From Streptomyces sp. NBC_00654 (lineage in GTDB: Bacteria > Actinomycetota > Actinomycetes > Streptomycetales > Streptomycetaceae), in contig NZ_JAPEOB010000001.1 in assembly GCF_026341775.1 (NCBI RefSeq), positions 4,340,001 through 4,404,000 on the forward strand: a DNA stretch of 64,000 nt, written 5' to 3'. The stretch's first letter is position 1. The number at the start of each line of letters is the position of its first letter. This document shows positions 1 through 64,000 of this stretch, piece after piece. The position numbers were made by a program, and so were the translations under genes. The notes under the pieces were generated by a model. The model was given only the letters and a program-made list of their open reading frames with translations. It made no database searches and was not told the DNA's origin.

Positions 1-1
1 C

Positions 2-1033
2 CCGGCCGACTACGCCGTCATCGAGGCGGCGGGCGGCCGCTACGCCCTCACCATGACCTGCGCCGCCAACGCGCTCGGCCGGGTGCCCGAGGGCGACTTC
101 GCCCGCTGCGACCCGGCCGTGGCCCGTGCCGCGATCGCCCCGCTCGCCGCACACCTCGGCGTCGACGTACCGACGGCCGCGTCCAGGATCCTGGACGCCG
201 GCACCGCACAGGTGAAGACCGTCGTCGATGCCATGGTCAAGGACTACCGGCTCGACACGGACGCCGCCGTGCTCGTCGGCGGGGGAGGCGGCGCGGCCTC
301 CGTCACCCCGCACCTCGCCGCCACCAGCGGCATGGAGGGCCGGATCGCCCGCAACAGCGAGGTCATCAGCCCGATCGGCGTCGCCCTGGCCCTCGTCCGC
401 GAACAGATCGAGCGGATCATCCCCGGCGCGGGAGAGGAACAGATACTGGCCGTCCGCGCCGAGGCGGAGGCCGCCGTCGTCGCCCAGGGCGCCTCGCCCG
501 ACGGCGTCGAGGTCGAAGTGACCGTCGACCCGCAGACCAGCACGGTACGGGCCGTGGCCACCGGCGCCACCGAACTGCGCACCCAGGACCGGGCCCACCG
601 CACCGGCGAGGACGAACGCCTGCGCACCGCCGCCGCCAGCCTCGGAACCGCACCGGCACATGTCGAGGTACTGGCGGGCACCTCGGCGCACACCGTGTAC
701 GGGACCGAGATACGCCGACGCCTCCGCGCCGTCCGCCGCCCGGTCCGGGTCATCGACAGCGACGGCGTGATCCGACTCCACGCGGCGGACGCCCAGGTGG
801 AGACGACCACGGTGGGCCGTGCGCCCGAAGTGCTCGCCGCACTCGTACGGGACACCACCTCGTACGGGGACGGCGGCGTCCGCGCCCCCGCCGTACGGCT
901 GCTCATCGGCTCCCGGATCGCCGACCTCTCCGGCGTACTCGACCCCGAGCCGCTGCTCGCCCTCGCCCGCAGCGAACTCAAGGCGCGAGCCGCCGACGAG
1001 CCGGTCGTGGCAGTACTGGAGGTACGGACATGA
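2..1033 (+). CDS. Hydantoinase/oxoprolinase family protein, C-terminal part (5' end outside window)
   Basis: The reading frame is already open at base 2, so the start lies upstream of the window. The visible 343 residues contain a glycine-rich VGGGGGAASVTPHL segment and a following SPIGVALALVRE segment, which resemble the C-terminal half of the HyuA/oxoprolinase ATP-binding fold. Members of this family open cyclic amides or act as reactivation-type ATPases, so the substrate cannot be named. The stop overlaps the next start (ATGA at 1030-1033), which shows translational coupling with a small partner and then a permease. The whole operon probably takes up and processes one small organic compound; that role is inferred. 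Confidence 0.7.
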   Translation, partial: PADYAVIEAAGGRYALTMTCAANALGRVPEGDFARCDPAVARAAIAPLAAHLGVDVPTAASRILDAGTAQVKTVVDAMVKDYRLDTDAAVLVGGGGGAASVTPHLAATSGMEGRIARNSEVISPIGVALALVREQIERIIPGAGEEQILAVRAEAEAAVVAQGASPDGVEVEVTVDPQTSTVRAVATGATELRTQDRAHRTGEDERLRTAAASLGTAPAHVEVLAGTSAHTVYGTEIRRRLRAVRRPVRVIDSDGVIRLHAADAQVETTTVGRAPEVLAALVRDTTSYGDGGVRAPAVRLLIGSRIADLSGVLDPEPLLALARSELKARAADEPVVAVLEVRT

Positions 1034-1632
1034 ACAACGCGACGGGCAAGGGGCGAAGGACGTCTCCGCACACCGCCGACGACCTCGAACTCGCGGTCGA
1101 TCTGCTCGCCGGCACCCCCACCCACGAAGGCCGCGACCGGGCCCTGCTGCGCCAATGGGCCCGGACGGCCGAGGAGTTCGGGACGCGGCTGCCCGCCGTA
1201 CGGCACCGGGCACGCGTCGTGGAGTCCGACGGCGGGCTGGACCTCGGTCTGCTCGCCCGCTACACCACCCGGCCCGAACCCACGATCGAGGTCTTCACCG
1301 ACTCCTTCGCCCGCGCGGAGGAGATCGTCGAGGCGCGCGGCTGGCGTCACTGGTTCCCCGCCGGTTCCCTCCGCGCCGCCGCCCTCGCCCACGAGGCCGT
1401 CCACGAACAGCTCCACCACGGCCCGGCACGGGCCGCCCTCAAACAGGCGCTCGGCCACACCGTCCTCCGGCTGGGCCGCCACCGGCTGCTCGGCCATGTC
1501 GTGGGCGCCGAGGAGATCGCCGCCCACGCCCACGCCCGGACCGTCTGCGGACTCGGCCGCAGCCCCCTCCTGATCACCGCCGCGCTCGCCGGAGCCGGTA
1601 CCGCTCCCGCCCCGCACGGAAGAGAGAACTGA
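1030..1632 (+). CDS. Conserved hypothetical protein coupled to the hydantoinase-like gene
   Basis: This encodes 200 residues starting at the ATG that overlaps the upstream stop by 4 bases, so it is co-translated with the oxoprolinase-like gene. I do not recognise a named domain. The C-terminal half is rich in alanine and histidine, with HEAVHEQLHHG and GHVVGAEEIAAHAHA segments that look helical and could bind metal. No signal peptide or clear membrane segment is visible. The downstream permease starts 5 bases after its stop. It is likely an accessory subunit or partner of the upstream ATPase-fold protein, but the sequence alone does not prove this. Confidence 0.65.
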   Translation: MNNATGKGRRTSPHTADDLELAVDLLAGTPTHEGRDRALLRQWARTAEEFGTRLPAVRHRARVVESDGGLDLGLLARYTTRPEPTIEVFTDSFARAEEIVEARGWRHWFPAGSLRAAALAHEAVHEQLHHGPARAALKQALGHTVLRLGRHRLLGHVVGAEEIAAHAHARTVCGLGRSPLLITAALAGAGTAPAPHGREN

Positions 1633-1637
1633 CCGTC

Positions 1638-2918
1638 ATGGGTCTCGTCATCCTGCTCATCATGGCGGCCGGAGTCGCCGCGATGCTCACCCGCAGACTC
1701 CCCACCGCCTTCGCCCTGGTGCTGCTCGCCGTCGCCATCGCCCTCGTCTCCGGCGCCCCGCTCACCGGCAAGGAGAGCGTGCTGCAGACCGTCCTCCAGG
1801 ACGGCGCTCCCGCCCTCGCCGCCACCATGATCGCCGTACTGCTCGGCTCCTGGCTCGGCAAGCTCCTCGACGAGACCGGCATCGCCGGAACCCTCGTCCG
1901 GAAGATCATCGAATTCGGCGGCGACCGCCCCACCGTGGTCGCACTCGGAGTGCTGGCGGTCTCCGCCCTCGTCGGCACGGTCACCGGCTCCGCACCCGCC
2001 GCGATGCTCGCCGGAATCATCGGCATCCCCGCCATGGTCGCGGTCGGCATCCCCAGGACCACCGCGGCCGGCACCATCCTCATGGGCATCGCCGTCGGCA
2101 TCCCCTTCGAACTCCCCGTGTGGCAGTTCTTCTCCACCGCCCTGGAACTGCCGATCCCGACCGTCCGCGGTTTCATGATCAAGCTGTTCCCCTTCGCGCT
2201 CGTCGCCGCGGTCCTCTTCGTCCTCGTGGAGTCCCGCCGCCGCGGCGTCGAACACGCCTGGGCCTTCAGGCCCGCGACGGCCAGGCCCGCCTCACGGCGC
2301 GCGAAGCTCGGCGACGCCCCCTGGTACGCCCTGCTCACCCCGGTCGTCCCGCTGGTCCTGGCCCTCGGCCTCGACGTGCCGATCATCCCCTCGCTCCTGG
2401 CGGGCGTGCTCTACGCGCTGGTCACCACCACCCGCCCCGGCGGAATGAACAAACGGCTGCTGCGCACGCTCTACGGGGCCTTCGAGGTCGCCGCCCCGCC
2501 GATCGCCCTCTTCATCGCCATCGGCATCCTGCTCGCCGCGGTGAAGCTGCCGGGCGCCGTCGAGGCACTCGAACCCCTGGTCAAGGCGGTCAGCCCGCAG
2601 AACGCCGTGCTGTTCGTCCTGGTGTTCACCCTGCTCGTCCCGCTCTGCCTCTACCGGGGCCCGCTCAACGTCTTCGGTCTCGGCGCGGGCATCGCGGGCG
2701 TCCTCATCGCTGCCGGGATCTACCCCGCCACCGCCGTCCTCGGCCTCGCCACCTCGTACAACCAGGTCTTCGGCGTCGCCGACCCCACCAGCACCCAGAC
2801 CGTGTGGAGCGCCCAGTACGCGGGGGTCACCCCGCAACAGGTCATGCTGCGCACCCTCCCGTACGTCTGGGCCGTCGCCCTCGGCGGCTTCTGCGTCACC
2901 GCCGCCACGTACCTCTGA
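1638..2918 (+). CDS. Multi-pass permease, GntP/dicarboxylate-transporter-like
   Basis: This is a 426-residue, very hydrophobic protein with repeated membrane segments and short polar loops. The early GAPALAATMIAVLLGSWLG and the mid-protein TGSAPAAMLAGIIGIPAMVAVG segments resemble the re-entrant loops of ion-coupled anion permeases (GntP, CitMHS or related superfamilies). The chosen ATG lies 5 bases after the upstream stop with GGAAGAGAG before it, so all three genes form one operon. It probably imports the substrate of the hydantoinase-like enzyme. The exact transporter family and substrate are uncertain. Confidence 0.65.
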   Translation: MGLVILLIMAAGVAAMLTRRLPTAFALVLLAVAIALVSGAPLTGKESVLQTVLQDGAPALAATMIAVLLGSWLGKLLDETGIAGTLVRKIIEFGGDRPTVVALGVLAVSALVGTVTGSAPAAMLAGIIGIPAMVAVGIPRTTAAGTILMGIAVGIPFELPVWQFFSTALELPIPTVRGFMIKLFPFALVAAVLFVLVESRRRGVEHAWAFRPATARPASRRAKLGDAPWYALLTPVVPLVLALGLDVPIIPSLLAGVLYALVTTTRPGGMNKRLLRTLYGAFEVAAPPIALFIAIGILLAAVKLPGAVEALEPLVKAVSPQNAVLFVLVFTLLVPLCLYRGPLNVFGLGAGIAGVLIAAGIYPATAVLGLATSYNQVFGVADPTSTQTVWSAQYAGVTPQQVMLRTLPYVWAVALGGFCVTAATYL

Positions 2919-3024
2919 GCACCTCCGGGACGCGGCAGCGCGCGGGCCGCGCCCCGGACCCGCGCACTCCGCGCCGATGGGGAGGAGACATGCGAAAGGA
3001 GCAACAGGCGCGTACGGATGGGGC

Positions 3025-3040
3025 ATTGGTCTACGCCAAG
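3025..3040 (+). promoter_or_regulatory. DasR-type (dre-like) operator candidate
   Basis: The sequence ATTGGTCTACGCCAAG matches the Streptomyces DasR operator core TGGTCTAGACCA except at two central bases. It lies 140 bases upstream of the sugar dehydrogenase start and 15 bases before a TATTCT (3055-3060) that could be a -10 box. DasR is the GlcNAc-responsive GntR regulator. Control of this gene by DasR is inferred from the motif only. Confidence 0.35.
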
Positions 3041-3179
3041 AGCATCCGTCCCTGTATTCTCATCAGTGGCCAACAGCACAGCATCCCCCCACCCAGGTTG
3101 CGTGCCGGCACGGGCAACACCCGCAGAACTCTGCCCCAAGCAGCCGGGTCCCCCCATTCGCCGCCTCCAGGAGGTCACG

Positions 3180-4316
3180 GTGAACGTTCGTACCAGAAGC
3201 ACGGCCATCATCGGCACCATCTGCCTCATCGCCTCCCTCGCCCTAGCCACGGCGTCCGCCGACGAGCCCGCCCCGGCGGATCGGGCGGCGAAGGTCGCGC
3301 TCACGAAAGTGGCCACGGCCCAGAGCCCGACCGCCGGTGCCGCCGGACCGGGCGACACGGTCTGGATCGCCGAACGCGCCGGCACCGTACGCGTCCTGGA
3401 CGGTCAGAACCTCGGCGAGCCGGTCCTCGACATCTCCGACGAGACCACCACCGACGGCGAACGCGGCCTGCTGGGCATCGCGTTCGACAAGGAGTTCGCG
3501 CACTTCTACATCTCGTTCACGGACCGTGAAGGCACCAGCACCGTGGACGAGTTCGGTGTGCGGGACGGCAAGCTCCAGCCGGAGACCCGGCGCACCGTCC
3601 TGACGCAGACACAGCCGTACTCCAACCACAACGGCGGCGACATCAGGTTCGGCCCCGACGGTTATCTCTACATCGCGTTCGGCGACGGCGGCGGGGGCGG
3701 CGACCCGGAGGGCAACGGGCAGAACCTCGGCACGCTGCTCGGCAAGCTGCTGCGGATCGACCCGGCCGGCGGCGAGCCGTACGCGATCCCGGAGGACAAC
3801 CCCTTCGTCGGCGTACCGAACGCGAAGGGCGAGATCTGGGCGTACGGGCTGCGCAACCCGTGGCGGTTCTCCTTCGACGCGGGCACGGGCGACCTGCTCA
3901 TCGGCGACGTGGGCCAGAGCGCCTGGGAGGAGATCGACTGGGCCCCGGCGGACAGCGAGGGCGGGGAGAACTACGGCTGGTCCGAGATGGAGGGCAACCA
4001 CGCCTTCCGGGGCGGCACCGAGCCCGCGAACCACGTCCCGCCGGTCCACGAGTACGACCGCAACGGGCTGGGCTGCTCGGTGACCGGTGGATACGTCTAC
4101 CGCGGGGACGCCATCTCGGCCCTTGAGGGACAGTACGTGTTCAGCGACTACTGCGACGGCACCATCCGCGCGCTGCGGATCGAGAACGGCGAGGTGACGG
4201 GCGAGAGCGACCTCGGAGTCAACGGCGGCGAGGTCATCTCGTTCGTGGAGGGCGGCGACGGCGCGCTGTACGTGCTCGCCATCGGCGGCAGCGTCTCCCG
4301 TATCGATCCGGCGTGA
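3180..4316 (+). CDS. Secreted PQQ-dependent sugar (glucose/sorbosone-type) dehydrogenase
   Basis: This 378-residue protein carries the beta-propeller signatures of the soluble glucose/sorbosone dehydrogenase family: HNGGDIRFGPDGYLYIAFGDGG near residue 140, then NLGTLLGKLLRIDP and GLRNPWRFSFD. The start is the GTG at 3180, preceded by a perfect AGGAGG at 3169-3174; an ATG further upstream in frame lacks such a site. Residues 1-28 form a signal peptide, with likely cleavage near ATASA-DEPA, so the enzyme acts outside the membrane. It stands alone, with a strong terminator hairpin downstream. PQQ is assumed as cofactor from the family. Confidence 0.8.
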   Translation: MNVRTRSTAIIGTICLIASLALATASADEPAPADRAAKVALTKVATAQSPTAGAAGPGDTVWIAERAGTVRVLDGQNLGEPVLDISDETTTDGERGLLGIAFDKEFAHFYISFTDREGTSTVDEFGVRDGKLQPETRRTVLTQTQPYSNHNGGDIRFGPDGYLYIAFGDGGGGGDPEGNGQNLGTLLGKLLRIDPAGGEPYAIPEDNPFVGVPNAKGEIWAYGLRNPWRFSFDAGTGDLLIGDVGQSAWEEIDWAPADSEGGENYGWSEMEGNHAFRGGTEPANHVPPVHEYDRNGLGCSVTGGYVYRGDAISALEGQYVFSDYCDGTIRALRIENGEVTGESDLGVNGGEVISFVEGGDGALYVLAIGGSVSRIDPA

Positions 4317-4347
4317 CCGTCATGGGATGAGGGCCGTACGGAGTATC

Positions 4348-4393
4348 AGGCCGGGCCCGGTGAGCCGATCCCTCGGCACACCGGGCCCGGCCT
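4348..4393 (+). terminator. Strong hairpin terminator after the sugar dehydrogenase
   Basis: A perfect 15-bp inverted repeat (4348-4362 and 4379-4393, arm AGGCCGGGCCCGGTG) flanks a 16-base loop, 32 bases after the stop. No T-run follows, which is normal for Streptomyces terminators. Confidence 0.7.
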
Positions 4394-4548
4394 GCTTCGC
4401 GGCTCGGTCCGCCGTGTCCTTCGGACAACTGCCGGGGCCGGTGAGCGAGGTCCCGGCGCGGCGGTCGAGGTGCGGGCAGGAGAGTGCGGCACCCAGCGAG
4501 GCCCCCCCCCGGCATCGCCGCCCCAGGGGCTGCCAGCAGGATGGCCTG

Positions 4549-5973
4549 ATGACGCATACCGAAGATGAGGCGACTGCCTACGCCTGGAACGCTCTCGGCG
4601 GGCGGGCCGAACTGGTCGGGGGAGTGTCGTACGCGGGGGCGAGCGGGGTCCTGCCCGCCCGGCTGCCGGTGCGGGAACTAGCACGGGCCACCGTGGGCGT
4701 GTGCTCGCTGGCAGCCGCGGAACTGCTCGCGCGGCGGAGCGCGGGAGCCGTTCCGGCGGTACGGGTGCACGAGGCCGCGGTGGCCACGTCGTTCGTCAGC
4801 GAGCGACACCTGCGCATCGACGGCCGGGCACCGGCATCGTTCGCACCGCTGTCCGGCTTCTGGCGTGCGGCGGACGGCTGGGTACGCACCCATGCCAACT
4901 ACCCGCACCACCGGTCCCGCCTGCTGAGCGCACTGGGCCTGCCCGACTCCGGCGATGACCGGACGATGACCGGGCTGCTGTCGGACGAACTGGCCGCGCG
5001 CCCGGCACGGTCCGTACAGGAGGCCGTCCACGCGGCGGGCGGCCTTGCCGTGGCGGTGGCCCGGACCCCGATCCGGGCCGGAATCCCGCTGGCCGAGACA
5101 CGGCTCCTCGGGGAGAGCGGTCCGCGGGCACTCCCGCCGGCCCCGCTGCCGGCCAGCGGTGTGCGGGTCCTCGATCTGACGCGGGTCATCGCCGGTCCGG
5201 TCGCGTCGCGCACACTCGCCCTGCTGGGAGCGGACGTACTGCGTGTGGACCCGCCTCAGCTCATGGAGGACGGGGACGCCCACGCCGACACCGGATTCGG
5301 GAAGCGGTCGACACTGCTGAACCTCTCCGGCCCCGAGGACCGGCGGGTCTTCGAGGAGCTTCTCGGCTCCGCAGATGTCGTCCTCACCGGGTACCGGCCC
5401 GGCGCACTGGACCGGTACGGGCTGGCCCCGGACGCACTCCTCGCCGGGCGCCCCCACCTGATCGTCGCCCAGCTGTGTGCCTGGGGGTGGTCGGGACCCT
5501 GGGCGTCGCGGCGTGGTTTCGACAGCCTGGTCCAGGCGGCGAGCGGTATCGCCTCGGTCGAGGCGTCGGCCGACGGCTCCCCGGGAGCGCTGCCCGCACA
5601 GGCGCTGGACCATGGCACCGGGTACCTTCTCGCGGCCGCGGTGCTGCGTGCCCTGACCGACCGGCAGACGTCCGGCGGTGGGAGGCATCTGCGGCTGTCC
5701 CTCGCCGGTACCGCGTCCTGGCTGCTGCACGGCATCGTTCCGGCACCGCTCGACGGCGAAGCCCACGCCCCGCGGCCCTGGCTGTCCAGGACCGCATCGC
5801 CCTACGGCATGCTCGACCACGCGCTGCCGCCCGTGCACTACGACGGGGCACCTCGCAACTGGAGCCGTCCGCCCACCGAGTGGGGCAGCGATCTGCCTGC
5901 CTGGGTACGCGTCAGAGCCGGTGCTCGTCCCGCAGACCGGGGGCGCCGGCCCGGCCGGACGACGGAGTCCTGA
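4549..5973 (+). CDS. CaiB/BaiF family (class III) CoA-transferase
   Basis: This is a 474-residue protein. The family signature GVRVLDLTRVIAGPVASRTL, followed by LLGADVLRVD, lies at about residue 205 instead of near the N-terminus. The first 200 residues look like a degenerate copy of the same fold (a SGFWRAADGWVRTHANYPHH segment is also CaiB-like), so the protein is probably a fused tandem of two half-domains. Class III enzymes move CoA between carboxylic acids; the substrate is unknown. The ATG at 4549 follows GCCAGCAGG; the upstream in-frame extension is low in coding character. It is monocistronic and convergent with the next gene. Confidence 0.75.
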   Translation: MTHTEDEATAYAWNALGGRAELVGGVSYAGASGVLPARLPVRELARATVGVCSLAAAELLARRSAGAVPAVRVHEAAVATSFVSERHLRIDGRAPASFAPLSGFWRAADGWVRTHANYPHHRSRLLSALGLPDSGDDRTMTGLLSDELAARPARSVQEAVHAAGGLAVAVARTPIRAGIPLAETRLLGESGPRALPPAPLPASGVRVLDLTRVIAGPVASRTLALLGADVLRVDPPQLMEDGDAHADTGFGKRSTLLNLSGPEDRRVFEELLGSADVVLTGYRPGALDRYGLAPDALLAGRPHLIVAQLCAWGWSGPWASRRGFDSLVQAASGIASVEASADGSPGALPAQALDHGTGYLLAAAVLRALTDRQTSGGGRHLRLSLAGTASWLLHGIVPAPLDGEAHAPRPWLSRTASPYGMLDHALPPVHYDGAPRNWSRPPTEWGSDLPAWVRVRAGARPADRGRRPGRTTES

Positions 5974-6026
5974 TCGCCGGCCGGCCGCGGTAGGAGGCAC
6001 CCGGTGCCCCTACCGGTCGGCCCTGT

Positions 6027-6533
6027 TCAGGCGGGCAGGGGGAACCGGGCCCATACGGCCTTGCCGGACTCGCCGGCGGGTTTCCAGCCCCAGTCCTCAC
6101 TGAGCGCGTTGACGATGGGGAGTCCGCGGTGGTGTTCGGCCAGGGGTGCCGGCCGGGTGAGACATGGGCGCCGGCCGCTGGGGTCGTAGACGACGCAGAG
6201 CAGGCTGTGGGGGCGCCGGGTGAGGGCGAGCCAGACGACGTGGGCGTCCGTCGCGTACGGGGGAGTGCGGCGGCCGTGGCGCACCGCGTTGGCGACGAGT
6301 TCGGAGGCGACCTGCACGGCATCCTCGCGCACGGCTTCCAGGCCCCATCTGCGCAGGACGTCGGAGGCGAACCTTCGCGCCTCGTGGAGGCAGGAGGTCG
6401 TTTCCCCGATCCGGTACGCGGCGAACGGGGGCGCGCCGAGGCTGAGATGGGCGGTCAGGTCCTGGGGGCCGGGGGTCCGGCCGCGGGGGGCGCGGACCGG
6501 GGCGGTGTGCTGCAGGTGGTGGGTCTCCGGCAT
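6027..6533 (-). CDS. Anti-sigma-factor-type ATP-binding protein (HATPase_c, RsbW-like)
   Basis: This 168-residue protein shows the GHKL ATPase fold used by Streptomyces RsbW/AbaA-type proteins: QVASELVANAVRHG (N-box) at about residue 76, then VYDPSGRRPCL and HRGLPIVNALSEDWGW (G-box region). Family members are soluble kinases or binders that control sigma factors or anti-sigma antagonists. It is divergent from the DUF397 gene and 0.5 kb from an XRE/DUF5753 gene. These three families recur together in Streptomyces developmental clusters of the abaA/whiJ kind, so it probably belongs to that regulatory set. Its target is unknown. Confidence 0.85.
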   Translation of the reverse strand: MPETHHLQHTAPVRAPRGRTPGPQDLTAHLSLGAPPFAAYRIGETTSCLHEARRFASDVLRRWGLEAVREDAVQVASELVANAVRHGRRTPPYATDAHVVWLALTRRPHSLLCVVYDPSGRRPCLTRPAPLAEHHRGLPIVNALSEDWGWKPAGESGKAVWARFPLPA

Positions 6534-6624
6534 GTGTGTCTCCCCCCGTCGTGAGCGTGTGCGGCACGCTCACCGCATTTTGTCCCGCTACCTGGCGCCG
6601 TGATGCTCGTTTTGAAAGTGCGGC

Positions 6625-6634
6625 TGAAATTTCA
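6625..6634. promoter_or_regulatory. Palindrome TGAAATTTCA, copy 1
   Basis: This perfect 10-bp AT-rich palindrome lies in the divergent region between the ATPase gene (start 6533) and the DUF397 gene (start 6719). An identical copy lies at 8875-8884 upstream of the methyltransferase gene. Eight A/T bases in a row of ten are rare in this DNA, so a shared operator is likely. Confidence 0.5.
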
Positions 6635-6718
6635 GGACGCCCCTGATCGCACATTCTTTCCCTTTCGGGGGTGGGGAGAAGGTGTGGCGGGGTGGATACA
6701 GGAACAGGAGTGAGCGTG

Positions 6719-6949
6719 ATGACGCAGGTCAACGGCGTGAGTGCCGAGGCGATCCCGGGTGCGGTATGGCACAAGAGCATCCGGAGCAATGCCGGGGGGA
6801 ACTGTGTGGAAGTAGCCCGTCTGGAGGGGGGAGAAATCGCGATGAGGAACTCCCGTTTCCCGGCGGGGCCCGCCCTGGTCTACACGCCGGCGGAGATGCA
6901 GGCGTTCCTTCTCGGCGTGAAGGACGGTGATTTCGACTTCGCCCTGTAA
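6719..6949 (+). CDS. DUF397 domain protein
   Basis: This small 76-residue protein consists of a single DUF397 domain: W17-HKS, then GGNCVEVA at residues 26-33, a MRNSRFPAGPALVYTPAEM segment and a C-terminal GVKDGDFDFAL. The ATG at 6719 is chosen because AGGAG lies 8 bases upstream; a GTG at 6710 is in frame but overlaps that site. DUF397 proteins are partners of XRE/DUF5753 regulators in actinomycetes, acting in toxin-antitoxin-like or developmental control (Scr1/WhiJ-type pairs). The matching XRE gene starts 91 bases downstream, which fits an operon. Confidence 0.9.
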   Translation: MTQVNGVSAEAIPGAVWHKSIRSNAGGNCVEVARLEGGEIAMRNSRFPAGPALVYTPAEMQAFLLGVKDGDFDFAL

Positions 6950-7040
6950 GGGCTGCCAGATTTATGGCCAATGGGTGATTCCCGGGACCGGCGCTGCCAT
7001 ACTGACTCCCCAGTGACCGGCTCCCAGGGGAGGTATCGCC

Positions 7041-7973
7041 ATGACCGGCAAGCACGTGGAGACCCTCTCCATACGCGGGTTCGCACCCCGCCCCCACCTG
7101 GGCGCGGCGGCCCACCGCAGGGCTCTGGGCGAACATCTCCGCCAGTGCCGCATCGGCGCGAACCTCACCGGCAAGTACGCGGCCCGGAGGATCGGCACAT
7201 CGGCACCGACGGTGAGCCGGCTGGAGAAGGGCGAGCGCACGGAACACGCGGGCCGTCATGCCACGGCCCTGCTCGGGCTGTGCGGGATCACCGATCGACG
7301 GGAGCTCTCCCACGCGCTGTCCATCGCGGCGCAGGGAGAGCGCCCTGATGTCTGGGAGCCGTTCGGCGGCTCAGTGGCCCGCTGGGTGCAGCCGCTGCTC
7401 GCCCTGGAGCCGGCGGCGCAGCGCATCATGTCCTACGAGCCGCAGTTGGTTCCCGGCTGGCTGCAGACACCCGAGTACGCCCAGCTGGTGATGCGTGCGG
7501 GCTTTCCCGACGCGTCGCAGAAGGAGATCGAGGACCGGGCCGCGGCCCGGGTCAGCCGGCTGAAGATGTTCCTGCGCGCCCAGGACCCGCCCGCACTCGT
7601 CGCGGTCATGGACGAGGACGTGCTGCGGCGCCCGGCCGGCAGCCCCGGAGTGATGTACCGGCAGATCGAGCACCTGATCGCCCTTCTCAAGGGCGACCTG
7701 CGGCACCGCATCAGCCTGCACATCGCCCCGCTGTCGATGGGGATGACCGGAGCTGTGGGACATCCGATCGTGCACCTGCGGTTCGCGGACGCGCTCCTGT
7801 CCGACTTCGTCTATCTGGAGCAGAGCGAGAGTGCCCGGTGCGTCGAGGGCGAGGGCGAGGCCGAGCGCTACCAGTCGAGGATCTTCAGCCTCTCCTGCAT
7901 GTCCCACCCGGCCGATCAGACCCTCACCCAGCTGGAGGACCGGCTCGACGAGCTGGCCGTCACCCTGTCCTGA
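7041..7973 (+). CDS. XRE-family regulator with DUF5753 (Scr1/WhiJ-like)
   Basis: This 310-residue protein has an N-terminal Cro/C1-type helix-turn-helix at about residues 30-85 (LGEHLRQCRIGANLTGKYAA, TSAPTVSRLEKGER). A DUF5753 domain follows from about residue 115, with SYEPQLVPGWLQTPEYAQLV and DEDVLRRPAG motifs. It follows the DUF397 gene on the same strand. Such regulators usually act with their DUF397 partner, binding promoters nearby. The shared palindrome TGAAATTTCA in two neighbouring promoter regions is a candidate target; that link is inferred. Confidence 0.9.
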   Translation: MTGKHVETLSIRGFAPRPHLGAAAHRRALGEHLRQCRIGANLTGKYAARRIGTSAPTVSRLEKGERTEHAGRHATALLGLCGITDRRELSHALSIAAQGERPDVWEPFGGSVARWVQPLLALEPAAQRIMSYEPQLVPGWLQTPEYAQLVMRAGFPDASQKEIEDRAAARVSRLKMFLRAQDPPALVAVMDEDVLRRPAGSPGVMYRQIEHLIALLKGDLRHRISLHIAPLSMGMTGAVGHPIVHLRFADALLSDFVYLEQSESARCVEGEGEAERYQSRIFSLSCMSHPADQTLTQLEDRLDELAVTLS

Positions 7974-7991
7974 ACACCGCGCGCCGGGCCG

Positions 7992-8813
7992 TCAGCGGAC
8001 GATCCCGGCGCCGCCGAACTCCTCCCACTCGAAACTGCTCTGCGCGGGGGCGTCCGCGGTCTCCGGGGGCCGCCACCGGGACACCTCGACGAGCCCGGGT
8101 TCCAGGATGCCGAGGTCGTTCTCCCGGAAGTAGGCATCGACGTCGGCACGCGTCCTCACACGGCCCCAGTGCCCGTGAGTCTCGCGGTCCATGAAGTCGG
8201 AGACGCCGTCACGGACCTCCGCGCTCTCGCTGACCAGCTGGCAGATGACCATGATGCTGCCGCTCGCCAGCCGGCTCTTCACCCTGCGGATGAGCTCCAG
8301 CGGGCGGTCCGCGTCGGGGATGCAGTGCAGAACCGAGACGAAGAGCGCGGCGACGGGCTCACGGAAGTCGATCAGGCGCGCGACCTGTTCGCTCTCGAAG
8401 ATCGCCTCGGTGTCCCGCATGTCCGCCTGCAGCACCGCGGTCCGCTCATTGGTCTCCAGGAGCGCGCCGCCGACGGTGCGGACGATCGGATCGGTATCGA
8501 CATACACCACCCGCGAGGCGGGCCTGACACGCTGTGCGATCTGGTGCACATTGTCCTGGGTGGGAAGACCGGACCCGTGATCGATGAACTGACGGATGCC
8601 GTAGTCCTGGGCGAGGGAATGCACCACGCGCCGCAGGAACGCCCTGTTGTTCAGTGCGAGCAGTTTCATGCTCGGCACCTGGCGTAAGAGATCATCGCAC
8701 GCGGCACGGTCCGCGGCGAAGTTGTCCTTGCCGTCCAGCAGATGGTCGTACATCCGAGCGACGCTCGGTGTCCGCACATCCACCCCGTACGGAAGCCGGT
8801 CATCAGCCTGCAT
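7992..8813 (-). CDS. SAM-dependent methyltransferase, DUF574/Methyltransf_19 type
   Basis: The 273-residue protein begins in the way typical of this actinomycete family: VDVRTPSVARMYDHLLDGKDNF at residues 10-31. It has an SAM-binding loop FIDHGSGLPTQDNVH and the later VVYVDTDPIV. The ATG at 8813 is chosen because the upstream frame (to 9113) is arginine- and proline-rich and not homologous. Members occur in many copies in Streptomyces, often beside XRE/DUF397 genes; substrates are unknown. Here it is convergent with the XRE regulator and has a TGAAATTTCA palindrome 62 bases before its start. Confidence 0.85.
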   Translation of the reverse strand: MQADDRLPYGVDVRTPSVARMYDHLLDGKDNFAADRAACDDLLRQVPSMKLLALNNRAFLRRVVHSLAQDYGIRQFIDHGSGLPTQDNVHQIAQRVRPASRVVYVDTDPIVRTVGGALLETNERTAVLQADMRDTEAIFESEQVARLIDFREPVAALFVSVLHCIPDADRPLELIRRVKSRLASGSIMVICQLVSESAEVRDGVSDFMDRETHGHWGRVRTRADVDAYFRENDLGILEPGLVEVSRWRPPETADAPAQSSFEWEEFGGAGIVR

Positions 8814-8874
8814 CGCATCCCCCGGATGACTGTGCGGCGCGCCCCGGTCGGCGCGCCCGGAGGGGAAAGCGTAG

Positions 8875-8884
8875 TGAAATTTCA
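8875..8884. promoter_or_regulatory. Palindrome TGAAATTTCA, copy 2
   Basis: This is identical to the palindrome at 6625-6634. On the minus strand it lies directly upstream of TACGCT (8868-8873), a plausible -10 box for the methyltransferase gene. A bound protein there would cover the promoter. Confidence 0.5.
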
Positions 8885-8967
8885 GCGGTGGCACGAGACC
8901 ACGAACGGCTGACCAAGGTGTTCCTCGGACGAGGGGGAGCACGGAGGAGTGGTGAGAGGCGCGTGTT

Positions 8968-9453
8968 TCACACTCCGGTCCGCGGTCGCGGCGGCCTGCA
9001 GGAACAGGGGACCGGGCCCTCGGCACCCGCGGTGTGCAGGGCCACGAGGAACTCTCCGTGGGGCAGTCCCATGAGCTCGGCCGCCCTGGTGGTCTCCATC
9101 CGCAGGTCGGCACGGAGCACGAGCGCGTCGCTCACGCAGCGCCGACGGCAGGAACACGCGCGACCGGTCCCGTCGACGTGGTCCACGCTCTCCGAGAGCA
9201 TCCGCCAGGCGACCGCCGCCGGGTGCGAGCAGCCCAGGGTGGTGGACCAGCGCACCGCGAGTGCGGTGAGCGTGTCCTCGACCGCCTGCTCGGCGGGGCC
9301 GCCCGCACCGAGTCTCGCCGTGGCATAGGCGAGATAGCCCTCCCGGTAGAGGGCACGGAAGGCGTGGAAGGCGATCAGAGCGGTCCTGCCGTCCGTGACG
9401 CGCACCGGCATACGGCCGGTCTGCGCAGAGTGGGGCAACCATGTGGTCGTCAT
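8968..9453 (-). CDS. Degenerate sigma-70-like protein, cysteine-rich
   Basis: This 161-residue protein is not assigned with confidence. The segment FHAFRALYREGYLAYATARL, followed by AEQAVEDTLTALAVRW, resembles sigma region 2. The segment MTTRAAELMGLPHGEFLVAL (with E for the first residues here) near the C-terminus resembles a region 4 helix-turn-helix. Several cysteines occur (CSCRRRC and PCSCRPP), which could bind metal. The ATG at 9453 gives a natural N-terminus; the frame upstream overlaps the next gene. It may be a sigma-like regulator in the same island. Alternatives are a stand-alone DNA-binding protein or a decayed ECF sigma factor. Confidence 0.55.
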   Translation of the reverse strand: MTTTWLPHSAQTGRMPVRVTDGRTALIAFHAFRALYREGYLAYATARLGAGGPAEQAVEDTLTALAVRWSTTLGCSHPAAVAWRMLSESVDHVDGTGRACSCRRRCVSDALVLRADLRMETTRAAELMGLPHGEFLVALHTAGAEGPVPCSCRPPRPRTGV

Positions 9454-9469
9454 GTCATCCGCACCGCCG

Positions 9470-10543
9470 TCAAGTTGTCGGATCAGTGACCAGGCCGGAA
9501 ACACGGGAGTCGTCCGCCATGAGAACGCTGTAGTGAATCGCCTCCCACAGCGGCTTGAAATCGGCCGCCTGACCGCCCAGCGCGGTGACGGTCGCACCGA
9601 GGATCTCCCACTCGGGCACCGCGTCCCCGTTCAGCACCTGGGCGACGAGCCACGCCGGTACCCGCCCGTTGCTGCGCCGGTGGATCTGCTGGGGTGAAGG
9701 ACGCGCGGCGGCCAGATGCAGCCCGCGCAGTGCCGCTTTCAGCGAGGCGATGTACTCGGTGACCGTCTGCCGGGCCGGCTGGGTGATGCCGTGGGCGACC
9801 TCGCACAGCAGACGCAGCTCCCGGGGCTCCTGGCCCACGATGGTGCACAGATGGCACACCAGGTCCCATGACGGCAGCCGCTCTCCCGACAGGACCCGGG
9901 AGATGAAGGAGGGGGACAGCATGGTGAGGTCGGCGATCCTGCGGATGCTGAACCCGCTCTCCCGCTGTGCCTGGGACAGGGCGGCGGCGAGCCGCTGACG
10001 GGCGGTCACCGGGGTCCCCGGCGCCGGTCCGTCAGCAGGAACCGCGGTCTTGCTCGGCTGTATGGAGGCCAGCGTCCGGGGGGCCGGCAGCGGCGCGGCC
10101 CGCTGCGAGAGCGCCCGGTGGTCCAACTGCCGCCGGACACGGTCCGCCTGCCATTTCGACCTGGCCGTCTCCGCCGTCACATTCACCGCCCGGCCGATGT
10201 CGTCCCACCGGGCCCCCCGTGCCCGGCCGGCGAGTACCTCCGCGGCGAGGAAGCAGTCGATCTCGTTCTGCACAGCCCGCGCGCGCTGTACGAGTTCGGC
10301 CAGGTCCTCGCCCGCGTACGTGGCCTCCAGCAACGCGCCGGCCAGCCTGTGCAGTTCCGCGGCGATCTCCTGCCCGAGCGACCGCCGGCCCTCGCCCGCG
10401 GACGGGCGTTCACGTTCCCTGCGGCGCTGGGCCTGGCGCCGGTGGCCGGCGTCGCAGTAGACGCGCCGGCGCCCGGGACCCTTCGGTTCGGGCAGTTCGG
10501 CGCCGCAGAAGCCACAGGTCCGCTTCGCGTCGTCTCGCGGCAT
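9470..10543 (-). CDS. Zinc-ribbon plus helix-turn-helix regulator
   Basis: This is a 357-residue protein. The N-terminus has CGFCGAELP and YCDAGHRRQAQRRR, a CxxC...CxxxH arrangement that looks like a small zinc-binding element. A WDDIGRAVNVTAETARSKW segment near residue 113 is a HTH-like helix pair. An XRE-type domain lies at about 185-255 (LAAALSQAQRESGFSIRRIA, LSPSFISRVLSGERLPS). The C-terminal third has a repeat of a similar architecture (IHRRSNGRVPAWLVAQVL). It therefore seems to be a multi-domain DNA-binding regulator, next to the sigma-like gene and on the same strand. Targets are unknown. Confidence 0.75.
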   Translation of the reverse strand: MPRDDAKRTCGFCGAELPEPKGPGRRRVYCDAGHRRQAQRRRERERPSAGEGRRSLGQEIAAELHRLAGALLEATYAGEDLAELVQRARAVQNEIDCFLAAEVLAGRARGARWDDIGRAVNVTAETARSKWQADRVRRQLDHRALSQRAAPLPAPRTLASIQPSKTAVPADGPAPGTPVTARQRLAAALSQAQRESGFSIRRIADLTMLSPSFISRVLSGERLPSWDLVCHLCTIVGQEPRELRLLCEVAHGITQPARQTVTEYIASLKAALRGLHLAAARPSPQQIHRRSNGRVPAWLVAQVLNGDAVPEWEILGATVTALGGQAADFKPLWEAIHYSVLMADDSRVSGLVTDPTT

Positions 10544-11315
10544 GTCGTTCCTCCTCGCACCGCCCGGCCGTCCCGCACCGATGCGGGGGAGACGGCTGTG
10601 CGGAGCCGATTACTCCACTTCGGGCGGGGGTGCGTTCCGGTGCGCGAAACGGGTGTCACGCACCCCTGATGGCCAGGCGGACGCCCTGTGGTTCACGGAG
10701 CATCCGGTCCATTCGGGCCCGCGGCCGGGAGCAGCGCGGGACGCGGGACGCCCACGCGGGTACTCCCGAAATACCCGGCCCGCACAGCCCCGCCCACGCG
10801 CCGTCCGCGGGACTGGTGGAAGGACCGCACGGAGCGCATACGTCACCGGGATGAAGCGTGACAGTGCAGGCACGCGGCCGTGCGAAACCAGCCCTCGTGC
10901 CGCTACCGTCATCAGTACTCCGAGACGTTGCGGCGCTTCGGAGCGCATATCGAGAAGGCATGGGCTTCCCCCAGGGAATCTTGTGACGGTCGGAATGCTG
11001 AAGAAAAGGGGGGGCGTGGTTCCCAGGTTCACAGGCTCGGCCCAGGCCCCCCTCTCAGACGGGACACTAGCCGGGACGGCCTCTCCTTGGCCACGTACTC
11101 ATGCCGTAATCCGATATGTGTACCCGGAACGGGACACGAAAAGCCGACGAGGTCGGAATTCCGAACACGTGGCCGACTCGTCGGGTGTGAGGAGCGACCA
11201 AAACACGAAAGCGTTGATCGCTTTCTTTCCTTTTCTTATTGAAATCGCGCTGATCTTGACAGCGGGTCAGACAGTGACCACCCTCTGGAATTTCGCCCCA
11301 CCGATACCGGTCCGC
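10544..11315. other. Intergenic region, no convincing gene
   Basis: About 770 bases between the zinc-ribbon regulator and the SUKH-like gene. Reading frames here lack family similarity and normal composition. From about 11195 to 11260 the DNA becomes AT-rich, with T-tracts and a TTGACA at 11254-11259. No gene follows on the plus strand, so the purpose of that stretch is unclear. Confidence 0.5.
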
Positions 11316-11912
11316 TCACCCTTCCCAGTTCGACCAGGTCAGGTAGTCCGCCCAGAATGCTGTGGTGACGGCAACGACCCGCTGCCCGTTCTCGGTGCTG
11401 TCCCGCGGGCCGCCGAACTCCTTGCCCACGTAGTCGATGAGGTCGTATCCGTAGGGGATGATGTCGGCGCCCCGGATCGACAGCACCGGGTGAGCGATTG
11501 CTCCCGGGCCGGCCGGCAGATAGCGATGGGAGTGGACGGGGATCAGCTGCGGCACTGACGCCAGGTGCACCCTCGCGCCGGATACCGCGTCCGTCCGCCG
11601 GGCGGGACGCGTGCCCCAGGCCGGATGCCAGAAGGCCGCCTCCGCCACGGCGAACAGCACGCCCTCGACCGGCTTGTCGAGCCAGGAACGGAGCTGGACG
11701 GCCTTGCCGTAGCGCCAGTCGGGCCACCCCGGTCCGGTGGGCAGCCCCACCGAGAGGAAGGCGCGGTGGTCCTCGGCGAACGCGAACCCGAACCGCGCTT
11801 CGATACCGGTCAGTTCCTGCTCCGTCAGACCCGGAAGGATGTGGGTCCGTCCGAGCCTGGCCAGCAGACGTGCCGCCCTGGCGCCGAGCTTCACCCCGAA
11901 CGAGTCAACCAT
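11316..11912 (-). CDS. SMI1/KNR4 (SUKH)-like protein
   Basis: This 198-residue protein contains LTEQELTGIEARFGFAFAED followed by HRAFLSVGLP at residues 29-58, the start pattern of the SMI1/KNR4 (SUKH) fold. Further on are aromatic-rich segments (WPDWRYG, FWHPAWG, FWADYLTWSNWEG). SUKH proteins often serve as immunity proteins against secreted toxins, but many stand alone. No toxin gene is visible beside it. The ATG at 11912 is followed by a natural MVDSFGVKLGARAARLL N-terminus. The role as an immunity protein is only one possibility. Confidence 0.7.
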   Translation of the reverse strand: MVDSFGVKLGARAARLLARLGRTHILPGLTEQELTGIEARFGFAFAEDHRAFLSVGLPTGPGWPDWRYGKAVQLRSWLDKPVEGVLFAVAEAAFWHPAWGTRPARRTDAVSGARVHLASVPQLIPVHSHRYLPAGPGAIAHPVLSIRGADIIPYGYDLIDYVGKEFGGPRDSTENGQRVVAVTTAFWADYLTWSNWEG

Positions 11913-11975
11913 TTTTGCAGGCTACAGCCCGATGACCTGACACCGAGGAACAAGGTTTTGCGAGCGGCACGTGGG

Positions 11976-12116
11976 TCAGCGATCGATGGTCCATGCCGTG
12001 TCCGGGGGCGGGGTGCTGTGGGAGATGACGTGGCGGACGATCCGGAACGCGTCGTCGAGGGGCACGGTGTCCTCGTCGGGGTACTCGTCGTTCTGTGCGT
12101 TCTCCAGCTCGATCAT
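11976..12116 (-). CDS. Small acidic peptide (46 residues) downstream of TPR gene
   Basis: A 47-codon frame starts at the ATG at 12116, with GAAAGGG 8 bases upstream. The peptide is acidic in its first half (NDEYPDEDTVPLDD), then has FRIVRHVISHS and ends PPPDTAWTIDR. No signal peptide or membrane segment is visible. It follows the TPR gene by 62 bases on the same strand. I do not recognise the family. It could be a regulatory partner or ligand of the TPR protein or a short peptide precursor; neither is shown. Confidence 0.5.
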   Translation of the reverse strand: MIELENAQNDEYPDEDTVPLDDAFRIVRHVISHSTPPPDTAWTIDR

Positions 12117-12178
12117 GGGCGGGACCCTTTCACGCGGGCCGGACAGTGGCATGTGCCGCCGGGGCATCCCCCACGTTC

Positions 12179-13456
12179 TCAGCGGGGGCGGGTCTGGGTG
12201 GCCGGTGTACGTGGGGCCAGGAGGAGGTTTTCGTAGGTGTGGTGGTGGCGGGTGGTGGTGCGGTGGTGGAGCAGGGCGGCCGCGCGGGTGTGCTGGCCGG
12301 CGTCGATGAGGGCGCGGGCGAGGGTGTCCTGGATGATCTCGCGCTCGACCCGCACTCCGCCGATCCGTTCGGCTTTCTCGCCCAGGCCGGCCAGCAGGTC
12401 CACCGCGGCGCGGGGGCGGCCCGCGGTGACTTCGGCCAGGGCCCGCACCACGGGTGCCAGAACCTCCCGGAAGTCGGGGCGTTCGTCGGCGGCGGCCCTG
12501 CGGGCCAGGATGTTCAGGTCGTCGGCCGCGGACTCCACGGCCAGGGCCAGGGCGAGGTTGAAGGTATGGAAGACCTCCGCCATCCCGCCCGGTGCGGAGA
12601 GCAGTTCCCGGACGTGATCCGGATCGCTGAGGCCGGCCGGTGACTGCCCTGCCAGGAGCAGGCGCCAGTTCGTCGCGGCCCTCATACCGACATCCGTACG
12701 CGCCAGTGCCGCATCCGCCCGCCGACGCGCGTCCTCGAAGTCGCCGCAGGCGATGGACTGCAGTGCGGCATGCCAGTTCAGGTGCCGTGACTGCATCGCC
12801 CGCGGGTCCGCCAGGAGCCACTGGTCCAGGAAAACGGCACAGGCACGGCCGGCCCCGAGTTCGTGTTCGGCGTGCGCGAGGGCGTGAGCGGCCACCCCCG
12901 AGCGCGGGTACAGACCCAGCGCACGCCCGGCCAGTCCATGCGCCTCCCGTACACGTCCCTGCTCCGCCCTGGCCGAGGCCAGCCAGCTCATCCACGGCCA
13001 GCTCTCCGGGCCCGCCACCGTCGCCTGCTCCTCCATCAGGGCATCGCCGCGCACCCGGTAGGCGGCATCCCCACAGGCGAAGAACGCGCCCATCATCAGA
13101 CCGGCCAGCACATCGGCAGGCCACCGCCCGAAATGCCCCGCCAGATGGTCGGCCGTCAGCCGGTACTGCCGGTGCGTATGAAGGAACACCCCGTACACCA
13201 GACTGGCCTCCCGCTCACCGACGGCCAGCGCGTCCCGGTGCGCGATCACGAGCTGTTCCTTCAGTACGGTGTCGTCCCAGCGGTCACCGGCCACCAGCGA
13301 CAGCAGCGCCCGCGCCACACCACAGCCCGGATCCGAACCCACCCACCGGCGCAGCAGAGGCAGCGTCCGCCCGCTCAGGGACAGCAACGCCTCCACCGCC
13401 CGCTCCTCCACCGGCACATCCGGCACTGCCACGCCCACCACCGTCGGCCCGGTCAC
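12179..13456 (-). CDS. TTC38-like tetratricopeptide-repeat protein
   Basis: This 425-residue protein is built of helical repeats. The segment VAAHALAHAEHELGAGRACA, then FLDQWLLADPRAMQSRHLNW and HAALQSIACGDFEDARR resemble the His-rich core of the TTC38 family (HAxAHxxExxG ... HxxWHxAL). It starts at GTG 13456, only 19 bases after the stop of the chaplin-like gene, so the two are probably co-transcribed. There is no HTH or signal peptide. Family members have no settled biochemical role. The short acidic peptide gene lies directly downstream. Confidence 0.7.
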   Translation of the reverse strand: MTGPTVVGVAVPDVPVEERAVEALLSLSGRTLPLLRRWVGSDPGCGVARALLSLVAGDRWDDTVLKEQLVIAHRDALAVGEREASLVYGVFLHTHRQYRLTADHLAGHFGRWPADVLAGLMMGAFFACGDAAYRVRGDALMEEQATVAGPESWPWMSWLASARAEQGRVREAHGLAGRALGLYPRSGVAAHALAHAEHELGAGRACAVFLDQWLLADPRAMQSRHLNWHAALQSIACGDFEDARRRADAALARTDVGMRAATNWRLLLAGQSPAGLSDPDHVRELLSAPGGMAEVFHTFNLALALAVESAADDLNILARRAAADERPDFREVLAPVVRALAEVTAGRPRAAVDLLAGLGEKAERIGGVRVEREIIQDTLARALIDAGQHTRAAALLHHRTTTRHHHTYENLLLAPRTPATQTRPR

Positions 13457-13475
13457 GTCCCGCCCACCGGCCCGT

Positions 13476-13787
13476 TCACTCGCTGGGGCGGAACAGGGCC
13501 GTGCAGACGATGCCGCTGTTGCCGCAGTGGTTGCGCGGCAGACTCAACGGCAGACCGGCCCGATTCCCGCTGCCCACACCGCTCCCGGCGACCGTGGCGC
13601 CCTCGGCCCGAGCACCGCCCTGGCTGACACACGTGTTGCCGAACACCGCGTTCCCGATCCCGAGCACATTCGCGTGAGCGGCACCGGCCGGAAGCAACGC
13701 CGCCCCCGCCACCGCACCCAGCACCGCCGCCCGCACACCCACACGCCCCGCGCCACCACCCGTACCCCACGTCTCCGTACCCATCAC
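13476..13787 (-). CDS. Secreted chaplin-like protein with swapped motif order
   Basis: This 103-residue protein has a signal peptide ending near AGAAHA (residue 39). The mature part begins NVLGIGNAVFGNTCVS, which resembles the C-terminal end of a chaplin domain. It then has GATVAGSGVGSGN and LPLSLPRNHCGNSGI, which resemble the first half of a chaplin domain. The order of the two halves is reversed relative to ordinary chaplins. Cysteines are C53, C88 and C95. It probably is a small cell-surface protein. It could be an assembled surface layer component; that is inferred. The start ATG at 13787 has a second in-frame ATG at 13784. Confidence 0.7.
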   Translation of the reverse strand: MMGTETWGTGGGAGRVGVRAAVLGAVAGAALLPAGAAHANVLGIGNAVFGNTCVSQGGARAEGATVAGSGVGSGNRAGLPLSLPRNHCGNSGIVCTALFRPSE

Positions 13788-14149
13788 GCCACTCCTCCAC
13801 CCGGGACCGCCCCGGTGCCCGCAAGATCCGACCCGGCCCGGACGGACCCGGACCGCATCCCGTCAACGAGACACACCCAATTCCGACACGCGGACATCGG
13901 GAGACCACCCCCGGGCAGGCCCGGCTCGGTGGGAGGCCCGCGCGCGTGGGGTGCCATCCAGCGTTCCGTCCCCGTGCCGGCCGACGGGTGTGTGAACCCG
14001 CGTAACCTCATCGCGTGGCGGGGTGTCGGGCGCTTCACGACCCTTCGGCGTAATCTGCGGAAGTGCCGGAGAGGAACGATGTGTTGACGGTTGGCGCCCC
14101 TTCGTCAGGCCGTTCGGTGACCACCACCACGCACGGGAGGACCCACGTC
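13788..14149. other. Divergent intergenic region
   Basis: About 360 bases separate the chaplin-like gene (minus) from the hydrolase gene (plus). It must hold the promoters of both, but no clear -35/-10 pair or operator stands out. No credible gene is seen in it. Confidence 0.4.
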
Positions 14150-14905
14150 ATGAGCATTCCGCACCGTCTGATCGGTTCCGGCGACCACAAGGTCCTGGTG
14201 CTTCACGACTGGTTCGGCACGAGCGCCGGGTGGGGGTCCTTCCTGGACTACCTGGACGGCGACACCTTCAGCTACGCCTTCCTGGACTACCGCGGCTACG
14301 GTGACCGCAAGGACGTCACCGGCGAGTACACACTCGCCGAGATCGCGGGCGACGCCCTCGCCCTGGCCGACGAGCTCGGCTGGGAGCGTTTCTCCCTCCT
14401 CGGCCATTCCATGGGCGGCAAGGCCGTGCAACAAGTGCTGGCACAGGCTCCGCGACGCGTGCGCAAGCTGGTCGGTCTGGCCCCGGTCCCCGCCGGGCCC
14501 TACCCGCTGGACGCCGACGGCGAGGCGCTCTTCTACGGCGCCGCGCAGGACCGCGACCGGCGGCTGGCCATCGTGGACCTGGTCACCGGGCAACGGGCGA
14601 GCCGAGTGTGGGTCGACCTGATGGTCGACCGCTCCCTGGAGCTCTCGACCCGCGAGGCGTTCGGCGGCTACGTCCAGGACTGGGTCACCGCCGATCTGAC
14701 GCACCGGATCGTCGGCAATCCCGTTCCGGTCAAGGTCATCGTCGGTGAGCACGATCTGGCCCTCACGGCCGACGTCATGCGCGGTACATGGCTCAGCCTC
14801 TACCCGAACGCGGAGCTGGAGGAGATCGCCAACAGCGGCCACTACCCGATGCACGAGACACCGGTGGTGCTGGCGACGGCGATCGAGACGTTCCTGCGCG
14901 ACTGA
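14150..14905 (+). CDS. Alpha/beta hydrolase
   Basis: This 251-residue protein has the alpha/beta hydrolase fold. The oxyanion strand is VLVLHDWFGTSAGW, the nucleophile elbow LLGHSMGGKA (GHSMG, Ser near residue 86), the acid KVIVGEHDLAL, and the base histidine SGHYPMHE near the end. It has no signal peptide, so it is cytoplasmic. The ATG at 14150 follows GGGAGGA. Such enzymes cleave esters, lactones or C-C bonds; the substrate is not evident. It is transcribed alone and ends in a strong hairpin. Confidence 0.85.
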   Translation: MSIPHRLIGSGDHKVLVLHDWFGTSAGWGSFLDYLDGDTFSYAFLDYRGYGDRKDVTGEYTLAEIAGDALALADELGWERFSLLGHSMGGKAVQQVLAQAPRRVRKLVGLAPVPAGPYPLDADGEALFYGAAQDRDRRLAIVDLVTGQRASRVWVDLMVDRSLELSTREAFGGYVQDWVTADLTHRIVGNPVPVKVIVGEHDLALTADVMRGTWLSLYPNAELEEIANSGHYPMHETPVVLATAIETFLRD

Positions 14906-14917
14906 TCCGGCCGGACG

Positions 14918-14944
14918 GCGACGCCCCACCTGATGGGGCGTCGC
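14918..14944 (+). terminator. Hairpin terminator after the hydrolase
   Basis: A perfect 11-bp stem (GCGACGCCCCA at 14918-14928, matching 14934-14944) with a 5-base loop starts 12 bases after the stop codon. Confidence 0.75.
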
Positions 14945-15399
14945 GGTCGGTGAGCGTGGAGGAGACGACGTACGCGGGGGAGGAGTTCATCCAGTCGGCC
15001 GTGGGCACCTGCTCGTTGGTGGCATGGGGAAGAAGGGGCTCCACTCCTGATAGGTGTTTGCGGCCCGGCAGAGCCATGTCCGCGTTCTCGGAAAGCCGTC
15101 GCAGGGCCGCCCCGGACTCAGCCCTGTTGTACGGCATGTTCCACGTTTCGGGGGCCTCCACCACACCGTCCAGAGGCGAGAACAGACCGGCGATGATCTT
15201 CCGCGTGAGGTGCTCCTGCACGGTTGGTCCAGTTGCTGTCATGGAGAGAACTTTCACGGGCCCGGCTTCGTCGGGCAGCCAGCGCGGGAGCGCGTATCGG
15301 TGGGATGACCGATGTGCGGGCGGTGGGGGCGCGGCCATAGTCCTGGGGAGATCGTTCGTGGGCGGCTGTGATGCGCCCAGTTCTTGAAAGGACCCTTCT
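14945..15399. other. Intergenic region with one doubtful minus-strand frame
   Basis: About 455 bases before the amidohydrolase. A minus-strand frame from an ATG at 15242 reads MTATGPTVQEHLTRKIIAGL and continues to 14793, overlapping the hydrolase 3' end by 113 bases. It has weak RBS support and no family match that I recognise, so I do not call it a gene. The rest must carry the amidohydrolase promoter. Confidence 0.35.
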
Positions 15400-17103
15400 G
15401 TGGACACGTATGCGGATCTGGTGTTTCTCGGCGGTCGGGTGGTCACGGTCGATGCGGAGTTCTCCGTCGCCTCGGCCCTGGCGGTGACCGGTGGGGTCAT
15501 CAGCGCCGTCGGCGGCCGGGAGGACGTCGCGCCGCTCATCGGACCCGGCACCCGTGTCGTCGAGCTGCGGGGCGCGACACTGCTTCCCGGAATCAACGAT
15601 TCCCATCTGCACGGATGCGCCTTCGGCATGGCGACGCCGCCGCTCTCCCTCGAGCTCGGCCATCCCGCCGTGTCCTCCCTCGCGGGCGTGGCCGAGGTGG
15701 TACGGGAGGCCGTGGGACGGCTTCCGGAGGGACAGTGGATCACCGGGCACGGCTGGGACACCGGCTTCCTCGACGAGTGCGTCTCCGACCCCTCGCGGCA
15801 GCCGTCGCGGCACGACCTGGACGCCGTGAGCCCGGACCATCCGGTCGTTCTGTACTCCTTCTCCGGGCACGCCACCTGGGTCAACTCCAAGGCACTGGAG
15901 CTCATCGGGATCGACCGGCACACCGTCGCGCCGCCCGGCGGAGCCATAGTCGTGGACGGAACGGGGGAGCCGACCGGGCTGCTCCACGAGGGGGCCCAGG
16001 CCCTCATCCAGAACGCGCTGCCGCCGCTCAGCCGACAGGAACGGACCGACGCGATCAGGTCGGCACTCGCCACGTTCGCCACGCTCGGCGTGACCAGCTA
16101 CACCGAGCCCGGACTCGGCCCCGGCGGCGACGGCATCATGCGGGGCGCGCTCGGCGCCGAAACCCTCGACGTCTACCGCCGACTGCTTGCCGACGGCGAA
16201 CTGACCGCCCGCCTCGGCGTCCTGCTCCTGCCCACCGGAATGGCCGGCACCGCCGAGGAGTTCGCCCGCACCCTCACCGCCCTCGGCAAGCCCGACGAGA
16301 CCGATCCCCGCCGCCTCGCGATCCTCGGGGTCAAGATCTTCGCGGACGGCATCGTCCCCAACAAGACGTCCTGGATGCATGAGCCGTACGTCGGCGGCGG
16401 CTGCGGCTCCCTGTGTGTCGGCGGTGAGACCGACAGCGAGCGGACCGCCGGGATCGACGCCATGATCCGGCACGCCCACACCGCCGGGCACCAGCTGGGC
16501 GTCCACGTCACCGGCGACCGGGCCTGCGACGCCGTCGCGGACGCGTTCGCCGCGGCCATGGCCGAGCATCCGCGGCCCGATGCCCGCCACTACGTCATCC
16601 ACGGCGACTTCCTCACCGCGCACAGCATGAAGGTGCTGGCCGCGCACGACTTCGGCGTCAACATGAACCCCACCATCAAGTGGACCGTCGCCGACATGGA
16701 AGAGGAGTTCGTCGGCGCCGAGCGGGCCGCCTACGCATGGCCCTACCGCGATGCCATCGACGCCGGAGTACGGGTCGCGAGCGGGTCCGACGCCCCCGTC
16801 ACCTACCCGGACTGGCGCCAGGGCATCGCCACCATGGTGCTGCGCGAGTCGAAGGCCGCCGGCCGGGTCAGCGGGCCCGAGCAGCGCATCGGCCTGGCCG
16901 AGGCCATCCGTACGTACACGATCGACGCGGCCTGGCAGGACTTCGCCGACGACTGGAAGGGTTCCCTGGAACCGGGCAAGGTCGCCGACCTGTGTGTGCT
17001 CGACGGGGATCTGCTCACCGCCGACCCGCACGACATCCCGGAGATGCCCGTCGTCCTCACCGTCATGGACGGGCGGATCGTGCACGAAACCCTTCGAGAT
17101 TGA
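15400..17103 (+). CDS. Amidohydrolase family protein (YtcJ-like)
   Basis: This 567-residue protein starts at GTG 15400 with GAAAGGA 7 bases upstream. It has the metal-dependent hydrolase pattern of YtcJ-type enzymes: NDSHLHGCAFG (HxH) near residue 67, a VKIFADGIVPNKTS segment, HVTGDRACDAVADAF with a metal-site histidine, and the catalytic SGSDAPVTYPD near residue 465. The C-terminal part has PGKVADLCVLDGDLLT, typical of the small beta domain. It hydrolyses an amide or related C-N bond. A LuxR regulator gene lies 31 bases downstream and may control it. Confidence 0.85.
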   Translation: MDTYADLVFLGGRVVTVDAEFSVASALAVTGGVISAVGGREDVAPLIGPGTRVVELRGATLLPGINDSHLHGCAFGMATPPLSLELGHPAVSSLAGVAEVVREAVGRLPEGQWITGHGWDTGFLDECVSDPSRQPSRHDLDAVSPDHPVVLYSFSGHATWVNSKALELIGIDRHTVAPPGGAIVVDGTGEPTGLLHEGAQALIQNALPPLSRQERTDAIRSALATFATLGVTSYTEPGLGPGGDGIMRGALGAETLDVYRRLLADGELTARLGVLLLPTGMAGTAEEFARTLTALGKPDETDPRRLAILGVKIFADGIVPNKTSWMHEPYVGGGCGSLCVGGETDSERTAGIDAMIRHAHTAGHQLGVHVTGDRACDAVADAFAAAMAEHPRPDARHYVIHGDFLTAHSMKVLAAHDFGVNMNPTIKWTVADMEEEFVGAERAAYAWPYRDAIDAGVRVASGSDAPVTYPDWRQGIATMVLRESKAAGRVSGPEQRIGLAEAIRTYTIDAAWQDFADDWKGSLEPGKVADLCVLDGDLLTADPHDIPEMPVVLTVMDGRIVHETLRD

Positions 17104-17134
17104 CGTATTCCGGGCGCATGACCATCCTTGACGG

Positions 17135-17923
17135 ATGGCAGCGGAGCGGAGCAGTGGCGACATCCTGGACGCGGCCGTCCACGTCCGTGAGGCCGCCAGG
17201 AGCGCCACGGCCGGCGCGGCGGGCGTCGACACGGTTCTGGCGGCGCTGTCGGACGTGGTGGCGTACGACCATGCCTCCCTGGCCCGGTGGGATCCACTGC
17301 GCCGGCGCCACACCACGCTGGCCGGGAGCTACCCGGAGGACGCCACGTCCTACATCGAGACCCGCCTCCACCGGGACCCGGTGTTCCCCGTGCTCCGCAG
17401 CCCGGACCGGGGCGGGCTCTGGCTCGGGGACGTCCCCGGGCAGTTGCTGGTGGCATCGCCGGGCTTCCAGGACGTGCTGTGCCCCCTCGGCATCGAGGAC
17501 GGCGTGGCCCAGTGCCTCTTCGCCGCCGACGGCCGGTACGTCGGCATGCTGAACGTCAGCACCCGCAGACCACGGCGCGCCCCGGATCCGGCGCGCGCCG
17601 TGGTCACACTGCTCACCGAGGCACTCGCCGCCGCGGTCGCCACCGGCGCGGGCCCGTCGCCCGAGGAGACCGCCGCGGCCGAGCCCGCGGCGGGCGCGCG
17701 GCCCCCGGAAGCGCGGCGGTTCGGCGGGCTCTCGCCCCGGGAGCTCCAGGTGCTGGCCGAACTGACGGTCGGCCGTACCAACCGGGAGATCGCCGAGCGG
17801 CTCTACATCACCCCGCGCACCGTGGGGACCCACATCGAGCACATCCTCGCCAAGCTCGACCTCCCCAACCGCTCGGCGGCCGCCGCCCGAGCCGTCGCCT
17901 GGGGCGTCGAACCCTCCCGCTGA
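17135..17923 (+). CDS. LuxR-family regulator with GAF-like sensor
   Basis: This 262-residue protein ends in a LuxR DNA-binding domain at about residues 197-255: LSPRELQVLAELTVGRTNRE, then IAERLYITPRTVGTHIEHIL. The N-terminal 160 residues look like a GAF-type small-molecule domain (VVAYDHASLARWDP, VPGQLLVASPGFQDVL). A linker rich in alanine and glutamate separates the two. It lies 31 bases after the amidohydrolase and is probably in the same transcript. It may sense the substrate or product of that enzyme, which is inferred from position. Confidence 0.85.
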   Translation: MAAERSSGDILDAAVHVREAARSATAGAAGVDTVLAALSDVVAYDHASLARWDPLRRRHTTLAGSYPEDATSYIETRLHRDPVFPVLRSPDRGGLWLGDVPGQLLVASPGFQDVLCPLGIEDGVAQCLFAADGRYVGMLNVSTRRPRRAPDPARAVVTLLTEALAAAVATGAGPSPEETAAAEPAAGARPPEARRFGGLSPRELQVLAELTVGRTNREIAERLYITPRTVGTHIEHILAKLDLPNRSAAAARAVAWGVEPSR

Positions 17924-17971
17924 CGCGGACCGGAGGCGGTGAGGCGGACGGGGACCGCGGTGGAGCGGGGC

Positions 17972-18646
17972 TCAGACCGCCATCGCTTCCTGGGTCCACC
18001 GGCTCACACGGTAGGGGACCCACCAGGCCAGGGGGCCGAGATGGAGGACGAGCTTCTCCTCGGTGAAGTCGTCCAGGGCGTCCTTGGCCACGGAGTCCTG
18101 CGGGGCCCCGTAGGAGAGCTCCCCGACAGCGTGGCGGTAGTGCGGTTCGTCCGCCGTGAAGCGCTGGAGGTTGCCCCAGCGGCGGTCGCGGATCTGGAGG
18201 AAGCCGGGGCCGTTGCGCCACAGGCACTTGCCCAGGTAGTGGCCGTTCCGCCAGGTGGAGAGTGCGGAGTCGGGCTCGGAGGCTCCGCGCAGGGTCCGGG
18301 GCGGCTGGAGATGGCTGAGGGCCTGCCAGTCATCCGGACGTGCCGGGTCCAGCCGGAGGTCCCATTCGACCAGTACGGCGCGGGCGGTGAGGTCCCGGAC
18401 CAGGCTGAGTGCCCGCGCGGTGCGGCGTGCTCCGGCGAGGTCCCCCGTCGCCGTGAGGTCCACGGCGGCCGGCAGGGCCACGCGGCGTGCGCCGAGTTCC
18501 CAGAGCCGGTCGCTCTCGGACGCCTCGGGGCCGGTCAGGTCGAGACTGCCCAGAGACATCCCGGGCAGGGCGCAGGCGGCTTCGTCGTAGTCGCGCCAGG
18601 CCGTGACGCGCAGGGTGTCCGCGGTGGTGTCGAGGGCTGAGTCCAT
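17972..18646 (-). CDS. DUF5825 family protein, RiPP-associated
   Basis: This 224-residue protein resembles the DUF5825 family, which is known mainly beside RiPP radical SAM C-methyltransferases. It has LRVTAWRDYDEAACALPGMS at the N-terminus and WRNGHYLGKCLWRNGPGFLQ then IRDRRWGNLQRFTADEPHY in the second half. The ATG at 18646 has GGAG 10 bases upstream; an ATG at 18682 lacks a site. The gene lies 105 bases after the radical SAM gene on the same strand. It is probably a helper of that enzyme, e.g. substrate recognition or a second modification. Its biochemical role is unknown. Confidence 0.75.
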   Translation of the reverse strand: MDSALDTTADTLRVTAWRDYDEAACALPGMSLGSLDLTGPEASESDRLWELGARRVALPAAVDLTATGDLAGARRTARALSLVRDLTARAVLVEWDLRLDPARPDDWQALSHLQPPRTLRGASEPDSALSTWRNGHYLGKCLWRNGPGFLQIRDRRWGNLQRFTADEPHYRHAVGELSYGAPQDSVAKDALDDFTEEKLVLHLGPLAWWVPYRVSRWTQEAMAV

Positions 18647-18751
18647 GGCAGGGAGTCTCCGGCTCGTGGGGTTCGCTGGCATCGGGCTGGGCTGGGTTGG
18701 GTTGGACTGGAGGGATGCGGACGCCGTCGCGGCCGACAGCGGGGCGGGGCC

Positions 18752-20743
18752 TCAGGCGAGTACGGCGTCACGGTCCGGCTGAGCGCCGGTGTCCGCTTCG
18801 TTGTCGGACGCGGACGGGGACGCGGACGGGGACGCGGACGGGTTCGGGGACGCGGTCCCGGGTGCCGCGTGCGCATGACGCATGAAGTCCAGACGCAGCA
18901 GGTTCTCGTTCACGGCGGACGGCGCGAGATGCACGTACTGGCCGCCGTCGGTGAAGAGAAGCCCGAGTTCCAGCCAGTGGGCCAGCAACGCTTCGACGTC
19001 CGCCCCGGTACGGCCGTGGCCGGGTATCCGGACCGTCGCCTTGCGGAGGACCGAGGCCGGTGCGTGCGGCTGGTCCAGGAGACGGAAGACCGCGGTCTCG
19101 AAGGGGTCGGTGAGCTCCATCACCCGCCAGGCGAAGGAGCGCCGAGCGCTGACGAGGACGATCCGGTCACCGAGGTCGGTATGTGTGAGACGGGCGTCGG
19201 TGTGGTGCTCCTTCCAGAGCGCCAGGGCATCGTTGAGAGCCGATACGGTGACCTCCCCGACGCCGCGCTCGGGGGCCTCGAAGACGTAGGCGAGGTCGTA
19301 CAGCTCCTCCTCCGGCAGGTCGTAGGTGAAGCGGTAGTGCGCCTCCGGCCGCAGCCCGTCGAACCCCAGCGACGGCTGGTTGAAGTACGGGCTGAAACGT
19401 TCGATGGCGATCCGGGCGGAGAGATCGACCGGCGGGTCGAGATGTTCCAGCGCCGGGATCTGACCGATGACCCCTTCGTAGTCCTTCGCGCTCTCGCCGG
19501 GAAAACCGTGGAGGTAGTTCCACGAGACGGACAGTCCCGTCTCCGCCCCGTCCCGGAGCATCCGTACGTTCTGGCAGCCGCTGACGCCCTTGTCCATCAG
19601 GTCCAGGACCCGTTTGTTGAGGCTCTCGATGCCCGGCTGCACATAGATGAGACCGGCCTCGGCCAGGGTACGCAGCTGGTTGCGCCGCATATTGGCCTTG
19701 ATCTCGACGTGCAGCCGCAGGTCGTACCCGCTGTCGATGATGCGGGGCAGCACGGTGGAGAGATAGCCCATGTCGAGGATGTTGTCGACGACGTACATGT
19801 CGAGCACCCGGTGCTTGCGCGCCAGGTCCATGATCTCCTCGTAGAAGACGTCGGGGCTCTTGCTGCGGAACTGCATGAAGGAGCCGTTGAGTCCGCAGAA
19901 GGTGCAGTGGTGCTTCTCGCCCCACCAGCACCCGCGAGCTCCCTCGACGACGAGTTTGGGCTCGACCCAGTTGCGGGCTACGGAAGCGGCCAGGCGCTCG
20001 AAGTACCCGCTGTAGTCGGGCGACAGGATCGTCGCGGGCGGCAGCGGACTCGATGCCATGGGATTCGCGGTGCTGGAGCCGTCTTCGGTCCGGTGGCAGA
20101 GCCCGGGGACCCCGGAGAGGCTCTCCCCGGCGGTGAGCGCGCTGAGCAACTGGGGGAACGCGGCCTCTCCCTCGCCCCGTACGACGTAGTCGAGGAAGGG
20201 GAAGTTGCGGTGCAGCGCCGCGCCCTGCTCGGCGTCGCAGTTGGCGCCGCCGATGACCGTCCTGATGTGCGGAGCGAGCCGCTTCACCTGCCTGGCCGCC
20301 GCCAGCGCGGCGGTGTTCTGCTGGAAGGTGGACGTGAAACCGACGACGTCCGGTGCCTCGCCGACGATCCGCCGAGCGATCTCCGCGACGAAGTCCGGTG
20401 CCATCCGGTGCAGTTTATGGGACATCTTCATCCGGGTCTTGCTCAGCTTGGTGCGCATCGCCTCGGTGAACTCCGCCTCGCGCCACGACGGGTCGTCGTA
20501 GAGGGCCGAGGAGAAGACCCAGTCGCCGCACCCCATGAAGTACGAGGACAGGGAGTAGTACTCGTAGTCGGTCGGCGTGAACTCGGTGCGTGCCGTGACC
20601 CAGTCGGTGAACTCCAGGTTTGCGTGGAGCACCGTCGCCGTGGCACCGGGAACGCGCTCGTCCACGCTGCGCTTGAGGATTCCCAGGGCGAGTGACGGAA
20701 GGTCGATGGGTGACCAGGGCATATTGACCAGCAGAACACGCAC
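18752..20743 (-). CDS. RiPP maturation radical SAM C-methyltransferase (cobalamin-binding type)
   Basis: This is a 663-residue protein. Residues 1-200 form a B12-binding-like domain (VGFTSTFQQNT, VIGGANCDAEQG, VVRGEGE). The radical SAM core starts at about 265 with the cluster motif C272-x7-C280-x2-C283 (GCWWGEKHHCTFCGLNG), spaced unlike the usual CxxxCxxC but as in the rSAM 'ocin'-type RiPP family. The segment YVQPGIESLNKRVLDLMDKG is also typical. GTG 20743 is chosen as start for the AAGGAG 6 bases upstream. It should place methyl groups on unactivated carbons of a precursor peptide. The C-terminus is a Ser/Pro repeat. A candidate precursor lies upstream at 21062. Confidence 0.88.
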   Translation of the reverse strand: MRVLLVNMPWSPIDLPSLALGILKRSVDERVPGATATVLHANLEFTDWVTARTEFTPTDYEYYSLSSYFMGCGDWVFSSALYDDPSWREAEFTEAMRTKLSKTRMKMSHKLHRMAPDFVAEIARRIVGEAPDVVGFTSTFQQNTAALAAARQVKRLAPHIRTVIGGANCDAEQGAALHRNFPFLDYVVRGEGEAAFPQLLSALTAGESLSGVPGLCHRTEDGSSTANPMASSPLPPATILSPDYSGYFERLAASVARNWVEPKLVVEGARGCWWGEKHHCTFCGLNGSFMQFRSKSPDVFYEEIMDLARKHRVLDMYVVDNILDMGYLSTVLPRIIDSGYDLRLHVEIKANMRRNQLRTLAEAGLIYVQPGIESLNKRVLDLMDKGVSGCQNVRMLRDGAETGLSVSWNYLHGFPGESAKDYEGVIGQIPALEHLDPPVDLSARIAIERFSPYFNQPSLGFDGLRPEAHYRFTYDLPEEELYDLAYVFEAPERGVGEVTVSALNDALALWKEHHTDARLTHTDLGDRIVLVSARRSFAWRVMELTDPFETAVFRLLDQPHAPASVLRKATVRIPGHGRTGADVEALLAHWLELGLLFTDGGQYVHLAPSAVNENLLRLDFMRHAHAAPGTASPNPSASPSASPSASDNEADTGAQPDRDAVLA
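18807..18842. repeat. Three tandem 12-bp repeats in the radical SAM 3' end
   Basis: Three exact copies of GACGCGGACGGG encode the SASPSASPSAS tail of the radical SAM protein. This looks like slippage expansion in a disordered C-terminus. Confidence 0.85.
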
Positions 20744-20872
20744 GGGGGCTCCTTGGCAGTGGTGCGGCGGGCAGGGGCGCACAAGGCACCGGAGGAATCG
20801 GGAGGGTCCGGGGAGAAGGAGAAGGGCCGGCCCGGTGCGCGGGCACGGGACCGGCCCCCGGGAGGGACCAGT

Positions 20873-21060
20873 GCGTGTGTCGAAAGTCCTGCCAGGCTCG
20901 CGACGCCCGGCACGCGCGCTCGCCGCGTTGTCGGCGTTGTCCGCGTTGTCGGAGTGTCCTCGTACGTCCAGTACGAGGACACTCCTCCGCCGTGCGATCG
21001 CACGCACCGGACGCCGTGAGCCCCGCCCTTCGGGCGGACGGCGCTACTTTCGACACACGC
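20873..21060. mobile_element. MITE-like element of 188 bp with 15-bp terminal inverted repeats
   Basis: The ends are GCGTGTGTCGAAAGT (20873-20887) and its exact complement (21046-21060). Between them are no gene but several nested dyads: the hairpin 20951-20985, a 14-bp palindrome around GCGATCGC at 20991-21004, a CCGCCC/GGGCGG hairpin at 21023-21037, and three GCGTTGTCG-like repeats near 20931-20957. It starts one base from the stop codon of the peptide gene. No target-site duplication is evident. It could instead be a purely RNA-structural leader. Confidence 0.5.
20951..20985 (-). terminator. Strong hairpin between peptide gene and radical SAM gene
   Basis: A perfect 15-bp inverted repeat (GGAGTGTCCTCGTAC and its complement) has a 5-base loop. 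It lies 77 bases after the stop of the 40-residue peptide gene and 208 bases before the radical SAM start. Such hairpins after precursor genes let more precursor than enzyme mRNA be made; here it is either that or part of an inserted element. Confidence 0.65.
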
Positions 21061-21061
21061 C

Positions 21062-21184
21062 CTAGTTCTCGATGTCCGCTTCCTCGGCGTTGCGGATGGG
21101 CACCGTGATGGTGATGCTGATGCCCGGCTTGCGGTTCTCCTCGTCGCCCGCGAGCGGGTCGTTGTTGATGATGTCCTTCTGCAT
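21062..21184 (-). CDS. Candidate RiPP precursor peptide (40 residues)
   Basis: This 41-codon frame runs from the ATG at 21184 to TAG at 21062-21064. GGAAAGG, within the 3' end of the S9 peptidase gene, lies 10 bases before the ATG, and the two genes are 7 bases apart. The peptide begins MQKDIINNDPLAGDEENRKP (residues 1-20), an acidic leader-like part. Residues 21-32 read GISITITVPIRN, alternating beta-branched residues, and the tail is AEEADIEN. Valine, isoleucine and threonine beta-carbons are known methylation sites in RiPPs modified by cobalamin radical SAM enzymes. The position between peptidase and methyltransferase supports a precursor role. It has no cysteines. Confidence 0.75.
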   Translation of the reverse strand: MQKDIINNDPLAGDEENRKPGISITITVPIRNAEEADIEN

Positions 21185-21191
21185 GATGTGT

Positions 21192-23084
21192 CTACCTTTC
21201 CGTGAGGCGTTGAGCCGTTCCGTTCGCGGCCGGTTCGGGATCGCTCGCCGGCCGGCCGGACTCCCCCCGCCTGGTGGAGGGGGGCGCTTCGGGGGTGGCG
21301 CGTGGACGGCCGCGGAGTTCGCGGTCGAGGAAGACGAGGGCGCCGCGCAGGACGCTCAGGTGGTCCCGGCCGTCGTATCCGTCGTGGCCGGTGTCCAGCC
21401 ACAGCGCCTCGTGGCGCTTGCGGTGGGTGACCAGCTCGTCCAGGTAGTCCCGGATCTGACCGGGTGGACACTTCGCGTCGTGCGTCGCCGCGACGACCAG
21501 CAACGGCGCGTCGAGGTCCGGGACATAGGTGTGCGGTGAGCTCCGCGCGTAGCGCGCGGGGAACTCCCGCGGAGTCCCCCCGAAGAGCCGCTCGTCCAGT
21601 GTGCGCAGGGCGGGTGTGGTGGTCGCGTGCGCGTGGGCGAGGTGGGCGACCGGTTTCACGGCGACGCCCGCCTGCCACAGGCCGGGGCGGGTTCCCAGCG
21701 CCAGCAGGGTGAGGTAGGCGCCCCAGGAGGTGCCCCAGAGGGCGAGTGCCCGCGGGTCCGCCCAGCCGCGCGCGACCAGGTCCGCTTGGACCGACGCGAG
21801 GTCGGCGACCTGGGTGAGCCCGACTCCCTCCGTCATCGCGTTGCGCCAGGCCGGCCCGTACCCGGTGGAGCCGCGGTAGTTGACCCGGGCGACGGCGAAG
21901 CCGGAAGCCACCAGGGAGTGCAGGGCACCGTCGTAGGCGTCGCGGTCGTGGTCGGCGGGACCGCCGTGGACGAGGAACACCGTGGGCGCCGGCGCGGACA
22001 CCCCCTCGGGCAGGGTGACGAGGGTGTGCACCGGCCCGTCGGGGCCCGGTGTCCACAGATCGCGCGGTACGCCGGGTACACGCGGGGGGAGATGCGGAGG
22101 GGAGGGCAGCGCGGTACCGGCGGTGGAGAGTGCGCGCGGCGGGGTGGCGGTACTGGTCCAGAGCGTGTGTACGTCGCCGTTCACCTGCTCGGAGGCGTCC
22201 AGCAGGGTGCCCGGGGCCGTGGGCAGTACGGTCAGCCGGCGGGCGGTGAGGTCGGCCCGGTGCAGGACACTGCGGCCGTGCCGGTCCTGGCGGATCAGTA
22301 CGGCGCGGCCGTCGGGGCACCAGCGGCCGGTGATCTCCGTGTCGAACGCGCACCACAGGTGGGTGATGAGCGGCTGGCCCGGGGACCAGGTGGCAAGGAG
22401 GTAGCTGCCCTGCCACTCCCGTACGAGCAGCAGGTCCCGCTGAGCGGGAAGGGGCCCGAACCCGAGGGACCACAGGGCTCCTTCGGGTTCTTCCAGCACG
22501 GCGTGCCGGGTGCCGTCGGTGCCGAACACGGTGACCGCGCTCGCGGAACGGGCCTGCGCACTGACGGCCAGCAGGTCACCGGCGGCGGTGATCCCGGTCA
22601 GATTCGCGTGATGGGGGAGACGGGCCACCGCGTGGGCCCCACCACCGCGCGGGCCGCTGAACACGGTGGTGCCTTCCGGGTCGCCCAGGGCGACCGCGAC
22701 GGTGCCGTCGCGGCTCACGCCGAGACCGCGTGCCAGACCCGCCGGCACGCCGTGGAGGCCGTCGCGGGCCGGTCCGCCGTCGAAGGGCCGGAACTTCCAG
22801 CGGCCCACACCGCGGGCGTCCTCCTCGAACCACCACACATGGGCCTGGGTGTCGATGGAACCGTGGAAGGTGCCCAGCGGGTGGTCGGTCACCTGCCGGG
22901 CGGAGGCGGTCGTGGCGTCCCAGGTGAAGACCTCGCAGCGGCCGCCCGCGTCGGCGGTGAAGACCATCCGGTGAGGATCCGTCGCGCACACCTCGGGCAG
23001 CGCGTCGCGGGAGACCAGAAAGGGAGGGGGCGCTTCGCCCACCGCGCGGGTGCTCCCGGAATCGGCGGCGGAGGGGCCCGTCAC
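21192..23084 (-). CDS. S9 family peptidase (prolyl-oligopeptidase-like)
   Basis: This 630-residue protein starts at GTG 23084, which overlaps the MFS stop by 4 bases (GTGA). The N-terminal 370 residues form a beta-propeller-like domain. The C-terminal alpha/beta hydrolase part has VFLVHGGPADHDRDAYDG, the nucleophile LALWGTSWGAYLTLLA (GTSWG), the acid ATHDAKCPPGQ, and the histidine DTGHDGYDG. S9 enzymes cleave short peptides, so here it probably trims the modified precursor or its leader. There is no signal peptide, so it acts in the cytoplasm. The peptide gene is directly downstream. Confidence 0.88.
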   Translation of the reverse strand: MTGPSAADSGSTRAVGEAPPPFLVSRDALPEVCATDPHRMVFTADAGGRCEVFTWDATTASARQVTDHPLGTFHGSIDTQAHVWWFEEDARGVGRWKFRPFDGGPARDGLHGVPAGLARGLGVSRDGTVAVALGDPEGTTVFSGPRGGGAHAVARLPHHANLTGITAAGDLLAVSAQARSASAVTVFGTDGTRHAVLEEPEGALWSLGFGPLPAQRDLLLVREWQGSYLLATWSPGQPLITHLWCAFDTEITGRWCPDGRAVLIRQDRHGRSVLHRADLTARRLTVLPTAPGTLLDASEQVNGDVHTLWTSTATPPRALSTAGTALPSPPHLPPRVPGVPRDLWTPGPDGPVHTLVTLPEGVSAPAPTVFLVHGGPADHDRDAYDGALHSLVASGFAVARVNYRGSTGYGPAWRNAMTEGVGLTQVADLASVQADLVARGWADPRALALWGTSWGAYLTLLALGTRPGLWQAGVAVKPVAHLAHAHATTTPALRTLDERLFGGTPREFPARYARSSPHTYVPDLDAPLLVVAATHDAKCPPGQIRDYLDELVTHRKRHEALWLDTGHDGYDGRDHLSVLRGALVFLDRELRGRPRATPEAPPSTRRGESGRPASDPEPAANGTAQRLTER

Positions 23085-24451
23085 GAGGTGCTCCCGGTGT
23101 CCTTGAGCGTACGGGGATGGGCCAGGCCGGTGTACGCGGCGAGGGCGATGAGGGCCGCTGTGCAGCCGAGGGCGGGTCCGGCCGATCCCGCCCGTGCCGC
23201 GAGCAGCCCGGCCGCGGCGGGCCCCACCGCCGCGGCGCCTCCCGCCGCGGCGGCCAGGACTGCCCCGGCCCGGGCCTGGAGGTGCGGGGGAGTGGTCGCG
23301 ATGGTTCTGGACTGGAGCACGACGGTGGCGCAGGGCAGGATCAGGCAGACCCCGCCGAACAGCGCGGCGAAGGCCCATGGCGAACGGGCCGCGGCCAGCC
23401 CCGCGGCGAGCGGCACGAGCAGCCAGGTCACCGTGAGGAACGCGCGGGCGGCGCCGAGCCGTACCGCCAGCGCGGGAGCCGCGAGCGCGCCCGCGATTCC
23501 GGCCGCCCCGGACACGGCCAGGACCAGCCCGGTCGCGGTCCCGCTGTGGCCGTCGCGCTCCAGGGAGAACAGCACCCCGAAGTAGAGGGCGGACAGCGCC
23601 CCGTTCACGACCGCGGTCCACAGCGTGACCAGGCGCAGCAGCCGAGTGGTACCCACCAGACGCAGGCCCGCGCCCGCTTCGGTGAGCAGAGCCTCGCGGC
23701 GAAGCCGGCGCGCGCGACGGTCCGGGCCCTCGCGGGAGGGGCCCGTACAAGCCGTGCCGCGCTCCCCGTCCGCGGGCCGGTCCGTGGGAGCGGCCGCGGG
23801 GCCGGCCCCTGCCGCCGCACGCAGATCCGCACGCATGAACCCGACGCACACGGCGGTCACCGCGTAGGACAGGGCATCGACGACGAAGGGCCAGGCGCGG
23901 CCCAACTGGTAGAGGGCGCCCCCGAGCAAGGGGCCCAGGACCAGGGCGACGTTGTCCCCCACCTCCAGCCTGGCCACGAGGCGGGGGTAGCCCTCCGGCG
24001 GGCAGATAATGGCGACCGTCCCGCGGGCCGCGGCGTCGTAGGCGGCGGTGCAGAGACGTTCCACCAGCACGGCGCACAGCAGCAGGACCAGGGGCGGCCG
24101 GCCCATGGTCACCATGACGGACACGGTCGCCATGGCCAGAGCGGCCAGACCCGCGGACCAGAGCATCACCGTCTTCCGGGCGCCCCGGTCGGCGGGGACC
24201 GCCGCCAGTGGTCCCAGTACCAGCCCGAAGGCCGCGGACGCACCCGCGATCAGACCGACCGCGGCAGGGGAGTACCCCAGCGTGAGCAGCAACAGCGGGA
24301 GCACGATGCCCGAGGTCTGGGTCCCGAGAGCGTCCGCGGTGCTCGCCCACCAGAACAGGCGTACATCACGGGGCGAGGCGAGAGGGTCGGCCGCGGTCGG
24401 AACTGCCGGGCTGTCGCTCGCCCTGGAAGCCGGCGTCGCTGACATATTCAT
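23081..24451 (-). CDS. MFS transporter of the RiPP cluster
   Basis: This 456-residue protein has repeated hydrophobic segments, DVRLFWWASTADALGTQTSG at the start and GAVPADRGARKTVMLWSAG-like loop sequence typical of the MFS motif between helices 2 and 3 (AVPADRGARKT is visible). It begins the minus-strand operon that continues into the S9 peptidase and the peptide gene. A GGAGGAGAGGGGG tract precedes the ATG at 24451; a second in-frame ATG at 24445 is also possible. It probably exports the mature peptide and gives self-protection. Its hydrophilic loop near residue 200 is long and alanine-rich. Confidence 0.85.
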   Translation of the reverse strand: MNMSATPASRASDSPAVPTAADPLASPRDVRLFWWASTADALGTQTSGIVLPLLLLTLGYSPAAVGLIAGASAAFGLVLGPLAAVPADRGARKTVMLWSAGLAALAMATVSVMVTMGRPPLVLLLCAVLVERLCTAAYDAAARGTVAIICPPEGYPRLVARLEVGDNVALVLGPLLGGALYQLGRAWPFVVDALSYAVTAVCVGFMRADLRAAAGAGPAAAPTDRPADGERGTACTGPSREGPDRRARRLRREALLTEAGAGLRLVGTTRLLRLVTLWTAVVNGALSALYFGVLFSLERDGHSGTATGLVLAVSGAAGIAGALAAPALAVRLGAARAFLTVTWLLVPLAAGLAAARSPWAFAALFGGVCLILPCATVVLQSRTIATTPPHLQARAGAVLAAAAGGAAAVGPAAAGLLAARAGSAGPALGCTAALIALAAYTGLAHPRTLKDTGSTS

Positions 24452-25450
24452 CTCCCCCTCTCCTCCTGCGACGATGAAGAAAGATCTTCACCAATCAGCT
24501 ACAAATTGCTGAAAATGAAAAGGAATTGAAACGAGCCGGAGCCTAGCCACGGGCTGCCGGGCGCCACAAGGGCATCGCGGGGTTCGGAATTGCCGGCCCC
24601 ACGGCGAAATCCGGCCTTGGTCCGGAAGGCTGTACGAGCCTTCGGGATGCTGCGCCGCTTACCCGTCCGCGATGGTGTGAAAGGCCGGAGAGCGCGTGGG
24701 CCGACGCGGGAGGCGGCGCCCGAGAGTTCGCTCCGGCACATGGCCGCTGGATCACGACCAGGCATTCCGGACCGGTGGTACAGCCCCTTGCGGTGAGCGG
24801 GGGGTGAGACGCCCACGCCTTCCGACCTCAGGCTTCGGCATCCCAACGATGAGGCCGAAAAGCCGAGTTCATGATTCAGGTGCCTGTGGAACAACAGGGC
24901 CGCTCCGCGTGGAGCCGTGCTCCGCCGCATTCTCGGAGGCGAAGCGCCCGGCTCCGTATCGGGGGGAGACTCCCCGGCGGATGCGCTGCTGCAACCATGA
25001 GGTTCTGGCGGGGCCCGGCCGGCCTCCACGGTCCGCGGGGCGGCCCCCGGCACCGTGATTGGCCGAAAGAGAAGGACTCAGGGGTACCCGCCACCATGTG
25101 GCCGGTACCCCTGAGTCCGTCGGGCTTGTTCGTCCTGCTTCGAGTAGCAGGGCTTTTCGCCCCGGCACGGCTTGGGCTTCGGTTCGCAGTGTTCGCCGTA
25201 CGCGTCGTGGCCTCACAGATCACGTCCGCGACGAGATCGTCGGTGACCCCGACATCGGCCACGCCGTGTTTCCGGTGTGGGCGACCGTGTATGTGTACGT
25301 CACCTCGTCGCCCGCTCGGTACATCCGGGTGTCGTCGGCGGACTTCTCCAGCAGGAGACCCGGCCCCGCCCGAACCGGAACGGTCACGTCGTCGGGCGGC
25401 GAATCGACCCGGGTACCGCCGGAAGAGATGCCGTCCGCCGGAGGTCGGCC
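24452..25450. other. Large intergenic region upstream of the RiPP operon
   Basis: About 1 kb without a convincing gene. The 24475-24540 stretch, just before the MFS start, is strikingly AT-rich and is the likely promoter/leader of the RiPP operon. At 25075-25117 there is a very strong hairpin. On the plus strand at about 25215-25350 a frame reads HVRDEIVGDPDIGHAVFPVW, which looks coding-like but has no start or known family; it may be a gene relic. Confidence 0.45.
25075..25117. terminator. Very strong isolated hairpin
   Basis: A 14-bp perfect inverted repeat (GACTCAGGGGTACC and its complement) encloses a second 5-bp dyad (GCCAC/GTGGC) around a 3-base loop, with one mismatch between the two stems. 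It lies about 330 bases past the 3' end of the serine hydrolase gene, so it may be a distant terminator or a remnant of a lost gene. Confidence 0.55.
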
Positions 25451-26392
25451 TCAGGCCCCCGTGTCGTGCGGGGCCCCTCGGACGCCCTGATTTCCGTGCA
25501 GTTCCTCGACGGCCTCACGAGCCACCTCGCCGATGACCGCGTCGGCGCGCGGCAGCCTGGTGTCGGCGCGGGCGGCCTGGGTGAAGACCACGGCGGTGTA
25601 CGTACTGCCGTCGGGGAACTCGACCACCCCGGCCTCATGCCGCATCGCGCCGAACGTGCCGGTCTTGCCGTACACGGCGACATCGTCGTAGGGGAATCCG
25701 GACGCGAGCCGGTGGGTCCACGGCTGTCTGCTCATGACCGCGCGCATCACGGAGCAGTGTTCCCCGGAGGCGGCCCGGTCGGTCCAGATCGCCCTGAGGA
25801 GCCGTGCCATGTCCGCGGGTGTGGTGGACGCCTGCGTGACCGGGTCGTAGACCCCCGCGGGGACGATGTCGTCGTTGTCCGAGATCCGTGCCATCGCGGC
25901 GCTCAAGGATTCACTGCCGGTCTCCGCGACCAGACGGGCGAACGTGCTGACCACCCCGCCGTGGATATGCGTGTCGGGCATGCCGAGGCCGGCGCACATC
26001 TCGTCGACCACCCCGGGACCGACCGCGCGCAGTACCGCATGGGCTGCCGTGTTGTCCGAGATGCTCATCATGAGCACGACCATGTCGCGCAGTGACAGGG
26101 TGACGGGGTCCCGCAGGATGGAGATTCCCGTGGGACCGGCGACCCGCTCCCCGGGGTGCAGGGTCACTTGCGTGGCAGGGTCGATCGCACCGGTTTCCAC
26201 CAGCCGCCAGAAGGCGACCATCAGCGGCAGCTTGTAGACGGAGCCCATGGGTACGGGCTCTTCGGAGTCGACGGCGACGTGACTCGAAGGGTGATGCAGT
26301 TCCGCCACGTGCAGCCAGCCGCGGACCCCCGCGTCGTCGAACATCTTGCGGATCGTGCGTTCCACACGGCTTCCGCGCGGTGTTCCGCTCAT
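25451..26392 (-). CDS. Cytoplasmic beta-lactamase-fold serine hydrolase
   Basis: This 313-residue protein has the class A beta-lactamase/PBP active-site set: S51-V-Y-K54 (MGSVYKLPL), S112-D-N (SISDNTA) and K243-T-G (YGKTGTFG). I cannot find the ExxLN motif that carries the deacylating glutamate in class A enzymes. No signal peptide is present. It could therefore be a penicillin-binding or esterase-like protein and not a true beta-lactamase. The ATG at 26392 overlaps the LysR stop (ATGA), so the two genes are translationally coupled. Its inducer or substrate may be sensed by that LysR protein. Confidence 0.82.
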   Translation of the reverse strand: MSGTPRGSRVERTIRKMFDDAGVRGWLHVAELHHPSSHVAVDSEEPVPMGSVYKLPLMVAFWRLVETGAIDPATQVTLHPGERVAGPTGISILRDPVTLSLRDMVVLMMSISDNTAAHAVLRAVGPGVVDEMCAGLGMPDTHIHGGVVSTFARLVAETGSESLSAAMARISDNDDIVPAGVYDPVTQASTTPADMARLLRAIWTDRAASGEHCSVMRAVMSRQPWTHRLASGFPYDDVAVYGKTGTFGAMRHEAGVVEFPDGSTYTAVVFTQAARADTRLPRADAVIGEVAREAVEELHGNQGVRGAPHDTGA

Positions 26393-27267
26393 CCGGCCAC
26401 CGCCGTGCCGGAAAGGGTGTCCGCCAGCAGCCGGGCCGTCCCCGCGGACTCCGCGGAACCCCGGCGCCGCGGGTCCCACGCCACGCGCAGCCGCAGGGGG
26501 AGCGGCGGGTCCGTCGTCTGCCTCCGCACGACGCCGGTGGCCGCCAGGCTGTTGTCCGCCGTCACCAGTACGGCCTGGCCCGCCGCTACGAGAGCGAGTC
26601 CGGCCCGCTCGTCGGAGACCACGACCGTCCTCACCCGCCGCCCGCGGCTCGCCAGCGTGTCGACGAAGAGGTCGTGGGCCGCGGGTGCCTCGCCACGGGC
26701 GCGCACCGCGACGGGAAGCTCCCGGAGCACCGCCGCCAGGGTGTGCTCCGCGTAGTCGGCCGGGGTGAGGGTCCAGGTCGGCAGACGTACCACCTGACCC
26801 GCGGCCAGGCCGTGCAGCACGGCCGGATGCCGGACGACCGCGATGTCGAGGCGCCCGGCCGCGATGTCGGAGAGCAGCGTGGCGGTCGGTGCCATCGCCA
26901 CACCGATCCTGACCGGCGCTCCCGTCCGGACCGGTGCGGCCGCCACGTCGGCGGCCAGCCAAGCGGGTACCTCGGGTGTCAGCCCGATCCTGAGTCTGCG
27001 CCCGTCGGCGTGTTCACGGGCACCGGACTCCCGGAGCTCGGTGATCGCGGCGAGCGCCCTGCGCGCGTGGGGCAGCAGCAACGCCCCTTCCTCTGTGAGG
27101 GATACCCCCCGCTCGCGCTCGAACAGGCGCACCCCGAGCAGCGTTTCCAGTCTGCGCAGTCCCTGCGAGAGGGGTGGCTGGGTGATGCCCACGCGTTGAG
27201 CGGCGGTCCCGAAGTGTTCCTCCTCTGCCAGCGCGATGAAGATTTCCAGATGCCGTTCCGTCAGCAC
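26389..27267 (-). CDS. LysR-family regulator
   Basis: This 292-residue protein has a LysR helix-turn-helix at residues 1-62: LTERHLEIFIALAEEEHFGT, AAQRVGITQPPLSQGLRRLE. A C-terminal effector domain follows. It is divergent from the class A beta-lactamase gene and co-translated with the serine hydrolase gene. This divergent layout is that of AmpR-type control of beta-lactamase genes. A GATA-N9-TATC dyad lies 21 bases upstream of its start. Induction by beta-lactams or peptidoglycan fragments is plausible but not shown. Confidence 0.9.
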   Translation of the reverse strand: MLTERHLEIFIALAEEEHFGTAAQRVGITQPPLSQGLRRLETLLGVRLFERERGVSLTEEGALLLPHARRALAAITELRESGAREHADGRRLRIGLTPEVPAWLAADVAAAPVRTGAPVRIGVAMAPTATLLSDIAAGRLDIAVVRHPAVLHGLAAGQVVRLPTWTLTPADYAEHTLAAVLRELPVAVRARGEAPAAHDLFVDTLASRGRRVRTVVVSDERAGLALVAAGQAVLVTADNSLAATGVVRRQTTDPPLPLRLRVAWDPRRRGSAESAGTARLLADTLSGTAVAG

Positions 27268-27287
27268 TCCGCCCCCTGGCGTGCGGT

Positions 27288-27304
27288 GATATGGCTTCCG
27301 TATC
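27288..27304. promoter_or_regulatory. Candidate LysR operator
   Basis: GATATGGCTTCCGTATC contains an inverted GATA...TATC with 9 central bases, matching the LysR T-N11-A pattern. It lies between the divergent regulator and beta-lactamase genes. Confidence 0.4.
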
Positions 27305-27438
27305 GGAGCGATGCCGAGAGCGTATTCGACATGGCGCGGGACCGCAGGTTTGACTCGTTCGACTCGTCCGATGCCACGGGCCGTCCGCCCGCCGGCCGGA
27401 GCGTCACAGCACCTGCTCGCCCCTCGGAAGGGAACCTC

Positions 27439-28350
27439 TTGCCCGCCACCGGATCATCCCCGTCCCGTCGTACGGCGCTCGCCATCGGCACCGGCGCGGT
27501 ACTCGCCGCCCTGTCCTCGGGCGGTACCGCCCACGCCGCCTCCCGCGGCGAGCGCGTCACCGCACGGCTGAGGGCGCTCGAACGGCACCATTCCACCCGC
27601 CTGGGAGTGTTCGCGCGCAACACACGCACCGGCCGGACGGTGGCATACCGTGCGGACGAACGCTTCCCCATGGCCTCACTGTTCAAGACGATCGCAGCGG
27701 CGGGTGTGCTGCGCGATCTCGACCGCGACGGCGAGTTCCTGGGCCGTCGGATCCGGTACACCGCGGACCACGTCCGGAGGTCGGGCTACTCGCCGATCAC
27801 GGAGAAGTCCGGGAACCTCGCGCGCGGGATGACGGTCGCACAGCTGTGTGACGCGGCCATCCGCTACAGCGACAACACCGCGGGAAACCTGCTGCTCCGC
27901 GAGCTGGGCGGCCCGACCGCCATCACCCGATTCTGCCGCTCCATCGGGGACGGCCGGACCCGGCTCGACCGCTGGGAACCCGAACTCAACTCTGCCGAAC
28001 CCTGGCGCCCGACCGATACCACCACCCCGCGTGCCATCGGCCGGACCTACGAGAACCTCATCCTCGGCGACGCACTCGCCCGCCGCGACCGAAGCCGTCT
28101 CACCGGCTGGCTGCTCGCCAATACCACCAGCGGTGAGGAGTTCCGCAAGGGACTTCCCGCGGACTGGATCCTGGCCGACAAGACCGGCGGCGGGCGATAC
28201 GGCGGCAGCAACGACGTCGGCGTCACCTGGCCGCCCAACGGCGTACCCATCGTGATGGCCGTCCTGACGACCCGGGCCGAGGAGGACGCCCCCGCCGACT
28301 CCCCGCTCGTGGCAGAGACCGCCTCGTTGCTGGCATCGGCCCTCGCGTAG
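27439..28350 (+). CDS. bla: Secreted class A beta-lactamase (Tat signal)
   Basis: With the TTG at 27439 as start (AAGGGA 5-7 bases upstream) the protein has 303 residues and a Tat signal, SRRTALA at residues 9-15, followed by a hydrophobic stretch ending AHAA. An ATG at 27331 in frame has no RBS and would add 36 residues. The class A motifs are complete: S80-L-F-K83, S144-D-N146, E180-P-E-L-N184 (the deacylating glutamate) and K248-T-G250. It hydrolyses beta-lactam rings outside the cell. It is divergent from the LysR gene, which probably controls it. Confidence 0.85.
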   Translation: MPATGSSPSRRTALAIGTGAVLAALSSGGTAHAASRGERVTARLRALERHHSTRLGVFARNTRTGRTVAYRADERFPMASLFKTIAAAGVLRDLDRDGEFLGRRIRYTADHVRRSGYSPITEKSGNLARGMTVAQLCDAAIRYSDNTAGNLLLRELGGPTAITRFCRSIGDGRTRLDRWEPELNSAEPWRPTDTTTPRAIGRTYENLILGDALARRDRSRLTGWLLANTTSGEEFRKGLPADWILADKTGGGRYGGSNDVGVTWPPNGVPIVMAVLTTRAEEDAPADSPLVAETASLLASALA

Positions 28351-28356
28351 AAGGAA

Positions 28357-28397
28357 GCGGTGCCGTACGGGGAGGAGTGATCGCCGTACGGCACCGC
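28357..28397. terminator. Bidirectional hairpin terminator
   Basis: A perfect 14-bp inverted repeat (GCGGTGCCGTACGG at 28357-28370 and complement at 28384-28397) lies between two convergent genes, 6 bases after one stop and 5 bases before the other. Confidence 0.75.
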
Positions 28398-28401
28398 CGT
28401 G

Positions 28402-31341
28402 TCAGCCGATGAGCTTGACCAGTTGCACGCCGCTGTACGCCCGAACCCCGTCGCGGGTGACGACGGCGCGGACCGTCACCCATCCGGCACCTCCACCGGA
28501 GTCCGGCGCGAGCCACACGCTGTCGTCGTCGTCGGTTTCCAGACGCGCGATCGAGCGGCCGTCGAGTTCCCAGGTGATCCCGGCACCGGTCAGGTCGATC
28601 GGAGTGCCGTCCCAGGCCGCGAGGGACAGTGCCGCCCGGCCGGTGCCCCCTGCGGGGAGTTCGGCGGGCGTGGCGGTGAGCCGGAGATCGGCGTGCACCG
28701 TGTCCGAGCGGTACCCGGCCAGATCCGCCGGATACCAGGCGAGTTCGGGCACGAACCGGCCGCCCGTCCATCGTGCGAGGTAGCCCGGCCGGTGATGCGC
28801 GTCGCTGATCAGCGCGTACGTCGGTCTTCCGTTCTCGCAGGCGACGAAGCCGTGCGGGGCCACCGTCACCGTGCCGAGCGTGCCGGGCAGCGACAGCGCA
28901 CGGGGCTGGAGGTCGTGGCTGGCGAAGATCTCGACACCCCCGTCGAACGCGGTGCGTGAGACCTTCAGGTCCTCGGTGAGATACCGGAACGCTGTCATCG
29001 CCCGCCCGAAGTACCGGGCGGCGACGCGCTTCTGGACCAGCGACAGCCCCTTGAGCATCTCGAATCCGCGCCCCGCTCTGAAGTCCCTCTCCATGTGCTG
29101 CGCCTGGTAATGCATGTTGAGGCCGAACGCCAGCGACCAGCTCAGGTTCTCGGTGGTGTCGATGCCGCGGTCGAGGTTGTGGGGGTAGAACGCGATCTTG
29201 TCGTGCATGACGGCTGTACCCAGCGGCCATTGCTGGATCACGACGCCGTTGCGGTTGGGCCCGTCATAGGTGTTGGCCCGGTCACCCTGCATGGTGTTGA
29301 GGTAGAAGCCGAGGCTCGACGTCAGGTTCTGGAAGAGCCGGTCACCGCCCACGCCCTCGGTGCCGATCGGCAGAATCGCGGCCGACTGCGCGGTCTGCTC
29401 CACGATCTCCTCGCAGTACGCGTACGGCGGGGCGCCGAAGTCCGCCGAGTAGTCGTACTCCCGGCGCGCTATCTCGTCCTGGAACATCATGTCCATGCCG
29501 TACCTGTCGCGGAATGTACGGAGCTGGTCGAGGATCAGGGCCCGGGGTGCCTTCCGCCAGCCGCCGATGAGGTACCCGAGGTTGTTGGTGTGCGTCTTGG
29601 TGACCAGCCTGCCGCGCCCGTCCCGGATCCCGATCCGTTCGACGCCGCCGAGCAGCGCCACCGCTCGGCTGTCGGGGTGCCACCAGGTCGGATTGGTGTA
29701 CGCGCTGGCATAGTGCCCGCGGTCGTGGATGGTGTCGATGAGCCGTTGGAACTCCGCGGGCCCGCCGAGGTAGTCGAACGAGAGGAAGTCCGGGTAGTGG
29801 TGGTCGTGCCGGCCGTCGGAGTAGTAGCTGGCGAGTTCGACGCTGTACGGTCCGCCGGGTACCGCCCGCAGGTACTCGAAGGCCGCTTCCGGCCGTCCGG
29901 TCGCCCAGGTTCCGCCGGTCGGTTGCCAGAGGTCCATCTTGAGGTGCACCGATTCGGCGAGCCCCGCGCGCAGTCGCGGGCCGAGCTTGTCCGGGAGCCC
30001 GCGCCAGGCGTTCATCCTGTTGTCCGCCCGGTACGCCGCGAACAGGTCGAAGGCGGTGCTGCCCGTCGCGAGCCGGGTCGCCGGAAGCCTGTGGGACTCG
30101 CCCGGCGCGATCCAGGCGTCCAGGCGGTGCATCAGCCCGGTCAGGGATTCGGCGCGGGCGCGGCCGCCCACGAAGCCGAACTGGGTCGGGCGGTAGGGCT
30201 TCACGTTCGCGGGCTGCACGGAGTACACCCCGAGCGCGGAGTCGTCCTCCTCGAACAGGATCAGGTCGTGGGTCGCGGTCGGCATACCGTAGTTGGCGTA
30301 GAAGCCGCCGGCGAGCACCGACCGGGTATGGGCGAGCCCGCCCCACTTCGGCGCGATGCCGAGCATGGTGCCTTCGGAGGGGATGACCCGGTAGGCCACT
30401 TCGGGGCAGGCGACCCGCAGGATCGGACGGGACCAGAGGTTCCGGATGGCGGTCGGGCGCAGTTCGAGATGTCCTGAACGGAGTCGTACCGCCATGTCGG
30501 CGACATAGAATCCGGGCACCGTGAGCCTGACGGTCGCCTCATCGGCGGCGACCCGGAAAACCTCGGCCGTGGCCTCGTCGGAGAAGACGCCGGTGCCGTT
30601 GTCGTAGTACACCGCGAGCGGCAGCACACCGGGGGACTGGACCCGGCCGCCGGCCGTCCAGTCGAGCAGCCGGCCGCGGCTGTCGATGAGCACCCGGTCC
30701 GTGCCACTGGTCAGTTCCAGCGCACCGGCCCTGCTCCAGGTGTTCACCGGCCCGCCGTCGCCGGCCACCTCTATGGAGTCGATGTCGACCACGAACGGCT
30801 CCGCCGACTGCTTGTCGTCGGGAAAGAACACGAGCACGAGCCGGCGCAGGGGATAGGTGAGCTGTCCGTCGCCCTTCCCGCTCCATGCCATCCGGGACAA
30901 CCGCTGAGGCTCGAACGTGACCCTGGTCCGCCCGTTGAATCCGGCCGGGTCGATCCGGCTCGTGAGTGTGCCCCACTCCTCGTTCTCGTGGTCGAAGAGC
31001 TTCAGCCAGAGGTTGCCCTTCTTCGGCGTCACCCCGGTGAGCCACACGGACACCCGGCTCAGGCGCGGCGTGTACGGGGCCGGGAACGCGACGGAGAACT
31101 CGCTGTAGGCGTCGGTCATGGTGACCCGCGCCTGTCCGGCCGTGCCGGTGGCCGCGAGTGTCGTCCGGTGCAGCGTGGTCGGCGGCAGATCGTGCGGTAC
31201 GCCGTCGAGGACGAGGCGCACGGTCGCGGCGGTGCCGGCAGCGTCGGCGGACGGCGCGGCAGAGGCGGCGGGGGGTGCGATGGCGGTGGTGACGGGCACG
31301 GACGCGGCGGCGGTTCCGGCAAGGAAGGTGCGGCGCTTCAT
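28402..31341 (-). CDS. Large Tat-exported TIM-barrel-like protein (DUF6259/glycoside-hydrolase-like)
   Basis: This 979-residue protein begins MKRRTFLAGTAAASVPVTTA, a Tat signal. After an N-terminal beta-rich domain of about 400 residues, a barrel-like part has SFDYLGGPAEFQRLIDTIHD, YTNPTWWHPDS, and GMDMMFQDEIARREY; the D/E cluster there is a likely catalytic site of a glycoside-hydrolase-type enzyme. A beta-sandwich domain follows at the C-terminus. It looks like the DUF6259 family, but that is from memory only. It probably acts on an extracellular polysaccharide. A well-formed promoter lies upstream at 31385-31413. Confidence 0.7.
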   Translation of the reverse strand: MKRRTFLAGTAAASVPVTTAIAPPAASAAPSADAAGTAATVRLVLDGVPHDLPPTTLHRTTLAATGTAGQARVTMTDAYSEFSVAFPAPYTPRLSRVSVWLTGVTPKKGNLWLKLFDHENEEWGTLTSRIDPAGFNGRTRVTFEPQRLSRMAWSGKGDGQLTYPLRRLVLVFFPDDKQSAEPFVVDIDSIEVAGDGGPVNTWSRAGALELTSGTDRVLIDSRGRLLDWTAGGRVQSPGVLPLAVYYDNGTGVFSDEATAEVFRVAADEATVRLTVPGFYVADMAVRLRSGHLELRPTAIRNLWSRPILRVACPEVAYRVIPSEGTMLGIAPKWGGLAHTRSVLAGGFYANYGMPTATHDLILFEEDDSALGVYSVQPANVKPYRPTQFGFVGGRARAESLTGLMHRLDAWIAPGESHRLPATRLATGSTAFDLFAAYRADNRMNAWRGLPDKLGPRLRAGLAESVHLKMDLWQPTGGTWATGRPEAAFEYLRAVPGGPYSVELASYYSDGRHDHHYPDFLSFDYLGGPAEFQRLIDTIHDRGHYASAYTNPTWWHPDSRAVALLGGVERIGIRDGRGRLVTKTHTNNLGYLIGGWRKAPRALILDQLRTFRDRYGMDMMFQDEIARREYDYSADFGAPPYAYCEEIVEQTAQSAAILPIGTEGVGGDRLFQNLTSSLGFYLNTMQGDRANTYDGPNRNGVVIQQWPLGTAVMHDKIAFYPHNLDRGIDTTENLSWSLAFGLNMHYQAQHMERDFRAGRGFEMLKGLSLVQKRVAARYFGRAMTAFRYLTEDLKVSRTAFDGGVEIFASHDLQPRALSLPGTLGTVTVAPHGFVACENGRPTYALISDAHHRPGYLARWTGGRFVPELAWYPADLAGYRSDTVHADLRLTATPAELPAGGTGRAALSLAAWDGTPIDLTGAGITWELDGRSIARLETDDDDSVWLAPDSGGGAGWVTVRAVVTRDGVRAYSGVQLVKLIG

Positions 31342-31384
31342 GGGTACGCTCCGACGGCGGCTCGATGAGGGGGGCGGCGTCTGC

Positions 31385-31413
31385 ACCGTATGGTCCAGCC
31401 CTTAATGCGTCAA
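31385..31413 (-). promoter_or_regulatory. Promoter of the large TIM-barrel protein
   Basis: On the minus strand TTGACG and TACGGT are spaced by 17 bases, matching the main sigma-factor pattern, 44 bases before the start. The -35 box overlaps the first TGCGTCAA repeat, so a regulator bound there would affect this promoter. Confidence 0.55.
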
Positions 31414-31501
31414 CACTCCTGACGTTGCGCGTACTTGGACTCCTGATTAGTGCGTCAATGGGGGGCGCGGTCGTCGTTCGGTCGAAAGATTGATGCGTCA
31501 A
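31406..31501. promoter_or_regulatory. Three TGCGTCAA repeats
   Basis: Identical 8-bp copies lie at 31406-31413, 31451-31458 and 31494-31501, with 45 and 43 bases between starts. They occur within the promoter region of the glycoside-hydrolase-like gene and upstream of the VOC gene. Spacing of about four helical turns suggests cooperative binding of one regulator. Confidence 0.5.
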
Positions 31502-31601
31502 GACCCGTATGTGAGGCGCTTCGGGCATGCGCGGAGGGCGGGCCGGACCCCGCCGCCGTCCCGGCCGGAGTGGGCGGCCGTACCCGGGGTACCCGGGAGA
31601 C

Positions 31602-32003
31602 ATGACTGTCGAGAAGATGAGTGTCCTGGTTCTGGACTGCGCGGAACCCCTGGAACTGGCCGAGTTCTACTGCCATTTGCTCAACGCCGAAAGCCGGATC
31701 GGGAGCGATCCGGACTTCGTGGAGGTGGTCGGGGGCCGGGGAGTGCATCTGGCCGTCCGTCGTGACCACGGCTATGCGCCGCCGAGCTGGCCGCGCCCGG
31801 AGGACGCGCAGCAGGCCCATCTGCGCATCCTGGTGCGTGCGGGCGACATGGACGAAGCGGAGCGCGAGGTGATCGGCCTGGGTGCCAGACCGGTCGACAC
31901 CAAGGACAACAGCGGCCCGCGCGATGTCAGGGTCTACACGGATCCCGCCGGGCACTCCTTCTCCCTCGCCGTGTACCCGTCCTCCCTGTCCTCGCACAGC
32001 TGA
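31602..32003 (+). CDS. VOC-family protein (glyoxalase/bleomycin resistance-like)
   Basis: This 133-residue protein fits the vicinal oxygen chelate fold: MSVLVLDCAEPLELAEFYCH near the N-terminus, HLAVRRDHGY, then AHLRILVRAGDMDEAEREVI and a final VRVYTDPAGHSFSLAV with a metal-ligand-like histidine. The ATG at 31602 follows GGGAGA 4 bases upstream. Such proteins act as dioxygenases, glyoxalases or drug-binding resistance proteins; no specific substrate is indicated. It is monocistronic. Confidence 0.88.
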   Translation: MTVEKMSVLVLDCAEPLELAEFYCHLLNAESRIGSDPDFVEVVGGRGVHLAVRRDHGYAPPSWPRPEDAQQAHLRILVRAGDMDEAEREVIGLGARPVDTKDNSGPRDVRVYTDPAGHSFSLAVYPSSLSSHS

Positions 32004-32156
32004 GGAACGTGCTTCGGCGCCGTCGTGAACGGGCCGCGCGGACAGCCCCATTACCGTGCCGCCGTAAAGGTGACAAGTCGCCCACCCCGCACCTCGTCGG
32101 CCGTCTACTGTACGGACAAACGCGCTGCCCTTCGCAGCCGCCCGAGGAGGAGTTCT

Positions 32157-32693
32157 GTGTCATCGCCCTGCGACCCCAAGTACGCTTCCGCCGGTGATGT
32201 CGGCGCGGCGCTCATGCTGATCGACTCCCGGCTCAAGGGCATCCACGCCGGCAAGACCGAGACCGACCCCGAACAACAATTGCTGATCGAACAGTTCACC
32301 GCGTCAATGGGCCCCAAGGGTGCCGGTGAACTGCTGGACGGCGCGTGCACGCTCATCTTCATGTTCATGACGTGGCTGCGGAAGGCCCACGAGGAGCACG
32401 ACAAGGACGTCATCGAGTACGTGGTGCCCAACCTCGTGGGCACGATGCGCATGATGCCCAGAAGCGTGCCTTCCGAGGCCATCCCCACCATGGCAGGCCT
32501 GGTCATCGCCGCGGGCACCGGCCTGAGCCCCAACCTGTGGCGCCGGCAGTACGGCGACTGGACACAGGAGGAGATGACCCCCCTCGAAGCCACGGCCTTC
32601 CTGCTCGCGGAGCACATCAACCGCATCACCGACGACCCCGACTTCGCCACCCGCATGATCACCGAAGCTCTGTCCGGGGCGGACGAGGACTGA
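32157..32693 (+). CDS. Conserved actinomycete hypothetical protein
   Basis: This 178-residue protein starts at GTG 32157 with a GAGGAGGAG tract 4 bases upstream, so translation should be strong. It is helical and soluble (LLIEQFTASMGPKGAGELLD, FMFMTWLRKAHEEHDKDVIE). I do not recognise a named domain. It has no signal peptide. The neighbours do not suggest a role: a VOC gene lies upstream on the same strand, and an aldehyde dehydrogenase relic downstream. Confidence 0.7.
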   Translation: MSSPCDPKYASAGDVGAALMLIDSRLKGIHAGKTETDPEQQLLIEQFTASMGPKGAGELLDGACTLIFMFMTWLRKAHEEHDKDVIEYVVPNLVGTMRMMPRSVPSEAIPTMAGLVIAAGTGLSPNLWRRQYGDWTQEEMTPLEATAFLLAEHINRITDDPDFATRMITEALSGADED

Positions 32694-32789
32694 TCCGCCG
32701 CATCCTGCGCGCGGGCCCTTCCGGCCCCCGGACTTCACCCACGGACGGGCCGCTTCGACGCCCCAGGACGGGTGAGCAGCGGTGCGAGG

Positions 32790-32930
32790 TCGGCCCCGGC
32801 CGCCTCCAGGACGTGGATGCGGAGCGGATCGCGGACCGCCTGTTCTGGGCGGCGTTCCGCCACTGCGGGCAGGTCTGCATGGCGGTCAAGCGCGTCCACG
32901 CCGCTCGGCTGCGGCTTCCCCACCGGCTCC
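32790..32930 (+). pseudogene. Aldehyde dehydrogenase relic
   Basis: One frame here reads DVDAERIADRLFWAAFRHCG then QVCMAVKRVHA, which matches the region of aldehyde dehydrogenases around the catalytic cysteine (GQVCxAxKR). There is no start codon, upstream NAD-binding part or downstream domain, and the reading frame is soon lost. The flanking sequence to 33248 holds no intact gene. It is a decayed fragment of about 45 residues of a much longer gene of roughly 480 codons. Confidence 0.6.
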
Positions 32931-33132
32931 GGATTCGACAGGGGGACGCGGCCGGATTCCGCCGGTCACCTTGCGGGCAAGGGCTGGTCCACCTCGGTAC
33001 ATACCCCTTCGACTTCACCCGTCACCACGGACGCGGCCCGTCGCCCGGGCAGAACGACGCGCCGGCGGGCAACCGGTGGGTGTTCGCGGACAACCTCCGA
33101 CCCTGACGCTGCCGTGACCGTGAGGTCGGCCC

Positions 33133-33169
33133 GGTGACCACCGCCGCACGAGCGGCGGCGGTGGTCACC
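33133..33169 (-). terminator. Hairpin terminator of the aminopeptidase P gene
   Basis: A perfect 15-bp stem (GGTGACCACCGCCGC at 33133-33147, complement at 33155-33169) with a 7-base loop lies 80 bases past the 3' end of the minus-strand aminopeptidase gene. Confidence 0.65.
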
Positions 33170-33248
33170 GTCCTGATCAAGGCCCCGCCGGGAAGGGCCT
33201 CGCGCCGACCACGCTCGTGGTCGTACGCCCGGCTGTCGCCGCGTGCCG

Positions 33249-34664
33249 TCAGCCGGCGAACCGGGCCATCCACGCCTCGATGTCGTCGGCCGACCTGGGC
33301 AGGCCCGCCGACAGGTTCTCGTGGCCGTCGTCGGTGACGACGAGGTCGTCCTCGATCCGGACACCGATGCCGCGCCACTCCTCGGGAACGGTGAGGTCGT
33401 CCGGCTGGAAGTACAGGCCGGGCTCCACGGTGAGCACCATGCCCGGCTCCAGCACGCCGTCGACGTACTCCTCGTTCCTGGCCTGCGCGCAGTCGTGGAC
33501 GTCCAGACCGAGCATGTGACCGGTGCCCGCCATGGTGAACCGGCGCTGGAGGCCGAGTTCGTACGCACGGTCGGCCGGTCCCTCGATGAAGCCCCACTCG
33601 ACCAGCCGGGCCGCCAGATGACGCTGGGACGCCTCGTGGAAGTCGCGGTACGCGGCACCCGGCTTGACCGCGGCGATACCGGCCTCCTGCGCCTCGTACA
33701 CCGCGTCGTAGACCTTGCGCTGCAGGGGAGTGAAGGTGCCGTTGATCGGAAGCGTGCGCGTGACATCAGCGGTGTAGAGGGTGCGTGTCTCCACGCCCGC
33801 GTCGAGCAGGAGCAGGTCTCCCGGGCGCACCGGGCCGTCGTTGTCGGTCCAGTGCATGATCGTGGCGTGCTCGCCCGCGGCGCAGATCGAGCCGTAGCCC
33901 AGGGCGTTGCCCTCCAGGCGTGCGCGGCGGAAGAACGTGCCCTCGATCCACCGCTCGGACGAGGCGACCGCGCGGGAGAGCTCACCGATCACATCGGTGA
34001 ATCCGCGCACCGTGGAGTCCACGGCCTTGCGGAGCTCGGCGATCTCCCAGTCGTCCTTGACGAGGCGGAGATCGCTGAGCGCCTCTTCGAGCTCGATGTC
34101 ACGCTCCTCCTCGGTGGTGACGGCGGCCTCCAGGGACGGGTCGATCCCGCGGACGATCCGGGTCGGCGCCGTGGAGGCGGCGGCCAGGTCATCGGCCGCC
34201 GTACGGACGTCCCGGCAGGGCAGACCGAGCACGGTCTGCGACTCGGCGAGGGAGCGGCGCCGGCCCATCCACAGCTCCGCCGTGGGGCCGGTCCAGAAAT
34301 CGTTGTTGTCCCGGCTGTCCCGCGGCAGCTGGTAGCAGAAGGCGTCATGGCCACCGTCCGCGCGGGGTTCGAGGACGAGAGCGCCGTCCCGGGCCTGGTC
34401 GCCGGTCATGTGCACATAGCCCGTGTACGCCCGGAACGGGTAGGTGTCGTCGTTGGAACGGACCTTGAGGTTCCCCGAGGGGATGACGAGGCGCTCGCCG
34501 GGGAAGCGCGCGGAGAGCGCGGCGCGGCGGCGGTCCGCGTACGGGGCCTGCTCGCCGGGCCGCAGGTCGTGCCGCTCGGTGTCCGCCCATCCCGTCCGCA
34601 TCAGCGCGGACAGTTCCTCGGAGATCTCCGAGTAGAGACCGTTCTTGCGGCGGCCTTTCGCCAC
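33249..34664 (-). CDS. pepP: Aminopeptidase P (Xaa-Pro aminopeptidase, M24B)
   Basis: This 471-residue protein has the creatinase/prolidase fold with all five metal ligands visible: DAGVETRTLYTADVTR (two Asp), GTGHMLGLDVHD (His), VEPGLY (Glu) and GVRIEDDLVVT (Glu). It removes the first residue from peptides that have proline in second place. The GTG at 34664 (MAKGRRKNGLYSEISEEL) matches the usual N-terminus of actinomycete homologues and has an AAGG 8 bases upstream; the longer frame to 34865 is arginine-rich. It is cytoplasmic and monocistronic, divergent from a TrmB-like regulator. Confidence 0.9.
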   Translation of the reverse strand: MAKGRRKNGLYSEISEELSALMRTGWADTERHDLRPGEQAPYADRRRAALSARFPGERLVIPSGNLKVRSNDDTYPFRAYTGYVHMTGDQARDGALVLEPRADGGHDAFCYQLPRDSRDNNDFWTGPTAELWMGRRRSLAESQTVLGLPCRDVRTAADDLAAASTAPTRIVRGIDPSLEAAVTTEEERDIELEEALSDLRLVKDDWEIAELRKAVDSTVRGFTDVIGELSRAVASSERWIEGTFFRRARLEGNALGYGSICAAGEHATIMHWTDNDGPVRPGDLLLLDAGVETRTLYTADVTRTLPINGTFTPLQRKVYDAVYEAQEAGIAAVKPGAAYRDFHEASQRHLAARLVEWGFIEGPADRAYELGLQRRFTMAGTGHMLGLDVHDCAQARNEEYVDGVLEPGMVLTVEPGLYFQPDDLTVPEEWRGIGVRIEDDLVVTDDGHENLSAGLPRSADDIEAWMARFAG

Positions 34665-34879
34665 GGCGTACACCTTCTTCCGGGTGGATTTCCAGAACAG
34701 CGAGGGACGGCGGGAACCGTACGGGCGGGACTGCTCCCGGGAACGGCTCCGGCTTCCTCGCTGCCGCCGTTCATCAGCGGCTCCCGGACGGTATCCGCTG
34801 CCGCGCGCGCGTGGTGCCCGGGAGTGCCACTGGCACTGATCGGACACGGAGCTGTACGGCACCATCGATAATCGGGCCC

Positions 34880-35863
34880 ATGACGAACGTGAAACTCGGC
34901 GAGGCCCTGCGGCTTCTGGGCATCGACCACGCGGCGGTCCGGGTCTATCTTGTGCTGCTCGAACTGGCGCCCGCTCCGCTGAGTGCGATCGAGGCCGCGT
35001 CCGGTCTGGGCGGTGCGGAACTGGCCAGGGCGTACGGTGCGCTCGTCGACGCCGGTCTGGCCAGCGCCGCCGAGGAGGGCGGGGACGTGGTGGCCCCGGT
35101 TCCGCCGACCGCGGGGCTGGAGATCCTCGCCCGGCACCGGGCCGCCGAGATCGAGGAGTCGCGCATCGCCGTCGGGGGCGCGTTCGAGTCGTTCCGGCGG
35201 CAGCGGCTCGCCGCGTACAACGACAATCTCGTCGAGGTCGTCACGGGCGAGGCCATCGGCGCCAGGATTCGGCACGCCTGGGTGAGTGCCCGGAACCAGA
35301 TCCGGCAGTTCGAGTCACCGCCCTACTTCCCCCTGGCGGGAGCCACGGACGACGCGCTGGCCACGCTCGCCCGCGGTGTGACGCAGCGCGTCGTGTACTC
35401 GCGCGAGTCACTGGAGTATCCAGGTCACCTGAAGGACGTCATCGAACCGTGCATCAAGGCGGGCGAACAGGCCAGGGTGCTGCCGTCGGTACCCGTCAAG
35501 CTCGTGATCATCGACGAGGCGTACGCCCTCGTGTCGTTGTCGATCAAAGAGGCCGACGTGCACAACACCATGCTGGTCGTGCAGCCGTGCGGCCTGCTCT
35601 CCGCACTCGTGGCGCTCTTCGAGCAGTCCTGGCAGAACGCCCTGCCGTTCCACGGCCGCACCACACGACCGGGCGGCCTGCCACCGGCCGACCGCCGGCT
35701 GCTGTGGCTCCTGGCGGGCGGCGCGAGCGACGACATCATCGCCCGCGAGCTGGGAATCAGCCGCCGTACGCTGTTCCGCCGCCTGCAGGTCCTGATGGCC
35801 CAGCTGGGCGCCGCGAACCGTTTCCAGATGGCCCTGCAGGCACAGCGCTCCGGGTGGCTGTGA
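34880..35863 (+). CDS. TrmB-like regulator with LuxR-type C-terminal HTH
   Basis: This 327-residue protein starts with a winged-helix segment like TrmB regulators (ALRLLGIDHAAVRVYLVLLE, APLSAIEAASGLGGAELARA). The C-terminal end, from about residue 275, is a LuxR-type HTH (LPPADRRLLWLLAGGASDDI, IARELGISRRTLFRRLQVLM). The middle part may bind a ligand. It lies next to the PKS gene and could control it. The two genes are convergent and 73 bases apart, so a shared promoter is not possible; any control would be in trans. Two-HTH proteins of this kind occur beside secondary-metabolite genes. Confidence 0.8.
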   Translation: MTNVKLGEALRLLGIDHAAVRVYLVLLELAPAPLSAIEAASGLGGAELARAYGALVDAGLASAAEEGGDVVAPVPPTAGLEILARHRAAEIEESRIAVGGAFESFRRQRLAAYNDNLVEVVTGEAIGARIRHAWVSARNQIRQFESPPYFPLAGATDDALATLARGVTQRVVYSRESLEYPGHLKDVIEPCIKAGEQARVLPSVPVKLVIIDEAYALVSLSIKEADVHNTMLVVQPCGLLSALVALFEQSWQNALPFHGRTTRPGGLPPADRRLLWLLAGGASDDIIARELGISRRTLFRRLQVLMAQLGAANRFQMALQAQRSGWL

Positions 35864-35936
35864 CCGGCACACCGCCCCGCGGAAGCGCCGCCGCGGCACG
35901 AAGACTCCACCCGCACCCGCATTCGTACCTGTCGCC

Positions 35937-38900
35937 TCAGGCCCGGTCACCGAGCCACTGGTGGATGGCGAGTGCGGTGGTGCGGGCGTGTTCCTCCAGC
36001 ATGGTGAAGTGGTCCCCGGGCACGGTGACCTCGGCGTGCGGCAGGCTCCAGTCCGGGGCGGGGCCGGTGCCGGGCAGCAGGTCCCGGGCCCGTACGTACA
36101 GGGTGGGACAGGCGAGCGGCGCGGGCTTCCAGTCGCCGAAGAGCTCGAAGTATCCCGCCATGGCGGTGAGCCGGTCGGGCTCGGCGGCGGCGAACTCCGC
36201 CGCCCGGCGCAGCATGTCCGAGGTCATCGCGGAGAGCGCCCGCCCCCGGTCGCCGTGACCGGGCGGATAGGTGTCCAGCAGGACGACGGCCGCCGGGGCG
36301 GCACCCTCGGACTCCAGACGCTCGGCCACGGCATGGGCCACCCAGCCACCGGCCGACCGCCCCAGCAGTACCGGGGGGCCGTCGGGGGCGGCTGCGCGGA
36401 CGGCGGCGGCCTGGGCGGTGACGAAGGCGTCCAGTGTGGCGGGCAGAGCCTCACGGGGCTCGAACCCCGGGTGCCGCACCGCGGAGACCGGCCGCAGCCC
36501 GCGCAGTCCGGCGCCGAGTCGCGCGTACTCCTGCGGACCGGACAGCGCGCTGAGCGCGGGCGAGCAGACCAGCCGGGCCGCCGTTCCACCTGTCGCGAGG
36601 ACGACGGGTGCGTGCGCCGCACCGGGCGCCCCCGTCCTGTCGAAGACCGGGCGGAGGCGCCCGGCGATGGTGAGGAGCGCCATGCCGTCCCAGCTCCGGC
36701 CCCGGGCGCACGCGGTACGGAAGAGCGCGCCCAGGGAGTCCGGGGCTTCCCCGGCGTGCGGTGCGCCGACGGCCCGCACCCGGGCGTCCGGCGGAGTGCC
36801 CGCCTGCGTGTCGTCCCCCGCGCCGACGCCCGCGCCACCCGCCGGGCCCGAGTCAGGTGCCTCGGCGGCATACCGTCGCGTCAGCTCGGCGGTGAGCGCC
36901 CGGGGGGTCGGGAAGTCGAACAGCAGCGTGGACGGCAGTGCCAGTCCGGTCCACGCAGCGAGCTCATTGCGCAGATCGACCGCGGCCAGGGAGTCCAGCC
37001 CCAGGTCCGCCAGCACCGTTTCCTCACCGATCTCGCCCGCCCCCTCCCAGTGGCCCAGGACGCGGGCGGCCAGGGTCCGGACCTTGGTGAGCAGCGCCTC
37101 GCCCTGCTCGCCGGAGGGTGCGGCCGCCGGTTCCGGGCCGCGCCGCTCCCCGTCCCGGTCGTCCGTGCCGGCCGCAGGTGCCGGGAGCGGGCCCGCCGCC
37201 CGCTCGCCGCCGCGGAGAGCGGCCGGGGCGAGCCGCGCCGCCACCACCACGGGTTCGTCCCCGGCCACGGCGGCGTCGAAGAGGGCCAGGCCTTCCTCCG
37301 GCCCGAGCGGGCCGAACCCGGAGCGGTCCATCCGCTGCCGGTCCGCGTCGCCGAGCTGCGCCATCATGCCGTCGTTCTGCCGCCAGGGGCCCCAGGCGAT
37401 CGACGTCCCGGGCAGTCCGAGCCGCCCGCGGTGTCGTGCCAAGGCATCCAGCACACAGTTGGCCGCGGCGTAGTTGGCCTGGCCGGCGGAGCCGAAGGTG
37501 CCCGCCACCGAGGAGAACAGCGCGAACACGGCCAGGTTGTGTCCCCGGGTCAGTTCGTGCAGAGCGAGAGCGGCGTCCGCCTTGGGGCGCAGCACCTGCC
37601 GCAGACGGTCGGTGGTGAGCGCCGTGACGACACCGTCGTCCAGCACCCCCGCGGTGTGCACCACACCCGTCAGCGGGTGGGCCGCCGGTACGGCGTCGAG
37701 CAGGGCGGCGAGCGCGGTCCGGTCGGCGACGTCACAGGCGTGAACGGCCACCTCCGCGCCCGCCGCACGCAGCTCCGCGACGAGTTCCCGGGCCCCCGGA
37801 GCGCCGGGCCCGCGCCGGCCGGCGAGCAGCAGACGCCGCACTCCGTGGGCGGTGACCAGGTGCCGAGCCACCAGCATGCCCAGGGAACCGGTGCCGCCGG
37901 TGACCAGGACGGTGCCCTCCGGGTCGAGCGGGCGCCGCTTCCGCGGCTCCGGTGCCGCCTCGGCCGGTGTCACCAGCTCCGGCACGTACGCCGTCCCCGC
38001 GCGTACGGCCGCCTCCGGTACCGACGCGGCCAGCAGGGCGGGCAGGGCACTCCAGGAACCGGGCCGTCCGTCCACGTCGATCAGGGCGAAGCGGCCCGGG
38101 TTCTCCCGCACGGCCGAGCGGACCAGTCCCCATACCGGCGCGTGCGACGGTACGGACCCCGCTTCGCCGGACCGGCCGTCAACGCCGTGGCCGACGTCGT
38201 CCGCGTGGAGAGCGTCGTCGGCCGGAGCGACGGCGCCGGACGTCACGAGGACGAGCCGGGAGCGGGACAGGCGAGGCTCGGCGAGCCACTCCTGTACGAG
38301 CCCGAGCGCCCAGCCCGCTGCCCGCAGCATCCCGTCAGCCTGGTCCCGCGCGTCCCCGGCCGCACCGGGCGGCGGGCACGGTGCCACGACGACGGCCGAC
38401 GACGCGTCGCACGCCGCCGGGCCGGCGTACACCGGGACGCCGGAACCCGGGGGTGCGAGGGCGTCCACCAGCGGTGTGCCCGCCGTGCCCAGAACCCCCC
38501 AGCGGGGCATCGCCACGGGCGCGGGCGGCTCGGCCAGCGGCACCCAGTCCGTCCGGTGAAGGGCACCGGTGACCGTGTCCGCCGTCGCCGGGCCGGTACG
38601 CGGCAGGGGCCGGAGCGTCAGCGAACGGATCGTCGCCACCGGCGAGCCCGTCTCGTCGGTCAGTTCCACTCCGGCCCGACCGTCGGGCCCGGGAGTCAGC
38701 CGTACCCGCACGCGCCGTACGCGTGTGGTGTGCACGCGCACTCCGCCGAAGGCGAACGGCAGGGACAGTCCGCCCGGTTCCGGACCGGCCGTCCCGGAAC
38801 CGTTCGTGACCAGGCTGTCCAGGGCCAGGGCGTGCAGCGCCGCGTCGAGCAGCGCGGGATGCAGGACGAAGTCCGGACCGTCCGACTCCGGGCGCGGCGC

Positions 38901-41900
38901 GCGGACCGCTTCGGGAAGCTCGACGTCGGCGTACAGCTCCTCCCCGTGCCGCCAGGCGGCGCGCATGCCCCGGAAGGCGGGGCCGTAGCGCAGTCCGTCG
39001 GCGGCCAGCCGGTCGTACGGACCGGCCCCCGCGCCGTCGGCAGGCAGTGGAATCGTCGCCTCGGGCGGCCAGGGCGCCTCCGGACACGACTCCTGCGGCC
39101 GGGGCGTCTGAGCGGGCGAAAGAGTGCCGGCGGCGTTCCGGAGCCAGGGCCGGTCACCCGGCGGATCGTGCGGCCGGGAGTGGAGGAGCACGGTCCGGCG
39201 TCCCGCGTGGTCCGCCCCCGACACCTTCACCTGCAGGGCGACGGCACCGTCCGGGGGCAGGGTCAGCGGCGCGGTCAGGACCAGTTCGTCCAGGACGGCC
39301 GCGCCCACCGACCCACCGGCGTGCAGAGCCATGTCGACGAAGGCGGTTCCCGGCAGCAGGATCTCCCCGGCCACCACATGGTCGGCGAGCCATGGGTGGT
39401 CGCGCACCGAGAGCACCCCGCTCAGCAGCAGCCCGTCGTCCTCCGCCGTGCGGGTGACCGACCGGAGGAACGGATGGGCGGGCTCAGCCGTCGAGGGCAC
39501 GGGCGAAAGCTCCGGGGTGGCCTCCAGCCAGTACCGGCGGCGCTGGAAGGCGTACGTGGGCAGTGCGCCGCGCCGTCCGCCGCGCCCGTCGAACACGGCC
39601 CGCCAGTCGACGGGCACGCCGTGGGCGTGCAGCGCGGCCAGCGTGTCGAGCAGGGCGTCCGCTTCCGGCCGAGCCCCGCGCAGTGTCGGCAGCACCAGCC
39701 GTGCCGGGCCCCGCTCGCCGCCGGCCGCCTCGCCCGTGTCCGGTCCGGCCGGGACGAGGCAGTCGCGTACCAGGCCGGTGAGCACCCCGTCCGGCCCCAG
39801 CTCGACGTAGTGTGCCGCGCCTCGGTCACCCAGGTGCGCCACCGAATCGGCGAACCGCACCGGACGGCGGACATGGTCCACCCAGAACTCCGGTGTGCGC
39901 AGCTCCTCGTCGGAGGCCGCCCGGCCCGGGACCGCGGTGATCAGCGGCAGCCGGGGCGCGGCGAAGGACAGCCGCCGCACCACATCCGCGAACTCGGCCA
40001 GCATGGGCTCCGTCCGGGCGGAGTGGAAGGCATGGCCGACCCGCAGCGGCTTCACCGAACGGCCCCGCTCGCGGAAGTACGCGGTCACCTCCCGCACCGC
40101 GGCCTCCTCGCCCGAGACCACCACCGAGGCGGGCCCGTTGACGGCGGCGATCTCCACGGCGCACCCGGTCCCGGCGAGGTGGGCGGCCACCTCGTCCACC
40201 CCGGCGGCCACGGCTGCCATCGCGCCGCCCGGAGGCAGGGCGCCCATCAGCCGGCCCCGGGCCTCCACCAGCGTGCACGCGTCCGCGAGGGACAGCACAC
40301 CGGCGACGTGTGCCGCCGTCACCTCGCCCACCGAGTGCCCCGCCACCAGGCCGGGGCGTACCCCCCAGGCCTCGAACTGCCGGAACAGGGCAGTCTCCAG
40401 GGCGAAGAGCGCCGGCTGCGTGAACCGGGTCGTATGCAGCAGCGCGCCCGCCTCCGTACCGGGCGCGGCGAACATGACGTCCCGCAGGGGCACCGGCAGC
40501 ATCGGGTCCAGCAGCGCACAGCACTCGTCCAGCGAACCGGCGAAGGCCGGATGCAGATCCCGCGCCCCGTACAGTTCACGGCCCATCCCGGCGCGCTGGC
40601 TGCCCTGGCCCGTGAACAGCAGGGCCAGCGGGCCCTGGTGGCGGGAGGTGCCCGTGTGCACTCCGGGCCGCCCGCCGTCCTCCGCCACGGTCCGCAGGGA
40701 GTCGAGCAGCTCGGCACGGTCACGGGCCACGAGCACGGCCCGGTGGTCGAAGGCCGCACGCGTGGTGGCGAGTGAGTACCCGATGTCCACCAGGGACGCG
40801 TCGGGCGCGGCGGCCACATGGTCGTACAGCCGTCGCGCCTGGGCCCGCAGCCCCGGCACGCTCCTGGCCGACACCGGAAAGGCCACGGAGGCCGGTCCGG
40901 GAGGCGCGGCACCTTCCGGCGTCGCCCCGGGCCGGTCGTGGCGGTTCGCCGTCCCGCCGTCCGCCACGGCACTCGGCGGTGCGGCCTCCCCGCCGTCCGG
41001 GGCCTCTTCGAGCAGCACATGGGCGTTGGTGCCACTGATTCCGAACGAGGACACCCCCGCCCGGCGCGGACGGTCCGTGGCGGACCACTCCACCGGCCGG
41101 GTCAGCAGCGCGATCCGTCCCGTCGACCAGTCGACACGGGGGGTCGGCTCGTCGGCGTGCAGCGTACGCGGGAGCATGCCGTGCCGCATCGCCTGCACCA
41201 TCTTGATCACCCCTGCCACTCCGGCGGCGGCCTGGGTGTGACCGATGTTCGACTTCACCGAGCCCAGCCGGAGGGGACGCTGCCGCGCCTGCCGCCCGTA
41301 CGTCGCGAAGAAGGCCTCCGCCTCGATGACGTCCCCCAGGCGGGTGCCGGTGCCGTGCGCCTCCACCGCGTCGATGTCCCCGGCATCCAGCCGCGCGTCC
41401 GCGAGAGCCTGGCGGATCACCCGCTGCTGCGCCGGTCCGTGGGGTGCGGTCAGACCGTTGCTCGCCCCGTCCTGGTTCACCGCCGACCCGCGCAGCACGG
41501 CCAGTACCGGAAGTCCGGCGCGGCGCGCCTCGGACAGCCGGCTCAGCAGCAGCATCCCCGCGCCCTCGGCCCACCCCGTGCCGTCGGCCGACGCGCCGAA
41601 CGCCTTGCAGCGGCCGTCGGGGGACAGCGCCCGCTGGCGGCTGAACTCCACGAACGACGAGGGTCCCGACATCACCGTGGCGCCGCCGGCCAACGCGAAG
41701 GCGCACTCGCCCCGGCGCAGTGCCTGGGCCGCCAGATGCAGAGCCACCAGGGACGACGAGCACGCCGTGTCCACGGTGATGGCCGGGCCTTCGAGGCCGA
41801 AGGTGTAGGCGATACGGCCCGAGGCGACGCTTCCGGCGTTGCCCAGGCCGAGGTACCCCTCGACATGCTCCGGCGTCCTCGTCAGGCCGCGGGCGTAGTC

Positions 41901-44177
41901 GCTGTACATCAGCCCGACGTACACCCCGGTCGCCGAGCCGCGCAGGGTGGCGGGGATCAGACCGGCGTGCTCGAAGGCCTCCCACGCCACTTCGAGCAGC
42001 AGCCGGTGCTGCGGATCCATGGCCAGCGCCTCGCGGGGAGAGATGCCGAAGAAGCCGGGGTCGAAGCGGTCCGCACCGGAGAGGAAGCCGCCTTCGCGCA
42101 CATACGTCCGTCCGGCCCGTCCGGGATCGGGGTCGTACAGCGCCCGGATGTCCCAGCCCCGGTCGGTGGGGAAGGGGCCGATGGCATCCCTCCCGTCGGC
42201 CACCAGCCGCCACAGGTCCTCGGGGGAGGTCACGCCTCCGGGATAGCGGCATGCCATCCCCACGATCACCACGGGATCGTCGTCCGACCGGGCCGCGCTC
42301 CGGTGCACGGACCCGGCACCGGCCGGCGCGGTGGCCTTCCGCGCACCGAGGTGGGCGGCGAGCGCGGCTGCGGTGGGAAAGTCGAAGGCGACCGCCTCGG
42401 AGAGCGGCAGGCCGGTGGCCGCCGACAGCCGCTCCCGCAGCACCGTCGCCGTCAGGGAGTCCATACCCAGGTCCCGCAGTGCCGTGCTCGGCTCCACCGC
42501 CTCCGCCGTGCAGCCGAGCACGGCCGCCACTTCGTTCCGCACCAGCGCCAGCAGGTCCTTCGGCGGCTCCCCGGTGGCCTCCGCGCCCAGCGCCCGTGCC
42601 GGCAGGCCGGCGATGCTCCGCCGCAGCGTCTTCCCGGAAGCGGTACGGGGGATCTCCGCCACCTCGAAGAGCTCGACGGGAACCTTGACGGCGGACAGTC
42701 CGGCTCGGCAGGCGGCGAGGACGTGCCCCCTGTCCAGCACGCCGCCACCCGGTTCGGGGACCAGATAGCCGACCGGCACCTCGCCGAAGAGGGGGTGCGG
42801 GCGTCCGGCCACGGCGGCGTCCGCCACCCCCGGCAGCCGCCGCAGTACCTCCTCCACCTCCGAAGGGTGGATGCTGACCCCGCCCCGAATGATCAGATCA
42901 CTCGCCCGGCCCGTGATCGCCAGTCCACCGGAGGCATCGATCCTGGCCAGATCACCCGTGCGGAACCAGCCCTCGCTCAGTACCTCCGCGGTGGCCTCCG
43001 GCCTGCCGTGGTAACCGGCCATGACCCCGGGCCCGTTGACCCACAGCTCACCCTCGCCCGTGTCCCGGCCGTCGGGGCCCCCGCCGACCCGGACGCGGGT
43101 GCCGGGCAGCACCCGGCCGCACGTCCCGGACGTCGCCCCGCCCGGCGCCGGCATGGTGACCGGGCCCGCCTCCGTGCTGCCGTAGTGCTCCAGGTAGGGA
43201 ACACGGCAGACGGCCTCGAAGGATTCGCGGAACCCGGGCCCCGCCGCGGCACCGGCGCTGACACAGCCCCGCAGCGCGGGGCCGCCGAGGCCGCCGCCGT
43301 CCCTTCCGCCCTCCTCGCCCCGTACCGCGTCGAGCAACGCCGAACAGGTTGTGGGGACCCCGCCGAGCAGCGTGAACGAGGCGTCGTCGCGGCGCAGTTC
43401 GCCGAGCACTTCCGCCACCGAGAACCGGGGCAGCAGTACGGCGCTCGCCCCCACCGCGATCACCCCGAGGAAGCACACCACCTGGCTCATCGCGTGATGG
43501 AGGGGCAGCGGCCACAGCACGTGGTCCCGTTCGGACAGGCCCAGGACGCCGACGAGGCCGGTCGCGACCGGCGCGAGACGGTTGCGCTGGGTGGACAGGA
43601 CTCCCTTGGGAACGCCGGAGGAGCCCGAGGTGTAGAGCAGCCAGGCCACGTCGTCCAGTGCGAGATCGTCCCGGGCCGGTGTCCGGGGCTCCGAACCCGC
43701 CAACTCCTCGTACCGCAGAAAGCCGTCCGGGCCCCTGGCGTCCGCCCCCTCCGCCCTGTCCTCGTCGCCGCCCTCCGCCACCACCACGGTCAGCCCGGGT
43801 CGGGACAGCAGCGTGCGCCGCCGCGCCAGGCAGGCGTCGTCGGTGATGAGCACCCGAGCCCCGCTGTCGTCCAGCAAGCGGGTCAGTTCCCCCTCCGGGT
43901 TCCCGGTGTCCAGAGGTACGCCCACGCCGCCGGCCCGGGTGACGGCGAGCAGGCTCTCGACCGCCTCGACCCGGTTGCCGAGCAGTACGGCCACTCGGTC
44001 GCCGCGCGCCAGACCGAGTTCTGCCAGGTGACCGGCCAGCCGAGCGGTCCGCCGTTCCAGCTCCCGGTAGGTCACACGTGTGAACCGGTCCTGGAAACAG
44101 ACCTTGTCCCCGAGGCGCCGGGCGTGGTGCCCGAGCAGTTGTGGCAGTGGTGTGACGATGTCGGCGCGCGGACCCAC
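35937..44177 (-). CDS. Single-module type I PKS: CoA ligase-ACP-KS-AT-DH-KR-ACP-TE
   Basis: This 2746-residue protein starts at GTG 44177 with AAGGAGG 7 bases upstream. Domains in order, with approximate residues: AMP/CoA ligase 20-500 ([22 protein letters not shown]); ACP near 572 (LGMDSLT); KS with [13 protein letters not shown] near 806 and later EAHGTGT and [12 protein letters not shown] with GHSVGE near 1279 and HAFH near 1381, which indicates malonyl-CoA; DH near 1599 ([13 protein letters not shown]); KR near 2087 with the LDD motif (B-type) and catalytic Tyr near 2234; ACP near 2396; TE with GRSAGG near 2605. It should activate a free acid, add one or more C2 units, reduce and dehydrate, then release the product. 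Confidence 0.93.
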
Positions 44178-44677
44178 CGCATGACCTCCTTGAGACGACC
44201 CGTCGTTGAGGACGACGGCACGGTGTACCGGGTTGCCTTCCAGTGCCGATTCGAGCCCCGCCGGAGTGCCGTCGACCCATTCGGGTGACGGGCACGAGCC
44301 ACGCCGAGGGGGGAGCGTATCCACCGGACCGACAGCGTCCCGGCGCGTCGCCGGCCCGACATGACCCACAGCGAACCGGGTGGCGCGGGACCCGGTGCGA
44401 GGGGCAGCGTCCCGGATCGTCCCGTCACGGAGCGCGGACCGCGCCTTCACCCGCCCACGGGCGGCCCGGCGGCGTCCCCGCGACCCGCGGCAGAGGCCGG
44501 CCTCGACCGACCCGGCCTGCCCGCAGGCACCTCGGCCAGGGCCCAGGAATTGCTTGAACCGTCCGCTCACGCATTCCTGAGGTCACTCGAACGGCGCACG
44601 CGCGGTCGTCCTGGGCCGCTACCCGTCACAGGCTCGTACTTCCCTCATCGCTCGTATTTCCCGGATCGAAGAAAGAG
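44178..44677. other. Upstream region of the PKS gene
   Basis: About 500 bases between the PKS start (minus) and a small plus-strand frame. The frame upstream of the PKS start is open but rich in arginine and glycine, and is not homologous. Two near-identical 12-bp direct repeats (CTCGTACTTCCC at 44633-44644 and CTCGTATTTCCC at 44651-44662) may be a regulator site. No clear promoter is visible. Confidence 0.4.
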
Positions 44678-44869
44678 GTGGCCATGAGCAGCGCGACCGC
44701 GCCCCGGGTTCCCGGTCCGGACGGTTCCGCACCGCGCCGGGACCCCGTCGGCTCCGCGAGCCCCTGGGCTCCCGGAGCCGCGATGTCCGCCGGTGTCCCG
44801 ATGCGCGTGACCGGTGCCCTCGCCATCCGGGCGCTCTGCGCGGACCACCCGGACCGAGCCGCGCTCTGA
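44678..44869 (+). CDS. Doubtful small ORF upstream of the SulP relic
   Basis: A 63-residue frame (GTG 44678, with an ATG at 44684) follows AAAGAGG. The sequence (MAMSSATAPRVPGPDGSAPR at the start) is proline-, alanine- and serine-rich without domain, signal or membrane segment. Only the ribosome-binding site supports it. It could be a leader of the following gene or no gene at all. Confidence 0.3.
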   Translation: MAMSSATAPRVPGPDGSAPRRDPVGSASPWAPGAAMSAGVPMRVTGALAIRALCADHPDRAAL

Positions 44870-44883
44870 GAGCGGGGAAGGGC

Positions 44884-46582
44884 GTGCACGGGAGAGACGG
44901 GAAGGCGGCCGTGCGCAGGAAGCTCGGCCGTCCCCGGATCGCCGATGTGAGGTCCGGCGCAGTGACCGGGCTCTTCTCCATTCCCGAGGGCATGGCGTAC
45001 GCGGCGATCGCCGGGTTCAACCCGGTCGCAGGCCTCTACGCGGGTGTGGTCCCCGCGATCGTCGGCTCGCTCACCTCGCGCACCGTGCTGATGGTCACCA
45101 CCCTCACCAGCGCCATCGCCCTGACCTCGCAGAGCGTCCTCTCGGACGCCGGGCTCGACCCGAAGGACGCGGGAAACGTGGCAACGCTGACCCTGCTGGT
45201 CGGCGTTGTCATGCTGGCGATGGGCGTGCTGCGGCTGGGCGTGGTGCTCAGCTTCGTCTCGAACGCCGTGATGACGGGGTTCTCCACCGGTATCGCACTG
45301 CAGATCATCACCGGCGTACTCGAGGACGCCACGGGATACGAGCCGCACGGACACAACAAGCTGTACCAACTGGGTGACTGGCTCGTCCACGCCGGCGAGT
45401 GGAAGGGGGCCGCGACCGCGGTCGCGCTCGTCACCGTCGCCGTCTGGGGGTCTCCCGCACGGTCCGGAAGCTGGAGCCCGTGGCGCTTCTGATCGCCATG
45501 GTCGCGGTCAGCCTCGGGGTCGGCATCCTTTCGGCCGACGTGGAGCTCGTGCGCGACATCGCCCACATCCCGGGCTCCCTGCCCGGCTTCTCCGCGCCCG
45601 ACCTGTCCGCCGCGCCCGCGCTGATCGGCGGGGCCTGCTCCGTCGCCCTCGTCGCCCTCGCGCAGGCCGCCGGGATCGCTCCGTCCATGCCGAACCCGGA
45701 CGGCAGCCGCTCCGACATCAACGGCGACTTCCGCGCCCAGGGGTACGCCAACGTGCTCGGCGGGCTCTTCCAGTCGCTGCCCAGCGGCGGCTCCATGTCG
45801 CGGACCGGCGTGGCGGTCAGCGCGGGGGCGCGCACCCGGTCGGCCGGAATCATCTCCGGCGCCTTCCTCGCCGTGGTGGTGCTGGTGTGCGGGTCGCTCG
45901 CCGAACGGATCCCCATGCCGGTCATCGGCGGGCTCATCCTCGTCGTCGGCGGGGAATGATCTGGGGCAAGCGGCACGACATCGTGCTGGTCCTCCGTACG
46001 TCGTGGGTGTCGGCCGGGGCGATGATCCTCACCTTCCCCGCCACCACGCAACTGCCGCTCCAGCAGGCCATCGTGATCGGCGCTGTGCTGTCCCTGCTGC
46101 TGTACTGCGCGCAGGCCGCGCGGCAGGCCGAGCTCGTCGCCCTCGAACGGTCGGCCGATGGCCGGTGGAGCACGGCACGGCTGCCGGAGAGGCTCGACCC
46201 CGGCGAGATCACCGTCCTCGACTACGCGGGGTCCTCGTTCTTCGCCGAACTGCCCCGGATCGAAGCTCATTTGCCCTCGGCGAGCGGCGCACAAGGCAGC
46301 GTTCTCATCCTGGTCGTGCGCGCACTGCCCGATGTGCCGTCCTCAGCCGTCCTCCGGTTCCTCGACCGCTACGCCGCCTCCCTCGCGGACCGGGGCGGGC
46401 GGCTGATCCTTGCCGGGGTGCAGCCGTCGCTGGCCCGGCTCCTGGAGAGGTCGGGGCTCGCCGCACGTCTCGGCGAGGGCGGCATCGTGCCCGCCGAGCC
46501 GGAACTCTTCGCGCCGCTGGACAGAGCGGTCGCCACCGCGCGTGCGTGGATCGCGCGACGGACGGCGCCGCGGGAGAAGTGA
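44884..46582 (+). pseudogene. SulP-family anion transporter with C-terminal STAS part, broken by two frameshifts
   Basis: The first part (44884-45492) has the SulP opening (LFSIPEGMAYAAIAGFNPVA, then GLYAG) but then ends out of frame. The second part continues to TGA at 45957 in a different frame (SMPNPDGSRSDINGDFRAQG, then LPSGGSMSRTGV). The third part runs from ATG 45956 (MIWGKRHDIVLV) to 46582 and includes a STAS-like domain (ITVLDYAGSSFFAELPRIEA). Each junction is a one-base loss relative to an intact gene; the first lies at a GGGGG run (45446-45450) and the second at GGGG (45951-45954). Intact, it would be a sulfate/bicarbonate-type permease. Either it decayed, or the sequence has homopolymer errors. 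Confidence 0.85.
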
Positions 46583-46727
46583 TCCGGCGGGCCGTCGCCC
46601 GGGCGGTGACGCCGGTGAGGTCGGCACGACCGCGGTCAGCGGGGCTCTCCCCTTGACAACGCGGCGCCTGTTGTGGCTGGTCAGGGCGGTGAAAGGGCCC
46701 TATTGGCCCTCGGTCATAGTGTGCGCC

Positions 46728-48290
46728 ATGGACTATGACGTAGTAGTGGCCGGAGGCGGCCCGGTCGGACTGATGCTGGCCTGCGAGCTCCGGCTCGGAG
46801 GCGCGCGGGTGGCCGTCCTGGAGCGCCTCGCGGAAGTGGATCCGACGATCAAGGGCGGGGCGATCACCACGCCCAGCGCCGAGGCGCTCTACCGCCGGGG
46901 CATGCTGCCCGCGCTGGCCGAGGCGCAGCGGCTGTCGATGGACCGGTTCCGGTCCTTCATGCGCGAGCGGAACGGCGGGAAAGGAGGCGGGGACGGAGAC
47001 CGGGTGGCAGGCCAAGGGCTCGGGTTCGTCGGGCACTTCGCGGGGATCATGCTGCGCGCCGACCTGGTCGACCGTACGGCGCCGGACTTCGGCGACGCCG
47101 GACCGGCCGCCGAGACCAGTCTCGTGACGCAGCAGGACATCGAGCGGCTGCTCGGCGGGCGGGCGGCCGAGCTGGGCGTGGAGGTGCGCCGGGGAGTGGA
47201 GCTGACCGGCTTCGACGTGGACGAGGGAACCGTGGTCGTGCGAACGAGCGGTGGGCCGATACGCGCCGGCTGGCTCGTGGGATGCGACGGCGGCCGCAGC
47301 ACGGTCCGCAAGCTCGCTGGGTTCGAATTCCCCGGTACGGAACCCGAGATCACCTGTCACCAGGCGGTCGTGGAGATGACCGGCGCCGAGGACCTGAAGG
47401 TCGGCTGGAGCGCCACGGACACCGGGGTGTACGCCCACGGGCCGATGCCGGGCCGCATCGTCACCGTGGAGTTCGACGGCCCGCCGGCCGACCGGGACGC
47501 GCCGGTCACCACCGAGGACCTCCAGGCACGGCTGCGTCACGTCTCCGGCGTGGACGTCAGGATCACCGCGGTGCGGACCGCCACCCGCTTCACCGACCAC
47601 GCCCGCCAGGTCACCGAGTACCGCAAGGGCCGGGTGCTGCTGGCGGGCGACGCGGCACACGTGCACTCCGCGTTCGGGAGCCAGGGGCTGAGCCTGGGTA
47701 TCGGGGACGCGATGAACCTCGGCTGGAAGCTCGCCGCGGTCATCGCCGGCCGGGCGCCGGAAGGGCTGCTGGACACGTACACCTCCGAACGGCACCCGGT
47801 CGGCGCGTGGGTCCTGGACTGGACGCGTTCCCAGGTCGCGGCCATGCGCCCGGACCCTCAGTCCCGGGCCCTGCGCGAGGTCGTCGGCGACCTGGCGGGA
47901 ACGGTCGCGGGCACCACGTACCTCGCCGCGCGGCTCAACGGTGCCGCGGTGCGGTACGAAATGCCGGGCGGGCACCCGCTGACCGGCCGCAGCACCCCGG
48001 ACCTCGAACTCACCGGCAACGGCCGCCTCGCGGACCACCTCCACGCCGGCCGGGCGCTCCTCCTCGACCTCACCGACGACCCGGAGCTCCGGGCCCTCGC
48101 CGCGGGGTACGCCGACCGTGTCGACATCCTGACGGCCTCCTGCCCGTCCCGTCCGGACCTGGCGGCGGTCCTCGTCCGTCCGGACGGCTTCACGGCCTGG
48201 GCGGCCGACTCGACGGCGCAGGCACCGACATCGACGGCCGGGCCGGCGGAGGCACTGGAGGAGTGGTTCGGAGTGCCGGAGGGCTCGTGA
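46728..48290 (+). CDS. FAD-dependent aromatic monooxygenase
   Basis: This 520-residue flavoprotein has the FAD-binding VVVAGGGPVGLMLACELR at residues 5-22, and the second FAD motif VLLAGDAAHVHSAFGSQGLS near residue 303. Family members hydroxylate aromatic or polyketide substrates, or inactivate antibiotics such as rifampicin and tetracycline. The ATG at 46728 was chosen because it begins the nucleotide-binding fold directly. A GGGCC-CTATT-GGCCC dyad lies about 20 bases upstream (46694-46708) and may bind a repressor. A TTGACA occurs at 46653 but without a good -10. Confidence 0.9.
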   Translation: MDYDVVVAGGGPVGLMLACELRLGGARVAVLERLAEVDPTIKGGAITTPSAEALYRRGMLPALAEAQRLSMDRFRSFMRERNGGKGGGDGDRVAGQGLGFVGHFAGIMLRADLVDRTAPDFGDAGPAAETSLVTQQDIERLLGGRAAELGVEVRRGVELTGFDVDEGTVVVRTSGGPIRAGWLVGCDGGRSTVRKLAGFEFPGTEPEITCHQAVVEMTGAEDLKVGWSATDTGVYAHGPMPGRIVTVEFDGPPADRDAPVTTEDLQARLRHVSGVDVRITAVRTATRFTDHARQVTEYRKGRVLLAGDAAHVHSAFGSQGLSLGIGDAMNLGWKLAAVIAGRAPEGLLDTYTSERHPVGAWVLDWTRSQVAAMRPDPQSRALREVVGDLAGTVAGTTYLAARLNGAAVRYEMPGGHPLTGRSTPDLELTGNGRLADHLHAGRALLLDLTDDPELRALAAGYADRVDILTASCPSRPDLAAVLVRPDGFTAWAADSTAQAPTSTAGPAEALEEWFGVPEGS

Positions 48291-48454
48291 ACTGGTTGAT
48301 CACCGACTGACTCCGAATCCGGCGGAGAGAAGCTGTTTCACGAATGCGCCCTCCGGGTGCCTGCGCCGGCGGTGGCACAGGGCACAGTGGCGCGGTAGCC
48401 GCTCCTGCCGCCGGGGGCTGCCGCGTTGCCGATGTCTCGCTGTGGAGAGCGCTG

Positions 48455-49144
48455 ATGGACCGGACCATGTATGCCGAGAGCTTCGTCGAGCACCGTGACG
48501 GTGAGACGTCGCAGACGCTGCGGTGGCTTCCTGAGATGTACAGGGCCGCCGCGGCGCGGCTGGAGAAACTCGAGCGGGAGGCAGAGCAGAGGTATCCAGG
48601 GATCTTCGAGCGCCTGGACACGGAACGCGTGGCGGCCGGGGGCGCTGTCCCCTCGTGGTGCTGGCTGCCGGTGGCCCGGGTTCACGAGGTACTGGCGCAC
48701 GACTGCATCAGTCACGGGACGGGCGTCGAAGGCGCCTCCCCGACAGCACAGAGGTCCGTCGATGCCGCGCGTCTGGCATCGATCGGGGCGTGGCGGGCGG
48801 CAGGGCGGCACATGCTCCACCCGGACGACGACCTCATCCCCTGGCCGCACGAGGCAGAGTGCGAAGGGGGCGACGAGCTGCCTGTCGGCCTGCCCGGACG
48901 ATGGCCGCTCTGCGGCCTGTACGTGGTCTTTCTGTCCCCGAACCCGGCCGTCCTGGCCGAGGGAGGCTTTCTGCACCTGGAGTGGGACGAGCGGGAGCAG
49001 CGGGCCGCCTTGCGCATCGCGCCCGACACGGCGCCGGTTGCCGGCCTGGATCGGCTGGATGCCCAGGCGCTCCACCTGGTGGGCGGGTGGGCAGGGGAGC
49101 GAAGGCACGCTTCCGAGACCCGGCGAAGGGTGCCCGGTCCGTAG
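48455..49144 (+). CDS. Hypothetical protein
   Basis: This 229-residue protein starts at ATG 48455 with GGAGAG 5 bases upstream. It has mixed polar segments (WLPEMYRAAAARLEKLEREA, GWAGERRHASETRRRVPGP at the end). It has no signal peptide and no domain that I recognise. The acidic segment DDDLIPWPHEAECEGGDELP and the neighbouring FLSPNPAVLAEGGFLHLEW stretch look like a folded soluble protein. The neighbours give no clue to its role. Confidence 0.6.
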   Translation: MDRTMYAESFVEHRDGETSQTLRWLPEMYRAAAARLEKLEREAEQRYPGIFERLDTERVAAGGAVPSWCWLPVARVHEVLAHDCISHGTGVEGASPTAQRSVDAARLASIGAWRAAGRHMLHPDDDLIPWPHEAECEGGDELPVGLPGRWPLCGLYVVFLSPNPAVLAEGGFLHLEWDEREQRAALRIAPDTAPVAGLDRLDAQALHLVGGWAGERRHASETRRRVPGP

Positions 49145-49287
49145 TCGAGTTCAGTTGTGACCCAGGTCGCCGAGACCACTCTGGACGGCATGCGGCCGTG
49201 GCCCTGAACGCCCTGTGCCGCCCGACAGGGGTTCTTTCCCCCATCAGGCGGCGTGCGTTACGGGCCCGCGGCGGCGCGCCGGTCGGT

Positions 49288-50736
49288 TCAGGCCGCGTCA
49301 GCCTTGGCGGACTGCTCCTCGCTGTGAGCGGCAGCCTGTGCGGGGGCTGTTCGCAGGGTGAGCAGTGACGCGAGTGCGCCGACGGCGGCGAGGGCTGCCG
49401 CGCCGAGGAAGGCGGCGGAGAACCCGTTGGTGAGTGCACCGGGGTTGCCGAGTTCGCGGGCGCCGTACGCCGCGGACACGGCCGTCATCGCGGCCAGCCC
49501 GAGGGCGGAGCCGACCTGGTAGCTCGTGTTGACGATGCCGGAGGCCAGGCCGCCTTCTTCGGGGCGTGCACTGGACAGGGCGGTGCCGAGGGAGGGGATG
49601 AACGCCAGTGACATGCCGGCCGCGGCCAGCAGGGAGGCGGGCAGGACGTCGACCCAGAAGGTGCCCTCCGCCCGAGCGAAGGACAGCCACACCATGCCTG
49701 CTGCGAGGGCCAGCAGGCCGGTGACGATCAGCGGCTTGCTCCCGAAGCGGGCCATGAGACGGGGCGCCAGGACGATCATCATGATCATGATGGCGACCGT
49801 CATGGGCAGCAGAGCCGCGCCGGAGGCGAAGGCGCCCAGTCCCAGGACCTGCTGGAGGTAGAGGTTGAGGAAGAACCACATCGGGATCCATGCGGCGGCC
49901 ATCAGCAGCTGCGCGATGTTCGCTCCGGCCAGGTTGGGGGCCCGCCAGATGCCCAGCCGCATCAGCGGCTCGCGGCGCTTGGACTGGATGGCGATGAACA
50001 CGGCGACCAGGGCCACACCGGCCAGCAGCACGAGCCAGGTCCGGGCCGAGCCCCAGCCTGTTTCGGGTGCGCGGACGATGGCGTAGACGGCGGTGGCCAG
50101 TCCTACGGTGACGGTGGCTGCTCCCGCGAAATCGACGGATCCGCGACGGACCGGGGTCGTGGGCATGACGGCCGGGGTGGCAGCCAGCACGATCAGGGCG
50201 ATCGGGATGTTGATGTAGAACACCCAGGGCCAGCTGGCGTACTCGGTGATGACACCGCCGAGGAAGACTCCGGCGGTGCCGCCCGCAGGGGCCGCGGCGC
50301 CGTACAGCGCCAGCGCCTTGGTCAGCTCCTTGGGGCGGGCGCCGAAGAGCATCATCAGCAACGTCAGGGCGGACGGGGCGATCAGCGCGGCACCGACACC
50401 CTGCAGGGCGCGGCCGGTCAGTTCGACCCAGACCTCGGTGGCGAGACCGGCGACCAGGGATCCCGCGGCCATCACGGTCCAGCCGGCGACGAAGATTCGC
50501 TTGGCTCCCAACAGGTCGGACAGCCGCCCGCCGAGCAGGAGCAGCCCGCCGAAGGCAACGACGTAGGCGTTGAACACCCAGGACAGGCCTTCCTGGGAAA
50601 AGCCCAGGTCAACCTGCATCTTGGGGAGGGCCACGCCGATGATGGACGTGTCCATGATGACGGTGAACTGGGCCAGGGCTATGAGGACGAGTGCCGTCCA
50701 GCGGCGTGGGCTCGGAGGAGTGGTCGGGGTTGACAT
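49288..50736 (-). CDS. MFS drug exporter, DHA2 (EmrB/QacA) family
   Basis: This 482-residue protein starts MSTPTTPPSPRRWTALVLIA, then AQFTVIMDTSIIGVALP, the family's first helix signature. Later it has GGRLSDLLGAKRIFVAGW and the motif-C-like segment GAAAPAGGTAGVFLGGVI. It has the length and helix density of proton-driven multidrug exporters. It is divergent from the DUF1326 gene, and two TATACC-N7-GGTATA sites lie in its leader (50747-50765 and 50783-50801). It is therefore probably repressed by a copper- or sulfur-type CsoR regulator. Confidence 0.9.
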   Translation of the reverse strand: MSTPTTPPSPRRWTALVLIALAQFTVIMDTSIIGVALPKMQVDLGFSQEGLSWVFNAYVVAFGGLLLLGGRLSDLLGAKRIFVAGWTVMAAGSLVAGLATEVWVELTGRALQGVGAALIAPSALTLLMMLFGARPKELTKALALYGAAAPAGGTAGVFLGGVITEYASWPWVFYINIPIALIVLAATPAVMPTTPVRRGSVDFAGAATVTVGLATAVYAIVRAPETGWGSARTWLVLLAGVALVAVFIAIQSKRREPLMRLGIWRAPNLAGANIAQLLMAAAWIPMWFFLNLYLQQVLGLGAFASGAALLPMTVAIMIMMIVLAPRLMARFGSKPLIVTGLLALAAGMVWLSFARAEGTFWVDVLPASLLAAAGMSLAFIPSLGTALSSARPEEGGLASGIVNTSYQVGSALGLAAMTAVSAAYGARELGNPGALTNGFSAAFLGAAALAAVGALASLLTLRTAPAQAAAHSEEQSAKADAA

Positions 50737-50746
50737 GGCAATCTCC

Positions 50747-50765
50747 TATACCGGAGGGGGGTATA
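50747..50765. promoter_or_regulatory. CsoR-type operator 1
   Basis: TATACC-N7-GGTATA, directly upstream of the MFS start on the minus strand; the first half overlaps the region just before its GGAG RBS. Confidence 0.7.
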
Positions 50766-50782
50766 TCTTCCTGAGTCGGCAA

Positions 50783-50801
50783 TATACCCCCCCACGGTAT
50801 G
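50783..50801. promoter_or_regulatory. CsoR-type operator 2
   Basis: TATACC-N7-GGTATG with one changed outer base. It lies 36 bases from operator 1 (start to start), still in the MFS promoter region. Confidence 0.65.
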
Positions 50802-50953
50802 TAGAAGCGACCTGGCTTCCTAATCCGACCGCCCCGGTCGGCCGTCCGTGTGCTCCGTGGCGATGGACGCCTCTCCGGGGTGAGCCGGGGTGAGCCGGGG
50901 TGCGGTGGGCGCCCCGTCGCCCGCGAGGGTCTGCGTGACCGGGTGGGCTCAAG

Positions 50954-50968
50954 TACCCCCAGGGGGTA
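50954..50968. promoter_or_regulatory. CsoR-type operator 3
   Basis: TACCCCCAGGGGGTA is a perfect palindrome of the form TACC-N7-GGTA. It abuts the -35 box (50970) of the DUF1326 promoter. Confidence 0.7.
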
Positions 50969-50969
50969 G

Positions 50970-50998
50970 TTGACTGCGGGTGTGCGGAGCCCTACTCT
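50970..50998 (+). promoter_or_regulatory. Promoter of the DUF1326 gene
   Basis: TTGACT (50970-50975) and TACTCT (50993-50998) are 17 bases apart. Operator 3 adjoins the -35 box and operator 4 lies at about +10, so repression by a bound protein would be tight. Confidence 0.6.
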
Positions 50999-51014
50999 CC
51001 TTCCTGTCCATGAA

Positions 51015-51031
51015 ATACCCCCTGGGGGTAT
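51015..51031. promoter_or_regulatory. CsoR-type operator 4
   Basis: ATACCCCCTGGGGGTAT is a perfect 17-bp palindrome. It lies 23 bases before the DUF1326 start and downstream of its -10 box. Confidence 0.7.
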
Positions 51032-51053
51032 AGGTGATCTTAGGAGGTCCACG

Positions 51054-51752
51054 ATGTGCACCACGTCTGCCGCAGCTCACGACATCCCCGCCGTCGTCCG
51101 AGCGGGCACGAATGACGGCGCGCTGCCCGACTGGCATTTACGGGGCGAGTGGTTCGACGTGTGCAGCTGCGCGCTGCCCTGTCCTTGTACGTTCGCCCAG
51201 ACGCCGACCCACGGGGACTGCCTCTTCACGCTCGTCTGGCAGGTTCACGAAGGGCACTTCGGGGATGTGCGCCTGGACGGCCTGGGTGTGGTGGCTCTCG
51301 GCGAGTTCGCCGGGAACATGTGGGTCGGTGATCCGGACGCCACGATGAAGGTGATGCTCTACATCGACGCCAAGGGTGACCCGGCCCAGCGAGACGCGCT
51401 GGAGCAGATCTTCGCCGGTCATGTCGGTGGCTGGCCGGGCCAGTTCGGCTCGCTCATCAGTGAACTGCGCGAGGTGCGGTACGCGCCGGTCCACTTCGAT
51501 TCCGCCGAGGATCTCTCGTACTGGCGGGCCCGTGTGGCCGACAAGGTCTCGGTCGGCGCGGTCGCTCTCACCGGCCCTACTGCCGACCCCTCCCGTCGAG
51601 TCCAGCTGGTCAATGCTCCGGGCGCCGAGGTCGGCCCCGGCCAGATCGCCACCTGGGGCGTCGTCGAGAGCGACCGTGCGGAAGGGTTCGACTTCTCCCA
51701 TGAATACCGCGGTGGATCCAGCAAGCACTTCCCCTTCGACTGGCGTCCCTGA
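51054..51752 (+). CDS. DUF1326 protein with cysteine cluster
   Basis: This 232-residue protein starts at ATG 51054 with AGGAGG 6 bases upstream. It contains GEWFDVCSCALPCPCTFAQT near residue 30, the four-cysteine CSCxxPCPC signature of DUF1326, which could bind copper or other soft metal. It has no signal peptide, so it is cytoplasmic or membrane-associated. DUF1326 genes often neighbour DUF2182 metal-related genes, but none is beside it here. Its promoter carries two of the four CsoR-type operators, which ties it to copper or sulfur stress. The exact role is unknown. Confidence 0.85.
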   Translation: MCTTSAAAHDIPAVVRAGTNDGALPDWHLRGEWFDVCSCALPCPCTFAQTPTHGDCLFTLVWQVHEGHFGDVRLDGLGVVALGEFAGNMWVGDPDATMKVMLYIDAKGDPAQRDALEQIFAGHVGGWPGQFGSLISELREVRYAPVHFDSAEDLSYWRARVADKVSVGAVALTGPTADPSRRVQLVNAPGAEVGPGQIATWGVVESDRAEGFDFSHEYRGGSSKHFPFDWRP

Positions 51753-51950
51753 CCACAGGGCGGGCGCAGGGGGGCGGCCAGGGGTCTCGCCCTGCGGCTG
51801 ATCGGTTCGGCTGGTCGGCGCGGCGGACGGGGCGCCGCGCCGACCGGCGGGCCACGTGCGGGATCTGCCGCTCCGGGGTGGGGTGCGGGTAGTGGCGGCT
51901 GGCTCGGCCTGGAGGATCTCTCGTGCTCCGGTGCGCAACGGCAGGGGCTC

Positions 51951-51964
51951 TCGAATCGATTCGA
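51951..51964. promoter_or_regulatory. 14-bp palindrome upstream of grpB
   Basis: TCGAATCGATTCGA is a perfect palindrome 33 bases upstream of the GrpB start. It is possibly an operator. Confidence 0.35.
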
Positions 51965-51996
51965 TGGGCCCTGGCCGTTGCTGGGAGACTGTCGGC

Positions 51997-52476
51997 GTGA
52001 CTGGCATGATCGTGATCGGCGACTACGACCCCCGGTGGCCCGAGCAGTTCGAGTACCTGCGGCAGAGGCTCGCACCTCATGTCGCGGATCTGGCCGTATC
52101 CATCGAGCATGTCGGAAGTACGGCCGTGCCCGGATGTGCCGCCAAGCCGATCATCGACCTTGACGTCGTGGTGGCCGAGGGGGCGGTTGTCCCCGAGTTG
52201 ATCTCCCGGCTCACCGGGCAGGGTTACCGGCACGAAGGTGATCTGGGGATTCCCGGGCGGGAGGCCTTTCAAGCCCCTTCCGCGGCTCCCGAACATCACC
52301 TGTACAGCGTGGTCGCGGGTTCCAAGCCCCATCTTGATCACATCTTGCTCCGTGACTACCTGCGTCAACGGCCCGATGAGGTCCGGCGCTACAGCGCGCT
52401 GAAGGTGGCCCTCGCACAGCGGTTCCACGCCGACAGGGGTACTCGACGGCGAAGGGCGCTCTGGTGGAGGAGCTGA
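51997..52476 (+). CDS. GrpB family protein, 3' end frameshifted
   Basis: This 159-residue protein belongs to the GrpB/UPF0157 family (VSIEHVGSTAVPGCAAKPII at residues 28-47, then DLDVVVAE, and YLRQRPDEVRRYSALKVALA). Family proteins resemble nucleotidyltransferases and are of unknown role. The start is GTG 51997 with GGGAGA 8 bases upstream. From about base 52435 the called frame ends with ADRGTRRRRALWWRS, whereas a one-base shift at the GGGG run (52436-52439) gives GYSTAKGALVEELIAKSS, the usual family ending, stopping at 52517. A missing base is therefore likely. Confidence 0.85.
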   Translation: MTGMIVIGDYDPRWPEQFEYLRQRLAPHVADLAVSIEHVGSTAVPGCAAKPIIDLDVVVAEGAVVPELISRLTGQGYRHEGDLGIPGREAFQAPSAAPEHHLYSVVAGSKPHLDHILLRDYLRQRPDEVRRYSALKVALAQRFHADRGTRRRRALWWRS

Positions 52477-52654
52477 TCGCGAAGTCCTCCACCGCTCGGG
52501 CCGCCGGGGGACCGTGACGTGACGGTGGCCGAACGGGCCAGGGCCGGAAGGTTCCGTCCGGCACGCACACTCGCGGCGTTGCCGGAGTCGTCCGCGTGCA
52601 TCCGGTACCCGGACGGATGGCGTGAGCCGTCCTGCCGACCCGCTTCCGCGAGAC

Positions 52655-52682
52655 GCCCCTGCCCGACGGGCAAGGGGCTTTC
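52655..52682. terminator. Hairpin terminator between grpB and tetR
   Basis: GCCCC-T-GCCC, loop GAC, then GGGC-AA-GGGGC followed by TTTC. It lies between the convergent grpB and tetR genes. Confidence 0.55.
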
Positions 52683-52734
52683 GTGGCTCCGTCGTTGGGC
52701 CGGTCGGACAGCGGAAGCCTGGAGCCACAGGGCG

Positions 52735-53418
52735 TCAAGGAGACGCGACATCAGCGGCGCGCTGTGCCTTCGTGCCGCCCCGGCCCTGCACGGTCCGGTA
52801 GGCCCGGAGGAAGGTCCGTACCCCCTCGACGACGAGCGGCCGGACGCGGGTGTCCTCCACGGCGTTCGCGGAGCCGAGCCTGTTGAGCGCGACACCGAAG
52901 GTCAGCGCGATGAACTGGTCGGCCGCGAGTCGCGGGTCAGAGAAGTCGAGCAGCCCGGCCGCGGCGAAGGCGGCGAACCGCTCGGCAAGTGCCTCGTCGG
53001 GGGTGTCGGCCATGGCGTTGTAGCCCTGGTGCGGCAGGTGGCCTGATTCCGCCCGGACCAGCCGTTGCAGTGTCGCGTACTCCGCCGAGCCGAGCATGTC
53101 GGTCGCGATGCGCATCGAGAACGTGACCAGGGCGTCCTCAAGGTCGGTGATCTCGGTGGGGTCGGCGAGCGTGTCGTCGAGGGTGCGCCGGATCGTGGTG
53201 ATCAGTGACTGGCCGACGGCATCGACGACTGCTTGCAGCAGCGTCTGCTTGTCGCCGAAGTAGTCGTAGACCGTCCGCTTGGACACCTCGGCCCGCGCGG
53301 CGACAGCGTCGACGCTGGACCGGTCGAAGCCGTCGGCGAGGAAGAGTTCCCGGGCCGCCGAGAGGATGGCGGCCCGCTTCCGCGTGGACCCCTCGCGCAG
53401 TGTCTTCGTGGTCGGCAT
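52735..53418 (-). CDS. TetR-family repressor
   Basis: This 227-residue protein has the TetR helix-turn-helix near its start (RAAILSAARELFLADGFDRS, then SVDAVAARAEVSKRTVYDYF). The ATG at 53418 is chosen for AGGA 7 bases upstream; the GTG at 53424 overlaps it. The C-terminal part is a typical ligand-binding dimer domain. It is divergent from an MFS/monooxygenase operon, and a CTACAC-N6-GTGTAG dyad (53437-53454) lies 19 bases before its start. It probably represses both itself and that operon until a drug-like inducer binds. Confidence 0.92.
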   Translation of the reverse strand: MPTTKTLREGSTRKRAAILSAARELFLADGFDRSSVDAVAARAEVSKRTVYDYFGDKQTLLQAVVDAVGQSLITTIRRTLDDTLADPTEITDLEDALVTFSMRIATDMLGSAEYATLQRLVRAESGHLPHQGYNAMADTPDEALAERFAAFAAAGLLDFSDPRLAADQFIALTFGVALNRLGSANAVEDTRVRPLVVEGVRTFLRAYRTVQGRGGTKAQRAADVASP

Positions 53419-53436
53419 GAGCACATCCTAACCGTT

Positions 53437-53454
53437 CTACACTGCACGGTGTAG
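53437..53454. promoter_or_regulatory. Candidate TetR operator
   Basis: CTACAC-TGCACG-GTGTAG is a perfect 6-bp inverted repeat with a 6-base centre, and the same stretch holds an overlapping TACACT...AGTGTA. It lies between the divergent tetR and MFS genes. Confidence 0.6.
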
Positions 53455-53693
53455 TGTAATAATGACTCGGCGCGCCGCACTCGTCCGTCCGCTCAGCCGG
53501 CGGAGCCGTGCATACGCCACTTCGGGCCGCTTCCCCGGGTTCACCCCGTCGGACGACCTCGGACCCGTACCAGAGCACCATGCGCACCGCGCCCCGCGTG
53601 AATCGGCCGCTGTGTCCGTGCCGGGCCGGCACGGCGGCAGCACTCTGCGTACGGCCGGCCTCTTGCCCCCGGCGAATGACGGAAAGGACGTCC

Positions 53694-55091
53694 ATGACCG
53701 CAACTCTGGCTCCTCCGGTCCGTATCGGTAGGGCCGCTGTCGGAGCTCTCGGAATGCTGGCAGTCGCCACCGGAGCCCTGGAATCGGTGGTGACGCCGAC
53801 ACTCCCGCTCCTGCAGCGTGATCTGGATATGAGCCCAGCTGAAGGGGCGTTACTCAGCATCACGCTTCTCATCACCGGCGCGCTCGTCACGCCGGTCGCG
53901 GGCAGGTTCGGTGACCGCTACGGCGGGAAACGGGTCCTGATCCGGCTGATGGCGGTGGTCTCGGCCGGTGGCCTGGTGTCCTCGCTGGCGCCGAACCTGC
54001 CCGTGCTGCTGCTCGGCCAGGTACTGCAGGGGGCGATGGTGGGCGCGCTTCCCCTGTCGTTCATCCTGGTGCGCAAGCACCTCCCCGCGGGGGATTCGAA
54101 GGTGGCCATCGGGGTGGTCAGCGGGTTGTTCGTGGCGGGCGGGATGGCGGGAACGCTGTCGGCCGGGCCCGTGGCGGAAGGGCTGTCCCGACACTGGATG
54201 TTCGCGCTGCCGACGATCGCGGTCATCGGGGCCACCATCCTGGTGAACAGGCTGATGCCGCACGATCCGCCGGACCGTTCGGACGGCGCCGGGGTCGACT
54301 GGCCCGGCCTGGCCCTCTTGAGCGGGACGCTGGTGACGCTCATGCTCGTGCTCGCGCTGGCGCCCGACATGGGCTCGCAGCCGCTCGTGCTCGGTGCCCT
54401 CGTCGTGGTTCTGGCCGCCTTCGCCACCGGATGGACAGCCGTTGAGCGTCGTGCGGCCTCGCCGATGGTCGATCTGCGCATGCTGGCACGGCCCGCGATA
54501 TGGAAGTCGTGCGTGCTGACGTTCGTGGTGTGCGTCGGTACGTCGGTGGCGGTCCACCTCGTCCCACAGTTGTTCGCCGTGTCCGCCGAAGAGTACGGCT
54601 TCGGCGCCGGCGCCACCGAGATCGGCCTCTTCCTGCTGCCCGGCGCCGTGGCCGCGTCGCTGGCCGGGCCGGTCGGCGGGACAGGGGCTCGGCGCTTCGG
54701 CTCGCGTGCCGTGGTCACCGCGGGGATCGTCATTCTGGCCGCCGCCCTGATCGCCCTGGCAGCCGTGCACACCGAGGTCTGGCACCTCGTCATCGGCAAG
54801 GTGATGATCGCGCTTGCCAACGGCCTGTGCGTCACGGCGTTGGTGACCAGCACCGCCACATCCGTCGATCGGAGCGACACCGGCATCGCCACCAGCCTGG
54901 TCCTGGTGACTCGGGTGATCGGCTACGCCGTGGGTGTGCAGGTCAGTGGCGCGATCCTCACCGCCGGGACCCCTTCCGGGTCGGACGTTCCGGCCGAATC
55001 AGCCTTCGTCACCGGCTTCGTCATAGCAGGCGCCGTCACGGCGCTGTCCCTGCTCGTTGCCCGAACCATGAGCAAAGGAGTCAAGGAATGA
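53694..55091 (+). CDS. MFS drug exporter controlled by TetR
   Basis: This 465-residue MFS protein starts at ATG 53694 with GGAAAGGA 4-5 bases upstream. It shows the motif A pattern GRFGDRYGGKRVLIRLMAVV after helix 2 and repeated hydrophobic helices. Its stop overlaps the monooxygenase start (ATGA at 55088-55091), so both are made together. With the divergent TetR gene it forms a classic drug-export unit. The exporter may remove the same compound that the monooxygenase modifies; this is inferred. Confidence 0.92.
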   Translation: MTATLAPPVRIGRAAVGALGMLAVATGALESVVTPTLPLLQRDLDMSPAEGALLSITLLITGALVTPVAGRFGDRYGGKRVLIRLMAVVSAGGLVSSLAPNLPVLLLGQVLQGAMVGALPLSFILVRKHLPAGDSKVAIGVVSGLFVAGGMAGTLSAGPVAEGLSRHWMFALPTIAVIGATILVNRLMPHDPPDRSDGAGVDWPGLALLSGTLVTLMLVLALAPDMGSQPLVLGALVVVLAAFATGWTAVERRAASPMVDLRMLARPAIWKSCVLTFVVCVGTSVAVHLVPQLFAVSAEEYGFGAGATEIGLFLLPGAVAASLAGPVGGTGARRFGSRAVVTAGIVILAAALIALAAVHTEVWHLVIGKVMIALANGLCVTALVTSTATSVDRSDTGIATSLVLVTRVIGYAVGVQVSGAILTAGTPSGSDVPAESAFVTGFVIAGAVTALSLLVARTMSKGVKE

Positions 55092-56308
55092 CCCGCACCG
55101 ATCTGTTGACGGATATCCGTACCGCGTCGAGGCGCAAGGTCCTCATATCCGGGGGCGGCGTCGCCGGGTCGGCCCTCGCGTTCTGGCTGAACCGCTACGG
55201 ATTCGCGGTCACGGTGGTCGAGAAGGCGGGCACACCGCGTCGAGGTGGTTACCCCATCGACGTACGCGGCACCGCGCTTGAGGTCGTCCGGAGGATGGGG
55301 ATCCTGCCGCGCCTGCAGGACGCGCACATCGACCTGCGCCGGCTGACCTTCCTCGAAGGGAACGGCAGCGAGGTGGCCTCGGTCAAACCGCACAGCGTCG
55401 CCGGAGGTGTCGCGGGACGGGACGTCGAGGTGCGGCGCGGGGACCTGACCGACGCTCTTCACGCGGTGGTCCGAGATGACGTGGAGTTCCTGTTCAACGA
55501 CTCCATCGGCACCCTGGACCAGTCCGGCCACGGGGTCGACGTCACGTTCCGAAGGGGCAACAGGCGTACGTTCGACATGGTGTTCGGTGCGGACGGTCTG
55601 CACTCACGTACCCGGGAGGCAGTGTTCGGACCCGAAGGGCAGTTCCACCGGTACCTCGGCTACTGCTTCGCCGGATTCACCATGCGCAACACCTTCGGGC
55701 TCTCCCACGAGACCGTGATGTGGAATGACCCGGGCAGAGCCGCGGCACTCTACGCCGTAGGGGACACCGGCGACGTACACGCCCTTCTGAACTTCGCCCA
55801 CCCGGAACCGCCGTTCGAAGCGTTCCGGAACCCGGAAGCCCAACGGGACCTGGTCGCCGCCGTCTTCGCCGACGCGGGATGGGAGGTGCCCGGCATGGTC
55901 GCCGCCATGCGCGGCGCGGAGGATCTGTTCTTCGACGTGGTCAGCCAGATCCGCATGCCCCGCTGGTCCAGTGGCAGGGTCGCGCTGGTGGGCGACGCCG
56001 CGTACGCACCCTCGTTCCTCACGGGGCAAGGCTCCAGCCTCGCGCTCGTCGGTGCGTACATGCTTGCGGGTTCCCTGGCCGACCGGGACCACGCCGCGGG
56101 CTTCGCCGCCTACGAGCACCACACCCGAGAGTTTGTGACCGTGAATCAGGAACAGGTCGGCGAGGGCGACGCCACACTCTTCCCCACCACCGCCCAGGCC
56201 CTGGAGCAGCGCAACGACATGCTGCGCAGTCTCGGCGCCATGTCTTCAGCGGAGGGACGACCGGCCCATTCGGCACTCACCCTGCCCGAATTCATGCCCA
56301 TGACATAA
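55088..56308 (+). CDS. FAD-dependent monooxygenase (TetX/rifampicin-monooxygenase-like)
   Basis: This 406-residue flavoprotein has the N-terminal FAD motif KVLISGGGVAGSALAFWLNR near residue 17, GGYPIDVRGTALEVVRRMGI, the middle VFGADGLHSRTREAVFG, and the second FAD motif ALVGDAAYAPSFLTGQGSSL near residue 299. It belongs to the group of aromatic hydroxylases that includes antibiotic-inactivating enzymes. It is translationally coupled to the MFS gene. It may modify the drug exported by that MFS, or have a catabolic role; the substrate is unknown. Confidence 0.9.
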   Translation: MTRTDLLTDIRTASRRKVLISGGGVAGSALAFWLNRYGFAVTVVEKAGTPRRGGYPIDVRGTALEVVRRMGILPRLQDAHIDLRRLTFLEGNGSEVASVKPHSVAGGVAGRDVEVRRGDLTDALHAVVRDDVEFLFNDSIGTLDQSGHGVDVTFRRGNRRTFDMVFGADGLHSRTREAVFGPEGQFHRYLGYCFAGFTMRNTFGLSHETVMWNDPGRAAALYAVGDTGDVHALLNFAHPEPPFEAFRNPEAQRDLVAAVFADAGWEVPGMVAAMRGAEDLFFDVVSQIRMPRWSSGRVALVGDAAYAPSFLTGQGSSLALVGAYMLAGSLADRDHAAGFAAYEHHTREFVTVNQEQVGEGDATLFPTTAQALEQRNDMLRSLGAMSSAEGRPAHSALTLPEFMPMT

Positions 56309-56436
56309 CTCTGGGGGCACGCACCGGTGCGGGTGCCATCGGCGGCCGTCCGAGCACGGTGAGCGGGCCGCGCATGGCTCACAGCCGGGCGTACGGTGCC
56401 CTTGCCCTTGCCCTTGCCGTGCTCCGGCGGGTCGCG

Positions 56437-56946
56437 CTACCTCTCCGGCACACCCGTGTCGAGGCCCGAGCTGACGGGGCGATCGTCGTTGACAAGAATG
56501 AGCCGGTTCCGCGCCCAGGTGTCAAGCCGGTCGCATGCCCAAACGGGGTCATACGCTGCGGTGGGCAGCTGGGGGATCCGCTTGCGGCCGGTGTCGTCGG
56601 GCCGGTACGAAACGTCGAAGGCCGTGTTCCAGCCCTCCAGGTTCGCGGCGAAACGCCCCTCCGCTTCCGCTGGGCCGATTCCCAGGAACCGGGCGATCTC
56701 TTCCCAGGAACTGCCCCGCTCCCGTTCGTAGACCACGGCCGAGATCACTGCGCGTTCGGCGAGCTCGACGAGCCGAAACGCCTGGCTGACCCGGCCTCCG
56801 GGCCCGGCATCGGAGTCATTCGCGGTGGCGACCAAGCCCGCTGCGCCATCGGCGACGTCCACGGCGTGATCGCAGAGGACCAGGCGTGCCAGCGCCTGGC
56901 GGGTGAACCGGGCACGGTCGGCGTCGTAAGGGGTCGTCTCAGTCAC
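56437..56946 (-). CDS. Hypothetical protein with HTH-like segment
   Basis: This 169-residue protein starts at GTG 56946 with GGGAGG 8 bases upstream. It contains RGSSWEEIARFLGIGPAEAE, which resembles a sigma-region-4 or HTH helix pair. The N-terminal part is helical (RARFTRQALARLVLCDHAVD, then AFRLVELAERAVISAVVYER). The C-terminal part is polar. No signal peptide is present. It is convergent with the preceding monooxygenase and has no clear partner. A DNA-binding role is possible. Confidence 0.65.
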   Translation of the reverse strand: MTETTPYDADRARFTRQALARLVLCDHAVDVADGAAGLVATANDSDAGPGGRVSQAFRLVELAERAVISAVVYERERGSSWEEIARFLGIGPAEAEGRFAANLEGWNTAFDVSYRPDDTGRKRIPQLPTAAYDPVWACDRLDTWARNRLILVNDDRPVSSGLDTGVPER

Positions 56947-57339
56947 TCCCGAAGCCTCCCAGGCCGTGCTTGCGGCGAGTACCGATTTTCCACCAGGGGG
57001 ATTGTTCTCCGCTCGACGGCCGCCGTCGAGCGCGACGGCTGCCGCACGGCTCCGGCCTTGCCGCTGTGGAGGGGCTGTGAGGTTACCGAGTGGCAGGTGG
57101 CCGGGTGTGCTGGCTGGAGCCCGGCGACGCTGCCGATGACAGCCCGGCATTGCGCGAACGCTGGGTATGCTCCCCGATCCATCCGTGGTCCGGTTCAGCC
57201 CCGTATGGGCCTGTCGAATTGTGGAACTGGTGCGGTCGGTATGAGTCTGGAGACCGAGCCCGCGGGCGCCCGTAGTCCGGCGCGGTCGCGCCCAGTGATC
57301 GGGCGGAGGAGAGAGCCACGGCGAAGGAGCGTGATCGGA

Positions 57340-57786
57340 ATGGCCCGGAACCGCCGTCTGATCCTGAGCTCGCCGTCCGAGGTGTGGGGCCTGTTGTCCG
57401 ACGGCCACCGCTATGGGGAGTGGGTTACGGGTACCCGGCGGGTCCTCGCCGCGGACCCGCACTGGCCGGAGGTCGGCGCCCGTCTGAGAGTCCGGGTCGG
57501 CGCAGGCCCGCTGACCTTGGATGACACCTGCGTCGTCCGTATCTGCGAGCCGCAGCGCCGTCTCGAACTGGAAGCGAAGGCAGAGCCGTTCGGCGCAGCC
57601 CGTATCGCCATGAACTTGATCCCCTGGAGCAAGAACACCCTCTTCGTCCTCGACTGGCACCCCCTCCGGGGCCCCGGCACCCGGCTGCACGGGCTCCCCG
57701 TGGACTACCTCGTCGCGGTCCGCAACGGAATGATGCTGACGAAGCTGGCCCGGATCGCGATGCGGGAGCACGCCGGAAAAGCTTGA
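57340..57786 (+). CDS. SRPBCC-family (START-like) protein
   Basis: This 148-residue protein starts at ATG 57340, with AAGGAG 10 bases upstream; a GTG at 57331 is too close to that site. The opening MARNRRLILSSPSEVWGLLS and the following DGHRYGEWVTGTRRV are typical of the SRPBCC/polyketide cyclase-like fold, which forms a deep ligand-binding pocket. The segment FVLDWHPLRGPGTRLHGLPV also fits. Its ligand and partners are unknown. A plus-strand neighbour of the same length class is not seen. Confidence 0.8.
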   Translation: MARNRRLILSSPSEVWGLLSDGHRYGEWVTGTRRVLAADPHWPEVGARLRVRVGAGPLTLDDTCVVRICEPQRRLELEAKAEPFGAARIAMNLIPWSKNTLFVLDWHPLRGPGTRLHGLPVDYLVAVRNGMMLTKLARIAMREHAGKA

Positions 57787-58115
57787 GGCACCCCAGCCGG
57801 AGCCGCCCGCGCCCCGGCGATGCCGACCAGGTCTGTGCGCGTGAGCCGGCCGACCGGGTTGCGCGTCGGATTGCACAACGGGTTGCCGACGTTTCGGGAG
57901 TGGTCGATGACCTGGCACGCCCTGACCACATTGCTTCGAACTGGGAGCAGCCGAGTCGGTCTGGTGGCCACGGTGATCCGTGATTCTCTCCAGGCGCGCT
58001 TGCGTTCCGAACTGGCCTGGCATGCGTCCGGGGCCGGGCCGGGCCGTCCGCTCGTGGAGGGCGAACCGGTGGCCTCCAGCCGGGAAGAACCGCCTCGCCG
58101 ACGAACGCGGACTTG
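57787..58115. other. Intergenic stretch before the DUF2975 operator
   Basis: About 330 bases without a credible gene. Frames on both strands lack starts with RBS and family matches. It leads into the operator at 58116-58161. Confidence 0.4.
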
Positions 58116-58161
58116 TCGAATATCGATATGCTCCGCTAGCCTCGAACATATCGATATTCGA
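58116..58161. promoter_or_regulatory. Inverted repeat operator of the DUF2975/XRE pair
   Basis: A perfect 15-bp inverted repeat: TCGAATATCGATATG (58116-58130) and its complement (58147-58161), 16 bases apart. Each arm holds the 10-bp palindrome ATATCGATAT. It ends just before the RBS of the DUF2975 gene (start 58176). Likely bound by the 77-residue XRE protein. Confidence 0.75.
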
Positions 58162-58175
58162 TAGGGAGGGGTGCG

Positions 58176-58763
58176 ATGAACACGCGACTCACGAGGGCCC
58201 TGGCCTCGGTGACCTTCATGTTGGCGGTGCTCTCCGGGCTCACCTTCGTCGGCACGGGGTTTACGCACATGCTCGACGACGGGGCGGTCTGCGTACAGAC
58301 GGGCTTCTGGAGCAATGCGTCACTGGCGCCGGACAGCCTGCCGATCAACACAGGTGTGAAGGCGTCCAGCAGCGCCACGCGCCTCTGCCAGGATGGCCCC
58401 TCCACAGGTCAGCGCGCCGCGGACCTCGGGAGCGAACTGCCCTGGCTGTTGTTCGGCACCCTCGCACTGCTGCTCTTCTCCCGGCTGCTGAAAACCGTCC
58501 AGTTGCAAGGGCCGTTCACCGAAGTGGTGGCGCAACGGCTCTCGGTTCTCGGCTGGTTCATCGCGGTGGGCACGCCGCTGGCCGGCCTCGTCGTCGGCTG
58601 GTCGCAGTCCTGGCTCGTTGCGAGCATGGCACCGATGGTGGGTTCCGGGCCGACGGTCTCCGGATCACAGGAACTCGTCCTCGCAGGCCTTGCCGCAGTG
58701 ATCATGGGGAAGGTCATGCGCGAGGGTGTGCGCATGCGAGAGGACCTCGAAGGGACCATCTGA
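58176..58763 (+). CDS. DUF2975-like membrane protein
   Basis: This 195-residue protein has four hydrophobic segments (TFMLAVLSGLTFVGTGFTHM, WLLFGTLALLLFSRLL, VLGWFIAVGTPLAGLVVGW, LVLAGLAAVIMGKVM), and a polar loop with an AVCVQTGFW segment. This is the pattern of DUF2975 membrane proteins, which are typically paired with a small XRE regulator. GGGAGGGG lies just before the ATG. The next gene starts in the overlapping TGATG. Its function is unknown; pairs of this type respond to unknown signals. The family is assigned from pattern and context. Confidence 0.75.
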   Translation: MNTRLTRALASVTFMLAVLSGLTFVGTGFTHMLDDGAVCVQTGFWSNASLAPDSLPINTGVKASSSATRLCQDGPSTGQRAADLGSELPWLLFGTLALLLFSRLLKTVQLQGPFTEVVAQRLSVLGWFIAVGTPLAGLVVGWSQSWLVASMAPMVGSGPTVSGSQELVLAGLAAVIMGKVMREGVRMREDLEGTI

Positions 58764-58996
58764 TGCCCGAAGAGGAGCCTCACGCCATCCGGATCCATCT
58801 CGACCGAATGCTCGCCCAGCGTGGTATGACGCTCACCGAACTGTCCGCGCAGGTGGGCATCACCGTCGTCAACCTGTCCGTGCTCAAGAACGGGCGGGCC
58901 AAGGCCATCCGCTTCTCGACCCTGTCGCGGATCTGCGATGTTCTCCAGTGTCAGCCGGGGGACCTGATCACCCATAACCCTGACGAGGCGGCCTAG
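58763..58996 (+). CDS. Small XRE regulator (YozG-like)
   Basis: This 77-residue protein consists of one Cro/C1-type helix-turn-helix: IRIHLDRMLAQRGMTLTELS, AQVGITVVNLSVLKNGRAKA, then IRFSTLSRICDVLQCQPGDL. Its start overlaps the DUF2975 stop by one base (TGATG). It most likely represses its own operon through the 58116-58161 inverted repeat. Similar gene pairs occur widely in Gram-positive bacteria. Confidence 0.9.
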   Translation: MPEEEPHAIRIHLDRMLAQRGMTLTELSAQVGITVVNLSVLKNGRAKAIRFSTLSRICDVLQCQPGDLITHNPDEAA

Positions 58997-59275
58997 AAGT
59001 CTGCTGAAGGCTCGGGTTCCGGTTCCGGTTCCGGTCCCGGCTCGGCGGAGTCGGGGCCGGCCCTGTAGGTGCGGGGGGGAACGGGCCGGGAGGCGGTTGG
59101 GCGGGATACAGGGGAGACCTGACGGGAGTTCATCCCGGCGGTGGGCGTGTTCGCGTTCTTGACCGGGCCGCCAGCTGCCCAGTGGGCCGGAGCGACGTCG
59201 GCTTCGGGGGCCTTCGAAGCGCATGAGCGGGGGATGAGCCGGGGGCTGCGGCCCGTCGCCCCGGGCCGTATGCGG

Positions 59276-60889
59276 TCACGGCTGTACCGTGCGGGGCTGG
59301 CTCGCCGGGATCCGGTGCGTGAAGAACAACGCGAGGAGAGCGGCGAGGGCGAGGACGGCCAGTGCGGCGCGCAGACCGTCGATCCTGGCATCGGCATTCG
59401 CGTCGAATGCTGCTTGTGCCACCTCCTTGCTCGCACCCGCTTCAGCGAAGGCGGATTCGAGCTGGGCGTCCGACAGGAACGGTGCGCCGCTTTGGAGTTC
59501 GACGGTCGCCTGGCTCTTGACCTCGGCCGGGACCGCAGGGTTCTGCTCGACGCTGGTCAGGAACGACGATGTGAGCGCGGCGATCATGATCGATCCGGCG
59601 AGTGCGGTACCGATCGAGGCGCCGAGGTTGGTCACCGCGTTCTGGACGCCACCGACCTCCGCGCTCTGTGCTTCCGGCGCCGCGGACACGGTGACCGAGC
59701 CGAGCTGGGAGGCCAGCGCGCCCATGCCGAGCCCGATCAGCAGAAGAGGAAGGGTCACAATTTCCGGCCCGGCGTTCACATCGAGGGCGGACATCAGGGC
59801 CACCGCGCCCGCGAGCAGCGCGAAGGTCCCGAGCCGCACCACCCGCCGCGGCGAGACGTCCGGGAGGAAGCGGGGGATCAGGATCGCGGCCGCGAGCAGC
59901 GTCAGCGAGAGGGGCAGGATGCGGGCCCCGGTCGCGAGCGCGGACAGGCCCAGAGCCACCGACAGATACAGCGGTACGACGAAGAACACGCCCATCTGCA
60001 CGAGGTACTGGAAGAAGAACATCGTCAGCCCGCCGGTGAGCTGCTTGTTGTGCAGCATGGCCGGTTCGACGAGTGGATTGCCGCCTTGCTTCACCAGGCG
60101 GGCCTCCCAGAGGAGGAAGAGCCAGACCAGAAGCAGTCCGGCCAGCATCAGCCACACGACCAGCGAGACCCCGAGCCATGAAGGCGTGTCGGGCTTCGGC
60201 CGGAACCAGCCCCACTCGCCCGAGCGGAGTACGCCGTAGACGAAGACCCCGAGTCCGGCCGCGGAGAGGGCGGCACCGACGAGATCGATGCGAGACCGTT
60301 CGCCGATCGGCGCATCCGTGATGCGGCGGGTGAGCACCAGAATGCCGAGCACGATCACCACCTCGCCGGCGAAGACCCACCGCCAGGAGAAGTACGTTGT
60401 CGCCACACCTCCGATGAGCGGTCCGACCGCGATCGCCGCGGCACCTGCGGCCGCGACGAGTCCGTAGGCGGCGGGACGGCGTTCGGTGGCGAAGTTGCTC
60501 GCCACGAGCGCAACGATCGCGGGCAGGATGAGGGCGGCTCCGATTCCCTCCAGGAAGGACCATCCAAGGAGCAGCACAGGCAAGGTCGGCGCGAGCGCCG
60601 TGGTGAGGGAACCGCAGCCATAGATGGCGCAGCCGATCATGAACGCGCGTTTGCGGCCGATCAATGCCCCGACCTTGCCGCCGAGGATCATGAACATCGC
60701 CATCACGAGGGTGTAGGCCGTGATGGCGCCTTGAACACCGGTCACGGTCGTGCCCACGTCATTGGCCACCGTCGCGATCGAGACGTTCATGACGGAGCTG
60801 TCGAGCGCCATCAGGAACTGACCGGCCGCGAGTGTCATGAGGACGAGTTGCGCTGACGAACTCTCGGCAGTGCCTGCCTTGGGTGTCAT
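59276..60889 (-). CDS. MFS multidrug exporter, DHA2 family (14-helix type)
   Basis: This 537-residue protein starts at ATG 60889. It has LVLMTLAAGQFLMALDSSVM, the first-helix signature of EmrB/QacA-type exporters, GKVGALIGRKRAFMIGCAIY after helix 2, and the motif-C-like GLVAAAGAAAIAVGPLIGGV. A long C-terminal polar loop and a last helix are present. It probably expels hydrophobic drugs. It is transcribed on its own. The upstream frame to 61015 has no RBS. No regulator gene adjoins it. Confidence 0.9.
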   Translation of the reverse strand: MTPKAGTAESSSAQLVLMTLAAGQFLMALDSSVMNVSIATVANDVGTTVTGVQGAITAYTLVMAMFMILGGKVGALIGRKRAFMIGCAIYGCGSLTTALAPTLPVLLLGWSFLEGIGAALILPAIVALVASNFATERRPAAYGLVAAAGAAAIAVGPLIGGVATTYFSWRWVFAGEVVIVLGILVLTRRITDAPIGERSRIDLVGAALSAAGLGVFVYGVLRSGEWGWFRPKPDTPSWLGVSLVVWLMLAGLLLVWLFLLWEARLVKQGGNPLVEPAMLHNKQLTGGLTMFFFQYLVQMGVFFVVPLYLSVALGLSALATGARILPLSLTLLAAAILIPRFLPDVSPRRVVRLGTFALLAGAVALMSALDVNAGPEIVTLPLLLIGLGMGALASQLGSVTVSAAPEAQSAEVGGVQNAVTNLGASIGTALAGSIMIAALTSSFLTSVEQNPAVPAEVKSQATVELQSGAPFLSDAQLESAFAEAGASKEVAQAAFDANADARIDGLRAALAVLALAALLALFFTHRIPASQPRTVQP

Positions 60890-61152
60890 GCCCGCATAGT
60901 TCCAGCCGCTCCGGAGGACGGTCTGCGACCCGCTGCAGGAGTCGACCACTTGGCGGACCGGATTCGAGCACACATGGACGAGAGTCGGCGTCAGGAGGCC
61001 GGAGAACAGCCTCATATGTGTGTGGCCTCAGCGTTGCGCTCCCACAGTTCACGGCGGGAGGTCCTCACCGAGTCCCGGCACCCGATCACACACGGAGCCT
61101 GATTTCCTGTCCGGCCGGTACGGCCCGGTCCTGAGCTGTCAGCCCGCTGCCC

Positions 61153-61191
61153 CCGGCCGTACGGCACGGGGGACCCGTACCGTACGGCCGG
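61153..61191 (-). terminator. Hairpin terminator after the TagC-like gene
   Basis: A 12-bp inverted repeat (CCGGCCGTACGG and complement) encloses a further ACGGG/CCCGT stem with a 3-base loop. It lies 44 bases past the 3' end of the minus-strand gene at 61235. Confidence 0.7.
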
Positions 61192-61234
61192 AAGAGGCTC
61201 GCGCAAGCTCGAACGGGCTTACGATTCAGTGGAC

Positions 61235-62305
61235 TTACCCGGCGAGGTCGCTCTTGTAGAAGACGGTTGCCCGGAACTCGTCCGGACTGTCGATGAGCCT
61301 GCTGGAGAACCCGAAGGCGAGGCGCGGGCCGTCCGGCGATCGCCAGATCGCCATTCCCTGAGGTTCGCGACCCGGCAGAGACTCGCCCGCCTTCGTCTGG
61401 AACACCTGCTCGACGGAATCCCCCGTCTTGTTCATGTCGAGACGGACCAGGTAGGACGGTTTGGCCGGGTCCGAGAGCTTCGCGGGCGGACCACCGTAGG
61501 AGAGATAGGCGTACTGTCCGTACGACGTCACGCCCTGGAAATGGTCGGATTCGGCGAGACCGAGTTGGGCGTTGGTGGGAAGGGCACGCTTGGCGAGGAT
61601 GGGCGTGGTGTCGCTGATGCCCTTGTTGATGACGGCGGGGAGGTCGAACAGCGCGAGGCGCCACGGACTCGTCGTGCCCATGTACCGGATGAGCAGCCGG
61701 TTGGTGTAGGGATCGATCGACGGTCTCGGACAGTCCCGGAAATCGGAGAGGCCGATCGGGAATGTCCAGACCCGCGCGCTGTCGGAGTAGTCGAGCACGC
61801 CCTCGTCGCTGTACTTGATGCGGCAGATCACATGGCTGTTGGGGGGCGTCCCGGGGGACAGGCTCCTCCAGTCACCCGCGAGCCACACGTACGGAGACCC
61901 GAACGTGTCCGGCTGGATCGCTATCGACGAACCGTGATCGAACCCGTGGAGCGCCATGGCACCCAGCACCGTGCCGGTCATGTCGGTCCTGGTCATCCAG
62001 AGGTCGCCGTTCGCGCTCCCGACCTTGGTCTGCACGAAGTACATGTGACCGTGGACGTGGTCAATGGCGAAGGACTGCATCGCCCAGTAGGGCTGGTGAA
62101 GTGCGGCCGGCACCACGGGATTGCCGCCGGCTCCCTCGAATACGAAGCGCTGCGACGTCGGGACGGTCGCGGACGCCGATCCGGCCGCGAACAGGGAAAG
62201 GCCACCGCTCGCGGCGGCGGCTGCTATCCCTGTACCGGTGCGGAGGAGCGTACGACGACTTACGGCAGATGCTCCGCCGGTCTGGGTATTTTCGCGCAAG
62301 TGCAT
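61235..62305 (-). CDS. Tat-exported TagC-like / phage-baseplate-like beta-propeller protein
   Basis: This 356-residue protein starts at ATG 62305 and has a Tat signal (SRRTLLRTG at residues 16-24, then a hydrophobic stretch ending SASA). The mature part has MQSFAIDHVHGHMYFVQTKV, then DLWMTRTDMTGTVLGAMALH, and RPSIDPYTNRLLIRYMG, matching the 'teichoic acid biosynthesis protein C' family of Streptomyces, now described as a phage receptor-binding-like propeller domain. It should act at the cell surface. Its exact role is unknown. A terminator follows it. Confidence 0.8.
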   Translation of the reverse strand: MHLRENTQTGGASAVSRRTLLRTGTGIAAAAASGGLSLFAAGSASATVPTSQRFVFEGAGGNPVVPAALHQPYWAMQSFAIDHVHGHMYFVQTKVGSANGDLWMTRTDMTGTVLGAMALHGFDHGSSIAIQPDTFGSPYVWLAGDWRSLSPGTPPNSHVICRIKYSDEGVLDYSDSARVWTFPIGLSDFRDCPRPSIDPYTNRLLIRYMGTTSPWRLALFDLPAVINKGISDTTPILAKRALPTNAQLGLAESDHFQGVTSYGQYAYLSYGGPPAKLSDPAKPSYLVRLDMNKTGDSVEQVFQTKAGESLPGREPQGMAIWRSPDGPRLAFGFSSRLIDSPDEFRATVFYKSDLAG

Positions 62306-62425
62306 CACCCTGCTGGTCGTTCGGCTGATTTGTTGGATCACGATCAACCTATCCATCGGGACGATGAGTGTCGACAGGATGAACTGCGGGTGCGGTAAGG
62401 GAACTTCGGACGCCACAAGCGTCCT

Positions 62426-62465
62426 GCGCCCACGCGCCCACGCGCCCACGCGCCCACGCGCCCAC
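62426..62465. repeat. Five tandem copies of an 8-bp unit
   Basis: GCGCCCAC is repeated five times upstream of the TagC-like gene (about 120 bases before its start). It is probably slippage-prone low-complexity DNA. Confidence 0.85.
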
Positions 62466-62623
62466 GGGTCGGGATCGTGAGTCGGCCTCGGTCCGGACGA
62501 GGCGCCGGCGCTCCGTCCGACGGGGACCGTGTCGGACGGCGGGGCCGCTCACAGCCGGGCCGACGTCGTGATCGGGATCGAGACCGATCGCGGCCCGTGA
62601 GTGCGGGCGCACCCCGGGCACCC

Positions 62624-62657
62624 ACGCAGGCACCGGCCGGGGTGCCGGTGCCTGCGT
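62624..62657 (-). terminator. Hairpin terminator of the lipoprotein gene
   Basis: A perfect 14-bp stem (ACGCAGGCACCGGC at 62624-62637, complement at 62644-62657) with a 6-base loop, 84 bases past the 3' end of the gene at 62741. Confidence 0.65.
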
Positions 62658-62740
62658 CACTACAACCACCACCGCTGCCACACCGCACTCGGAGGCAAGC
62701 CCCCTATCAGCCGTGTGAACAACGCTACGGGTCAATACAC

Positions 62741-63115
62741 CTAGCGGGTCAGCGTCTCGAAGCCGACGTCTCCGCAGTACTGCACAACGCGCCCTTCCGC
62801 CTCGGAGTCACTGTTGTTCATCGCTGCCACCGTCGCCTCCGCCAAGGTGCGGCCTCCGCCGACGGTCTCGTCCCGGAGCGGCCTCATCGCCAGGAAGGCG
62901 TCCTCGGCGACGGCCCCGACCTCGTCGTATTCGGACGGCTCCGGTGTGTCCGTGCCCGCCGCGTTCCGCGCCTTCTGCCATGCTCCCAGCTGCGTACAGT
63001 AGTTCTCCCGCTGCGCGGTCAGCCGCTGTTCGTCCTTGCCGTCGGACGAGGAACACCCCGCCGCCACCGCCACCAGGGCGAGCACCGGGACCACTGTCTT
63101 GAGCACGCGCACCAT
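62741..63115 (-). CDS. Small lipoprotein
   Basis: This 124-residue protein starts at ATG 63115 and has a signal with a lipobox-like LVAVAAGC21 ending. The mature part is polar and acidic (SSDGKDEQRLTAQRENYCTQ, then LGAWQKARN) with two further cysteines (C in NYCTQ and QYCGDVG) that may pair. It should be anchored to the outside of the membrane. I do not recognise a family. The GGGGGG run upstream is a likely RBS. It is monocistronic. Confidence 0.7.
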   Translation of the reverse strand: MVRVLKTVVPVLALVAVAAGCSSSDGKDEQRLTAQRENYCTQLGAWQKARNAAGTDTPEPSEYDEVGAVAEDAFLAMRPLRDETVGGGRTLAEATVAAMNNSDSEAEGRVVQYCGDVGFETLTR

Positions 63116-63299
63116 GTTGCCCCCCGGCTGAAACTGCGTTTCGCTTGTCCTTGACACCTGCAACTGCTGCAACTTCCGCAGCAGGATACCCGCGTGGGAG
63201 TCGTCGACCGCCGCAGCGGTCGCTGACTGAGCTCCGGCAGCGCCCGTACACCCGTGTCCAGTGACGACGAACCCCAACCACTTGTGATGCCTGTTTCAG

Positions 63300-63819
63300 T
63301 TCGCCAGGCTGAGGCGGAGTTTCGTAGTCCCGCGCCAGGGGCCGGTGCTGCATCAGCCACCCGAAGGTCCGCTCGATCACCCGCCACTTCGGAGCAGCGG
63401 CCGGTAGCCACTTGCGGTCGACCGTTCACGACCTGGACACATCGACCTCGACGTCGATGTCCAGTCCGGCACTTCACACGGGGATGTGTGACCGTCAGCT
63501 CGTCGAACAGCCGCTTCCCGCCGGTGGAGTGGTGGACCGAGGCAGCCGTGACGATGACCGCGAGGACCAGGCCGAGATCCTCACGCTTTGGGCATCCACC
63601 ACCGCCGTCGACGGTTCCGGGGTGCGACCGTGGGCGTGGCGGGTCCCGTTCCGCAGCGGATCGTGGACCCGACGGGTGGCGCCGTCGGCCTCCCCCGTCA
63701 TGCACCCGCGCTGTCACGCCGGGCCCGGTCCGCGCATCCCTCCAGGTGGTGAAAACCGGCTCGATCAATGCCCACCAGGCATCGCATACATCACTGCGAT
63801 ACGCACGACGAGTGCTCAC
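63300..63819 (-). pseudogene. Decayed IS5-family transposase
   Basis: On the minus strand the N-terminal part reads MSTRRAYRSDVCDAWWALIE then PVFTTWRDARTGPG (from 63819), the standard IS5-family opening. A middle part has LGLVLAVIVTAASVHHSTGG and the C-terminal part MIERTFGWLMQHRPLARDYE (ATG at 63380), but these are in different frames with deletions between them. No complete gene is possible. A GAGTGCTCAC...GTGAGCACTC pair (63810-63819 and 63843-63852) lies at the N-terminal edge and could be part of an end structure. Confidence 0.8.
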
Positions 63820-63908
63820 CCACTGTCCAACGACCCACCGTCGTGAGCACTCACAAGAGCATCCCGAAACATCAACTACCCGGATCGGATGCCCTCTTAC
63901 CCCACGGC

Positions 63909-63938
63909 TTGTCAGGCTGGAACAATATTCCCTACTCT
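63909..63938 (+). promoter_or_regulatory. Candidate promoter near the window end
   Basis: TTGTCA (63909-63914) and TACTCT (63933-63938) are 18 bases apart in AT-richer DNA. The ATG at 63947 lies 9 bases past the -10 box, as in a leaderless transcript. Confidence 0.4.
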
Positions 63939-63946
63939 TAGTGACT

Positions 63947-64000
63947 ATGACACTACAGAGATCCTGGACCGTTCAGTTACGCAGGAATCACACGAGGACG
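63947..64000 (+). CDS. Possible 5' end of a gene running out of the window
   Basis: The frame from ATG 63947 (MTLQRSWTVQLRRNHTRT) is open to the window end. It has no RBS, but its position after the candidate -10 box fits a leaderless start. Only 18 codons are visible, so no function can be given. Confidence 0.3.
   Translation, partial: MTLQRSWTVQLRRNHTRT

What the first reader, a model, noticed from the sequence alone, without database searches (positions are those of the whole stretch)
17972..24451. Complete RiPP-type gene cluster around a cobalamin radical SAM C-methyltransferase
The minus strand holds, in order, an MFS exporter, an S9 peptidase, a 40-residue peptide gene, an inverted-repeat element, a radical SAM C-methyltransferase and a DUF5825 protein. 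Start/stop overlaps couple MFS and peptidase, and the peptidase lies 7 bases from the peptide gene. Families of these kinds are known in RiPP pathways; this particular combination and precursor are not ones I recognise as characterised.
Basis: partly seen in the sequence, partly recalled or inferred. Interest (0 to 1): 0.85.

Follow-up and report, generated by a model that had tools for sequence, protein, structure and literature searches.

The report
Clavusporin-type C-methylated peptide operon
This is a five-gene Streptomyces operon for making a small modified peptide, a close relative of the recently described clavusporin (surfactant peptide) operon, with a short mobile DNA element lodged exactly at the stop codon of its peptide gene.

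Summary
The anatomy is real and correctly placed: MFS, S9 peptidase, 40-residue peptide, inverted repeat, TIGR03975 cobalamin radical SAM enzyme, DUF5825. The set is conserved: of 81 relatives chosen by the radical SAM gene, the peptide is in all 78 readable ones, S9 in 79, DUF5825 in 79, MFS in 75. Streptomyces clavuligerus has the same five genes in order, radical SAM 82% and peptide 77% identical. A B12-radical SAM/DUF5825 pair and a peptidase (MpcP) are already reported for clavusporins (passages), so this is a new member of a known kind. New details: the inverted repeat is a multicopy MITE in the CTAG of the peptide's stop codon, leaving the peptide intact, with a different MITE at the same spot in another genome; relatives share a strong hairpin after the peptide gene (74 of 77 with z below -1.5, control 0 of 75), displaced here by the MITE; leaders are conserved while cores vary; DUF5825 may end in a leader-binding-like winged helix (weak).

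The parts
23081..24451 (-). MFS exporter gene (P0005), first gene of the operon
   Evidence: PF07690 91.1 bits, cut-off 33.4; tblastn match in 75 of 81 relatives; its TGA overlaps the GTG of the next gene
21192..23084 (-). S9 prolyl-oligopeptidase-family peptidase (P0003), MpcP-like; triad S453, D536, H567
   Evidence: PF00326 111.9 bits; triad letters in 80 of 80 aligned sequences, window included; match in 79 of 81 relatives
21062..21184 (-). Precursor peptide (P0001) MQKDIINNDPLAGDEENRKPGISITITVPIRNAEEADIEN; likely leader 1-20, core from residue 21
   Evidence: Orthologue in all 78 readable relatives; 19 database proteins at E <= 0.01 including itself
20872..21061 (-). MITE (190 bp), terminal inverted repeats GGCGTGTGTCGAAAGT; target CTAG (21062-21065, contains the TAG stop), right copy reads CTGG (20868-20871)
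   Evidence: 48 matches in the own genome with 40 of 173 candidates scored, 14 of them nearly full length counting itself; CTAG on at least one side in 9 of 10 end pairs printed, window included; 36 end-pattern hits against 0 for the backwards control; empty site in L002 and L031
20822..20859 (-). Conserved intercistronic hairpin after the precursor gene, here separated from the stop codon by the MITE
   Evidence: z -2.7 here; 74 of 77 relatives below -1.5, control 0 of 75; changes on both sides with pairing kept in 8 of 12 consensus pairs
18752..20743 (-). Cobalamin-binding radical SAM enzyme, TIGR03975 (P0002); cluster motif C272-x7-C280-x2-C283
   Evidence: 604.6 bits against cut-off 281.85; PF02310 and PF04055; three Cys in 82 of 82 aligned sequences, window included
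17972..18646 (-). DUF5825 partner protein (P0004)
   Evidence: PF19142 248.1 bits; match in 79 of 81 relatives; model with mean pLDDT 89.8

Best explanation
This is a clavusporin-type (mpc-like) RiPP operon. Shown by sequence: the five genes, their conservation together, and the conserved leader and core pattern. Inferred: the 40-residue precursor is bound through its leader (QKDxI..DPL) by the radical SAM/DUF5825 pair; the cobalamin radical SAM enzyme adds methyl groups to unactivated carbons of the Ile/Val/Thr-rich stretch (GISITITV); the S9 prolyl oligopeptidase cuts after Pro20, perhaps also after Pro29; the MFS protein exports the product, which has a hydrophobic methylated half and, if the tail is kept, an acidic half, as suits a surfactant. 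A strong hairpin after the precursor gene probably keeps precursor transcript above enzyme transcript. In this strain a MITE has inserted exactly at the precursor stop codon without changing the peptide, so that the hairpin now starts about 200 bases after the stop.
For: Same five genes in the same order in S. clavuligerus pSCL4, with a 77% identical precursor that the PLSDB gene table does not list. Precursor in all 78 readable relatives; K3, D4, P10, L11 and R18 in 59 of 59 distinct precursors, P20 in 57, I/V at 22, 24 and 26 in 59. Cx7Cx2C in 82 of 82 and catalytic triad in 80 of 80. Conserved block ends at the five genes. Literature passages: a B12-radical SAM plus DUF5825 pair C-methylates amino acids in clavusporin biosynthesis (PMC12257519); MpcP is a prolyl oligopeptidase involved in removing the clavusporin leader (PMC12951456). 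Hairpin. MITE.
Against: The clavusporin paper itself is not held, so identity of the S. clavuligerus peptide with the clavusporin precursor rests on the name, the operon and recall. No chemistry can be tested here. In a clade with 66-74% identical radical SAM enzyme the precursor was recognised in 14 of 15 genomes, not in L196, and there the residues R18 and P20 are not constant. In the set Pro20 is Val in 2 of 59 (L078 and the second gene of L052; that script kept one of L052's two genes, and the other also reads Val), so cutting after Pro20 cannot be universal. MFS was not found in L061 and L090 although 10 kb upstream was held.
Confidence: 0.87

Rival explanations
1. A RiPP operon of the same parts in which the B12-radical SAM enzyme does something other than C-methylation, for example cross-linking, as PbsB does in the biphenomycin-like pathway.
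For: PbsB, a B12-radical SAM enzyme, forms a C-C cross-link between ortho-Tyr residues, so the enzyme class does not fix the reaction.
Against: The peptide from residue 21 on has no aromatic residue in this strain (most relatives have Phe30) and none of the five proteins matches an MNIO family; in the same paper the B12-radical SAM/DUF5825 pair is the methylating one. PbsB's own family membership was not tested here.
Confidence: 0.07
2. The operon is crippled in this strain: the MITE between precursor and radical SAM gene, with its own perfect 15-bp stem, cuts expression of the modifying enzymes.
For: The MITE lies between precursor and enzyme genes and carries a perfect inverted repeat, 20951-20965 with 20971-20985.
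Against: The five frames are open and the three Cys and the triad are kept; a different MITE at the same place in L191 also sits beside a complete precursor and a radical SAM start, which suggests tolerance (the radical SAM match of that genome, G044, shows one TGA inside the aligned range, whose place I did not examine).
Confidence: 0.15
3. The 40-residue frame is chance and the real substrate lies elsewhere.
For: Chance frames of this length are common here; L196 keeps the radical SAM gene without a recognised precursor in 1.6 kb upstream.
Against: Protein-level conservation in all 78 readable relatives at the same place with a conserved leader.
Confidence: 0.01

Closest known systems
Clavusporin (mpc) biosynthesis; Zhang, Li, Overton, Seyedsayamdost, Nat Chem Biol 2025 (title in a reference list and citing passages seen; paper not held)
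   Same: B12-radical SAM plus DUF5825 pair, prolyl-oligopeptidase-family peptidase; the S. clavuligerus operon has the same five genes in order and a precursor equal at 30 of 39 positions
   Different: Core GISITITVPIRN against SVGITITVPFRN; MITE at the precursor stop codon; hairpin displaced
TIGR03975 rSAM_ocin_1, RiPP maturation radical SAM C-methyltransferase
   Same: 604.6 bits against cut-off 281.85, positions 1-605 of 606
   Different: A Ser/Ala/Pro-rich C-terminal tail beyond the model
Biphenomycin-like pbs clusters and the DUF5825-bearing YHxYxY variants (PMC12257519, abstract, outline and passages)
   Same: B12-radical SAM; in the YHxYxY variants also DUF5825
   Different: No MNIO, arginase or aromatic core motif among the five genes here
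MITEs with IS5-like CTAG (YTAR) targets (the family preference is recalled, from no call)
   Same: Terminal inverted repeats, CTAG at the ends, many copies, too short for a transposase
   Different: Parent element not identified

Membership tests
Clavusporin-type (mpc) operon | B12-radical SAM enzyme adjacent to DUF5825 | tested here: met
Clavusporin-type (mpc) operon | Prolyl-oligopeptidase-family peptidase (MpcP-like) with intact triad | tested here: met
   role of MpcP from one passage
Clavusporin-type (mpc) operon | Orthologous operon and precursor in S. clavuligerus | tested here: met
   tblastn with the S. clavuligerus DUF5825 matched 16 S. clavuligerus plasmid records, one place in 15 and two in one; its chromosome was not searched
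Clavusporin-type (mpc) operon | That S. clavuligerus peptide is the clavusporin precursor | not testable with these tools
   Paper not held; recall and name only
Clavusporin-type (mpc) operon | C-methylated, surface-active product | not testable with these tools
   Needs mass spectrometry and tensiometry
TIGR03975 radical SAM C-methyltransferases | Score over curated cut-off | tested here: met
   604.6 against 281.85
TIGR03975 radical SAM C-methyltransferases | Cobalamin-binding domain and three cluster Cys | tested here: met
   PF02310 over cut-off; Cys in 82 of 82
RiPP recognition element (DUF5825 C-terminal domain) | Winged-helix fold like solved RREs | tested here: inconclusive
RiPP recognition element (DUF5825 C-terminal domain) | Sequence-profile similarity to PqqD (PF05402) | tested here: not met
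   No Pfam match; profile comparison probability 0.8% for the C-terminal part
MITE | Terminal inverted repeats, target duplication, multicopy, no transposase | tested here: met
   190 bp; here the duplication is imperfect (CTAG/CTGG)
MITE | Autonomous parent element in the genome | not tested
Biphenomycin-like clusters | MNIO (DUF692) enzyme | tested here: not met
   None of the five proteins matches one in Pfam or NCBIfam

The most novel reading that the evidence does not exclude
DUF5825 is the leader-recognition subunit of this enzyme pair (a half-barrel-like N-domain plus an RRE-like winged helix), reading a leader motif ([VIF]x[NGSD][DN]P[LI]) shared by cores as different as GISITITVP, GVGVVVYLRS, IVVIIVSS and GMIWINIPIGN; and the precursor-to-enzyme ratio is set by the conserved hairpin after the precursor gene, a junction that CTAG-seeking MITEs have entered at least twice, retuning the operon without touching the peptide.
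Probability: 0.25. Interest if true: 0.5.

Novelty: new member of a known kind. Interest (0 to 1): 0.36.

Why it matters
It places a putatively uncharacterised cluster in the clavusporin family and supplies about 60 distinct natural precursors with variable cores under a conserved leader, a ready set for testing which residues the C-methyltransferase accepts. The hairpin between precursor and enzyme genes, and the MITEs at the precursor stop codon, make precursor-to-enzyme stoichiometry in this operon directly testable.

Tried and rejected
Idea that the MITE truncated or rewrote the precursor C-terminus: rejected. The two nearest relatives (L002, L031) have 40-residue precursors ending in CTAGTCC with no insert, so a CTAG holding the stop codon most likely predates the insertion.

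Idea that the hairpin is ordinary GC-rich sequence: rejected by dinucleotide shuffles and by a control stretch in the same loci, the 60 nt before the DUF5825 tblastn match, which may include the first codons of that gene. It lacks a U run in the window, so a classical intrinsic terminator is not claimed.

Rfam: no match in the window at gathering scores. tRNA genes: none found.

More distant relatives (20 regions picked by me from the rows, L132-L151): a DUF5825 match by tblastn at E <= 1e-6 in 15 of 20 (radical SAM 43-59% identical), none in the five at 35-38%; a precursor recognised beside the radical SAM gene by a loose NDP[LI] pattern in 4 of 20 (L133, L134, L142, L143). Further pattern hits near the gene (L135-L137, L140, L144, L146) did not look like precursors; in 16 of 20 I recognised none.

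Literature: searches gave 2, 2, 3, 0, 2 and 3 papers; one search gave 208, nearly all unrelated in the 20 listed. Their listings only were seen, except the passages named in this report.

Full report
WHAT IS THERE. The minus strand of 17972-24451 holds, in transcription order, an MFS gene, an S9 peptidase gene whose GTG overlaps the MFS stop, a 40-codon gene 7 bases further on, a 190-bp inverted-repeat element, a cobalamin radical SAM gene and a DUF5825 gene. Family scans confirm each name: TIGR03975 at 604.6 bits (cut-off 281.85), PF19142 at 248.1 (25), PF00326 at 111.9 (22.6), PF07690 at 91.1 (33.4). The peptide matches no family. The radical SAM gene most likely starts at the GTG at 20743, since all its relatives align from there, not at the earlier start inside the element. 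The host is a Streptomyces by its neighbours: the nearest database DUF5825 protein is 96% identical, from Streptomyces sp. BE147.

IS IT CONSERVED. A scan of named genomes with the radical SAM protein gave 515 relatives, of which the best 80 were fetched, all titled Streptomyces; S. clavuligerus pSCL4 was added (L111). Of these 81 loci, tblastn at E <= 1e-10 finds S9 in 79, DUF5825 in 79 and MFS in 75. The two S9 misses (L054, L068) and the two DUF misses (L078, L109) are contig ends; of the six MFS misses four are contig ends (L035, L054, L068, L076) and two (L061, L090) had 10 kb upstream. The peptide was read in full in 77; L050 and L062 have runs of N (L062 after 26 matching residues), L054 and L068 are contig ends. 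In the unnamed genus sample 99 of 392 genomes have a match at E <= 1e-60; by my count of the rows 56 of 392, the window's own included, are at 66% identity or more. Of the first 30 loci of that search the peptide was found in 29, the other (L011) being a contig end. In 15 genomes at 66-74% it was found in 14; L196 lacks it by the pattern used in 1.6 kb upstream and I searched no further. Of the window's other ORFs of 120 codons or more between 6 and 36 kb none matches more than 4 of 81 loci at E <= 1e-20, apart from frames that overlap the five genes, so the conserved unit ends with the five genes.

WHAT IT IS. S. clavuligerus pSCL4 carries MFS, S9, radical SAM (82% identical over residues 1-625) and DUF5825 in the same order. 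Its precursor MQKDVIHNDPLAGDEENRKPSVGITITVPFRNAEDADED is not in the PLSDB gene table; it starts inside the 3' end of the annotated hydrolase gene and runs into the blank gap before the radical SAM gene (L111:7812-7931). By my count 30 of 39 positions equal the window's peptide. tblastn with its DUF5825 matched 16 S. clavuligerus plasmid records. PMC12257519 (abstract, outline and passages; [quoted passage not shown] PMC12951456 (one passage) names MpcP, a prolyl oligopeptidase, as involved in removing the clavusporin leader. The cited paper is not held. That clavusporins come from S. clavuligerus, and that the operon is widespread, is recall. I therefore file the operon as clavusporin-type.

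HOW IT LIKELY WORKS. Among 59 distinct precursors (window included) K3, D4, P10, L11 and R18 never vary, P20 is present in 57, positions 22, 24 and 26 are Ile or Val in all, 28 is Ile or Val in 54, 25 is Thr or Ser in 54, P29 is present in 54, and the tail is acidic in most. This gives a leader, a strand-like run with one hydrophobic face, and a charged end. Natural subclasses have GVGVV[VI]Y[LF]RS in place of the usual core, without Pro29, or still other cores; in the most distant of these R18 and P20 are also lost while KD and DPL stay. One locus (L052) has two precursor genes. Leader constant and core variable is the usual RiPP pattern. The radical SAM motif Cx7Cx2C is present in 82 of 82 and the S9 triad in 80 of 80 aligned sequences. 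Methylation of the Ile/Val/Thr run, cutting after Pro20 and export by the MFS protein are inferences from the clavusporin precedent.

THE INVERTED REPEAT. The element has ends GGCGTGTGTCGAAAGT and 48 matches in the own genome (40 of 173 candidates scored), 14 of them nearly full length counting itself. Of 10 end pairs printed, window included, 9 have CTAG on at least one side and 2 on both; the 20-base end pattern with up to one mismatch hits 36 times, the backwards control 0. In the window the left CTAG is the last C of the peptide gene plus its TAG stop; the right copy reads CTGG. The two nearest relatives have CTAGTCC at the same point and no insert, and the exact 11-base core of the element's ends occurs in only one of the 81 loci, elsewhere (L074). 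The peptide is therefore unchanged. L191 (another genome, radical SAM 70% identical) has a related but different MITE (75% identity over 177 columns, other terminal repeats) at the CTAG of its own precursor stop codon, which I read as an independent insertion.

THE HAIRPIN. In the relatives a GC-rich hairpin of 8-22 pairs begins 0-17 bases, mostly about 5, after the precursor stop. Against dinucleotide shuffles its mean z is -3.95, with 74 of 77 below -1.5; the 60 nt before the DUF5825 match in the same loci give +0.65 and 0 of 75. An alignment of 57 sequences (the window and 56 of 76 distinct relatives; I left 20 out, the GVGVVVY variants among them) gives 12 consensus pairs, 8 with at least one change on both sides that keeps pairing; a few rows (for example L033, L073) are poorly aligned. 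In the window it survives at 20822-20859, beyond the MITE. A role in holding precursor transcript above enzyme transcript is inferred.

VERDICT. Real, conserved, functionally coherent, and already known in kind; the new parts are the MITE at the stop codon, the conserved hairpin and the spread of natural cores.

Noticed in passing
window 20872-21061 and L191: Two different MITEs sit in the CTAG of the precursor stop codon in two genomes; TAG stop codons preceded by C are natural CTAG targets in GC-rich genomes.
   Followed up: partly
L052:9599-9898: Two precursor genes in tandem, cores GVSVKVTIPLRN and GVSVSVSRRRN, both with Val instead of Pro at position 20.
   Followed up: no
L133, L134, L142, L143: More distant radical SAM/DUF5825 clusters with other precursors (HNDPL...RPI[IV]VIIVSS and [QR]NDPI...RGAVV...) that share the NDP[LI] leader motif.
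   Followed up: partly
window 17135-17923 (+): LuxR-family (GerE domain) regulator convergent with the operon; its frame is not among those matched in 3 or more of 81 relatives, so probably not part of it.
   Followed up: partly
window 25451-28350: Two ORFs with beta-lactamase-family domains (PF13354) on opposite strands just upstream of the operon; starts are mechanical and overlap.
   Followed up: no
L071 and hits H1-H18: Copies of the radical SAM gene lie in plasmid-collection records (S. clavuligerus pSCL4, S. nigrescens SNP1, Streptomyces sp. NBC_01237), so the operon may move between strains.
   Followed up: no
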